IMG/VR virus record: IMGVR_UViG_3300032265_000032
Location: 1 to 35,776 of that record
Length of the DNA stretch: 35,776 nt
Strand: one strand, 5' to 3'
DNA from: a virus
Positions 1-35,776 of this stretch are shown piece by piece; position 1 is the first letter of the stretch; each line of letters starts with the position of its first letter. The notes under the pieces were generated by a model. It saw only the letters and a program-made list of their open reading frames with translations, was not told where the DNA came from and did no database searches. A program made the position numbers and the translations under genes.

Positions 1-123
1 GTAGGTGTAGGTAGGTTATATGTGTTTACAGATAAAAAGCCTGTAGGTGGTGTGTATGCAAATGGTTGTTGTCCAAAAGTAAAATTAACTGAATCTGTAG
101 CTTGATTGCCGTTCCAATCAGCA
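1..123. repeat. Direct terminal repeat, left copy
   Basis: These 123 bases are identical to 35654-35776. Both copies lie inside the same open frame of a tail-fibre gene, which becomes one uninterrupted 796-codon gene when the copies are merged. This shows that the contig closes on itself. The length is what a k-mer assembler leaves at the ends of a circular or circularly permuted molecule, so it need not be a physical terminal repeat of the virion DNA. Confidence 0.95.
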
Positions 124-1379
124 ACCCAAGTTTGACCTGCTGTTATTGATATAGAACCTTGAGATGTATTGTTTTTATAAAAAGTAACTGTTCCTCCATC
201 AACATCAAGAGCAACTCCTATGGTATCTGCTGCTGTCCATGAAGCACCATACGCTGACCCAGTACCATTTACATATTTATTTCCATTGACAGAATAATAG
301 CCAACTTCATATCCAACAGATACAACACCACCACTAAATATTGAATCAACAGAAGCTACACCAACAAATTGACCTGAAGCACTTACTACAGATGCTTTTG
401 TTTCCCAATACCATTTTCCTGATGATACTGCTATTGAACTTTTTACTACTCTATTTGTTGTTGTTGAGGCTAAAGCTGACAAATTACCATTTGTTATGGT
501 ATTTCCAATAGATGAAAGCGGATTCAACACAGCATAATTAGTCACAGTAGCACTTGTTAGCGTAGGAACATCTTTCATTGAATCGTATGTTGATCCTGCT
601 GTGATACTGATATTATTAGTAGTCCAAAATTGACTGTTACCGCTATTATCTTTACCTAAACCTGCATTAGATGATGTAGTAAGTGCAGAGTTGTCAGCAA
701 AGTTTAAATAATAACCATTATTACCATAAGTACCTGTGTAGGCTTTAGCTCTCCATACACCTGTATCTGCATTAAATGCACCAAATGATGTTGGAGTTAA
801 GGCTTGTCCGTCAATTACATAAAATTCAGCTAAATATCCATCAAAAAATTCTGAACCTAAATTCCATCTACAACCAATTCTATTATTAGCACCAGTAAAT
901 CCTATTTGTGTAGCTAAATTTAAATTAGGTGCGTTGTTTGTTGTAAAAGAGGTAACTTGCACTCCATTTACATACATAGACATTCTATTACCTGCTGTAG
1001 CTTGAGTAGAATCACCTACACATACAATATGATACCAAGCAGATGGATCACGAAATACTTGAGTTGCTGTTAAAGCAGCATCATTTCCAGCAGAATTATT
1101 GCCAAATCCCCAAGTAAGTTTATCATTTTGTATACCAATACCAGATGCACCAGCAGAAGTTCCATCATAACCAGTAATAATTGTTTGATTAGTTGCAGAA
1201 CCTATAGAAGATCCTAATTTCATCCAAAAAGATATAGTAACTTTTTTGTTATCTGTTCTTGTAGTAGAAAATGTTCTATTAAGATATGCAGATGCACTTA
1301 ATCGTATTCTTAAAGAACGATTTACTAGGTAGGTATCTGCACCTGCTACTGTTTTAGTTCCTGCTGCTAAATTAAGCAT
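1..1379 (-). CDS. Large tail fibre, N-terminal part (LamG-like and SPRY-like domains); continues at 35653
   Basis: This is the first 1,379 nt of a gene that runs off the left edge and continues at 35653 down to 34642, giving 796 residues in all. The ATG at 1379-1377 overlaps the upstream stop as TAATG. Residues about 30-200 read as a concanavalin/LamG-like beta sandwich (ISFWMKLG, WYHIVCVG, MSMYVNGVQV, AEFYVIDG). Residues about 320-425 read as a SPRY-like domain (KWYWETKA, GYEVGYYSVNG, TIGVALDVDGGTVTFYKNN). Such domains in phage fibres usually bind carbohydrate or protein on the host surface, so this is the prime candidate for a receptor-binding protein. Domain assignments rest on motif recognition. 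The last gene of the fibre cluster before the junction is 1379-2338. Confidence 0.85.
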   Translation of the reverse strand, partial: MLNLAAGTKTVAGADTYLVNRSLRIRLSASAYLNRTFSTTRTDNKKVTISFWMKLGSSIGSATNQTIITGYDGTSAGASGIGIQNDKLTWGFGNNSAGNDAALTATQVFRDPSAWYHIVCVGDSTQATAGNRMSMYVNGVQVTSFTTNNAPNLNLATQIGFTGANNRIGCRWNLGSEFFDGYLAEFYVIDGQALTPTSFGAFNADTGVWRAKAYTGTYGNNGYYLNFADNSALTTSSNAGLGKDNSGNSQFWTTNNISITAGSTYDSMKDVPTLTSATVTNYAVLNPLSSIGNTITNGNLSALASTTTNRVVKSSIAVSSGKWYWETKASVVSASGQFVGVASVDSIFSGGVVSVGYEVGYYSVNGNKYVNGTGSAYGASWTAADTIGVALDVDGGTVTFYKNNTSQGSISITAGQTWVADWNGNQATDSVNFTFGQQPFAYTPPTGFLSVNTYNLPTP

Positions 1380-2338
1380 TAAGCTACTCCTAAACTGCGA
1401 CCTTGTTCGTAAAGATTAGTACCATCACTTCTGAATACAAAGAAGTCTTTAGCTGATGCTGCTGTAGATAGTGTTGGTGCTGTTCCTGATGCCCATTTAA
1501 ATACACTATTCCATGTAATTGTTCTTGATCCTGTGCCATCTTGCACAATGCTAAGACCATAATAACCACCATTTACTAAATTTGTAGGTGCGTTAAATGT
1601 ACGATTACCACCTAATGTAACGGTTGCTACTTGTTGTGTGGATAAGTTCCAATCTATGTTTGCACCGTCTGTAAGTGTTGCATTTACAAAATATTGTTGA
1701 GCAGTATAGCCTTGTGATGTAGCAACACCTGCTACGATTGTACCAATATTCATACCAATATTGTTTTGAATACTTGTTAAGTCTATCACAGTTCCTGTAG
1801 AGTCCGCTGTGGAAGTTACGTTAGATCCTGTGTTTGGATAAGTAAATGTAGTTGTTGTAGGAACGGATGCAAGAGTTACATTTACAGCATTAAATCCTGC
1901 TGTAGTAATACCAGATAATGTAACTTCGTCACCAGCTGTAAAACCATGAGCAGTACCTGTAGTAATAGATGCTACGTTAGAAGCTCTTGATACGAATGTT
2001 ATAGATGCTCTTAAAGCACCAGTACCACCTTGAATAAGTGAAATAGGTGTAGTTAAAGCGTTTAGAGATGTGATGTCTGAGTTAGAACCAGATGCAGCTG
2101 CACCTAAGTTTGTTCTAGCTGTAGTTGTATTAGCAGATCCTGTACCGCCTGCTGCAACAGGAAGCGTATCTCCACTAGCACCAGATTGCAAGTCTTTAAC
2201 CTGAGCCATAAGTGTACGAATGGCATTATTAATACCAGAAGGTGCACATCCCTCATCAATGTTAATACCAGCTATGTCTGTATTTAACCCAGCACCTGTA
2301 GCGGTTGAAGCGTAATCACTAATCTTTGTTTTTGACAT
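1379..2338 (-). CDS. Tail fibre protein with HGF-type beta module and shared C-terminal domain
   Basis: The product has 319 residues. Residues 1-50 resemble fibre N-termini that attach to the virion. Residues 60-110 carry the collagen-like fibre motif (VAAGGTGSANTTTARTNLG, then SGSNSDITSLNALTTP). Residues 113-185 form a Thr/Val-rich beta module with GTAHGFTAGDEV, a motif that also occurs in the protein at 32551-34197. Residues 210-319 are a near-copy of residues 109-218 of the fibre protein at 3415-4071 (both have AQQYF, QQVATVT, GSRTITWN, SAKDFFVFRSDGTNLYEQG), so the C-terminal domain is duplicated. The gene is translationally coupled to the next fibre through a TAATG overlap. It is probably an appendage or receptor-binding component. 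Confidence 0.85.
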   Translation of the reverse strand: MSKTKISDYASTATGAGLNTDIAGINIDEGCAPSGINNAIRTLMAQVKDLQSGASGDTLPVAAGGTGSANTTTARTNLGAAASGSNSDITSLNALTTPISLIQGGTGALRASITFVSRASNVASITTGTAHGFTAGDEVTLSGITTAGFNAVNVTLASVPTTTTFTYPNTGSNVTSTADSTGTVIDLTSIQNNIGMNIGTIVAGVATSQGYTAQQYFVNATLTDGANIDWNLSTQQVATVTLGGNRTFNAPTNLVNGGYYGLSIVQDGTGSRTITWNSVFKWASGTAPTLSTAASAKDFFVFRSDGTNLYEQGRSLGVA

Positions 2339-2341
2339 CTT

Positions 2342-3415
2342 TTATCCTTGTTGTAACCATGTGTTTGAACCTTCTGATACATTATCCCAAGTATTAGAGC
2401 TTGGTGTTATATCACTCCAATCATTTCCACCTTGAGTCATAAGAGTCCAAGTATTATCACCTGTTGACATATCTGACCAAGATTCTGAACCTATAGGCAT
2501 TAAAGCCCATTCTTCACCTTGTATATAACCTTTTGCTGTTAAAGCTGTTTGAGCCACTACATAAGTTTTTGCTTTATAAATTGCATTAGCTTTAGCTAAC
2601 AATGTTGCATAAGCTAATATTTGTGCATTTGCATAGGCTGTATGACCACCAGAAGCAGTCATAGATGCACTACAATTAATATTGGCTGCACCGCTATTAA
2701 GTTTAGAACCTAATCCAGTTACGGTAGCAGGTGCTGCAATATTTGATGAAGCATAAGCACTAGAATAACCGCTTGCAGTTACAGAGCTTGATACATATAT
2801 AACTGTGCTATCGTAAGCATAAGAAAAGCCATTGGCTGTTAATGCTGTACTTGCTGCAATACTTGCACTTGACTTAGCTTGTGAGAAACCGTTAGCAGTT
2901 ATCGTTGTTTGTGCAGATACGCTTGTACTATCATATGCTGTGCTATAACCACTAGCTGTTAAGCTAGAAGGTGCTGATATACTTGCTGTTGCCTTAGCCT
3001 GTGAAAAGCCATTCGCTGTAACACTAGAACTTGCGTATATTAGCGTACTATCATAAGCATATGAGAATCCATTAGCTGTGATAGTTGTTGGTGCTGATAT
3101 GCTTGTAGCAGCATAAGCATAAGAAAAACCATTGCCAGTTACAGTAGAAGGTGCTGATATAGTAGCACTTGCTTTAGCCTGTGAAAAACCATTACTTGTT
3201 ACTGAAGCCGATGCCGCTATTGTTGCAGAATCGTATGCAGTAGAAAATCCATTACTTGTAACCGTAGCAGATGCAGCAATCGTAGCTGAATCATAAGCTG
3301 TAGAGAAACCATTAGCTGTTACGGTTGCGGATGCAGCTATACTTGACGCAGCATATTGTAAAACACCAGCTCTTGAGCTAAACGGTATTTGGGAAAATGT
3401 TGCTGACCCAAACAT
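2342..3415 (-). CDS. Repeat fibre protein: 14 x 20-residue repeats and C-terminal Trp repeats
   Basis: The product has 357 residues. After a 20-residue leader, residues 21-300 divide without gaps into 14 units of exactly 20 residues. The consensus is roughly [YK]-A/D-x-x-x-I-x-A-x-x-x-[VL]-T-A/S-x-G-[FY]-S-x-A, well kept in the first ten units and decaying in the last four. Residues 301-357 are five 10-residue units plus a 7-residue remnant, each with Trp at position 3 (for example NTWTLMTQGG, NDWSDITPSS). A regular Ala/Ser/Thr-rich beta repeat fits a rod or fibre shaft with a distinct tip. The gene sits between two fibres that share a C-terminal domain and starts with a TAATG overlap. I do not recognise a named family. 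Confidence 0.8.
   Translation of the reverse strand: MFGSATFSQIPFSSRAGVLQYAASSIAASATVTANGFSTAYDSATIAASATVTSNGFSTAYDSATIAASASVTSNGFSQAKASATISAPSTVTGNGFSYAYAATSISAPTTITANGFSYAYDSTLIYASSSVTANGFSQAKATASISAPSSLTASGYSTAYDSTSVSAQTTITANGFSQAKSSASIAASTALTANGFSYAYDSTVIYVSSSVTASGYSSAYASSNIAAPATVTGLGSKLNSGAANINCSASMTASGGHTAYANAQILAYATLLAKANAIYKAKTYVVAQTALTAKGYIQGEEWALMPIGSESWSDMSTGDNTWTLMTQGGNDWSDITPSSNTWDNVSEGSNTWLQQG
2345..2515 (-). repeat. Tandem 30-bp coding repeats (10-residue Trp units)
   Basis: This stretch encodes residues 301-357 of the repeat fibre: EEWALMPIGS, ESWSDMSTGD, NTWTLMTQGG, NDWSDITPSS, NTWDNVSEGS and the partial NTWLQQG. The spacing of Trp every 10 residues is exact. The DNA has diverged more than the protein. 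Confidence 0.85.
2516..3355 (-). repeat. Fourteen tandem 60-bp coding repeats
   Basis: The 840 bp encode residues 21-300 of the repeat fibre as 14 in-register 20-residue units. On the plus strand the recurring cores are seen as gagaaaccat, gaaaatccat or gaaaagccat (coding GFS) and gctgt[ta]a. The first three units in the coding direction (about 3176-3355) are closest to each other, which suggests recent expansion at the N-terminal end and decay at the C-terminal end. Confidence 0.9.
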
Positions 3416-4071
3416 TATGCTACACCTATACTACGACCTTGCTCATATAAGTTTGTACCGTCAGAACGGAATACAAAGAAATCCTTAGCAGAAGCTGTTG
3501 TTGATAATGTAGGAGCTGTACCACCAGCCCATTTAAACACAGCGTTCCATGTTATTGTTCGTGAACCTGTTGCATCTTGAATGACATTGAGTGCATAGAA
3601 TCCACCGTTGACCATACCTGTAGGTGCACCAAAGGTTCTATTACCAGCAATCGTTACCGTAGCCACTTGTTGAGTATCTACAGTCCATGACAATGTAGCA
3701 CCATCTGTAATTGTAGACGCACCAAAATACTGTTGAGCAGTAAAGTTCGTAGGTGCACCAGAAGCCACCGCATTGGTAGCTGGATAAGCACAGAATACGT
3801 TTTTAGTACCTGCACCTAATGTAACCACAGAACCAGCATTAGACGAAGCTAATATGGTTGTTCTGGCTAAGGTAGTGCCTGAGAGTGTATAAGTACCAAT
3901 ACCAACCTCCCAAGCATTGTTTGTATTATCTTCTATTACATAGTAGGTAGTATTATTGTTACCAATAGTAGAAAACGCTTGGAAGTTAGTTACTGCACCT
4001 GCTAATGTTAAAGTGCCAGTACCTGTGGTCGTGGTAGTTTCTTTTACTCTATCTTTTAAGATTAGAGCCAT
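3415..4071 (-). CDS. Tail fibre or appendage protein with conserved N-terminal domain and shared C-terminal domain
   Basis: The product has 218 residues. Residues 1-100 (LKDRVKETTTTTGTGTLTLA, WEVGIGTYT, GAGTKNVFCAYPA) match, from memory, an N-terminal domain common in appendage proteins of podoviruses. Residues 109-218 are paralogous to residues 210-319 of the fibre at 1379-2338. Two different N-termini carrying one C-terminal module suggest that the module is the functional tip and the N-termini are separate attachment points. It is coupled to the downstream repeat fibre by TAATG. Confidence 0.8.
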   Translation of the reverse strand: MALILKDRVKETTTTTGTGTLTLAGAVTNFQAFSTIGNNNTTYYVIEDNTNNAWEVGIGTYTLSGTTLARTTILASSNAGSVVTLGAGTKNVFCAYPATNAVASGAPTNFTAQQYFGASTITDGATLSWTVDTQQVATVTIAGNRTFGAPTGMVNGGFYALNVIQDATGSRTITWNAVFKWAGGTAPTLSTTASAKDFFVFRSDGTNLYEQGRSIGVA

Positions 4072-4080
4072 GAACTATCC

Positions 4081-4470
4081 TTAAGCTAATGATACGTTAA
4101 TGTTTGCTGTTGAGAATTGGAATACGTCACCAATATCAATAGTCTTAGAGTTTGTTAATGGTGAAAAGTATAGTAAGTTACCAGATGTTGCAGCATCATA
4201 GATACCCATATAAGTAACTGTACCCCATGAAGCTGTTGCTGTTGGGAATACTACGTTAGCACTATTAGATGTAGCACCAGATGAAGGTGCACTTAATGTA
4301 ACTGCTGTTCTAGCATAAGAACCACCAGATACTTCTGTACCTGTACCAGCTGCTGTAAGTGTTGTAGTAAATAAACCTACATAAACTGTTGTTGGTGCTG
4401 TATAAGCTGTGTTTCTTAAAGATACGTTTACTACTGCATTTTGTAAATATGTTGACATTTGTGATGCCAT
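4081..4470 (-). CDS. Phage tail fibre-like structural protein (Gp80-type family)
   Basis: The product has 129 residues and is rich in beta-forming and small residues. The order of motifs (TTVYVGLFTT, GTEVSGGSYART, FPTATASWGTVTYMGIYDAA, GNLLYFSPLTNSKTIDIGDVF) is that of a short structural family found in many tailed phages and often annotated as tail fibre protein. It lies between the adaptor and the fibres, which supports a tail-tip or appendage role. The family identification is from memory of its motifs; the exact position in the virion is inferred. Confidence 0.75.
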   Translation of the reverse strand: MASQMSTYLQNAVVNVSLRNTAYTAPTTVYVGLFTTTLTAAGTGTEVSGGSYARTAVTLSAPSSGATSNSANVVFPTATASWGTVTYMGIYDAATSGNLLYFSPLTNSKTIDIGDVFQFSTANINVSLA

Positions 4471-4482
4471 GTTTGTTACTCC

Positions 4483-5103
4483 TTATCGTTTTGCTATTTG
4501 AATTGTCATTGGAACGCTGGCATACTCACCACCCTCATCCGATGCTGACGCTGAATCTAAACCTTTTTGATACAAACCTGCCCATGTTTGAATACGGTCA
4601 TCATTCATGAGATATGGTTCTGCCTCTGCTAGTGATCCATATAATAATAGATCAGGTGTATAAGCCATAAATACATTAGAAGCATTTGTTGAGCTTAAAT
4701 ACGGAGGTGCAGCATAGTAAAGAATCTGTAGTTGATAATTACTATCTGGGATAGGTGAGAATTGGAACTCACTTGCTAATACTGTATAAGCTCTTGGTAA
4801 AGCCTGTGTATAAGCATATGTATCTCTGTTAAGGTTACTAGGGCTATAGTAGTTTAATGCCTGAATAGGTGTCGTATTAATGTGTATATCACGAATAGCT
4901 AGAAAGTCTGTAGGCAATGCTACTGTATTATCACCTTGTGCCATCGTAGTTGTAGATGACTTTAGCATTGTACGCAATCTTAGATCACGTCTTAATCTAT
5001 TCTCACATAACTGAATAAATGTAGGGATCTGTGCTGATAGATCTGACCTAGCTAAGTAGTCAGCTATAGTAGACTGTAAGTCTGTGTAATTGGTTATTGC
5101 CAT
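4483..5103 (-). CDS. Head-tail adaptor protein (SU10 adaptor-like)
   Basis: The product has 206 residues. The opening NYTDLQSTIADYLARSDL, then FIQLCENRLRRDLRLRTM, a beta segment with LPTDFLAIRDIHINTTP, and a C-terminal helix with LLLYGSLAEAEPYLMND form the pattern of phage adaptor proteins that dock under the portal ring. It lies downstream of the capsid gene, as in SU10-type podoviruses. The stop of the upstream 107-residue gene is adjacent, so the two are probably co-translated. Confidence 0.8.
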   Translation of the reverse strand: MAITNYTDLQSTIADYLARSDLSAQIPTFIQLCENRLRRDLRLRTMLKSSTTTMAQGDNTVALPTDFLAIRDIHINTTPIQALNYYSPSNLNRDTYAYTQALPRAYTVLASEFQFSPIPDSNYQLQILYYAAPPYLSSTNASNVFMAYTPDLLLYGSLAEAEPYLMNDDRIQTWAGLYQKGLDSASASDEGGEYASVPMTIQIAKR

Positions 5104-5426
5104 TATACTTTGCCTTCTCTTGTACGGAAGAATCTGTTATCAGGGTTATTTAAAAACTCTCTAAATCTTTTGTGGTCAATCACATGGAATCCACGCAATA
5201 TACCTTTTTTATGTAAATCATCCATCACCGCTAATGGAATAGATGCGACCTTATTATCAAATAATCCGCTACCCCATTTAGTCCTACGATCAGTCTGATT
5301 TCTTTTTCTTGCATTATCTTCTAGGATTGCTGTTACATCTTGTGATGTATTTAGGATAAGACCATCATCGCTTTCATAAGCAGTTATAGTCTTAACATCG
5401 TCTTTTTTAAAGATTAATCCAGCCAT
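5103..5426 (-). CDS. Conserved small virion-cluster protein, unknown function
   Basis: The product has 107 residues and is basic and soluble. Visible blocks are LIFKKDDVKTITAYESDDGLI, RKRNQTDRRTKWGSGLFDNK, and a C-terminal DHKRFREFLNNPDNRFFRTREG. Genes with this composition often sit between capsid and adaptor genes in podoviruses, but I know no assigned function. A head-closure or capsid-associated role is only inferred from position. The gene follows a hairpin located after the capsid gene. Confidence 0.7.
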   Translation of the reverse strand: MAGLIFKKDDVKTITAYESDDGLILNTSQDVTAILEDNARKRNQTDRRTKWGSGLFDNKVASIPLAVMDDLHKKGILRGFHVIDHKRFREFLNNPDNRFFRTREGKV

Positions 5427-5458
5427 TTTATACCTGTAAGTTATTGAATTAGGGGAGA

Positions 5459-5481
5459 AGCCCTACCACAAAGATAGGGCT
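5459..5481 (-). terminator. Hairpin after the major capsid gene
   Basis: A perfect 7-bp stem, AGCCCTA/TAGGGCT, with a 9-nt loop lies just past the capsid stop codon in the leftward transcript. No T-run follows, so it is more likely a partial terminator or an RNA 3'-end stabiliser that sets capsid mRNA level than a full stop. Confidence 0.55.
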
Positions 5482-5496
5482 AATCCGATAGTAATA

Positions 5497-6450
5497 CTAG
5501 CTTAAATCGCCAATAATACCTTGTGCAGCTTCGTTCTTAACTTCTAATGTATATTCACAAAGAAGTTGAGTGTTTTGTGAGTCACCTACGATAGCCAATT
5601 CATTTGTTTGGAATGGTCGTAAGTAAGCTACTGAAACATACTCTGGGTCAAGAACAAAAATGTTTTCGCCACCGTCAGCATCTGTGTCGCTTGCTAAGAA
5701 GCGATCAGGAACTACAGACAATGTACCGAAGTCTGACATATAAACGTCAGCAGCACCGATGATTGTTGTAGGAGCATCAGCAGGAGCAGCAAAACGTTGT
5801 GCAGCGATACCAGCAAAAGCTGATACGTTTTGTTTTTGTTTTGGAGTAACCAAGAATACTGTTGGGCTACCACCAGCAACGAAAACTTGTCTTACTACTG
5901 ATTGAAGCATAGCTTCTGTAAGAGCACGATTTGTACCGTCTACTTTAGCAGTTGTACCGTTAGAACCAGCTACACCAGATGTACCTAATGAGTAGTTGGT
6001 TGATGTCCATGCTTGTAAACCACCTAATAAACGTGCAGATGTTGAATTACCAGCATTAGCAGTTTGGTTAGATAAAAGAATAGCTTCCATATCTCGTTTA
6101 ATTTCAGCTGCTGCTTTAGCTAATTGGTAAGCCTTTTCAGATTTACGACCAGCTTTAAGTACTGACTCTAAAGTGCCAGAAACTTTAACAGTTTTTTGTG
6201 AGATTTGAGTTCTGTTACCAACACGAGTAGTAGCAGCAAGAGTTGCTGAAGAAGCATCAGCACCGTCAACCGCAGCATTGCTAAGGTTTACAGAAGCTAA
6301 TGTATCTTTTTGCCATTCATGATAAACAGCAGTTGCTTTTGTTTTGCCAACAGTAGACATAAATGGTGTGTCTGTTGGAGAGATATTGTAAATCACATCA
6401 GATAGGTCTTCTCTAATACCTACAGCTGATTGGGTTTGAAATGTTGCCAT
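5497..6450 (-). CDS. Major capsid protein (SU10-type, HK97 fold family)
   Basis: The product has 317 residues. The N-terminus GIREDLSDVIYNISPTDTPF and the block VYHEWQKDTLA are characteristic of the SU10 major capsid family (formerly DUF5309). The C-terminal part has EYVSVAYLRPFQTNELA and ends with a beta segment (LLCEYTLEVKNEAAQGII). The position directly after the scaffold gene and before the adaptor is standard. There is no visible protease gene or delta-domain prosequence, so maturation cleavage is not indicated. Together with the P22-like portal this points to a podovirus. Confidence 0.9.
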   Translation of the reverse strand: MATFQTQSAVGIREDLSDVIYNISPTDTPFMSTVGKTKATAVYHEWQKDTLASVNLSNAAVDGADASSATLAATTRVGNRTQISQKTVKVSGTLESVLKAGRKSEKAYQLAKAAAEIKRDMEAILLSNQTANAGNSTSARLLGGLQAWTSTNYSLGTSGVAGSNGTTAKVDGTNRALTEAMLQSVVRQVFVAGGSPTVFLVTPKQKQNVSAFAGIAAQRFAAPADAPTTIIGAADVYMSDFGTLSVVPDRFLASDTDADGGENIFVLDPEYVSVAYLRPFQTNELAIVGDSQNTQLLCEYTLEVKNEAAQGIIGDLS

Positions 6451-6465
6451 TTGTTAATCTTCCTT

Positions 6466-7461
6466 TTATAAGAATTGTTCTAGTACACTTGCGGCATCAG
6501 AAATTTTACCTGATTGACGCAACCTGTTTGATTGTTGTCTGACGACATCTGATTCAGTAACCTTATTGCCACCTGTGCCAGCTTGTAGCATCTTAGGAGC
6601 TTGGGATACTTTCTTAGTTACAGATGGTTTAGCCTTTTGTAACTTGTCATACATCATAGCCTTATGTAAAGTAAGAACATGACGTGAATCATATACAGAA
6701 CCAAGTTCCTCGTCTGTGAAACCTAATTCTTTGCCATAAGAACGAATCTCTTTACGGAGGTTTTCGCCTTTGACCTTGTCAGAAAACTCTGGTAGGACTT
6801 GTGCTAGTTTTGCTGCTTCTTGAGCAATTCTATTTTGGATGGCTGCGGCTTGCTCAGATTGTTGCTCATTGGCAATTCTGGCTTGCTCAGCACGAACAGC
6901 GGCTAACTGTTCCTTTTGCTCTGATAATTCAGCTACTTTAACTGCATAACCTATTGGGTCGTTTTCTTTTAAATATTGCAAGTCCTCAGCTCTAGGTTGA
7001 GATTGTGATAGTAATTGGTCTATCGCTTGCAATCGTTGAGCATAACTATCACGAGCATACTTAGCTTCTTCTATAGCTTGACGTTCAGCTTCAACAGCTT
7101 TACGTTGTTCAGCTACTTCAGTAGTCTTTTTAGTATAGTCTGCACCAAGTTGATAGCCTTTGATTAATTCAGATAAGGGAACTTCCTTTTCTTCGCCTGC
7201 CGCTTTCACGACATACTTTGGTTCTTCCTCTTGATCTGTGTTATCAAATTCATCTTGAGTATCTTCAGATTCACTTTCAGCTTCAGCTTCTTGTGGTTCT
7301 GCTTCTACTTCCTCAGCTTGTACTTGTTCTTCTACTTCACCTTGTGGTTGCTCGTTTAAGTCCTCTGGTGTGTCAAATAAACTTTCTAATGCGTTGGCTG
7401 CTTGATTTACAGTATTAAGCTCGCCACTTCCACTTTGTGGAGTCATGGTTGTTTCACTCAT
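6466..7461 (-). CDS. Capsid scaffolding protein
   Basis: The product has 331 residues. Residues about 38-80 are strongly acidic (Glu/Gln/Asp-rich), residues about 105-225 form long Ala/Glu/Gln-rich heptad-like helices, and the C-terminus is basic (KPSVTKKVSQAPKML). Acidic N-terminus, coiled coil and basic C-terminus directly upstream of the capsid gene fit a scaffolding protein that binds capsid subunits through its C-terminal end during prohead assembly. The sequence is not conserved enough to name a family; the call rests on architecture and context. Confidence 0.8.
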   Translation of the reverse strand: MSETTMTPQSGSGELNTVNQAANALESLFDTPEDLNEQPQGEVEEQVQAEEVEAEPQEAEAESESEDTQDEFDNTDQEEEPKYVVKAAGEEKEVPLSELIKGYQLGADYTKKTTEVAEQRKAVEAERQAIEEAKYARDSYAQRLQAIDQLLSQSQPRAEDLQYLKENDPIGYAVKVAELSEQKEQLAAVRAEQARIANEQQSEQAAAIQNRIAQEAAKLAQVLPEFSDKVKGENLRKEIRSYGKELGFTDEELGSVYDSRHVLTLHKAMMYDKLQKAKPSVTKKVSQAPKMLQAGTGGNKVTESDVVRQQSNRLRQSGKISDAASVLEQFL

Positions 7462-7509
7462 TTGTATTTCCTAATTCCTCTATGGGAGGTATTCCAATTA
7501 TAGAATCTT

Positions 7510-7740
7510 CTATAATATCTTAAGTGCTTTGGCTTTAATGTTGCCTGTTTGGGCAATTGATTCTAGCTCATTCACTAAATCGTTTAACACTCTTAAGTTA
7601 CGATATGCAGTTTCTCTATCGTCTGCTGCGTAGTCTTCAGAGTTTATAAAATCGTTTGTATATCTTAATCGTAATGTATCAACAACCTCTTTAAAGCTGT
7701 CGTTTACTAATATCTTTTCTATGTCTGTTCTATCTATCAT
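7510..7740 (-). CDS. Small helical protein of the head gene cluster
   Basis: The product has 76 residues and is mainly helical and acidic (IEKILVNDSFKEVVDTLRLRY, DRETAYRNLRVLNDLVNELE). It has the feel of small phage proteins between portal and scaffold genes, but no function is known to me. Its ATG overlaps the stop of the upstream gene as ATGA, so it is translationally coupled. The stop codon lies inside an 18-bp palindrome at 7498-7515. Confidence 0.7.
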   Translation of the reverse strand: MIDRTDIEKILVNDSFKEVVDTLRLRYTNDFINSEDYAADDRETAYRNLRVLNDLVNELESIAQTGNIKAKALKIL

Positions 7741-8390
7741 GTTGTATTAGCGTGAGCATTGTTATTGGCTTGGTAATTAGCATAGCTAGGTGAACTTAAT
7801 AATGATCCATTGCCTAAAAATCTACCTGCACCTGAACTATCATTTACATTAAATGCAGTATTACCAGCTACTTGTGGCATAGATGCTAATAAACCCATAA
7901 GTGGGAATAGTTGATTAATAGTAGGAACTTGATCTGCTGCACCTGCTACTGGAAGTTTAATAGTAGCATCAGCAGATGAAGCAGAAGATTTATTTAATGA
8001 ATCTCCAATATAATTTCTATTTCCAGAAACTCCACTACCATTAGATCTGCCATTCATAAAACCAAAGAAATTTGGTGATGACTCTTGTGTATAATATTGA
8101 CCTTTTTGTGGGTCATAATATACTTGACCACCTTTATTATTAGTAAAATTATTATCAGATGATGATGTAGCTGTAGATCCAGTAGGATTATAGTTATAAT
8201 ACTGAGTAGCACTTGAATCTGGTTGATGATACACAACATCTTGTGCATTATTAATTAGGTTTGCCATATTACCATTATTAGACAATGGAGAATAATTAGG
8301 TGCAATATAAGGATTAGATGCAATAGTTTGTATTGCATTAGAAACAGCTCCGTTATTTACACTATTATTTTTATTAAATATATCACCCAT
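7737..8390 (-). CDS. Low-complexity Asn/Ser-rich protein downstream of portal
   Basis: The product has 217 residues rich in Asn, Ser, Tyr and Gly, with no recognisable fold and one Gly-containing hydrophobic patch (INQLFPLMGLLASMPQVAG). Its ATG lies 8 nt inside the end of the portal gene, and its own stop overlaps the next start as ATGA. Tight coupling to the portal suggests a virion or assembly role. An ejection or head-interior protein is possible but unproven. Confidence 0.65.
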   Translation of the reverse strand: MGDIFNKNNSVNNGAVSNAIQTIASNPYIAPNYSPLSNNGNMANLINNAQDVVYHQPDSSATQYYNYNPTGSTATSSSDNNFTNNKGGQVYYDPQKGQYYTQESSPNFFGFMNGRSNGSGVSGNRNYIGDSLNKSSASSADATIKLPVAGAADQVPTINQLFPLMGLLASMPQVAGNTAFNVNDSSGAGRFLGNGSLLSSPSYANYQANNNAHANTT

Positions 8391-10443
8391 GATATTGTCC
8401 TTGTAACTTGGATATTTTGTCTATAGAGTCTACAATCATCTTAGCTTGATCTGTTCTGATCTTCTCGCCTTGAGCTGCTGTATTTACTTGTAGCTTGAAT
8501 TGTTCCATCTGCATTTCTAATTGTTGCTTAGCGGCTTCTAATCTTAACTTCTCAGCTTCTATTTGGTTCTTAGCTTGATCGCTTTGTGCTCTGATTTGAG
8601 CTTGTGTTACTTGAGCTTGAGCTAGGATTTTAGTTGATTCAATAGTAGGATCAGGTTGAGGCTGTTGTTGAGCAGCTTGTTGAGCTAACTCTGCTGCCTT
8701 CTGATCGTCAATCTCATTCATGAAGCTAGATGAATCTCTGAATCCTGCCATGTGAATAAACTTAGCTAGTGTATCTCTATACTGTTTAAGATTAACTAAT
8801 GGATTACTTAAACCATATTGTTGGATGATCTGTTCTTGTTTACCTAAAATCATTTGTGTAGTAGCTAATTGCTCTTGTTTAGAACCGTTACCTAAACCTA
8901 CATGGATAGTCACTTCGTATTGGTCATGCCATTCACGAGGATTAAATGCCACAAACTTGCCATTAATGCGTAATGTACGTTCTTTATCTTGGTACTTGCA
9001 TAGTAGGTGTAGGATACCTTTGAAAAGCGATTTAACACCTGTTTCTGCAAAGATACGAGCTATTAATTCTAGCTTACCTTGTGCTGCATTAGCCATAGTT
9101 GCCACAGCAGTTGCAGTAGCATTTTGTAATACGTTAGGATCTAAGCCTTGATTCATGTCACTTACACCAGTACGCTTAGCTTGCACTTGGTCTAAGTAGT
9201 CCATCATTGGGAATGATTGGTTAGCTGTAGACTGTACTGTTAATGGTACGATTGCACTAGGATCTTTAACACGAATGACACCGCCAGCAGTAGAGGTAAG
9301 TAAGTCATCTAAGTTTACTTTGCCTTCAACAGCAGCGACACGATAGTTATTAGTTAGGTATAAATTATCTAACATTTGGCGAAGGATTGTAGACTTGGTT
9401 AATTGTAAGTCAATGACCTTATCTGCTAAACCTTGACCATAGAATTTGTGTGGGATTGGTGATGGGCATACAGAATAGAATGGCACATAGTCACATTCCT
9501 CGTCTGATAGAATAGTGTTACCAGCATATAATACTCTGCGTAACTCAGCTACACCGTCATCATTTTGGTCTACCTTAATATAGCACTCATAAACCTCAAT
9601 AAGCTGCATTGTATGGTCTTGAGATTGCATATCTAGTGGTTGTTCACCACGAGTATAACGTGCAATTCTTTCTGGGCTAAACTGTAGTGCATCACCTGTT
9701 GGCAATGTATCTACAACCTTAGCTTCAAAACCCATAGCAATTAGGTCTGATCTTGTTACCATTCTACGTTGAGCACAGAATGGAGCATCTTCAATCTTGC
9801 GAGCACGTTTAGATATTAAGAATTCCTCTGGTGGAACATTCTCAACCACAACCTTGCCTAAATTAATTTTCTTGCGTAGCTTAACATCATGAGAAACTGT
9901 TTTAGTTTCCATGCCTGTCATCTCATCTGCTACTATTACTTCTTTTGTATTTTGACTAACTACTTCTGTTTCAGGATCTTGTAATAAGTATGTGAGTTCA
10001 TCGTCTGTTAGGTTTGCATACTTCTCATAGTTGACATCAATCTTATCTTGCCAGTATGCTTTTACTACACCATTCTTTTCTAATAGTGCATCTTTAAACC
10101 AATTATGAAGGATAATGAAGCCATCGTTGTCTTTATAAAACACATGATTAGCTAGTGTTGTTGCTTGGTCGGCAAATGGTTCGTCACCTTCACGAACTGG
10201 CTCAAACTTAACTACATCATCAGATGCAGAAAATACACGAATGATTTGTGGTATAGCACCGTCAATTACTTCAGCTACTTCTTTAGTAACAATAGAAGAT
10301 CTACCTTCTACTTCGTTACCATAAGGCTGTCCGATATAATATTCTAATGCTTTTTGACGGTCATAAATAGTTTCCGTCATCACATAGCCAATGGCATTGT
10401 GAATCTCAGCTTGAATAATTGACTTTAATTTAACTTGTTCCAT
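8383..10443 (-). CDS. Portal protein (P22-like)
   Basis: The product has 686 residues, the size expected for P22-type portals. The N-terminal part has YDRQKALEYYIGQPYGNE and EVAEVIDGAIPQIIRVFSAS, and the central part has NVPPEEFLISKRARKIEDAP and ECDYVPFYSVCPSPIPHKFY, all typical of this portal family in Bcep22- and P22-like podoviruses. Residues about 585-686 are a Gln/Ala-rich coiled coil, like the barrel helices of P22-type portals. It forms the dodecameric DNA channel at one capsid vertex. The gene abuts the terminase (TAA then ATG with no gap). Confidence 0.9.
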   Translation of the reverse strand: MEQVKLKSIIQAEIHNAIGYVMTETIYDRQKALEYYIGQPYGNEVEGRSSIVTKEVAEVIDGAIPQIIRVFSASDDVVKFEPVREGDEPFADQATTLANHVFYKDNDGFIILHNWFKDALLEKNGVVKAYWQDKIDVNYEKYANLTDDELTYLLQDPETEVVSQNTKEVIVADEMTGMETKTVSHDVKLRKKINLGKVVVENVPPEEFLISKRARKIEDAPFCAQRRMVTRSDLIAMGFEAKVVDTLPTGDALQFSPERIARYTRGEQPLDMQSQDHTMQLIEVYECYIKVDQNDDGVAELRRVLYAGNTILSDEECDYVPFYSVCPSPIPHKFYGQGLADKVIDLQLTKSTILRQMLDNLYLTNNYRVAAVEGKVNLDDLLTSTAGGVIRVKDPSAIVPLTVQSTANQSFPMMDYLDQVQAKRTGVSDMNQGLDPNVLQNATATAVATMANAAQGKLELIARIFAETGVKSLFKGILHLLCKYQDKERTLRINGKFVAFNPREWHDQYEVTIHVGLGNGSKQEQLATTQMILGKQEQIIQQYGLSNPLVNLKQYRDTLAKFIHMAGFRDSSSFMNEIDDQKAAELAQQAAQQQPQPDPTIESTKILAQAQVTQAQIRAQSDQAKNQIEAEKLRLEAAKQQLEMQMEQFKLQVNTAAQGEKIRTDQAKMIVDSIDKISKLQGQYHG

Positions 10444-11706
10444 TTATACAATCCATGATTTATCATAATTAAGAGGTGCACCCCAAGTGGAGTCGTTCTC
10501 ATCTAATCCTACAGCTAAGTATCTAAATGCGTCAGATCCATGAGAACACCAGTCATGTAACGGTGTGTCATAAAAGACATTACGCTTCTCATCAAACACT
10601 CGTCTATAGTTACGAAGTGCATCTAGTCCAGACTTAACCTTATGGTCAAACCAGCATCTAGGAAGTAATTGTCTGACAGCTTGAATACCATCTGGTACGC
10701 TTAGCTTTGGTACTACTGTTATTTCTAATCCTGCTAGTTCTAGCATCTCTTTACGAGATTTACCAGTTCCTAGTTCTCTTACTACCACGTCATGAGGTAA
10801 CAGTTGAATTGCATTGTCCCAGCCATTATCACGAAGGTAACTAACATATGTATCTAATCCTTGTCCATGATTCTCATAGTAATCTATAAGTCTTACTTCT
10901 TTACCTACTAACTGAGCTACCCAGATTGCTGTTGAATCTGACATACCTAAGTCCCATGCACAGTAAGTCTGTGATAGTTCCTCTCTAGGGATAGTAGTAA
11001 TTCTGTTTTGTTGTTCTAAATCGTTTATGATCTTACCGTAGTAAGAACCTTCTACTGCTGCATTAAAGCTAGTTTCAAACTCTTGGTTATACTTATCGTC
11101 ACCCATCTCAGCTTTTGCAGCTGCTAACTCTTGTGGGTTAATAAGTTGAGTTTCGGATGCCTTAAACTCTAATAGCTTCCAGTTGTCTTGTGCCTTCTCA
11201 GCACGATCTCGCAAGTCTTTAAAGTGGTTATTGCCTTTAGGTGTGCCAATAAACATAGACCAACCTAATCGGTCAGCCAATGCAGGTCTAACTACTTCTG
11301 AGAATATGGCAGGATTTACGTCACCAATCTCGTCTATAACAACACCGTCTAAATAGATACCACGAAGTGAGTCTGGGTTATCTGCACCGTATAAAGATAT
11401 ACGTCTACCCATAAAGTCAACACGAAGCTCAGCAATGTTTGCTACAGCACCTAATGGTCTTGTATACTTGAGTAAGTAATCCCATGCTATACGCTTACAT
11501 TGTGCGTATGTAGGTGCTATATAAGCAAATCTAGGGCTATCTTTGTCACAGATAAGGGATGCGTGTATAAGCTGGTTAATAGCTGATACGGTCTTACCCA
11601 TACGTCTGTGTGCTACAACAACAGTAAACCTATTATCTTTTACAGCTTGATGAATAAGTTTTTGTGGCTCACGAGGTCTATAACCTGTGTCTAAAGTATC
11701 ACTCAA
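10444..11706 (-). CDS. terL: Terminase large subunit (ATPase and nuclease)
   Basis: The product has 420 residues. The ATPase domain has Walker A at residues 32-39 (AHRRMGKT), a Walker B at 122-126 (VVIDE, catalytic E126) and the coupling motif GTPKG at 154-158. The C-terminal RNase H-like nuclease shows WDLGMSDSTA near residue 250, LLPHDVVVRE with a conserved HD, and the final acidic site GSDAFRY. It cuts and pumps phage DNA into proheads with the small subunit, whose gene overlaps its start by 8 nt. It belongs to the Terminase_6 type group. All expected catalytic residues appear intact. Confidence 0.93.
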   Translation of the reverse strand: MSDTLDTGYRPREPQKLIHQAVKDNRFTVVVAHRRMGKTVSAINQLIHASLICDKDSPRFAYIAPTYAQCKRIAWDYLLKYTRPLGAVANIAELRVDFMGRRISLYGADNPDSLRGIYLDGVVIDEIGDVNPAIFSEVVRPALADRLGWSMFIGTPKGNNHFKDLRDRAEKAQDNWKLLEFKASETQLINPQELAAAKAEMGDDKYNQEFETSFNAAVEGSYYGKIINDLEQQNRITTIPREELSQTYCAWDLGMSDSTAIWVAQLVGKEVRLIDYYENHGQGLDTYVSYLRDNGWDNAIQLLPHDVVVRELGTGKSRKEMLELAGLEITVVPKLSVPDGIQAVRQLLPRCWFDHKVKSGLDALRNYRRVFDEKRNVFYDTPLHDWCSHGSDAFRYLAVGLDENDSTWGAPLNYDKSWIV

Positions 11707-11974
11707 TGCCAGTCACAATCTTAATTGTAATAGGCTCATCTGAATCACCAGTTAGTTTATTCTCTTGTAGGGCTTTACCGTCTAAACGATCACCTAATTC
11801 TTTTATAGCAGCCATATCACCTTCTGTGGCTTTGTTAAGTAATGCTTCTGCTATTAGTCTTAGGCGTTGAGCATCATCTTGAACGACTGCTCGTCTAATT
11901 GTTTCAGCCCATAATCTATTGGATTTAATAGAGTTTTTGTTTCCTAATGGTGCACCGACTTTGTTTTCTGACAT
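11699..11974 (-). CDS. terS: Probable terminase small subunit
   Basis: The product has 91 residues. It begins with KVGAPLGNKNSIKSNRLWAETIRRA and continues with RLRLIAEALLNKATEGDMAAIKELGDRLDGKAL, the pattern of short DNA-binding proteins located directly upstream of terL in many podoviruses. GGAG lies 8 nt before the ATG. It would recognise the packaging site and load TerL. The assignment relies on position and overall pattern; no canonical HTH is obvious. A pair of 9-bp direct repeats lies just upstream. Confidence 0.7.
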   Translation of the reverse strand: MSENKVGAPLGNKNSIKSNRLWAETIRRAVVQDDAQRLRLIAEALLNKATEGDMAAIKELGDRLDGKALQENKLTGDSDEPITIKIVTGIE

Positions 11975-12004
11975 AATTGTAACTCCATTACTGGGTCATT
12001 ACCT

Positions 12005-12022
12005 TAGTGTGTATAGTGTGTA
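12005..12022. repeat. Two tandem 9-bp repeats upstream of terS
   Basis: TAGTGTGTA occurs twice without a gap, 31 nt before the terS start. A TATAAT box (12022-12027, minus strand) abuts them. Directly repeated sites near terS can be packaging-protein or regulator binding sites. There is no good -35 match for the TATAAT box. Confidence 0.5.
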
Positions 12023-12181
12023 TTATACTTTTTTAGCTGCGTTGTTTTTAGCTTTGTACATTGCAAATACTTGTGACTTCTTAGAAGCTGGATTAGCTTT
12101 ACCCATACCAGAACCTGCTTTAGGTTTGATAGAAGTTTTAACTTTCTTGTTTGGTAATTTTAAACCTGAACCTGATGCCAT
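12023..12181 (-). CDS. Tiny Lys-rich protein (52 residues)
   Basis: The frame ATG 12181 to TAA 12023 gives 52 residues, opening MASGSGLKLPNKKVK and continuing with SGMGKANPASKKSQVFAMYK. It is strongly basic with Gly/Ser, so nucleic-acid binding or a virion-internal basic protein is possible. It is the last of four small basic genes before terS. No family is recognised. Confidence 0.65.
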   Translation of the reverse strand: MASGSGLKLPNKKVKTSIKPKAGSGMGKANPASKKSQVFAMYKAKNNAAKKV

Positions 12182-12183
12182 GA

Positions 12184-12321
12184 TTATTTTCCTTTTTTCT
12201 TAGTTAGTTTCTTTTCTGCTTTCTTTTCTGCTACTTCTTTCTTCTTAGATTCTGCTTTTTCATGCTTCTTCATAGCAGCCTTAGATTTGTACATCTCTTT
12301 ACCTTCTTTAATCATTGCCAT
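12184..12321 (-). CDS. Tiny Lys/Glu helical protein (45 residues)
   Basis: The frame ATG 12321 to TAA 12184 gives 45 residues, about half Lys and Glu, probably one long charged helix (KSKAAMKKHEKAESKKKEVA). Its ATG overlaps the upstream stop as TAATG, which supports a real, coupled gene. Function unknown; DNA or RNA compaction is a guess. Confidence 0.6.
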   Translation of the reverse strand: MAMIKEGKEMYKSKAAMKKHEKAESKKKEVAEKKAEKKLTKKKGK

Positions 12322-12473
12322 TATTTTTTAGCCTTTCTTGCTTCGCTAAGTGCAATTGCAATTGCTTGTTTTTGGCTTGTCACTTTTTTAGATGACTTAC
12401 CAGATTTAAGAGTGCCTGACTTCCACTCATCCATAACTTTCTTGATCTTTGGTGAAGGTTTTTTAGTTGACAT
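12321..12473 (-). CDS. DUF6496-like small basic protein (50 residues)
   Basis: The frame ATG 12473 to TAA 12321 gives 50 residues. The pattern PKIKKVMDEWKSGTLKSGKS followed by KKVTSQKQAIAIALSEARKA matches the DUF6496 family as I remember it, small proteins found in phages and bacteria with no settled function. The helix with AIAIALSEA is the most conserved part. It is embedded in a run of tiny basic genes. Confidence 0.75.
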   Translation of the reverse strand: MSTKKPSPKIKKVMDEWKSGTLKSGKSSKKVTSQKQAIAIALSEARKAKK

Positions 12474-12474
12474 A

Positions 12475-12684
12475 TTAGTAGAATTTTCCTTTTAGTGGGT
12501 TTTTACCGTACTTCTTACCTGCTTTAATGAATTCTACCATACGTTTTTGAATCGGTTCAGCTTGAGCTACATTGTTAGGCTTTGGTTTAGTTTCGCCACC
12601 TACTTCGTTAGCAATTTTACCCATGTGTGATTTTTCCATGAGTGCTGCAATATCATCAAGTTTTCTCATTGGTTTAGATGCCAT
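12475..12684 (-). CDS. Small basic protein, unknown function (69 residues)
   Basis: The product starts MASKPMRKLDDIAALMEKS and ends with KAGKKYGKNPLKGKFY. It has an N-terminal amphipathic helix and a Lys/Gly-rich tail. It sits one nucleotide upstream of the DUF6496-like gene, so the cluster is probably one translational unit. No family is recognised. Confidence 0.65.
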   Translation of the reverse strand: MASKPMRKLDDIAALMEKSHMGKIANEVGGETKPKPNNVAQAEPIQKRMVEFIKAGKKYGKNPLKGKFY

Positions 12685-12695
12685 GATTGTGATTC

Positions 12696-13085
12696 CTATT
12701 TTAAAAATCTTAGTTTATATAATGTTGAGTCACATAGGTCAGCTATGGGATCAATCAATGTTTGTAGTTCTGAATCTTGTGGTAACTTATCTCGTAACTG
12801 TTTTACGTTGTTAGCAAAATCTTCTATCTCAGCTACTGGATCTGACTTAGGCGGTGCATAAGCATCTGGGAAGTCCATGATCTGACCATATTTACCCATG
12901 TATGCTTCTATAACGTCATCCGTTAAATCATTAAGCTCATCATAAAAATTTCCTAATGCTTTGTGCTGCGAATATGACTTAGAACTCCAATGGAGTAAAT
13001 GAGTATTAGTTACTTCATGTAAGCACATGAGAGCAAATATACTTGCTACCTTGTCATCACTAACGTCATTCTGAAATGGTGTCAT
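12696..13085 (-). CDS. DUF5856-like helical protein
   Basis: The product has 129 residues and is all-helical. The segment FALMCLHEVTNTHLLHWSSK followed by SYSQHKALGNFYDELNDLTD and DVIEAYMGKYG resembles DUF5856, a family known from marine phages. The arrangement of His, Glu and Trp on helices recalls ferritin/Dps-like four-helix proteins, but this is inference and I do not see a full ferroxidase site. The start overlaps the upstream zinc-ribbon gene by 20 nt. Confidence 0.65.
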   Translation of the reverse strand: MTPFQNDVSDDKVASIFALMCLHEVTNTHLLHWSSKSYSQHKALGNFYDELNDLTDDVIEAYMGKYGQIMDFPDAYAPPKSDPVAEIEDFANNVKQLRDKLPQDSELQTLIDPIADLCDSTLYKLRFLK

Positions 13086-13215
13086 CTTCGTTTTCCTCTA
13101 CAGGCTCAGGCTGTAGTTTAATGTATCTGCGATCATATTGACATTCTGGACAAAAGTCATACCCTGTGGAGTCAAATGGATCACCGCAGGAAGTACACAC
13201 AGATATTTTTATCAT
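13066..13215 (-). CDS. Small zinc-ribbon protein (49 residues)
   Basis: The frame ATG 13215 to TGA 13066 gives 49 residues with two CxxC knuckles, C7-T-S-C10 and C22-P-E-C25, and an acidic tail (EPVEENEDDTISE). It would bind one zinc ion. The start lies directly after the T-run of a hairpin, and the only Shine-Dalgarno-like GAGG is 11 nt upstream inside the 3' arm of that hairpin, so translation may be controlled by the leader structure. Function unknown. Confidence 0.7.
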   Translation of the reverse strand: MIKISVCTSCGDPFDSTGYDFCPECQYDRRYIKLQPEPVEENEDDTISE

Positions 13216-13300
13216 AAAAAGTTAAGCCTCACACAAGGAGAGAGGATTGTGCAAGGCTTGGGAGGGATTCTTTACGTTTCTTTGGGCAACACTCTGCCCA
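13216..13300 (-). ncRNA. Candidate structured leader or small RNA with two hairpins
   Basis: Downstream of a TGGTATAAT promoter, the leftward transcript would start near 13304 and fold a 6-bp hairpin TGGGCA/TGCCCA (13283-13300, loop gagtgt). About 23 nt later comes a longer hairpin: AAGCCT/AGGCTT plus CACAA/TTGTG separated by a 2x2 internal loop (13224-13259), then AAC and five T (13216-13220). This looks like promoter, RNA, terminator or attenuator, with the zinc-ribbon ATG immediately after the T-run. It is not a known family to me. Confidence 0.5.
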
Positions 13301-13310
13301 CATAGTCGGT

Positions 13311-13319
13311 ATTATACCA
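13311..13319 (-). promoter_or_regulatory. Extended -10 promoter (TGGTATAAT), leftward
   Basis: A perfect TATAAT with the extended TGn element sits in the 129-bp gap between the 109-residue gene and the zinc-ribbon gene. No clear TTGACA lies 16-18 nt upstream, which extended -10 promoters do not need. It would give the capsid-side half of the leftward arm its own start. Confidence 0.6.
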
Positions 13320-13344
13320 CAAGTGACTCTCTTTTCGCCAGCAT

Positions 13345-13674
13345 TTATGCGTTTATCCTGCGTGAACTTATAGTAAGCAAATTATCTAGTGCCATATCTA
13401 ATTGCCATGAGTACGCAAGCGGAGGTTTAGCACCTAAGTATTTAGCATAAATAGCCTGTTGTTGACCTTTATCAAGGCTATGGATAATTGCATCTAATGT
13501 CTTAACATTGGTTTGATCCATTGCATTAAGCATATGCTCAAACTCATCTTCCGTAGATTCTCCACCAGATGACATACCCAAGCTCTTAGATGGATAACCA
13601 AGCATAGTATTAGTAGACTTCATATATAGTTTCCAATCATCTAGGATTGATAATAAACGTTCCATTGTTATCAT
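13345..13674 (-). CDS. Putative phage regulator, antiterminator Q-like or sigma-like helical protein
   Basis: The product has 109 residues. The C-terminal half (VKTLDAIIHSLDKGQQQAIY, then AKYLGAKPPLAY and LDNLLTISSRRINA) resembles a group of small phage proteins that combine a sigma region 4-like helix pair with the layout of Q-type antiterminators. The promoter and hairpins of 13216-13319 lie directly downstream, as expected for a late-gene regulator next to its target. The start at 13674 overlaps the upstream stop as ATGA. The functional assignment is tentative. Confidence 0.5.
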   Translation of the reverse strand: MITMERLLSILDDWKLYMKSTNTMLGYPSKSLGMSSGGESTEDEFEHMLNAMDQTNVKTLDAIIHSLDKGQQQAIYAKYLGAKPPLAYSWQLDMALDNLLTISSRRINA

Positions 13675-13868
13675 GTTATACCATGTACTTGCTCAACAGC
13701 ACGAATTAACTCAATCAAGTCTGCTAATGATTCTTTATCTTCAACATTCCATTTATGAAGTTTAAGTACTTGTATAATTTCTTGTAGGTTTAAAGGAAGT
13801 ATAAACCTAGCACCATTTTTCATTCTGTGAATATGCTTTTCTTTTGGTATAGTAAGTAACTTACCCAT
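13671..13868 (-). CDS. Small protein, unknown function (65 residues)
   Basis: The product is basic at its N-terminus (LTIPKEKHIHRMKNGARFIL) and helical after that (ESLADLIELIRAVEQVHG). Its ATG overlaps the end of the upstream 40-residue gene by 8 nt, and its stop overlaps the next start as ATGA. The tight overlaps support a real gene. A regulatory role is possible given its neighbours. Confidence 0.65.
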   Translation of the reverse strand: MGKLLTIPKEKHIHRMKNGARFILPLNLQEIIQVLKLHKWNVEDKESLADLIELIRAVEQVHGIT

Positions 13869-13983
13869 GTTTTATATGCTCCTCTATTAATCTAGCAAAT
13901 CTTATCATGCGTTCTATGCTTACTGGTTCGTATCCTGTTGGAAATACTTTTTTGTATATAGCAATAATATCTTCTTGCGTCAT
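13861..13983 (-). CDS. Tiny protein (40 residues), unknown function
   Basis: The frame ATG 13983 to TAA 13861 gives MTQEDIIAIYKKVFPTGYEP, then VSIERMIRFARLIEEHIKHG. It fills the gap between two genes exactly: its ATG overlaps the upstream stop as ATGA and its end overlaps the next ATG by 8 nt. The pattern (short helix, GYEPVS turn, IxRFARLIE helix) recurs in small phage proteins as I remember them, without known function. Confidence 0.7.
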   Translation of the reverse strand: MTQEDIIAIYKKVFPTGYEPVSIERMIRFARLIEEHIKHG

Positions 13984-14381
13984 ATTCCTACCTTAACTCC
14001 TTCTGAACCTATTGCACTTTCACCAAATGAATCTAATGTCACATTGTGTCGTAAGTTATGCTTAGTATCTTTTTCTGTGTATGTATGCGTTTGTAATATT
14101 TTATCTTGAGATATATTTAAATTGTGATTAAAGATTTCATCTAGGGGATGTCGTTTAGGTTTGTAATATTTATATAGTTTTTTACCAGCATCATTGTATA
14201 GCAATCCTTCCTGTACTAATTCCATGAGAGGATATTTTAATTCATACTGGTGAACTCTAATTATAACAGCAAGCTGTACAGATGTTTTAATCTCATCACC
14301 TATGATTTTCATAATCTCTTGTTTTAAATAATTTCTTTTTTCAATTTGAGATAAGTGATCTAGTGATAATTTAGGATACAT
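13980..14381 (-). CDS. Winged-helix-like DNA-binding protein
   Basis: The product has 133 residues. Residues about 15-70 (YLKQEIMKIIGDEIKTSVQL, AVIIRVHQYELKYPLMELVQ, EGLLYNDAGKKLYKYY) look like a winged helix: three helices followed by a beta hairpin carrying basic residues. The C-terminal half is polar and probably disordered. A regulator of the phage transcription programme is plausible. It is coupled to the following 40-residue gene by ATGA and overlaps the upstream nuclease-like gene by 11 nt. Confidence 0.6.
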   Translation of the reverse strand: MYPKLSLDHLSQIEKRNYLKQEIMKIIGDEIKTSVQLAVIIRVHQYELKYPLMELVQEGLLYNDAGKKLYKYYKPKRHPLDEIFNHNLNISQDKILQTHTYTEKDTKHNLRHNVTLDSFGESAIGSEGVKVGI

Positions 14382-14688
14382 CTTTCACCTTACATATCCA
14401 TTTCTTTTTATCGGTCTGACTCCATCCATGAACATGGATAGTCCAACCTGCATCACGAACTACACCTACATTTTCATGGTCAGCTATTTTTTTAATCCTA
14501 GCGTTCATGTTGGTAGTGGTTGTTGTTTGAACAGCAAGAACTTCTTTACCTTTAAGAGCTAGTAAATCTATAAATCCAAATAAGTCTTGTCTAATTCTGG
14601 CAAATGCGTTCCAATGTTCTACTACAGCTACTGTGTAGCCTTCTTCTCTAAGTTTCTTTAATGACAGCTGGGTTGGTGAGATTGCCAA
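14371..14688 (-). CDS. PD-(D/E)XK-like nuclease or resolvase fold protein
   Basis: The product has 105 residues. SPTQLSLKKLREEGYTVAVV followed by RQDLFGFIDLLALKGKEVLAVQTTT gives the core of a restriction-endonuclease-like fold, with D41 and Q54-T-T in the place of D and (E/Q)xK; the Lys is replaced by Thr, so activity is uncertain. The gene starts with TTG at 14688, supported by GGAG 6 nt upstream, and overlaps the previous gene by 41 nt. It stands next to NinB and YbcO homologues, which supports a recombination or junction-processing role. Confidence 0.6.
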   Translation of the reverse strand: MAISPTQLSLKKLREEGYTVAVVEHWNAFARIRQDLFGFIDLLALKGKEVLAVQTTTTTNMNARIKKIADHENVGVVRDAGWTIHVHGWSQTDKKKWICKVKDVS

Positions 14689-14824
14689 ATTGTTCTCCGT
14701 TAGGTTTTTCTGTGCCTTCTTTTAATCTATCTTTTTTAAATATACGATCAAAGTTTTCTTCAAACTCTTTGGTGTTTGGTTTGTTAATAAGACTGTCACC
14801 AGTAATTCCGTTAGTAGATGCCAT
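14648..14824 (-). CDS. Small polar protein (58 residues), unknown function
   Basis: The frame ATG 14824 to TAG 14648 gives MASTNGITGDSLINKPNTKE, then FEENFDRIFKKDRLKEGTEK and a polar tail. It starts directly after the stop of the YbcO-like gene. The end overlaps the TTG start of the nuclease-like gene by 41 nt. Family unknown. Confidence 0.55.
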   Translation of the reverse strand: MASTNGITGDSLINKPNTKEFEENFDRIFKKDRLKEGTEKPNGEQFGNLTNPAVIKET

Positions 14825-15136
14825 TTACTTTACCTCTATCATTCCATGTTCTAAAAGATATTGCATAGTTCCTATGTAAGCACGATTCCACATTGCACGT
14901 CTATCATCACGAGATAATGTTTTACCATTGTCTAATTCTGTATGGCAAGTATGGCATAGTGCTGCTACAAGTGCGTCTGATACTTTTATACCCATGCCTT
15001 TGCCCTCATTCCTATGAGCTGCACAAACTGATTCAGATAAACGACCACAGCATTGGCATGGCAGTTCTCTAACTAATTTAATGAGCTTGGGATTGCGGTA
15101 AACCATCTTGGAATGAGCATCCGTATTCGTTACCAA
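14825..15136 (-). CDS. YbcO/DUF1364-like HNH-type nuclease
   Basis: The product has up to 103 residues. Cysteines C27, C29, C30 and C38 with H41, then C61-H-T-C64-H65, form a zinc-dependent HNH-like site typical of the DUF1364 (YbcO) family found in the nin region of lambdoid phages. The end MWNRAYIGTMQYLLEHG also fits. It lies immediately after ninB, the order seen in lambdoid phages, and probably helps process recombination intermediates. The start is uncertain: TTG at 15136, or ATG at 15106, which would remove 10 residues. Confidence 0.75.
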   Translation of the reverse strand: MVTNTDAHSKMVYRNPKLIKLVRELPCQCCGRLSESVCAAHRNEGKGMGIKVSDALVAALCHTCHTELDNGKTLSRDDRRAMWNRAYIGTMQYLLEHGMIEVK

Positions 15137-15458
15137 ATCTTATCACATTATTTATAAAATCAGCAAACTGAGCCGTATCTAAATCTGCTGTTGACGGAAC
15201 TACAATAATGGGTTGACCAGCAATTTCTTTTGTATATTTAAGAAACTTGTATTTCATAAGCTCATGTAATTCTTCTTTGGTATAACCAAGATGATCTGAT
15301 ATGCCTTCAAGTATTGCCCAGTACATATCATTTTGAGATAAGTTTCTAATGTGTTTACGTTCAGTCACTTGTACTTTCCAAATCTTACTAAAATCCAGTT
15401 CTTTTAATTTGGTTAGTAAATTCTCCAAATTTGCTTTTGTCAAATTGTATTTTATCAT
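15078..15458 (-). CDS. ninB: NinB (Orf-like) recombination protein
   Basis: The product has 126 residues. The core IWKVQVTERKHIRNLSQNDM followed by YWAILEGISDHLGYTKEELH and STADLDTAQFADFINNVIRF matches NinB, the lambda Orf family that binds single-stranded DNA and helps load annealing proteins during phage recombination. AGGA lies 8 nt before the ATG. It pairs functionally with the annealing protein and exonuclease encoded on the opposite arm. Confidence 0.8.
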   Translation of the reverse strand: MIKYNLTKANLENLLTKLKELDFSKIWKVQVTERKHIRNLSQNDMYWAILEGISDHLGYTKEELHELMKYKFLKYTKEIAGQPIIVVPSTADLDTAQFADFINNVIRFGNEYGCSFQDGLPQSQAH

Positions 15459-15576
15459 TTTTCCATCCTTTGCTTTTAAATACTTGTCCGTTTTTAGATG
15501 TAGCTTTATATTCTACCTGACCAAACTCTTTTTGTATAGCTTTTAAGAAATCATTTATAGAGCATTTATTTTGCAT
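15388..15576 (-). CDS. Small basic protein overlapping ninB, uncertain
   Basis: The frame gives 62 residues (MQNKCSINDFLKAIQKEFGQ, then VEYKATSKNGQVFKSKGWKN). It starts 11 nt inside the helicase end and overlaps the ninB start by 71 nt in another frame. Without it there would be a gap of about 110 nt in an otherwise packed arm, and the composition is protein-like. The long overlap leaves doubt. Confidence 0.5.
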   Translation of the reverse strand: MQNKCSINDFLKAIQKEFGQVEYKATSKNGQVFKSKGWKNDKIQFDKSKFGEFTNQIKRTGF

Positions 15577-16489
15577 TTGGACTCTCCTTGTATGTTAATC
15601 CTTTTTGATTAAACCAAAAATTAAACGAACCTTCCCATTGTGCGTTACGCTGCTTTTGAACAAAAACCTTACAATCTGGAATAATTTTTAATTCTTCCTC
15701 TGGTGTCTTGCCTTCTTCTACTAACTTTTCTTTAGCACGATTACGCCAAACACAAATAATATTATCAGTCAAGTTTCTTATGTGTGAACTTCCCATAATG
15801 TTAGTAGCGTCTGGTATCTCAGTTTCATCTTTCATCTTACGAGTATGAGCCACCAAAAATACATGAATGTTTAGATCACGACATATGACAGCTAATCTAT
15901 CACAAAATAACTTTTGCTTCTCTAAAGATTCTTCTGAAATATCCGCCATTTTCATAAGACTGTCAATTACGAATATTTCGCATCCTAAAATATGTTTTCC
16001 ATAATACAATGTAGCAAACATATCTTCAGATGTTGTTGTTCCTAACTGGTCGTAAATATATAACTTATCTTTAGCTCTATCAGCCCATTTTAAAATAAAA
16101 TCATCTGTAGGCTCTGGTGAGCCTAAAGTCTGAGTCAACATACGAGCTAATGTTAATACAGGTCGCATTTCTAAAGATGCTATTAAACATTTAGTATTCT
16201 GTTTCATCATGGACAATATCACTTGTGACAACCACATAGACTTACCATGACCAGACACTCCAGTAAGAACTGTTAGCTCCGCTTGCCTAACCCTAAACTT
16301 ATCTTCCGTCTTAACCCAGCCAAGCGATTTACCAGAATGAATTTCCTCACCAAAATACTTGACCAAGTCATTAGCAAATATATCCGTAGCCTTAATCTTA
16401 AACTCTGCATGACTATACTCCTGTTGATAATAATCTGTAACTACAGATTGATTGACTGTTAGTTTTTCTAAAGCATCACCTAAATTCAT
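15566..16489 (-). CDS. DnaB-like replicative helicase (RecA-fold)
   Basis: From the ATG at 16489 the product has 307 residues. This start overlaps the upstream stop as TAATG and has GGAG just before it; a TTG six codons earlier (16507) is less likely. Walker A is at residues 77-84 (GVSGHGKS), the DnaB-type IASLEM motif follows, Walker B ends at D176 (CEIFVID), and LVAHTRKM, MGSSHIRNLTDNIICVWRN are the conserved later motifs. The N-terminal primase-binding domain of bacterial DnaB is short or missing. It would unwind phage DNA for the host polymerase, together with the organiser encoded just upstream. Confidence 0.85.
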   Translation of the reverse strand: MNLGDALEKLTVNQSVVTDYYQQEYSHAEFKIKATDIFANDLVKYFGEEIHSGKSLGWVKTEDKFRVRQAELTVLTGVSGHGKSMWLSQVILSMMKQNTKCLIASLEMRPVLTLARMLTQTLGSPEPTDDFILKWADRAKDKLYIYDQLGTTTSEDMFATLYYGKHILGCEIFVIDSLMKMADISEESLEKQKLFCDRLAVICRDLNIHVFLVAHTRKMKDETEIPDATNIMGSSHIRNLTDNIICVWRNRAKEKLVEEGKTPEEELKIIPDCKVFVQKQRNAQWEGSFNFWFNQKGLTYKESPNAK

Positions 16490-17088
16490 TAAACTCCACC
16501 TTCCCAAACTTTTCGGATGTTAGTTACTGCACCATCATTGTATCTCTCTTGATTCAATAGCGTTATTGGAGCTGGTACAAAACCTTCCTTCCATTGCTTA
16601 GTTTCTTTCATCATTTTGACATATCCTATTACTTTATCAGCTATCAAGTCAAGGTCTTTTGCTTCCCATTTTTCCATACAACCTTTTTTATTTGTTTTAC
16701 GAATATTAGGATATAAATCCCAGAACTCTGAAAAACGTACAATGGGTTTTATTATCTTATCTTTATCTAATCTTATCTTATCTGCTATAGATTCATTATA
16801 GAGTTTGTCTAGACTTTCTCCTGTAACCAGCCAAGAATCAAGTTCTTTTAACATTTTTTCTATAAAATCTATAGGTTTTCTTAATCTAAATGCAATCTCT
16901 GAAACTTGTGGTAAATTACCCTGTGCTTCACTAGCTAAACACCATAGTTTAAACAATGTAACTTGCTTAACATCATCCATCATCATAAAATCAGCGTCAT
17001 TTAGAAGATCCCTGCCATAACATTTAAACCATTTCATATCTGATTTGTGCTTATAATGATTGTATTTGTCCCAGTTTCTAATTCTCAT
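16489..17088 (-). CDS. Phage replisome organiser or helicase-loader-like protein
   Basis: The product has 199 residues. Residues about 18-105 resemble the winged-helix N-terminal domain of phage replication initiators (KWFKCYGRDLLNDADFMMMD, then NLPQVSEIAFRLRKP). Residues about 115-199 carry FWDLYPNIRKTNKKGCMEKW, GYVKMMKETKQWKEG and PAPITLLNQERYND, the usual C-terminal domain that contacts the helicase. It is coupled by TAATG to the helicase gene, the standard pair for origin recognition and helicase loading. Confidence 0.8.
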   Translation of the reverse strand: MRIRNWDKYNHYKHKSDMKWFKCYGRDLLNDADFMMMDDVKQVTLFKLWCLASEAQGNLPQVSEIAFRLRKPIDFIEKMLKELDSWLVTGESLDKLYNESIADKIRLDKDKIIKPIVRFSEFWDLYPNIRKTNKKGCMEKWEAKDLDLIADKVIGYVKMMKETKQWKEGFVPAPITLLNQERYNDGAVTNIRKVWEGGV

Positions 17089-17097
17089 AACCTCTCC

Positions 17098-17283
17098 TTA
17101 AAATAAACATTCTTCATATAATTCTGACATTGGCACGACTTTTGCTTTAAGCGGTCTAGGCAAAATATGGAGCTTACAGTTAGGTCTATTCTCAAGAAAC
17201 CATAGAGCAGATGCTTTGTTGCTAAATGCTCTAAGAGGTTTTCCGTCAAATTCGTCTAATATAATAAAGCGTAAGATTTCCAT
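17098..17283 (-). CDS. Small conserved phage protein (61 residues)
   Basis: The product reads MEILRFIILDEFDGKPLRAF, then SNKASALWFLENRPNCKLHI. The pattern DGKPxRAFxxKAxAxWFxxxRP occurs in small early proteins of other podoviruses as I remember them; function unknown. It is the first gene of the leftward arm. No Shine-Dalgarno is visible before its ATG. Confidence 0.65.
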   Translation of the reverse strand: MEILRFIILDEFDGKPLRAFSNKASALWFLENRPNCKLHILPRPLKAKVVPMSELYEECLF

Positions 17284-17339
17284 AAGTCAAAACACTAGCA
17301 CAACATATTATTAAATGCAAATATATTTTTTATAGAGTT

Positions 17340-17345
17340 ATTATA
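17340..17345 (-). promoter_or_regulatory. Probable leftward -10 box (TATAAT)
   Basis: A perfect TATAAT lies on the minus strand, 56 nt before the first leftward gene, in the 142-bp divergent gap (17284-17425). The -35 match is poor. Two direct TATAGA copies at 17331 and 17342, 11 bp apart, flank it and could be a regulator site. Confidence 0.45.
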
Positions 17346-17364
17346 GAATTTTTATATAAAATGC

Positions 17365-17392
17365 TTGACATAATTTTTTATATCATTAAGAT
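17365..17392 (+). promoter_or_regulatory. Rightward early promoter (TTGACA-16-TAAGAT)
   Basis: A perfect -35 TTGACA (17365-17370) is followed after 16 nt by TAAGAT (17387-17392). It lies 34 nt before the first rightward gene, which has AGGAGAG before its ATG. The rest of the divergent gap is very AT-rich; I saw no iterons, but an origin cannot be excluded. Confidence 0.6.
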
Positions 17393-17425
17393 AGCTGTTG
17401 TAGTATTTAATTTTAGGAGAGAAAA

Positions 17426-17521
17426 ATGAGTATTAAAACTATGATTGTAAGTTGTATAGCGTTCTACTGTTATATTGGATTATGCCTTTATGTAATGGGT
17501 AAATTAGCAGGTGCAATATGA
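17426..17521 (+). CDS. Tiny membrane protein (31 residues)
   Basis: The frame ATG 17426 to TGA 17521 follows a strong AGGAGAG Shine-Dalgarno. It opens MSIKTMIVSCIAFYCYIGLC and consists of one hydrophobic helix with short polar ends, a single-pass membrane protein. It is the first gene of the rightward arm and therefore probably expressed early. Its stop overlaps the next ATG as ATGA. Function unknown; superinfection exclusion is only a guess. Confidence 0.65.
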   Translation: MSIKTMIVSCIAFYCYIGLCLYVMGKLAGAI

Positions 17522-17586
17522 ATAAATATATCACTTGCTTTATAATAATTTTTATAGCATACTTTGCATGGAGAATTATATGTTAA
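17518..17586 (+). CDS. Tiny membrane peptide (22 residues)
   Basis: The frame ATG 17518 to TAA 17586 reads MNKYITCFIIIFIAYFAWRI with two more residues, a single hydrophobic helix with positive ends. It is coupled to the previous gene by ATGA, and the next gene starts 7 nt before its end. The perfect packing argues for a real peptide. Confidence 0.5.
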   Translation: MNKYITCFIIIFIAYFAWRIIC

Positions 17587-17747
17587 AACAAATAGCTGAA
17601 ATTTTAAAAGAATTAAATGCAGAATTAAAATTAGATAACGATAAATGGGAGAAAGCACAAAATGAGTCAACAACAATTTTACGATCAAGTAATGATGGAA
17701 CAACATCAACAAGAATTACAACAACAGGAGAGAAAAGTGAACTATAA
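17580..17747 (+). CDS. Small protein (55 residues) upstream of annealing protein
   Basis: The frame ATG 17580 to TAA 17747 opens with a helix, MLKQIAEILKELNAELKLDN, then a Thr-rich tail that lies over the start region of the DUF1071 gene. A GGAG lies 6 nt before the start. The tail (residues 29-55) is low-complexity and may only be the cost of overlap. Function unknown. Confidence 0.5.
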   Translation: MLKQIAEILKELNAELKLDNDKWEKAQNESTTILRSSNDGTTSTRITTTGEKSEL

Positions 17748-18138
17748 CGAACTTCGCAAGATTAACGTATCTGACCATATTGAAAAAAAGAATGGTCTAT
17801 CATACTTATCATGGGCTTGGGCTGTAGATACACTTTTACAGCAAGATCCACAGGCTACATGGTCTTATGGTGAACCTAAACAATTTGGTGAAACGCTTAT
17901 GGTATTTTGCACAGTTAATGCTTTTGGTAAATCTATGACTTCTCAATTACCAGTACTTAACTTTAGAAACCAAGCTATTCCTAACCCAGATGCTATGGCT
18001 GTAAATACAGCTATGCAAAGATGTTTAGCTAAGGCTATTGCATTGCATGGTATCGGTTTATACATCTATAGCGGTGAGGATATTCCAGAGTCAGAACAGC
18101 CAACATTAAAAGCTGTATCTAATAAGGATTTTCTATGA
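17662..18138 (+). CDS. Single-strand annealing protein, DUF1071 (Sak3-like)
   Basis: The product has 158 residues from the ATG at 17662. The core KINVSDHIEKKNGLSYLSWA, then FCTVNAFGKSMTSQLPVLN and NPDAMAVNTAMQRCLAKAIA and GIGLYIYSGEDIP, is the DUF1071 family of phage recombinases. An in-frame GTG at 17737 has a better-placed Shine-Dalgarno (AGGAGAG, 6 nt) than the ATG (GGAG at 10 nt) and would remove a Gln-rich 25-residue leader, giving 133 residues; either start may be used. The protein anneals complementary single strands made by the YqaJ nuclease encoded next, to which it is coupled by ATGA. Confidence 0.85.
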   Translation: MSQQQFYDQVMMEQHQQELQQQERKVNYNELRKINVSDHIEKKNGLSYLSWAWAVDTLLQQDPQATWSYGEPKQFGETLMVFCTVNAFGKSMTSQLPVLNFRNQAIPNPDAMAVNTAMQRCLAKAIALHGIGLYIYSGEDIPESEQPTLKAVSNKDFL

Positions 18139-18761
18139 TTGAACAACGCACAGAAGAGTGGTTTCAACAAAGACTTGGCAAGGTGACAGCATCCAGAATA
18201 TCGGATGTTATCGCCAAGACCAAGACAGGTATATCTACATCACGTCAAAACTATTTAGTTCAGCTTGTATCAGAACGCTTAACAGGCAAGAAAGGCGATA
18301 GCTATGTTAATCAAGCGATGCTAGATGGTATTGAAAGAGAAGGTGCTGCTAGGGCACTTTATATGCTTAATAATGATGTTTCTGTGATAGAAGTAGGTTT
18401 CTTTGACCATCCTGTTATTGCAAATAGTGGTGCTAGTCCTGATGGAGCTGTTGAGTCAAGTGAGTCTGGTAAATATGCTGGTCTTATTGAGATAAAGTGT
18501 CCCATAGAAAGTACCCATACTTCTACGTTAATGAGCAAATCAGTTCCTAGCAAATACATTCCACAGATACAATGGCAAATGGCTTGCACAAATGCCAAGT
18601 GGGTAGATTTCGTGAGCTATAACCCTAATTTTCCTGTAGAATTACAGCTATTCGTATCTAGGGTTGAAAAAAACGATGAGTTAATCAAGGAGCTAGAAGC
18701 TGAAGTTATTAAGTTCTTAGATGAAGTAGATCAAATAATTATTAAACTTAAGGAGCAATAA
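18135..18761 (+). CDS. YqaJ-like recombination exonuclease
   Basis: The product has 208 residues, with the lambda-exonuclease fold. It begins EQRTEEWFQQRLGKVTASRIS, the typical YqaJ opening. The catalytic set is visible: E68 in DGIEREGAARALY, D103 in SGASPDG, E119 and K121 in GLIEIKCP, and QIQWQM near 144-149. It resects double-stranded DNA ends to give 3' single strands for the DUF1071 protein. The start overlaps the preceding stop as ATGA. The C-terminal helix (residues about 175-208) is Lys/Glu-rich. Confidence 0.9.
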   Translation: MIEQRTEEWFQQRLGKVTASRISDVIAKTKTGISTSRQNYLVQLVSERLTGKKGDSYVNQAMLDGIEREGAARALYMLNNDVSVIEVGFFDHPVIANSGASPDGAVESSESGKYAGLIEIKCPIESTHTSTLMSKSVPSKYIPQIQWQMACTNAKWVDFVSYNPNFPVELQLFVSRVEKNDELIKELEAEVIKFLDEVDQIIIKLKEQ

Positions 18762-18762
18762 G

Positions 18763-18999
18763 ATGGCTGAATATGATAATACCAATACCTTTGCATTATT
18801 TAAAAATGATAAAGGTGATAATCCTAAACGACCAGACTACACAGGTACTGCAAATGTAGATGGTATTGAGTTTAGAATTAGCGGTTGGATTCGTGAAGGT
18901 AAGAATGGTAAGTTTATTAGCGGATCTGTGCAGCTAAAAGATAACAATTCCGCAGGTGCTACTAAGGGTGCTAAGGAAGATGAGGATGTTCCTTTTTAG
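18763..18999 (+). CDS. Small SSB-like protein with acidic tip
   Basis: The product has 78 residues. The body (TFALFKNDKGDNPKRPDYTG, then DGIEFRISGWIREGKNGKF) resembles small phage proteins of the DUF736-like/OB-like type. The C-terminus ends EDEDVPF, close to the DDDIPF tip by which bacterial SSB recruits partners. Following an annealing protein and an exonuclease, a single-stranded-DNA-binding role is well supported by context. AAGGAG lies 7 nt before the start. A stem-loop overlaps its stop codon. Confidence 0.75.
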   Translation: MAEYDNTNTFALFKNDKGDNPKRPDYTGTANVDGIEFRISGWIREGKNGKFISGSVQLKDNNSAGATKGAKEDEDVPF

Positions 19000-19025
19000 G
19001 AGCATCCCCATATATCACTTTTTTA
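18984..19025 (+). terminator. Stem-loop at the end of the recombination operon
   Basis: GGATGTTCC (18984-18992) pairs with GGAGCATCC (18999-19007), 9 bp with one G-U, around the loop TTTTTA. A run of six or seven T follows after about 11 nt (19019-19024). The spacing to the T-run is longer than ideal, so this may be a partial terminator, separating the SSB-like gene from the pqqA/hydrolase interval. Confidence 0.5.
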
Positions 19026-19032
19026 CGTTTAA

Positions 19033-19104
19033 TTATTTATTCATTACGTACATTGTCACTTCAAAGCCAAAACGCATTTCATTACAAGCTGGAATTGTCC
19101 ACAT
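19033..19104 (-). CDS. pqqA: PqqA, PQQ precursor peptide (23 residues)
   Basis: ATG 19104 to TAA 19033 on the minus strand, against the surrounding genes, gives 23 residues, the same length as Klebsiella PqqA. It opens MWTIPA and contains RFGFEVTMYV (residues 11-20). Glu15 and Tyr19 stand at the positions that PqqE, with PqqD as peptide chaperone, cross-links and that end up as the PQQ skeleton. AAAGGAG lies 8 nt upstream, and a TATAAT box is at 19138-19143. No pqqB-E genes are present, so the peptide would be processed by host enzymes. It could raise PQQ supply for host dehydrogenases such as methanol dehydrogenase during infection. Identity is strongly supported by sequence; benefit and host are inferred. 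Confidence 0.9.
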   Translation of the reverse strand: MWTIPACNEMRFGFEVTMYVMNK

Positions 19105-19195
19105 GGTCTATTCTCCTTTCTTTAGATTTATGTTAGCATTATACGCTTATGTGGCTTATGCTACGACTGTAAAACCATTAGAAAGGACTGTGTAA
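19103..19195 (+). CDS. Possible signal-peptide-like ORF in frame with the SleB hydrolase
   Basis: The frame ATG 19103 to TAA 19195 gives 30 residues: MVYSPFFRFMLALYAYVAYA then TTVKPLERTV. It has the shape of a secretion signal (basic residue, hydrophobic core, AYA cleavage-like motif). It is in the same frame as the hydrolase starting at 19199, separated by one TAA and one sense codon. It overlaps the pqqA start and promoter on the other strand. It may be a real tiny membrane protein, a detached signal peptide, or chance. Confidence 0.4.
   Translation: MVYSPFFRFMLALYAYVAYATTVKPLERTV
19138..19143 (-). promoter_or_regulatory. -10 box (TATAAT) for pqqA
   Basis: A perfect TATAAT on the minus strand would start transcription near 19131 and give a leader of about 26 nt carrying AAAGGAG before the pqqA ATG. 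No good TTGACA lies 16-18 nt upstream, so strength is uncertain. Confidence 0.5.
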
Positions 19196-19198
19196 TAC

Positions 19199-19579
19199 AT
19201 GGAAGCACATAGTTTAGAACTTGATATAGCTTGTTATGCTACTGCGGTATATCATGAGGTAAATACTCGTTCATTAGAAGAAAAGTTAGGAGTCATTAAT
19301 GTTATTCGCAATCGCCTTAACTCTGGTCGCTGGGGTTATTCTGTATGCTCTGTTGTTTACGCTAATGGTCAGTTTGCTGTTAGAGAAGAAAGCCACTATC
19401 CAGTTGATGAAAAGGCTTATCTTCAAACTAAACTACTGGTACTTGATACAATTGTTTTTAATAAATACGCAAATCCAGTTGGCAAGGCTCTTTATTTCCA
19501 TGATGACTCTATGCAAGCAAAAGCTCAATGGTTTGGTAAAAAGAAAATGGTTAAAATAGGAAAAATGATTTTTTATTAG
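19199..19579 (+). CDS. SleB-like cell wall hydrolase
   Basis: The product has 126 residues. The arrangement YHE20V, GVINVIRNRL, SVCSVVYANGQFA and AYLQTKLLVLDTI to GKALYFHDDSMQAK is that of Hydrolase_2 (SleB) peptidoglycan hydrolases, with Glu20 as probable catalytic acid. It is short, a bare catalytic domain without a binding domain. It has no signal peptide in its own frame, though a signal-like ORF lies just upstream in the same frame. The location in the early/recombination arm, far from the holin and lysozyme, suggests a role other than final lysis, or an auxiliary one. Confidence 0.8.
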   Translation: MEAHSLELDIACYATAVYHEVNTRSLEEKLGVINVIRNRLNSGRWGYSVCSVVYANGQFAVREESHYPVDEKAYLQTKLLVLDTIVFNKYANPVGKALYFHDDSMQAKAQWFGKKKMVKIGKMIFY

Positions 19580-19587
19580 GAGCTAAT

Positions 19588-19821
19588 ATGGCAGATGCTT
19601 GGATTATAGAAGAATTAAATAGTAATGGTGATGTAGTATGGGAATGTGTATTGCGTCAAAGACCCACAAATATGTCATGGTATAAAGACATTCCTAGTAA
19701 AACTCATACGCTTCGCATAACTGAATTGGAAAAAAATATGAATACAGTTGAAACTCACACAAACATTAAAAGCCTTAAAGATGCAACAAAAAGATTAGTG
19801 GAGGCAAACAATGGACTATAG
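19588..19821 (+). CDS. Small protein, unknown function (77 residues)
   Basis: The product opens MADAWIIEELNSNGDVVWEC and ends with a helix SLKDATKRLVEANNGL. A good AGGAG Shine-Dalgarno lies 5 nt before the ATG. It overlaps the glycosyltransferase gene by 11 nt. The N-terminal beta hairpin (WIIEELNSNGDVVWECVLRQ) is typical of small phage proteins; no function known. Confidence 0.65.
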   Translation: MADAWIIEELNSNGDVVWECVLRQRPTNMSWYKDIPSKTHTLRITELEKNMNTVETHTNIKSLKDATKRLVEANNGL

Positions 19822-20542
19822 CCCTAAACTATTTTTAGCTACACCTTGCTATGGTGGGCTTGTATATGCAACATTTGCTGAATCTATGCTACAGCTTCAA
19901 AATGGATTATTAACTCGTGGATGGGATGCTTTCTCATCATTCTTAAGCAATGAATCACTTATTACTCGTGGTCGTAATTCTCTTGTAAATGACTTCTTAG
20001 AAACTGATTGTACGCATCTTATGTTTATAGATGCTGACATTGGATTTGAGGCAGATGATGTATTTACTATGGTTGAAGAAGATGTAGAACTTATCTGTGG
20101 CATATATCCTAAAAAGCAAATTAACTGGGATATGGTAAGAACAGCTATAGATAAGAAAGTTGAAAACGAATTCTTACAATATTTTACAGGTGCTTATGTA
20201 GTTAATAACAAAGATGGAGTTAAGATTGATCGTGAGAATAAGTTTGAGATCAATAATGGTGGTACAGGTTTTATGTTGATTAAACGTGAAGTGTTTATGA
20301 AGTTAAAAGATAAATGCCCACGATATACTAATGACATGGCAGATGTAAATGACCAAACAGTTTTAGGTAAAATAATTATAGAATACTTTGATACTAGTAT
20401 AGATCCTGAAACCAATAGACTATTGTCAGAAGATTATCATTTCTGTAAACTAGCTCGTGATAACGGTATTACAGTTTGGGCTGCACCTTATGCTAGATTA
20501 TCACACACAGGTACTTATCAATTTAGTGGAAGATTAATGTAA
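19811..20542 (+). CDS. GT-A type glycosyltransferase
   Basis: The product has 243 residues. It begins with a Rossmann-like strand (KLFLATPCYGG), has SLITRGRNSLVNDFLETDCTHLMF-type segments leading to the metal-binding DxD motif at D74-A-D76, and ends with LSEDYHFCKLARDNGITVWA followed by LSHTGTYQFSG, typical of the acceptor side of GT2-like enzymes. Phage enzymes of this kind modify phage DNA bases, virion proteins or host surface sugars; the target cannot be told. It is coupled to the next gene by TAATG. Confidence 0.8.
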   Translation: MDYSPKLFLATPCYGGLVYATFAESMLQLQNGLLTRGWDAFSSFLSNESLITRGRNSLVNDFLETDCTHLMFIDADIGFEADDVFTMVEEDVELICGIYPKKQINWDMVRTAIDKKVENEFLQYFTGAYVVNNKDGVKIDRENKFEINNGGTGFMLIKREVFMKLKDKCPRYTNDMADVNDQTVLGKIIIEYFDTSIDPETNRLLSEDYHFCKLARDNGITVWAAPYARLSHTGTYQFSGRLM

Positions 20543-20757
20543 TGACTACATGGTATTCAATAGCTAGGGAAGAACAACAGGCTTTAAAAGTAAGGGAATA
20601 TATAAAATCACATCCTAAGTCTAATTTAAAATCTATCATTCAAGATTGTGGAGTAACACGATATAGATTATCTTATTTATACAAAACAGGACAAATTAAA
20701 TTACCATTACCAACACCTTATGGAGAACGAAATGGAAAAAATATTAAAAATAATTGA
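20542..20757 (+). CDS. Small HTH-like protein (71 residues)
   Basis: Residues about 15-50 (ALKVREYIKSHPKSNLKSII, then QDCGVTRYRLSYLYKTGQI) fit a helix-turn-helix with a conserved CGVTRYRLSYL recognition-helix region. The basic, Asn-rich tail is probably unstructured. It may be a small DNA-binding regulator. The start overlaps the glycosyltransferase stop (TAATG). Confidence 0.6.
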   Translation: MTTWYSIAREEQQALKVREYIKSHPKSNLKSIIQDCGVTRYRLSYLYKTGQIKLPLPTPYGERNGKNIKNN

Positions 20758-20848
20758 TTATCTTATTTATTTTATGGTAGTATTCGCAATGATATGGTTC
20801 TTTTACGGAATGTATCAATTTATTGATTTAGTCTTTATAAGGGGATAG
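20732..20848 (+). CDS. Tiny membrane protein (38 residues)
   Basis: The frame ATG 20732 to TAG 20848 opens MEKILKIIDYLIYFMVVFAM and is one long hydrophobic helix ending FIDLVFIRG. GGAG lies 6 nt before the ATG. It overlaps the end of the HTH-like gene by 26 nt. A single-pass inner membrane protein of unknown role. Confidence 0.65.
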   Translation: MEKILKIIDYLIYFMVVFAMIWFFYGMYQFIDLVFIRG

Positions 20849-20850
20849 AT

Positions 20851-21132
20851 ATGGTAGATATGGTAAACAAGCCTCCGCACTATATGGTAGGCGGTATTGA
20901 AGCAATAGATATAATTCAAAGTCGTTTAACTAAAGAAGAATATATTGGTTATCTAAAAGGATGTAAACTCAAATATGACTTACGTTATCCTTTTAAAGAT
21001 CATCCAGAACAAGATTTGGAAAAGTCTGATTGGTATAAAAATAAACTATTAGAAGCTACTCGTGATGAAGATGCTATTAATCCTCCAGAGATTACTGCAC
21101 AGTTACAACGTCTTGAAATGGTAGATGATTAG
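20851..21132 (+). CDS. DUF3310 protein
   Basis: The product has 93 residues. NKPPHYMVGGIEAIDIIQSR, then YIGYLKGCKLKYDLRYPFKD and DLEKSDWYKNKLLEA is the DUF3310 pattern, the family related to the nucleotide kinase gp1.7 of T7. Here the usual G-N-A-x-K-Y-x-x-R core reads KGCKLKYDLRY. A role in nucleotide metabolism is possible. AAGGGG lies 6 nt before the ATG. Its stop codon is part of the outer stem of the RNA structure at 21129-21224. Confidence 0.8.
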   Translation: MVDMVNKPPHYMVGGIEAIDIIQSRLTKEEYIGYLKGCKLKYDLRYPFKDHPEQDLEKSDWYKNKLLEATRDEDAINPPEITAQLQRLEMVDD

Positions 21133-21224
21133 GTATCCAGATTTGATAGTTATTACACGCTTAGTAGAAAGCCTAAAAATACTAAACTTACTACATCCTC
21201 TGGTGTAGGCTTAACGATACCTAA
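21129..21224 (+). ncRNA. Candidate structured RNA with pseudoknot potential
   Basis: An outer 9-bp perfect stem, TTAGGTATC (21129-21137) with GATACCTAA (21216-21224), encloses TTAGTA/TACTAA (21161-21166 / 21180-21185) and AAGCCT/AGGCTT (21169-21174 / 21207-21212). The AAGCCT lies in the loop of the TTAGTA stem, so the last pair would form a pseudoknot. A third hairpin CTACA-t-CC/GG-TGTAG (21191-21208) competes for two bases. No known riboswitch or ribozyme was recognised. It starts at the DUF3310 stop and ends before a promoter. Confidence 0.45.
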
Positions 21225-21234
21225 ATTGTAAAAA

Positions 21235-21278
21235 TGTCAAGTAAATTATTTGTATATTTTTTAAACATTTATTTGACA
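21235..21278. promoter_or_regulatory. Inverted repeat overlapping a -35 box, possible operator
   Basis: TGTCAAGTAAAT (21235-21246) and ATTTATTTGACA (21267-21278) are inverted repeats matching at 11 of 12 positions with a 20-nt spacer. The right arm contains the TTGACA of the rightward promoter. This could be a regulator binding site or a divergent pair of -35 elements; no good -10 is visible on the minus strand. Confidence 0.45.
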
Positions 21279-21301
21279 CTATTTTAATGTTTATGTAATA
21301 T
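21273..21301 (+). promoter_or_regulatory. Rightward promoter (TTGACA-17-TAATAT)
   Basis: A perfect TTGACA (21273-21278), a 17-nt spacer and TAATAT (21296-21301) stand upstream of the gene at 21367. Transcription would start near 21308, at ATCGCT, which pairs with AGCGAT (21334-21339) to give a 5'-terminal stem in the leader before the AGGAG site. Confidence 0.65.
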
Positions 21302-21366
21302 ACACATATCGCTGATTTATTAATCCACTTGCAAGCGATCAAGAAATTTTGCTAAAGGAGAAAGAA

Positions 21367-21585
21367 ATGGAAACATTATCAATACCTAGTAATCCACTAA
21401 CATGGACACCTTATTTAGCTTCAGCTTGTGTTGAAGGCTTTGATGGGGAAGAACATGACGAAGAAACAATAGTTTCAGCATGGCAGTATCTTATTAATAC
21501 TGGTTTGGCTTGGCAGCTTCAAGGTTGGTACGGAAGAACAGCACAAGACTTATTAGACAATGGTATTTGCGAATACCCATATTAA
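21367..21585 (+). CDS. Small conserved phage protein (72 residues)
   Basis: The ATG at 21367 follows AAAGGAG by 6 nt and is preferred over the in-frame codon at 21349. The product contains LASACVEGFDGEEHDEETIV followed by SAWQYLINTGLAWQLQGWYG and RTAQDLLDNGIC. The AWQYLIxTGLAWQLQGWxGRTAxDLI pattern is shared by small proteins of many phages, as I remember it, without known function. It is first in the transcript from the promoter at 21273. Confidence 0.7.
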   Translation: METLSIPSNPLTWTPYLASACVEGFDGEEHDEETIVSAWQYLINTGLAWQLQGWYGRTAQDLLDNGICEYPY

Positions 21586-21600
21586 TTAAAGGAGAATGAC

Positions 21601-22029
21601 ATGGCTTATGTAAATAATGAAACTAAATCTAAAATTCAAGCAGCTTTGAAACCTGTATTTAAAAAATATGGGGTTAAAGCAACAGTTGCTAGAAACTCTT
21701 ATCAATCAACATTGGTTGTAAACCTTGTGTCTGGTAATATTGATTTTCGTAATGAATATGATACTAGACAGGTTAATGTATACCATATAGATAAATATTT
21801 TGATGGTATCGCTAAACAGTTTTTAAATGAAGTTGTAGACACTATAAAACTAGCTGGCGAATGGTATGATGAATCAAACGCACAAATTGATTACTTTAAT
21901 ACCGCATTTTATATCAGTATTAATATTGGTAAACGTGAAAAACCTTATGTTTATAACGAACCTAACCATGTTGTACAGGCTTTAAAAGAGCTTGGTAAAT
22001 TTGAGTTAGTAGTTGTAGGAAGGGGTTAA
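21601..22029 (+). CDS. LPD29-like protein
   Basis: The product has 142 residues. It begins with ETKSKIQAALKPVFKKYGVKA and has LVVNLVSGNIDFRNEYDT, YFDGIAKQFLNEVVDTIKLA, QIDYFNTAFYISINIGKREK. This is the arrangement of LPD29, a domain otherwise found in large polyvalent proteins of phages and conjugative elements and here standing alone. GGAG lies 6-7 nt before the ATG. The molecular function of the domain is not known. Confidence 0.7.
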   Translation: MAYVNNETKSKIQAALKPVFKKYGVKATVARNSYQSTLVVNLVSGNIDFRNEYDTRQVNVYHIDKYFDGIAKQFLNEVVDTIKLAGEWYDESNAQIDYFNTAFYISINIGKREKPYVYNEPNHVVQALKELGKFELVVVGRG

Positions 22030-22197
22030 TTGACAGTTAAATTTAAATATAAAAATCCTAATTTAACTGAAGATCATATACAGCAAATTTGTCAATTTTT
22101 AAAAACACCATATGTAAAAGGTGACTATCAAAAATGGAATAAGTTTGCTCAGTTTAAATGGTGGCATAAAAAGAAGCAAGATAAGAGGGATAAGTAA
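22030..22197 (+). CDS. Small basic protein (55 residues), TTG start
   Basis: The frame TTG 22030 to TAA 22197 begins immediately after the previous stop, with AGGAAGGGG 4 nt upstream. The product reads TVKFKYKNPNLTEDHIQQIC, then QFLKTPYVKGDYQKWNKFAQ and ends Lys-rich. The stop codon lies in the loop of the terminator hairpin, marking it as the last gene of the rightward arm. No ATG is available. Confidence 0.6.
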   Translation: MTVKFKYKNPNLTEDHIQQICQFLKTPYVKGDYQKWNKFAQFKWWHKKKQDKRDK

Positions 22198-22220
22198 TTA
22201 TCCCTTTTATTTTTTATTTT
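22186..22220 (+). terminator. Rho-independent terminator between convergent arms
   Basis: AGGGATAA (22186-22193), loop GTAA, TTATCCCT (22198-22205), followed by TTTTATTTTTTATTTT. This is a textbook intrinsic terminator for the rightward arm. In the leftward direction the stem is followed by a weaker T-rich stretch, so it may work in part on both strands. Confidence 0.88.
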
Positions 22221-23886
22221 CTGTATTTCCTAATAAACCTGTTGCAGGTATACCCATTATTCCTAATAAACTTATTTCACCAGATTTTAATTTTTTTACC
22301 ATTTCATTATATGGAATATTAAGTTTTTCAGCTTTAGTTTTAATTTGATCTAACATAGTATCAGCAATAGATTTTGACTCGCCTTGAATACCAGCACCTG
22401 CTGTTTTTTGACCAAATACATTACCTTCTGTTTGTGCTTTATGTCTATACCCAGTCCAAACATTAGCACTAAAATCTCTAGGTGTTAATCCTGCAATATT
22501 TGCTTGATTTGCAATAATTGCTGATAAATCTGCATATGGTTTACCAGATGGGAATACACCTTTTTGATTTCCAGTAAATATATTTTCAGATGGTTTTTCT
22601 GATAAGTTAGCATAATGTCTATCTAATACAATGGCATTAGGATCACCAGTTAATGCAAGACCCATATTGCGTACTTTTTCTTTACTTAACTCATTAAGAT
22701 TTCCTTTGCTTGCAGCTATAAGATTATTAGCTCTTCCAGTTTCCATAGGCATCATATTACCAACAGTTTCAAATACTGAATTTTCAGGCATCCTAAAATC
22801 TTTTTGTATAATAGGTTCTCCTGCAATATCTCTTCTCATATACTCTGATGCAATTCTTGCATTTCGTGGAACATCAGATACTGGTGAAGTAGCAGCTAGA
22901 TAACCTGCAAGTTTATTTAATTTTTCTGGGTCATTTAATCCATAAATATCAGCCAATGGAGTATTTTTTAAATCCCACCAATTTACAGTAGGATGATTAG
23001 ATAAATAATCCATTCCTGTTTTATTTAAATCATGTAATCTTTGTGCATATTCTGGGCTTTTGATAAACTCGTTCCAATTACCTACTGGGAATGATTCACC
23101 TTTTCCAACATTATATCCTGCTATTTGACCAGTTTTTTCTCCAAATTTTACAACACCTCTAATATCTTTAGGTTCAAATCTTTTTGACACATCTAAATAA
23201 GTTTTAGATGACTCTGGATCATGCCAAGTACCAAAATAATTATCAAGTTGATCTAATGCTTTTTTATTATCTATATATTGTTGTTCAATATCTTTTTTAG
23301 TTAATTTATCTAATACTTTATTTCTTGGATCTGTATTTTTGTACATACCCATCATTAAACCATTTTCAGGAATTAATCCTGTTGGAACATTTACTGAATA
23401 TCCACCATTAGCTAAAGTTTTATTATAAATTTCAGATGGCTTAGTAGATTTAAACATACCAAGACCTTCTTCTTGTTTTACTAAATCTGAAAGCAATCCA
23501 GCACCTTTTTTAACTTCTGGAGCTATGCCTAATGCACCTAATAAAGTTCCACCAGCCATTTGACCGTAATTATTATTTGCTGCACCTTGACCAAATAATC
23601 CACCGCCTTCTGCTCCCATAATTGGAAGACCTATAGGACTCATTGCTATTGTGTCAGAAAATTTATTAGCTGTTTGTCTTGCAAATCTTGGATTTACATT
23701 TGCAGCTTCTAAAGATTTTGTAATTGGATTTGTTAAAAGTGTATCTGTGGGGGATGGATTATAAGATTCTAAAAGTTGTTTACCTTCAGCTAATAATTTA
23801 GATTTTAATAATGCACGTTGCCAGTCAGCATCCGAGCCTTCGTTCATCCATTGTAAATTTGGATAATCTGAAAATAAAGTTGACAT
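22207..23886 (-). CDS. Large protein of unknown function, possible virion-internal protein
   Basis: The product has 559 residues, the last gene of the leftward arm in circular order. Residues 80-130 are Gly/Ala-rich. The central and C-terminal part (NKLAGYLAATSPVSDVPRNA, then ALTGDPNAIVLDRHYANLSE and ADLSAIIANQANIAGLTPRD) has the pattern of a helical domain with an invariant-looking DRH, found in large phage proteins of unclear role. The residues near 535-550 are hydrophobic. A virion-injected or polyvalent-type protein is a reasonable guess, unproven. Confidence 0.65.
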   Translation of the reverse strand: MSTLFSDYPNLQWMNEGSDADWQRALLKSKLLAEGKQLLESYNPSPTDTLLTNPITKSLEAANVNPRFARQTANKFSDTIAMSPIGLPIMGAEGGGLFGQGAANNNYGQMAGGTLLGALGIAPEVKKGAGLLSDLVKQEEGLGMFKSTKPSEIYNKTLANGGYSVNVPTGLIPENGLMMGMYKNTDPRNKVLDKLTKKDIEQQYIDNKKALDQLDNYFGTWHDPESSKTYLDVSKRFEPKDIRGVVKFGEKTGQIAGYNVGKGESFPVGNWNEFIKSPEYAQRLHDLNKTGMDYLSNHPTVNWWDLKNTPLADIYGLNDPEKLNKLAGYLAATSPVSDVPRNARIASEYMRRDIAGEPIIQKDFRMPENSVFETVGNMMPMETGRANNLIAASKGNLNELSKEKVRNMGLALTGDPNAIVLDRHYANLSEKPSENIFTGNQKGVFPSGKPYADLSAIIANQANIAGLTPRDFSANVWTGYRHKAQTEGNVFGQKTAGAGIQGESKSIADTMLDQIKTKAEKLNIPYNEMVKKLKSGEISLLGIMGIPATGLLGNTENKK

Positions 23887-23900
23887 ATTTATTCCTGTAA

Positions 23901-24074
23901 TTAATCATCAAGTTCTGTAATTTCTGCGTACACAGATAACTGTTCTCCAGCTATCTCTATATAACTTCCATCATCTAATTCTAAAATAATAAGATTATCT
24001 GCATAGTCAAGTTCACATGATAGGATTGTTTTACCTACCATGTGATTAACTATTTGTTGAGGGGTAAGAGTCAT
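23901..24074 (-). CDS. Small DUF7448-like protein (57 residues)
   Basis: The frame ATG 24074 to TAA 23901 begins directly after the exonuclease stop. The product MTLTPQQIVNHMVGKTILSC then ELDYADNLIILELDDGSYIE forms a small beta sheet; the GKTILxxxxxxDNLIILELDDGSxIEI pattern recalls DUF7448-type phage proteins. Function unknown. Confidence 0.65.
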   Translation of the reverse strand: MTLTPQQIVNHMVGKTILSCELDYADNLIILELDDGSYIEIAGEQLSVYAEITELDD

Positions 24075-24815
24075 TTATACCTTTACAAATTTCTCTGATT
24101 TATCGGATTCTTCTTTCTTATTACTTCTAAACCATGTACCACATTCTTGACATTGGAATCTTCTATATTTACCGCCTACTAATACAGAATAACCTCTGTG
24201 GTGAATTTTGTTAGATCCGCAATTTACACATCCTAAATTTGCGTCAAAAGCATTTCTATTAGGATGATTACTTATCCAGCCTTTAAATTTATCGTAAACC
24301 TTTTCAAGCAATACAACGTCATTCTTATTGTATTCCTCCATACGTTTCCAAGCTGACTTGTCATTATTCATAACCTTCAGCCATAGCTCATGACCTTCGT
24401 GATCTGTTTTCTTACCAAGACCCAAACGCTGTGCTATGTAGTCTAGTTTGTTAGAAACAAATCTAAACTTACTGCGAGATGTCTGAAGTAAATCTATGTG
24501 CTTAGCAGGGCTTGGCGGAGGCATACCAGCTTCTAGGAACTCTTTATTAAGCATAGGTATGTCAAATCTATTACCGTTATAGTGAACGATTGCATCAGCT
24601 TCATCCATTAGTGCATGGATAGACTTTAGCATTGTATTGCGATCTGTTTTGTATACAGAATCAAACATAATCTTTTTATCGCCATACCATTTAGCGGCAT
24701 AACAAAGAGTATATGATGATTCTAATAGTTGATTAAGAGCAATGTTCTGTTGCCATATTCCCCAGACCGTTGCTAAATTAGGTGCACATTCTATATCTAG
24801 TAATAATATCTTCAA
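24075..24815 (-). CDS. DEDD-family exonuclease (RNase H-like) with zinc ribbon
   Basis: The product has 246 residues. The DnaQ-like catalytic motifs are D7-I-E9 (Exo I), HYNGNRFD85 (Exo II) and EYNKND166 (Exo III). A C-terminal zinc ribbon has C196-V-N-C199 and C222-Q-E-C225. This fits the RNase_H-like/YprB group seen alone in phages that lack their own DNA polymerase. It starts with TTG at 24815, supported by AGGAGAG 4 nt upstream. It may act in proofreading-like trimming, recombination or nucleic-acid turnover. Confidence 0.8.
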   Translation of the reverse strand: MKILLLDIECAPNLATVWGIWQQNIALNQLLESSYTLCYAAKWYGDKKIMFDSVYKTDRNTMLKSIHALMDEADAIVHYNGNRFDIPMLNKEFLEAGMPPPSPAKHIDLLQTSRSKFRFVSNKLDYIAQRLGLGKKTDHEGHELWLKVMNNDKSAWKRMEEYNKNDVVLLEKVYDKFKGWISNHPNRNAFDANLGCVNCGSNKIHHRGYSVLVGGKYRRFQCQECGTWFRSNKKEESDKSEKFVKV

Positions 24816-24843
24816 GTTACTCTCCTAGTGTTGAGGTAATTGA

Positions 24844-25290
24844 TTATACACCAAGAAATAAATTGTGTTCTGCAATACGTCTATTTTGTAAACCTTTTAA
24901 GATTTTACCAGCAGCATAACAATATCTTAGGAATTTTTCCGCAGCCAATTTTTTATCATGACGAAGAATAGCTTGACGGATGGTTGAACGCTGTAATGTT
25001 CCCAAACCAAGATTAAAACTAAAAGACACAAGAGCATCAAACTCATGTTGTTTAAGAGGCACAGGAAGTTGCATAGCCACACCTCTTTCAAATCGTATAA
25101 GGTCATTCTTTAAAAAATCCTCTATTTCAGACTTAGTATAAGTTCTATTAAGTCCTTCGTCACTTTGTTTATTATAAGTAAGAACATGACCGAAACCCAC
25201 AGTAAGCAAATTAGCAGGGCAACGATAAGCGTGATAACGACAACCTTCAAATCGTTTAATAATTTCAAGACCAGCATTACTTATCCTCAT
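24844..25290 (-). CDS. Endolysin, GH24 lysozyme
   Basis: The product has 148 residues, T4/P22 lysozyme family (muramidase). The catalytic triad spacing Glu15-8-Cys24-5-Thr30 (RFEGCRYHAYRCPANLLTVG, then FGH) is exact; the variant with Cys instead of Asp at the second position is known in the family. There is no signal peptide, so export depends on the holin encoded directly upstream. The ATG overlaps the holin stop as ATGA, a classic lysis cassette. Confidence 0.92.
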   Translation of the reverse strand: MRISNAGLEIIKRFEGCRYHAYRCPANLLTVGFGHVLTYNKQSDEGLNRTYTKSEIEDFLKNDLIRFERGVAMQLPVPLKQHEFDALVSFSFNLGLGTLQRSTIRQAILRHDKKLAAEKFLRYCYAAGKILKGLQNRRIAEHNLFLGV

Positions 25291-25772
25291 TTTTTAGAGA
25301 AAGCTCGGCTACCGAAATGGAACATTATAATTGCAGACCATATTTGTTGAGTTTGGTCATCCCATACAATGTCAATAAGGGCTACAACGTCAGCACCTTT
25401 ATACCAGCCATAAGCAAATCCTAGTAATTCTATTATAACAAATAAAGCGAATAAACCTAGAGAAATTACAGGTCTAACAGCAGCTCTGGCATTAACAATC
25501 CATTGTGCAGCACCTTCAGCTTCTTTAGTAGACGCTTGATATAATGCTACCATTTCCTCTGATTGAGATTGTGTTTGTACTTCTTCTAGCTTGATGGCTT
25601 CTTGACGTTCTTGAGATGCGTAACCTTTTTCAGCTAAAGCTAATTCACGATCAACCTGTAGTTGAGCCATTTCTCTTTCATGCTTTTGGTCAGACTTTTG
25701 TTGAAAGAATGATAAGACAGATGGAAGGGCTGAAGTAGTAAAACCTAATAGTGATCCAAGTAAACTAAACAT
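25287..25772 (-). CDS. Holin of the 3TM family
   Basis: The product has 161 residues. A hydrophobic N-terminus (MFSLLGSLLGFTTSALPSVL) is followed by a charged Gln/Glu/Lys coiled segment (residues 25-90), then NARAAVRPVISLGLFALFVI and the rest of a long membrane helix, and finally IWSAIIMFHFGSRAF. The order (coil, RPVI membrane helix, final FxFGxRxxxK) is that of the 3TM holin family. It would permeabilise the inner membrane and release the lysozyme. Confidence 0.85.
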   Translation of the reverse strand: MFSLLGSLLGFTTSALPSVLSFFQQKSDQKHEREMAQLQVDRELALAEKGYASQERQEAIKLEEVQTQSQSEEMVALYQASTKEAEGAAQWIVNARAAVRPVISLGLFALFVIIELLGFAYGWYKGADVVALIDIVWDDQTQQIWSAIIMFHFGSRAFSKK

Positions 25773-25774
25773 AA

Positions 25775-26050
25775 TTAAATACTCTTAGCTAAATCACTAA
25801 TTGTAGGTGCAGCATCCGCAGCAGAATCAGCTTTGTATGCAGGAATGTCAATATTAACTGTAGGGATATTTCCTACATTTTGAACTGGCTTTGGTGCTTC
25901 TATAACTGAATCTTTAGTTAAAACAGCATCTAACTTTTGTAATACTAAGATTGTTTCAGCATTAACCACTTTTAATGCCTTTAAAAAGCATTTTAAGGGG
26001 TGTAGAACAATAGTTTTAATTAAATCTAATACTTGATATATCTTTGACAT
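25775..26050 (-). CDS. Small protein of the lysis region (91 residues)
   Basis: The ATG at 26050 has AAGGAG 7 nt upstream and follows the previous stop; the in-frame ATG at 26077 would overlap that gene and is less likely. The N-terminus is a basic amphipathic helix (SKIYQVLDLIKTIVLHPLKC) that could lie on a membrane; the C-terminus is Pro/Ala/Asp-rich. The function is unknown; a lysis accessory is possible from its position. Confidence 0.65.
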   Translation of the reverse strand: MSKIYQVLDLIKTIVLHPLKCFLKALKVVNAETILVLQKLDAVLTKDSVIEAPKPVQNVGNIPTVNIDIPAYKADSAADAAPTISDLAKSI

Positions 26051-26051
26051 T

Positions 26052-26411
26052 TTAAAGCTCCTTTGGATCAAAGCCATACATTTTGGCTATTCGTTTTTGT
26101 AATTTTAAAAATAAACCTTTGTGACTTACATATTGTTCTGTTTTTGGTGAATTTAAATATACACACATATGAATGATCTCATGACAAAGAGTCACTAATA
26201 CGCTGTATAAATGAGCATGACGTGCTGTAGATATGCTTATGATATGAGGCTCACCTTGTTCTGGCGGTTCATACTGACCACAGATACTGTCATCATTTAC
26301 TATAACAAAATCTACTTTAGATGCTGGAGGTAACTTATATTCATCAAATATGGGCATCTCTATCAGAGTTGAATATAGGTTTGCTATATTGTTCTCTGTG
26401 ATAAAGCTCAT
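26052..26411 (-). CDS. SprT-like zinc metallopeptidase
   Basis: The product has 119 residues. The zinc site is H77-E78-I-I-H81 (TLCHEIIHMCVY) with H97 in SHKGLFLKLQKRIAKMYG as the likely third ligand, the layout of SprT-like and WLM-type peptidases. It is short, a minimal catalytic domain. In the cell it could cleave host or phage proteins on DNA; in the virion it could assist entry. It sits between a membrane coiled-coil protein and the lysis genes. Confidence 0.7.
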   Translation of the reverse strand: MSFITENNIANLYSTLIEMPIFDEYKLPPASKVDFVIVNDDSICGQYEPPEQGEPHIISISTARHAHLYSVLVTLCHEIIHMCVYLNSPKTEQYVSHKGLFLKLQKRIAKMYGFDPKEL

Positions 26412-26412
26412 T

Positions 26413-26670
26413 TTATTTTCCCATAAAGTTATGAAGTATAGAAGTTACAACAGCACCAATAAATGATGCAATAGCCATGCCAGCAAAAAATCCACCTTTA
26501 GATTTGTTAGCAAGCTCTAATAGTTGTTCCATACTATTTTCTAGTTTGTCAATCTTTTTTTCCATTTGCTCTACCTGAGCTACAAGTTGACCGTATTTAA
26601 ATAAATCTATTTCTTCTTTCATTTTCGGTAATTCCACAGGTTGATGGGAGGTATTTTTAATTCTTGCCAT
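26413..26670 (-). CDS. Coiled-coil protein with one membrane helix (85 residues)
   Basis: The ATG at 26670 lies just after the upstream stop and is preferred over an in-frame TTG at 26694. Residues about 20-60 form a coiled coil (QVEQMEKKIDKLENSMEQLL) and residues about 62-80 a membrane helix (GMAIASFIGAVVTSILHNF). The arrangement resembles XhlA-type or accessory holin proteins. It is close to the holin and lysozyme, which supports an auxiliary lysis role. Confidence 0.6.
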   Translation of the reverse strand: MARIKNTSHQPVELPKMKEEIDLFKYGQLVAQVEQMEKKIDKLENSMEQLLELANKSKGGFFAGMAIASFIGAVVTSILHNFMGK

Positions 26671-26674
26671 AAAA

Positions 26675-28063
26675 TCATTGCTGTTCTGTAGCAAATGGTG
26701 CTAATAAAGATCCATTTACATTTAAAGTATCTAATGGCATTGCATCTAATAAGCCAGATGGTGCATTAGGTTTAGGTTGTATTACCTTGCCTGATTTATT
26801 AAGTAAAATAGCTACTTTAGATTTAAATGATGGACTTCTATCCATAAGCATAACAAATGTCTTATAAATATTAGGGCTAAGCAAAGATAAGCCAAGAGGA
26901 TCTTTATTAGCGTTCATTCCTACTCTACGAGAAGTTACTTTTAATGTATCAATTAATTGTGATTCTACTTTATTAAGATCACCAATGTTTTCAACATTGC
27001 CAGCTATTTCTTCTTTTAACCCACGAGCTAATGTTTTTTGTGCTTTTATAGAAGCAGCTTCAGCTGGATTAGGGATACCACCATATTTATTATCTAATGC
27101 TCTATAAGTACCTTGTTTTAATTCTTGTGCTAATTGAACAGGAATTACATCTGGCACATATTGACCTTGATTATTTTGCAAGAAATCTTGTCTTACTTTA
27201 TCTAATGCAGCTAGGTCAGATGACGGTGCTACTTGTTTAGATAAACTTTTTTCTAAATCATTGAGTCTTTGTAATACACTAGATTTTTTAACAGTAGAAT
27301 TAGATTCTTGTAATTTATTAGAAATTTGTTCATTTAAACCAGATATTCTATTTTGTAATTCTTGAATAGTATCTTGTGTAACAGGCAATCCTGCATCTAA
27401 TAACATTTGAATGGCAGTTTGTGCTGTACCTGTTTGTTGTTGTTTAAGTGTAGGTTTTAAAGCACTTTGCATTAATGTTTCTGATTTTGATTTTAATGCT
27501 TCAGCAGCTTTACCACGCAATCCAGATACAGGCTCTAATGTTTCTTTTACTCCTGTTAATAATGGTGAAACATACTTGCTTTCAGCTATAGCTCTAGGAT
27601 TAAATGGCATAGACTTAGGCACATTAAGCATAGGAGCTGCACCAATAATGCCAGATTCATTAATTAAATCACCAATATTTTGTGTATATTGTTGACCTAC
27701 TTGACTTCTTGGCTGAAAAGTTCCTTGTTGTAAACCTTTTAAAAAAGATTGTTCAAAGTCTTTACCTGTAGCTGCACCATATAAACCTTGTGTAATACCA
27801 GTAACAGGAGCAGTAGTTGCAGATGATAACAATGATGTTCCAGCTTCAGCAGCTCCATAAGGACTTAATTCAGCTATTCTTCTAAGAAGTCCTTTTTTAA
27901 CTTCAGGTTCTTGATTTCTAATAGCTTGCATATTAGATTCTGTAGGAATCCAATCATTGCCATTAGGAGCAGGCAAATCATTAGCAGGAACTAATCTAAC
28001 ATCTGCTGAAATTAATCTAGGGCTTGCAGAAGGTAAATCATCTTCTGGTACAATTCTAGCCAT
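26675..28063 (-). CDS. Probable virion-internal or ejection protein (462 residues)
   Basis: Residues about 55-110 are Ala/Gly/Thr-rich and weakly hydrophobic (GAAEAGTSLLSSATTAPVTG, then ITQGLYGAATGKDFEQSF). Residues about 210-350 are long helices with heptad character (DTIQELQNRISGLNEQISNK). No enzymatic motif is visible. It belongs to a run of four or five non-conserved genes (26675-31351) of the kind that encode proteins ejected with the DNA in podoviruses. It starts with a TAATG overlap. Confidence 0.6.
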   Translation of the reverse strand: MARIVPEDDLPSASPRLISADVRLVPANDLPAPNGNDWIPTESNMQAIRNQEPEVKKGLLRRIAELSPYGAAEAGTSLLSSATTAPVTGITQGLYGAATGKDFEQSFLKGLQQGTFQPRSQVGQQYTQNIGDLINESGIIGAAPMLNVPKSMPFNPRAIAESKYVSPLLTGVKETLEPVSGLRGKAAEALKSKSETLMQSALKPTLKQQQTGTAQTAIQMLLDAGLPVTQDTIQELQNRISGLNEQISNKLQESNSTVKKSSVLQRLNDLEKSLSKQVAPSSDLAALDKVRQDFLQNNQGQYVPDVIPVQLAQELKQGTYRALDNKYGGIPNPAEAASIKAQKTLARGLKEEIAGNVENIGDLNKVESQLIDTLKVTSRRVGMNANKDPLGLSLLSPNIYKTFVMLMDRSPSFKSKVAILLNKSGKVIQPKPNAPSGLLDAMPLDTLNVNGSLLAPFATEQQ

Positions 28064-28899
28064 TATTGATACTCCCAGTTACCGTTTCTAAATATAATAG
28101 GTTTGCCGCTTTTTGATACTGATTTAACACCTTCTTGATTGCTAGATGGCTGAGCTTGTGTTTGTTGTTTAGATTGATTCATTGGGGAAACAGTTTCACC
28201 AGTAAGTTTTTGATATGTACTTAATGCTTGAGGGGTTAATAAAGTTCTTACATCTCTATTTTGACCCATACCAGATTGATATTGACCTTGTAGTGCGTCT
28301 ATACCGCCTTTAAGTAATTCAACCCCAGCATTTAAATAATCTTTTTGTTGTTTTTGTGATCCATTTACTGGGAATGATGATTCCCAATCTTTTAATTCCT
28401 GTAATGAACCACCGCCAGAACCAGCAAATACTTTTTTTAATTCAGATGAAACTGCCCTAGCTTTTTCTTCAAATACACCTTGTCTTGAATCTCCAAATGC
28501 ACTTTCTACTGGATTTACAAGATAATTAATTGGTGTTAAAATTCCATTAAAGTTATCAAGATTAGTAATAGCTTTATTTAATGATCCCATATGAGCCAAT
28601 GCTTGACTGGCTGCACGAACTGCATCACCTTGTTTACCTACAGAAAACCCTTGTGCAGTTTTATTACGTTTGTTAAAATCAGTTACATCAAATGAAGGAT
28701 CGTATTGTGAAATAGCTTGAATTAAAGCTAAACCTTTAGAGCTAGATGATAAACGTGAGCTAACTGGTAGTTCACCACTAGCAAACTTCTTAATCATTGT
28801 TCTATATTTTGGATCAATCGTTTCTAAAAATGCGTCACCAGTTAATGCTTCTGGAGTTACATTTTGATATTGTCCTGTATCTTCTATTAGTCTTGGCAT
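28063..28899 (-). CDS. Probable ejection or internal virion protein (278 residues)
   Basis: The central part (ALIQAISQYDPSFDVTDFNK, then QALAHMGSLNKAITNLDNFN) is helical and resembles a segment seen in large internal proteins of marine podoviruses. The tail is Gln/Ser-rich and ends with SGKPIIFRNGNWEYQ, a short beta motif also hinted at by the end of the next protein (IQNGKKFWVEE). No catalytic motif is seen. The function is inferred from its neighbourhood. Confidence 0.6.
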   Translation of the reverse strand: MPRLIEDTGQYQNVTPEALTGDAFLETIDPKYRTMIKKFASGELPVSSRLSSSSKGLALIQAISQYDPSFDVTDFNKRNKTAQGFSVGKQGDAVRAASQALAHMGSLNKAITNLDNFNGILTPINYLVNPVESAFGDSRQGVFEEKARAVSSELKKVFAGSGGGSLQELKDWESSFPVNGSQKQQKDYLNAGVELLKGGIDALQGQYQSGMGQNRDVRTLLTPQALSTYQKLTGETVSPMNQSKQQTQAQPSSNQEGVKSVSKSGKPIIFRNGNWEYQ

Positions 28900-28900
28900 A

Positions 28901-29596
28901 TTATTCCTCTACCCAAAATTTCTTACCGTTTTGAATTACAAAATATTTATTTCTAGTAGTATCTAATTGTGCATTTAAATTAGCACCATTGATATTAAAT
29001 GTTCTAGCAGGTGGCAATTTTTGTTGAATAGAACCAAATGGATTTTCAGATTCTTTAAACTTTGTTAATGCTAATTGTTCTGCTTGTGTAGGTACTTTTG
29101 CTATTGGTTTACCAATTGGATTGCCAAATACATCATAATTTTGTTTAGCACCACCAAAATCTTCTATACGAGGTTGTCTTGATAATATTTGCATTTGGGT
29201 TTCTTGTGGAAGATATTTAAAATTATCTTGTAACCATTTTGATTGGTTATTAGGATCATAATTAGCAATGGCATTATTAATAGAAAGTTTATTTGCATTT
29301 GCTGTTTTAAGATCAGCTATCTTTTGACCTGTAATATAATCTTGCGTAGCATTGGTATATACATTTTGAGCTGCTTCATTACCAGAACCTACAGCTTTAG
29401 CAAGATATGGAATAAAACTACCATATCTTTGATTTTTAGGTTGTGCAAAATAAGATAATAATGTATTAAATCCTTGTGACATTAATGCTTTATTTTGAAT
29501 ATCCTTTAATTTTGCAGGATCATTGTCATATAATGCATTTAATGTATCTGGACTTTGTGGAGTGAGAACACTACCTAATGTATCTAGTAATCCCAT
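28901..29596 (-). CDS. Probable ejection or internal virion protein (231 residues)
   Basis: The product starts MGLLDTLGSVLTPQSPDTLN and contains a hydrophobic/aromatic stretch (MSQGFNTLLSYFAQPKNQRY). It is Asn/Gln-rich in the middle and ends with NKYFVIQNGKKFWVEE. The gene is packed 1-2 nt from its neighbours in the same run. No known family; a structural role is inferred. Confidence 0.6.
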   Translation of the reverse strand: MGLLDTLGSVLTPQSPDTLNALYDNDPAKLKDIQNKALMSQGFNTLLSYFAQPKNQRYGSFIPYLAKAVGSGNEAAQNVYTNATQDYITGQKIADLKTANANKLSINNAIANYDPNNQSKWLQDNFKYLPQETQMQILSRQPRIEDFGGAKQNYDVFGNPIGKPIAKVPTQAEQLALTKFKESENPFGSIQQKLPPARTFNINGANLNAQLDTTRNKYFVIQNGKKFWVEE

Positions 29597-29598
29597 GA

Positions 29599-30243
29599 TT
29601 AAATACTTTCTTGATTAAATAGTTGTGATATAGGTATACGTTTAAGTATATCTTGTGCATTTAAATTTCCAAGCTGACCAGTTTTACTTGCTGTACTTGG
29701 CAATATAGATGGAGCTACATTAGTTGTTTGTAACATTTCAGGTATATTAGCAACCATATTAGGATTTCCTTGTCTTACACCACCACCTTGTGGAGTTTGA
29801 ATTTGAGGATGTTGCATCATAGATGTATATAAATTATTAGCACTATTTAAAGAGCCTAATGGATTAGATTTAAGTGAATTTAATGCACTATTACCAAATT
29901 GACTCAATAAACCATCTTGTGAAGCACCACCTAATAATGAAGATCCTAAAGATTGTTTAGCAGCTGCTTGTGCAAGTGCATCTGCACCTGTAACATAACT
30001 AGCACCAGAAGCTGCTGGAGCTGCTGATAATAGTGATGATCCTATTTCTCCTGTTGAACCCACTATACCAGAAGCTGCACCTGTGCCAGCACCTGATCCT
30101 GCACCGCCAAATAAACCACCACCAGCACCACCAAACATACCCCCAGTAGCACCGCCTAATAAAGCACCTGTAAATGGGCTTTTACCCATAGCTGCTGATG
30201 TAAGAGCACCTACACCTGCACCAATTAATAATGGCATACCCAT
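29599..30243 (-). CDS. Gly/Ala-rich hydrophobic protein (214 residues), probable ejection protein
   Basis: Residues 1-62 are almost wholly Gly, Ala, Leu, Met and Ser (LIGAGVGALTSAAMGKSPFT, then Gly-rich GGLFGGAG), a segment that could insert into or cross a membrane. The rest is Ser/Asn/Leu-rich with a few short helices. Such Gly-zipper N-termini are common in phage proteins that form channels during DNA ejection. Placement is inferred. Confidence 0.6.
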   Translation of the reverse strand: MGMPLLIGAGVGALTSAAMGKSPFTGALLGGATGGMFGGAGGGLFGGAGSGAGTGAASGIVGSTGEIGSSLLSAAPAASGASYVTGADALAQAAAKQSLGSSLLGGASQDGLLSQFGNSALNSLKSNPLGSLNSANNLYTSMMQHPQIQTPQGGGVRQGNPNMVANIPEMLQTTNVAPSILPSTASKTGQLGNLNAQDILKRIPISQLFNQESI

Positions 30244-30244
30244 G

Positions 30245-31351
30245 TTAGGCTACCTTTCCTACTAAGAAACAGATAGGTTCTAAGATTGCACGATAGATCA
30301 TGCCATAAACATCACGTTTTTTACTGCGTTTTTGTTTCCAGATATCAGCAGTACGATGTCTTGCGATATGCTCTAAAACACCCCTTAAAATGTGTTGTAG
30401 GGTATTCTTTTCACCACTCTTGTAAGCATAATTTACTAATGGTAAGAATACTTTGTGGTAACCTTTTTCATAAGCAGGATCTAAGTCTTTAGATTGGGCT
30501 AACCAGATAGCTTGACGGAATGAGCCAAAACCATATTCTTTATTCATCGCTGTACATACAATCTTACCAGAGGTAGATGTAGAGTTAGTAACAGTACCTG
30601 TAGGAGCACCATAAGCTGCACCAAGATAAGATGATAGTTTTTGATATGGAAGGTTTTGATTGTAATTCCATTGGTTGATAGATGATTGTAGAGCATTGTT
30701 TTGATATTGCTCTTGTGTTTGACCAACATTAAGAAGTTTGTTAATATCTGTATAGTCGGCATTAGCCATATTTGGAGCATTAACAGCAGCTTGGTTTTGC
30801 ATAGATCTTTCGTTACCAAAGTTTTGGTAAGCTAAGTTACCATAAGCATTTGATAATGAATTAGCTAAAGCTGTATCAGCACGACCAATAACATTACCTT
30901 GTGCGTTAGATCCATAACGACCAGCTTGTGATGCGTTAGAATTAGCATTGTTTACAGCGTCATAGTAATTAGTAGTAGCACCTTGAGCAGCACCTTGCAA
31001 TGCTTGGTTAAAGTAAGGATTGTTTTGTAAATACTGACCATTAATTGTATTTAATTGTTGTTGTTGACCAGCTGTATTAAGTGGGTTACCAGCAATAGCA
31101 CGATTTTGTGCAGCAGTTAAGGCAGCTTGTGTATCAGCAGATGGGCTGATAAATGTTTGACCTTGATAGTATTGTGGTGTATTAGATTGGTATAGTGACT
31201 TAGCTTGATTAAGACCATATTCAACGAATGGTTTAACGGTTGGGTCTAATTGTTGTGATGTATTTTGTGTTTGTGTTCCACCACCAGAACCACCACCCAT
31301 GCCTAGTGTGAAGTATCCGATTAAATCAAAAAGCCAATTATGTAATTTCAT
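30245..31351 (-). CDS. Two-part virion protein: Gln/Asn-rich N-terminus and conserved C-terminal helical domain
   Basis: The product has 368 residues. Residues 1-260 are Gln/Asn/Tyr-rich (DPTVKPFVEYGLNQAKSLYQ, then SNASQAGRYGSNAQGNVIGR), like gp14-type internal proteins of marine podoviruses. Residues about 264-368 differ: TAMNKEYGFGSFRQAIWLAQ, LRGVLEHIARHRTADIWK and YRAILEPICFLVGK form a compact helical, basic domain that I recall from other phage virion proteins but cannot name. The change in composition suggests a modular fusion. Confidence 0.65.
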   Translation of the reverse strand: MKLHNWLFDLIGYFTLGMGGGSGGGTQTQNTSQQLDPTVKPFVEYGLNQAKSLYQSNTPQYYQGQTFISPSADTQAALTAAQNRAIAGNPLNTAGQQQQLNTINGQYLQNNPYFNQALQGAAQGATTNYYDAVNNANSNASQAGRYGSNAQGNVIGRADTALANSLSNAYGNLAYQNFGNERSMQNQAAVNAPNMANADYTDINKLLNVGQTQEQYQNNALQSSINQWNYNQNLPYQKLSSYLGAAYGAPTGTVTNSTSTSGKIVCTAMNKEYGFGSFRQAIWLAQSKDLDPAYEKGYHKVFLPLVNYAYKSGEKNTLQHILRGVLEHIARHRTADIWKQKRSKKRDVYGMIYRAILEPICFLVGKVA

Positions 31352-31361
31352 ATTACCTTCC

Positions 31362-31760
31362 TTAAAGTGTATATTCCCAAGTTGCTGGTTTAAATCCTAA
31401 TTTTTCTGCGTGTCTATTCCATCCTTTTCTAACTGAAGAAAAAGACACCTTATCCATGTTTCCATTGTTTGCTATGTTTTGTATGTGTTGCCAACCTTCT
31501 AGGAAGTCATCATGTGTATGATTTTCCATATAAGCAACCCAGACGTGAAGTGTTTTACCGATTGGTTGTAGTACAGTAAATCCTACTGGATTACTGTCTT
31601 TTAATCCTACATATAAGAATGATCGTTGTTCGTAACAATCACAATATATATCTTCTGATATCCAAGTGTTATGACCTTTGGCTATAACCTTTTCAAGACC
31701 ATGTTTTAGCCAATGCCACCATTTGCGTAAATCTTCTTTTGGTATATATCTAAAGTCCAT
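31362..31760 (-). CDS. GNAT-fold-like protein of the virion region
   Basis: The product has 132 residues. EQRSFLYVGLKDSNPVGFTV, KTLHVWVAYMENH, FLEGWQHIQNIANNGNMDKV and WNRHAEKLGFKPATWEYTL follow the strand-helix order of GNAT acetyltransferases, as in a podovirus gene often located by the internal virion proteins. The acetyl-CoA loop is not clearly conserved, so it may be structural rather than catalytic. It starts with a TAATG overlap. Confidence 0.6.
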   Translation of the reverse strand: MDFRYIPKEDLRKWWHWLKHGLEKVIAKGHNTWISEDIYCDCYEQRSFLYVGLKDSNPVGFTVLQPIGKTLHVWVAYMENHTHDDFLEGWQHIQNIANNGNMDKVSFSSVRKGWNRHAEKLGFKPATWEYTL

Positions 31761-32551
31761 TATGCTACTATTATATAACGATACGTCATATCAGACAGGG
31801 TATTTTTAAAGTGTGTAATCGTAGCTGTTTTTGATCCTGTAGAGCTTATATAAACATTATTAAAACCATCTGATATTTGGTTAATATTAACCGCTACAGA
31901 AGGTGATAATGGATGTACAGGTGAAGTTCCAGCAGCATAAGTTGCTAAAGATGAAGTTCCTGCATCTGTAGTCCAATACATTTCTAAATAATCGCCAGCA
32001 TTGAATGTATAAAAAGCAGACCAACCAAATACTAATGCACCGCTTATAGATCCATGTTTAGAAGGTATTGCACTAATACCAGCAGAAGTTGCTACATCTG
32101 CACCATTAATTCTAAACCATACTGTTACATTGTCAGAAGCAGTATCTGTATTAGAACCTTGAATACTAAATGAAACTTGATAATCACCAGCTTGATTAAA
32201 ATATATTCTTGATGTAGGGCTTCCTACATATACATTGTTGCTATAATCAGTAGAATTAAATGTAATTGCTTTTGGTGTATTTGCAGATGCTGTTTGTGTT
32301 GTTGTATCATGGAAACCACCATAAGATATTCCAGCGTGTGCAGCATTATTTGTAATAGGTTCTAAAAGAATGACTGAGTTATATCCTATTCTTTCATTGT
32401 TAATTGTAGTAGTAGTAGCACCACCAACATTTAAAGTAATTGTGCCAGTATTGTTACTCTTACCTTCTACAAGGTTATTAACAACCTCAGATATAACTCT
32501 AGGATTATCACCAGAGGGGTCTAACCTCTTATACATATCCCTTTTTGTCAT
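31760..32551 (-). CDS. Tail protein with C1q/TNF-like jelly-roll domain
   Basis: The product has 263 residues. The N-terminus (MTKRDMYKRLDPSGDNPRVI, then SEVVNNLVEGKSNNTGTITL) is a virion-attachment-like segment. Residues about 90-225 (STDYSNNVYVGSPTSRIYFN, QAGDYQVSFSIQGSNT, VTVWFRINGADVATS, FNAGDYLEMYWTTD) have the strand order of C1q-like jelly rolls, which trimerise and often bind receptors or stabilise tails. It is coupled by TAATG on both sides. Confidence 0.7.
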   Translation of the reverse strand: MTKRDMYKRLDPSGDNPRVISEVVNNLVEGKSNNTGTITLNVGGATTTTINNERIGYNSVILLEPITNNAAHAGISYGGFHDTTTQTASANTPKAITFNSTDYSNNVYVGSPTSRIYFNQAGDYQVSFSIQGSNTDTASDNVTVWFRINGADVATSAGISAIPSKHGSISGALVFGWSAFYTFNAGDYLEMYWTTDAGTSSLATYAAGTSPVHPLSPSVAVNINQISDGFNNVYISSTGSKTATITHFKNTLSDMTYRYIIVA

Positions 32552-34197
32552 TATCTATTTCCTTGATCCGTTACATCCACGTCTATACTTACTAAAGAAG
32601 TCCAGTTTCCTGTAGGCACTACTTGTATTTGATGATAACGACCAGCAGATCTTACAGAGCAACGACCATTAGAATCAGCAGCAGATGCTGTCTTAAATGA
32701 TATATTGTCACCTAAGTTCTTACGAGATGATATAGCAACAGTTGCACTACCATCTTCTATCTGTGGTCTAACAAGTGTAATTACACCATTGTATTTAGTT
32801 TCCCAGTCACCTATGGTAACGGATGCAGATGAGTTAGCACCTGTGAATGAAACTAACTTATTGCCACGAACACCAGAGAATAGGTACTTACCACCAGCCC
32901 ATAATGGATCATCTAGTGAAGTAGTAAGTGTATCCATATTGCCATAAGCATCTAGGCTTTCTAGTGAAATACCTGTAGTAATAATAGGTGCAATATAGTT
33001 TACGTCTGTAGTGCACTTAGACCATTTTTTAACAACGTAGTTATAGACTAATAATGTTCTACCACCTAAAGAGTTTGCATAGTTCCAAATAACAATCTTC
33101 TTAAATGGATCAATTGCAGTACTCATTGTACTTAACAATGATACGTTTGCTGTCTTATAAAAATAACGGTCTACCTTTTCAACACCGATAGGTGAAACTG
33201 TTTGACCATCACACATATAAAAACCGTCATTAGAGAGGAAATATGTAAGACCAGCATATTCTGCTACAGATCCTGCCTCAGCACATCCTAATCCACGAGA
33301 TATAGCATCAAATTGGAAGAATAATGGGCTACCAAGATATGACATACGGTAAACAGCCTTTTCCATAAGAATAATACCGTATTGCCCACCAGTTAAGCCT
33401 ACAATGTTACCACCATCAGCCATGTACTGATAATCAGATTGTGATGTAGAACCTGAGTTCCAATTGGTTTCGTTACTAATATCTGACCATTGCAATTTAT
33501 TAGCATCTGTACCGCCATTAAGATGACCTGCGACCACAAAGTCACGAACAACAGTTACAAATTTAGCTATTGGTGCTGTAGATGAGTAAATACTTACATT
33601 ACTTGTAGCAATAGTTCCAGATGCTGTAGTTGTTATAGTAAATTGTGTTGTAGTTGTAACAGTAATTGTATAAACACCGCTTAATGCACCGCCACTTTTA
33701 AAGTAAAAGTTATAAGACTGACCTGTAGTGTAACCATGAGCAGATGATGTAGTTACAGTTATTGTAGTGCCAGTTCTAGTATAGGTAGCTGATATATAAT
33801 TACCTAAGTCTTGAAAGTTACCACCAGCATTTAAATAATATGCCTGTATAGGTTCATGGTTATTAGCTGCAAGAACAGCACTACCAAATTGTGTAAATCG
33901 CCATTGGTATATACCACCATATCCACCAACCTTAGATACGTCATCTAGGTTTTGATTAGTAGTATTATATTTGTATAACTTTGAAGCACTTCCAGCAAAT
34001 ATCTGAATAGTGTCGTTATATTTACCAGCAGTATTTCCTGTTAATGCCTCAGAGGCTGCATTAGAATAATCTACAGCCAATGGGAATGGAAAGTATCCTG
34101 TAGGTAAAGGTATAAGATTAGTCACATCCTGCATTGTATTTAATACAGAAGGCTGATCTGGCAACCATTCAGTTAGCGATAAACGTGAAGTAGCCAA
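32551..34197 (-). CDS. P22 gp10-like tail accessory/stabilisation protein
   Basis: The product has 548 residues. The opening LTEWLPDQPSVLNTMQDVTN with PLPTGYFPFPLAVDYS, followed by beta-propeller-like repeats (FVVAGHLNGGTDANKLQWSD, AVYRMSYLGSPLFFQFDAIS, FLSNDGFYMCDGQTVSPIG), fits the P22 gp10/hub family that joins portal adaptors to the tail needle and spikes. Residues about 135-200 are an inserted Thr-rich beta module with SSAHGYTTGQ, similar to the module in the fibre at 1379-2338. The start is TTG with GGGGTG 5 nt upstream, immediately after the previous stop. Confidence 0.75.
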   Translation of the reverse strand: MATSRLSLTEWLPDQPSVLNTMQDVTNLIPLPTGYFPFPLAVDYSNAASEALTGNTAGKYNDTIQIFAGSASKLYKYNTTNQNLDDVSKVGGYGGIYQWRFTQFGSAVLAANNHEPIQAYYLNAGGNFQDLGNYISATYTRTGTTITVTTSSAHGYTTGQSYNFYFKSGGALSGVYTITVTTTTQFTITTTASGTIATSNVSIYSSTAPIAKFVTVVRDFVVAGHLNGGTDANKLQWSDISNETNWNSGSTSQSDYQYMADGGNIVGLTGGQYGIILMEKAVYRMSYLGSPLFFQFDAISRGLGCAEAGSVAEYAGLTYFLSNDGFYMCDGQTVSPIGVEKVDRYFYKTANVSLLSTMSTAIDPFKKIVIWNYANSLGGRTLLVYNYVVKKWSKCTTDVNYIAPIITTGISLESLDAYGNMDTLTTSLDDPLWAGGKYLFSGVRGNKLVSFTGANSSASVTIGDWETKYNGVITLVRPQIEDGSATVAISSRKNLGDNISFKTASAADSNGRCSVRSAGRYHQIQVVPTGNWTSLVSIDVDVTDQGNR

Positions 34198-34632
34198 TTA
34201 AGCACCCCAGTTTTGTGTATTTAAAACCTCAATAAGAGCTTCTACAGTTGATGCACCGTTGATAGCTGTTTCAAGTCTGTTAGCTTCTGCAATGATTGCA
34301 GCACGTTTAGCTGTTACGTCAGCAGGAATATCTACATTGCGTTCTGCTTTACGAATAATCACCCAGTCAGTAGCATTAAGAAGTTTACCAGCTGTATCTT
34401 TAGATTGAGCTACATATTGTGTCTTAAGTTCTACTAAGTCTTTAGGATTGTTTACATCACCATCCCAGTAAAATCTATCGTCTGCTCTTACAGGATCTGC
34501 AACCCATGTAATACCTACAGCAGCTTTTTCTTCTTCTGTAGAAAGGTTAAGCCAGTTAGCTGGATATTGGTTACCATTAGCATCTGTAAAAGCTGTGCCT
34601 TCTGGAAGTCTGTTACCGTTTAATAAAAACAT
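34198..34632 (-). CDS. Tail fibre assembly-like protein
   Basis: The product has 144 residues. The first half (MFLLNGNRLPEGTAFTDANG, then NQYPANWLNLSTEEEKAAVG) and the end (LLNATDWVIIRKAERNVDIP, then VTAKRAAIIAEANRLETAIN) fit the small proteins that follow fibre genes and assist their folding or attachment (tail fibre assembly/DUF4376-like group). It lies directly after the large LamG/SPRY fibre in the leftward transcript, the expected place for its chaperone. Confidence 0.7.
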   Translation of the reverse strand: MFLLNGNRLPEGTAFTDANGNQYPANWLNLSTEEEKAAVGITWVADPVRADDRFYWDGDVNNPKDLVELKTQYVAQSKDTAGKLLNATDWVIIRKAERNVDIPADVTAKRAAIIAEANRLETAINGASTVEALIEVLNTQNWGA

Positions 34633-34641
34633 ATTTTTTCC

Positions 34642-35776
34642 TTATCTTGCGTTAGAGTATTTAAATGGGTTTTCTGCAAAAGCCATGTATATATATGTTG
34701 CACCATTAGAATTAAATCCTGTATAAGATGAATTTCTCATTTTAAAACCATTTGATAATATATCCATAACTGGTGTATCATTTGTTTCAGCACCACTAGT
34801 ATTTGGTCTTAAATCAAGTCCTGCAGCATTATATATATCTCTAGATGTATCTTCTATATACCAATCTTGTGTTGAACCAGTAGCTTTAATTAAAATAAAT
34901 TTAGGTCTAAACCCTGTATATACAAAAGTTCCATCTGTAGAACCATTACCTGTATAAGAACCAAATTTACTAAACCCTGCTATTTCTGCAAAACAATAGG
35001 CTACATAAGTTGCAGCAGAACTATTAAATGAATTATCAGTTCCAATACTAAATACAGTTAAAGTAGGTGATGTATTATTTAAATATGTAGAAGATGTACC
35101 AAATGCTGCTGTTGTATTAATATTTAATACTCCAGTATTGCCTAATGAAGCATGATACACAGCCGAGTTATTTGTTAAACTTCTAGCTTTCCATATAATC
35201 ATTTTAGGTGCAACACCTAAACCATGTCCTACTGTTGCATTAGCACCTGTTCCTGTATAAGTCACAATACTAAATCCAGCACTTGCATTTACAGATACAG
35301 TAGATGTAATAGAGCCATTAGTGTTAGATGATGATGAGCCTTGTCCAGCTTGCCATTGCCATGCTGCATAAGTAGCACTTGTATTGTTATATACTGTGCT
35401 TGCACCTACTGTAAATCCGTTAGCATTAAATGCAGTCATACCTGTTAAATCTGTTGTTTCTGCGGCTGTAGAATTTGATATAATTGCCTTAGTAGCACCA
35501 CGAACAGAATCAGTTAATTTATTGTCTGTAGCAGCACTTCTTGACTTAATCCATACCAAGTCAGGTTTAAAAGATCCTGCATTAGTAATAGATTGACCAG
35601 TTAAATTACCTGTATATAGCGTTGCATCCATATACTTATTACCTTGAAGCAATGTAGGTGTAGGTAGGTTATATGTGTTTACAGATAAAAAGCCTGTAGG
35701 TGGTGTGTATGCAAATGGTTGTTGTCCAAAAGTAAAATTAACTGAATCTGTAGCTTGATTGCCGTTCCAATCAGCA
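34642..35776 (-). CDS. Large tail fibre, C-terminal part (DUF7483-like); begins at 1379 across the circular join
   Basis: This is the remainder of the 796-residue fibre that begins at 1379. The frame enters without a stop through the repeated 123 bases; a TTG at 35652 that could be mistaken for a start is an internal Leu codon. Residues about 470-796 carry MDATLYTGNLTGQSITNAGS, NANGFTVGASTVYNNTSATY, AAWQWQAG, GVAPKMIIWKAR, KFGSYTGNGSTDGTFVYTGF and YIYMAFAENPFKYSNAR, the pattern of the DUF7483-type phage fibre domain. The gene downstream is a fibre-assembly-like protein. Confidence 0.85.
   Translation of the reverse strand, partial: ADWNGNQATDSVNFTFGQQPFAYTPPTGFLSVNTYNLPTPTLLQGNKYMDATLYTGNLTGQSITNAGSFKPDLVWIKSRSAATDNKLTDSVRGATKAIISNSTAAETTDLTGMTAFNANGFTVGASTVYNNTSATYAAWQWQAGQGSSSSNTNGSITSTVSVNASAGFSIVTYTGTGANATVGHGLGVAPKMIIWKARSLTNNSAVYHASLGNTGVLNINTTAAFGTSSTYLNNTSPTLTVFSIGTDNSFNSSAATYVAYCFAEIAGFSKFGSYTGNGSTDGTFVYTGFRPKFILIKATGSTQDWYIEDTSRDIYNAAGLDLRPNTSGAETNDTPVMDILSNGFKMRNSSYTGFNSNGATYIYMAFAENPFKYSNAR
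35654..35776. repeat. Direct terminal repeat, right copy
   Basis: Identical over 123 bases to 1-123; see the left copy. The two copies keep the reading frame of the fibre gene, as expected for a genome that is circular or circularly permuted. Confidence 0.95.

Follow-up and report, generated by a model that had tools for sequence, protein, structure and literature searches.

The window, as we term the whole stretch of viral DNA analysed here (35,776 nucleotides), contains a small gene, pqqA, on its minus strand at positions 19033-19104 (stop codon included). The open reading frame extends from an ATG to the stop and codes for the 23-residue peptide MWTIPACNEMRFGFEVTMYVMNK, which a preliminary description had taken for PqqA, the precursor peptide of PQQ. 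Profile searches bear out this identity: the peptide matches the Pfam family PF08042 (PqqA) with an E-value of 5.9e-8 and 33.0 bits (curated cut-off 21.1), as well as the NCBIfam equivalog model TIGR02107 with an E-value of 4.8e-8 and 32.7 bits (curated cut-off 20). A search of PHROGs with the same peptide gave no match. By the curated models, the product is thus a true PqqA precursor; cross-linking and conversion to PQQ are inferred. The enzyme PqqE cross-links Glu16 and Tyr20 of PqqA (Methylorubrum numbering; PMC10906245). The core of the window peptide features a Glu and a Tyr spaced E-x-x-x-Y, and by position, invariance and this chemistry the pair expected to be cross-linked is Glu15 (codon 19060-19062, minus strand) and Tyr19 (codon 19048-19050, minus strand). 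The peptide shares with the PqqA family of Methylophilaceae the length of 23 residues, the MWxxP N-terminus, the R-x-G-x-E-[VI]-T-x-Y core and scores above the curated cut-offs. Unlike that family, it is encoded by a phage, has no pqqE that we could find and is preceded by a phage-type -10 box. Moreover, its leader departs from the family consensus by the unusual residues I4, C7 and N8, which counts against a function as substrate.

The gene is located between two plus strand genes, a single-strand DNA-binding protein (SSB) gene assigned by PHROG (18763-18999), which is convergent with pqqA, and a cell wall hydrolase gene (Hydrolase_2/endolysin; 19199-19579), which is divergent from it. The SSB gene ends a recombination cluster that also comprises the plus strand genes for a Sak single-strand annealing protein (17662-18138) and a YqaJ/RecE-type recombination exonuclease (18135-18761). 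With genes for recombination, SSB, lysis and terminase around it and homologues in host metabolism, pqqA has the position and kinship of a viral auxiliary metabolic gene; its expression in infection and its effect on the host are inferred. A Shine-Dalgarno sequence, AAGGAG, is found on the minus strand at 19113-19118, 8 nt upstream of the ATG, and a putative -10 box, TATAAT, at 19138-19143 (minus strand) within the stretch GCGTATAAT (19130-19150), which is conserved at related phage loci. No good -35 element was seen together with this box, and a consensus promoter scan did not report it for want of an adequate -35 alongside. The single nearby minus strand match of that scan (19059-19032) falls within the gene itself and was discounted.

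The closest relatives of the window phage are the Manatee Spring phage ctXG6705, with 45 predicted open reading frames in common at a mean identity of 57% (a count that includes a few frames overlapping real genes), and the OM43 phage Venkman, with 25 shared proteins at a mean of 50% and a TerL identity of 72%. Fewer proteins are shared with the LD28 phage P19250A (6, mean 37%) and with MEP301 (5, mean 54%). As judged from shared core genes and synteny, the window phage is a Venkman-like Methylophilales podovirus. Since Venkman and ctXG6705 are closest and the next TerL relatives, the HTVC010P-type Pelagibacter phages, reach only about 45%, the host inferred for the window phage is likely a member of the Methylophilaceae. 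In Venkman (EXVC282S; MT375522), which differs from the window phage in its marine OM43 host, pqqA is likewise antisense by the Sak/YqaJ cluster. The gene is present in the DNA of Venkman, where it lacks an annotation, and it is absent from the paper on this phage.

In both ctXG6705 and Venkman, pqqA occupies the equivalent gap, and the encoded peptides are 87% and 83% identical to the window copy, respectively. In these two phages, in MEP301 and in the window, it adjoins the recombination cluster and runs antisense to the genes on either side; in P19250A it adjoins the homologous exonuclease gene and has the same direction as the latter. Across ctXG6705, Venkman, P19250A and MEP301, PqqA is 83-87% identical to the window copy, compared with averages of 37-57% for the other shared proteins, whose maxima are 79.6, 71.6, 41.6 and 67.0%, respectively. 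In each of the four genome comparisons, PqqA is thus the best conserved of the shared proteins. For a peptide of 23 residues a single comparison is weak evidence, yet all four agree.

Environmental sequences were surveyed by scanning IMG/VR with degenerate DNA patterns. The pattern MWxxP.....[RS]xGxE[VIM]TxY retrieved at least 120 contigs, and although it stops at residue 19, all listed matches (119 contigs and the window) are exactly 23 residues long. An AGGA or GGAG motif is present no more than 16 nt upstream of 113 of the 120 listed copies, compared with 5.8% of random positions. The recurrence of the 23-residue length and of the upstream motif is far beyond chance. The Gly13 codon is GGA or GGG in 10 of the 119 contigs of the listed sample, and a scan restricted to this subset still gave at least 120 contigs; in the listed GGA/GGG set, GAG is used for Glu15 in 10 of 120, and the scan combining GGA/GGG with GAG gave a complete count of 27. 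These figures suggest a total of approximately 3,900-4,000 pqqA contigs in IMG/VR, with a rough range of 1,500 to 9,000; the two fractions rest on ten matches each, and a few contigs may be bacterial. The gene is therefore carried by many hundreds of environmental phages, and probably by thousands. Homologues of reference methylophages accompany 261 of the 291 listed loci and are spread over all references, the T4-like assignment being broad. The immediate neighbours of pqqA represent 47 gene families on the upstream side and 60 on the downstream side, which shows that its genomic position varies widely. Two of the PqqA-encoding viral contigs, L031 (356 kb) and L399 (340 kb), are of jumbo-phage size.

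Given a mere 72 nt in an intergenic gap and no expression data, the frame might be a fragment of host DNA or an accidental small open reading frame without function in the phage. We give this idea hardly any credence. It does not account for a gene that has been kept in the corresponding gap in both ctXG6705 and Venkman, encodes the most conserved protein in four comparisons, is preceded by ribosome-binding sites and is found in many unrelated neighbourhoods. In addition, the frame is open in 244 of 244 distinct sequences, and a pN/pS of 0.33 was obtained for the codons not fixed by the search pattern, the fixed positions having been left out of the codon statistics as biased. As pS is near saturation (0.66), this ratio is merely a sign of constraint; taken as a family of sequences, phage pqqA is under purifying selection.

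Among cultured phages, a tblastn search located pqqA in nine Methylophilales phage isolates (P19250A, Venkman, MEP301, MEP401, MEP402 and four Melnitz phages) in addition to ctXG6705, confirming the earlier proposal that relatives carry the same overlooked gene. The copies of five of the nine isolates were re-scored and exceed the TIGR02107 cut-off. The carriers comprise Venkman, P19250A and MEP301, the Zobellviridae MEP401 and MEP402 and the Kyanoviridae phages termed Melnitz, and hence the carriers among Methylophilales phage isolates span at least three unrelated lineages. Six named relatives whose hosts are Pelagibacter or Rhodoferax (HTVC010P, HTVC106P, Lederberg, HTVC008M, Mosig and P26218) served as a control and gave no match, and neither did two other phages from Manatee Spring whose hosts are unknown. 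Within this sample, the presence of pqqA in cultured phages follows the host and not the phage lineage; the named Methylophilales or Methylophilaceae phages MEP431-434, MG-MTP1 and RSA-MFP1 were outside the sample and may lack the gene, and the sequence of HIM624-A is partial, covering only the structural and packaging module. Matches to Vibrio phages (43% identity, E-value 4) were judged to be due to chance. Two tblastn matches to “Acinetobacter phage MD-2021a” were rejected, as they belong to a bacterial-type pqqABCDE operon adjoining ppk. The record concerned (CAKLQF020000010.1, 104210-112263) holds ppk and pqqBCDE in bacterial operon order and is probably host chromosome mislabelled as phage.

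In the deposited isolate records, pqqA is either unannotated or covered by a spurious “hypothetical protein” on the opposite strand, as in Melnitz (MZ577095, 74848-74943, minus strand) and ctXG6705 (MW202481, 2067-2195, minus strand), where these frames hide the real gene. The default minimum gene length of Prodigal is 90 nt, which would explain why a 72-nt gene has been missed in annotations.

Among phage pqqA copies antisense to the gene upstream of them, 48 of 66 distinct sequences have a TATAAT box at a distance of no more than 90 nt, compared with an expectation of 13.6 (maximum 22) in dinucleotide shuffles. When the SSB-flanked lineage to which the window belongs is left aside, the antisense copies still possess the box upstream in 22 of 35 cases (6.9 in shuffles). 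Co-directional copies, in contrast, show no enrichment (15 of 116 versus 14.6 in shuffles). The sequences are related, and the counts therefore do not represent independent events. Many members of the window's lineage share an unchanged GCGTATAAT, including some with a different leader following it. On these grounds, and without expression data, antisense phage pqqA copies appear to have their own transcription start. The phage stretch resembles GCGTATAGT, which is located upstream of several host pqqA copies (e.g., L141, L256 and L270), and to go by this similarity, a host promoter may have given rise to that of the phages.

Enzymes of PQQ synthesis do not accompany the phage gene. PqqE was not detected above the cut-off in any of 36 phage records, in agreement with the substrate-only arrangement put forward in the preliminary description; two weak radical SAM matches (27.7 and 22.2 bits, cut-off 381) were rejected as PqqE. 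In the Methylophilaceae, i.e., the presumed host family (the individual host being inferred), pqqA was found in 149 of 150 genomes, with a median of 4 copies and two or more in 141, and pqqE exceeded the cut-off in 57 of 60 genomes at about one per genome. These counts agree with the remark that Methylophilaceae harbour 3-12 pqqA genes, while the other pqq genes are typically single-copy (PMC4109929). With about one pqqE and several pqqA genes in the hosts and no PqqE in the phage records tested, the phages add what their hosts multiply, namely the consumed substrate. Stand-alone pqqA copies also occur in the hosts themselves: in a PQQ-producing methylotroph, pqqA3-5 lack adjacent enzyme genes, as does the phage gene, and are scattered in the genome, and such copies are expressed, some of them well (PMC9851590). 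They differ from the phage copies in being chromosomal, and TATAAT is found upstream of only 1 of 171 bacterial pqqA copies, in contrast to most antisense phage copies.

A PQQ-related gene does occur beside pqqA on one viral contig, L050 (IMGVR_UViG_3300025120_009955; 72 kb), which encodes a PQQ alcohol/methanol dehydrogenase above the TIGR03075 cut-off (G159:C1:34049-35731). This contig resembles a Lake Baikal phage in combining PqqA and a PQQ-type methanol dehydrogenase on one genome. Phage PqqA was reported in 2020 for the Lake Baikal phage VP_266 together with methanol dehydrogenase and was proposed to raise methanol oxidation (PMC7678222). VP_139 and VP_266, with their methanol dehydrogenase, PqqA and radical SAM genes, are like the window in that PqqA is encoded by a presumed Methylophilaceae phage. 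They are T4-like, however, and pair PqqA with methanol dehydrogenase, whereas PqqA stands alone in the window and in most records tested, including small short-tailed and Zobellviridae phages.

The absence of the enzymes from the phage records is also compatible with a peptide that occupies host PqqD and PqqE and thereby shuts down PQQ synthesis or host methanol metabolism. PqqA, PqqD and PqqE form a ternary complex (PMC10906245), which an excess of peptide could titrate. From such an inhibitor one would expect the loss of one or both cross-linked residues. Yet, when codons 15 and 19 were left free in the search pattern, Glu15 and Tyr19 were encoded in 120 of 120 listed IMG/VR matches, and all 151 collected copies matching this pattern encode both residues. 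Furthermore, many phage peptides are identical to the host substrate (83 of 291 have an identical counterpart among the bacterial PqqA peptides compared), and the pairing of PqqA with a PQQ alcohol/methanol dehydrogenase in L050 and the Lake Baikal phage fits raising rather than blocking methanol oxidation. Conservation of Glu and Tyr could also serve binding without turnover. The decoy function, which the preliminary description had offered as the alternative, is accordingly disfavoured and in our opinion very unlikely, but it is not excluded. Of the four outcomes by which the preliminary description would have been refuted, three turned out in its favour: the family match is significant, close relatives possess the gene, and both residues are retained throughout the listed homologues. 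As to the fourth, minus strand transcription is inferred, from an upstream -10 box of the kind enriched at antisense copies.

In our view, phage pqqA is instead likely to be an auxiliary metabolic gene of the substrate-only kind, which feeds the PQQ pathway of the host and keeps methanol dehydrogenase supplied, processing and expression being inferred. One PqqA is consumed per PQQ. During infection, the phage would transcribe pqqA from its own promoter, and host PqqD and PqqE would cross-link Glu15 and Tyr19 of the phage peptide, upon which a host protease, PqqB and PqqC would complete PQQ. The phage copy would replace or raise the supply of the peptide consumed one for one, while host transcripts decay. 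PQQ-dependent methanol dehydrogenase, including newly made enzyme, would in this way stay loaded with its cofactor, so that the flow of energy and carbon could continue. In doing so, the phage would copy the design of its host, which combines one set of PQQ enzymes with several scattered pqqA genes. In an experiment cited in PMC9851590, a cell extract turned added PqqA peptide into PQQ at 70-80%, which supports the view that existing enzymes can convert added peptide. In Acetobacter, overexpression of pqqAB increased PQQ by only 29%, compared with eightfold for pqqABCDE (PMC7936290), and the gain from precursor alone may therefore be modest. We found no measurements of transcript, peptide or PQQ for any of these phages. 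One study grew OM43 in a medium that contained 1 nM PQQ (PMC9004378).

The PQQ supplied might also benefit the phage outside methanol oxidation, be it through another dehydrogenase, through redox or oxidative-stress protection or through a regulatory role of PqqA. PQQ also serves other dehydrogenases, and some viral contigs with divergent PqqA types have unknown hosts. In cultured phages, on the other hand, presence of the gene tracks methylotroph hosts, and the sole other PQQ-related gene seen codes for methanol dehydrogenase; we regard a benefit of this kind as unlikely, albeit worth keeping in mind. The divergent types occur in the viral loci L032, L069, L087, L376 and L378, e.g., the enterobacterial-looking MWKKPAFIDMRLGLEVTLYISNR, and suggest contigs with other hosts or bacterial contamination.

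Apart from the Lake Baikal report, the one detailed account in the literature searched, a 2026 reservoir study counts pqqA among viral genes (PMC13188868). Phage PqqA goes unmentioned in the open-access papers dealing with Venkman, Melnitz, MEP301 and MEP401/402, and in the open-licence PMC literature we found no report of substrate-only pqqA in isolates, of its breadth, of its promoter or of the Glu/Tyr invariance. As far as this literature was searched, these four features appear to be new. We lean, by a small degree only, towards the wider proposition that Methylophilaceae phages of at least three unrelated lineages repeatedly took up bare PqqA, that PQQ supply and methanol oxidation of infected methylotrophs are governed by its widespread dosage from phages, and that metabolic genes too short for the 90-nt floor of common gene callers have been overlooked as a class. 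If true, an enzyme-free substrate gene of 72 nt, among the smallest auxiliary metabolic genes possible, would be common in phages killing abundant marine and freshwater methanol oxidisers, and for PQQ synthesis phages would need to top up the consumed peptide, not the enzymes. Auxiliary metabolic gene surveys relying on callers with a 90-nt minimum would miss such genes systematically. A test system is at hand in the cultured OM43 and LD28 phages with unannotated pqqA.

Two minor observations concern the genomes themselves. P19250A_0031 (KX815270, 28452-29108), annotated as a diguanylate cyclase/phosphodiesterase, is 42% identical over 209 amino acids to the YqaJ exonuclease of the window, and judged by this similarity its annotation looks wrong. 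Finally, both ends of the window (1-120 and approximately 35655-35776) encode the same stretch, ADWNGNQATDSVNFTFGQQPFAYTPPTGFLSVNTYNLPTP, which suggests that the genome is complete and has a direct repeat at its termini.
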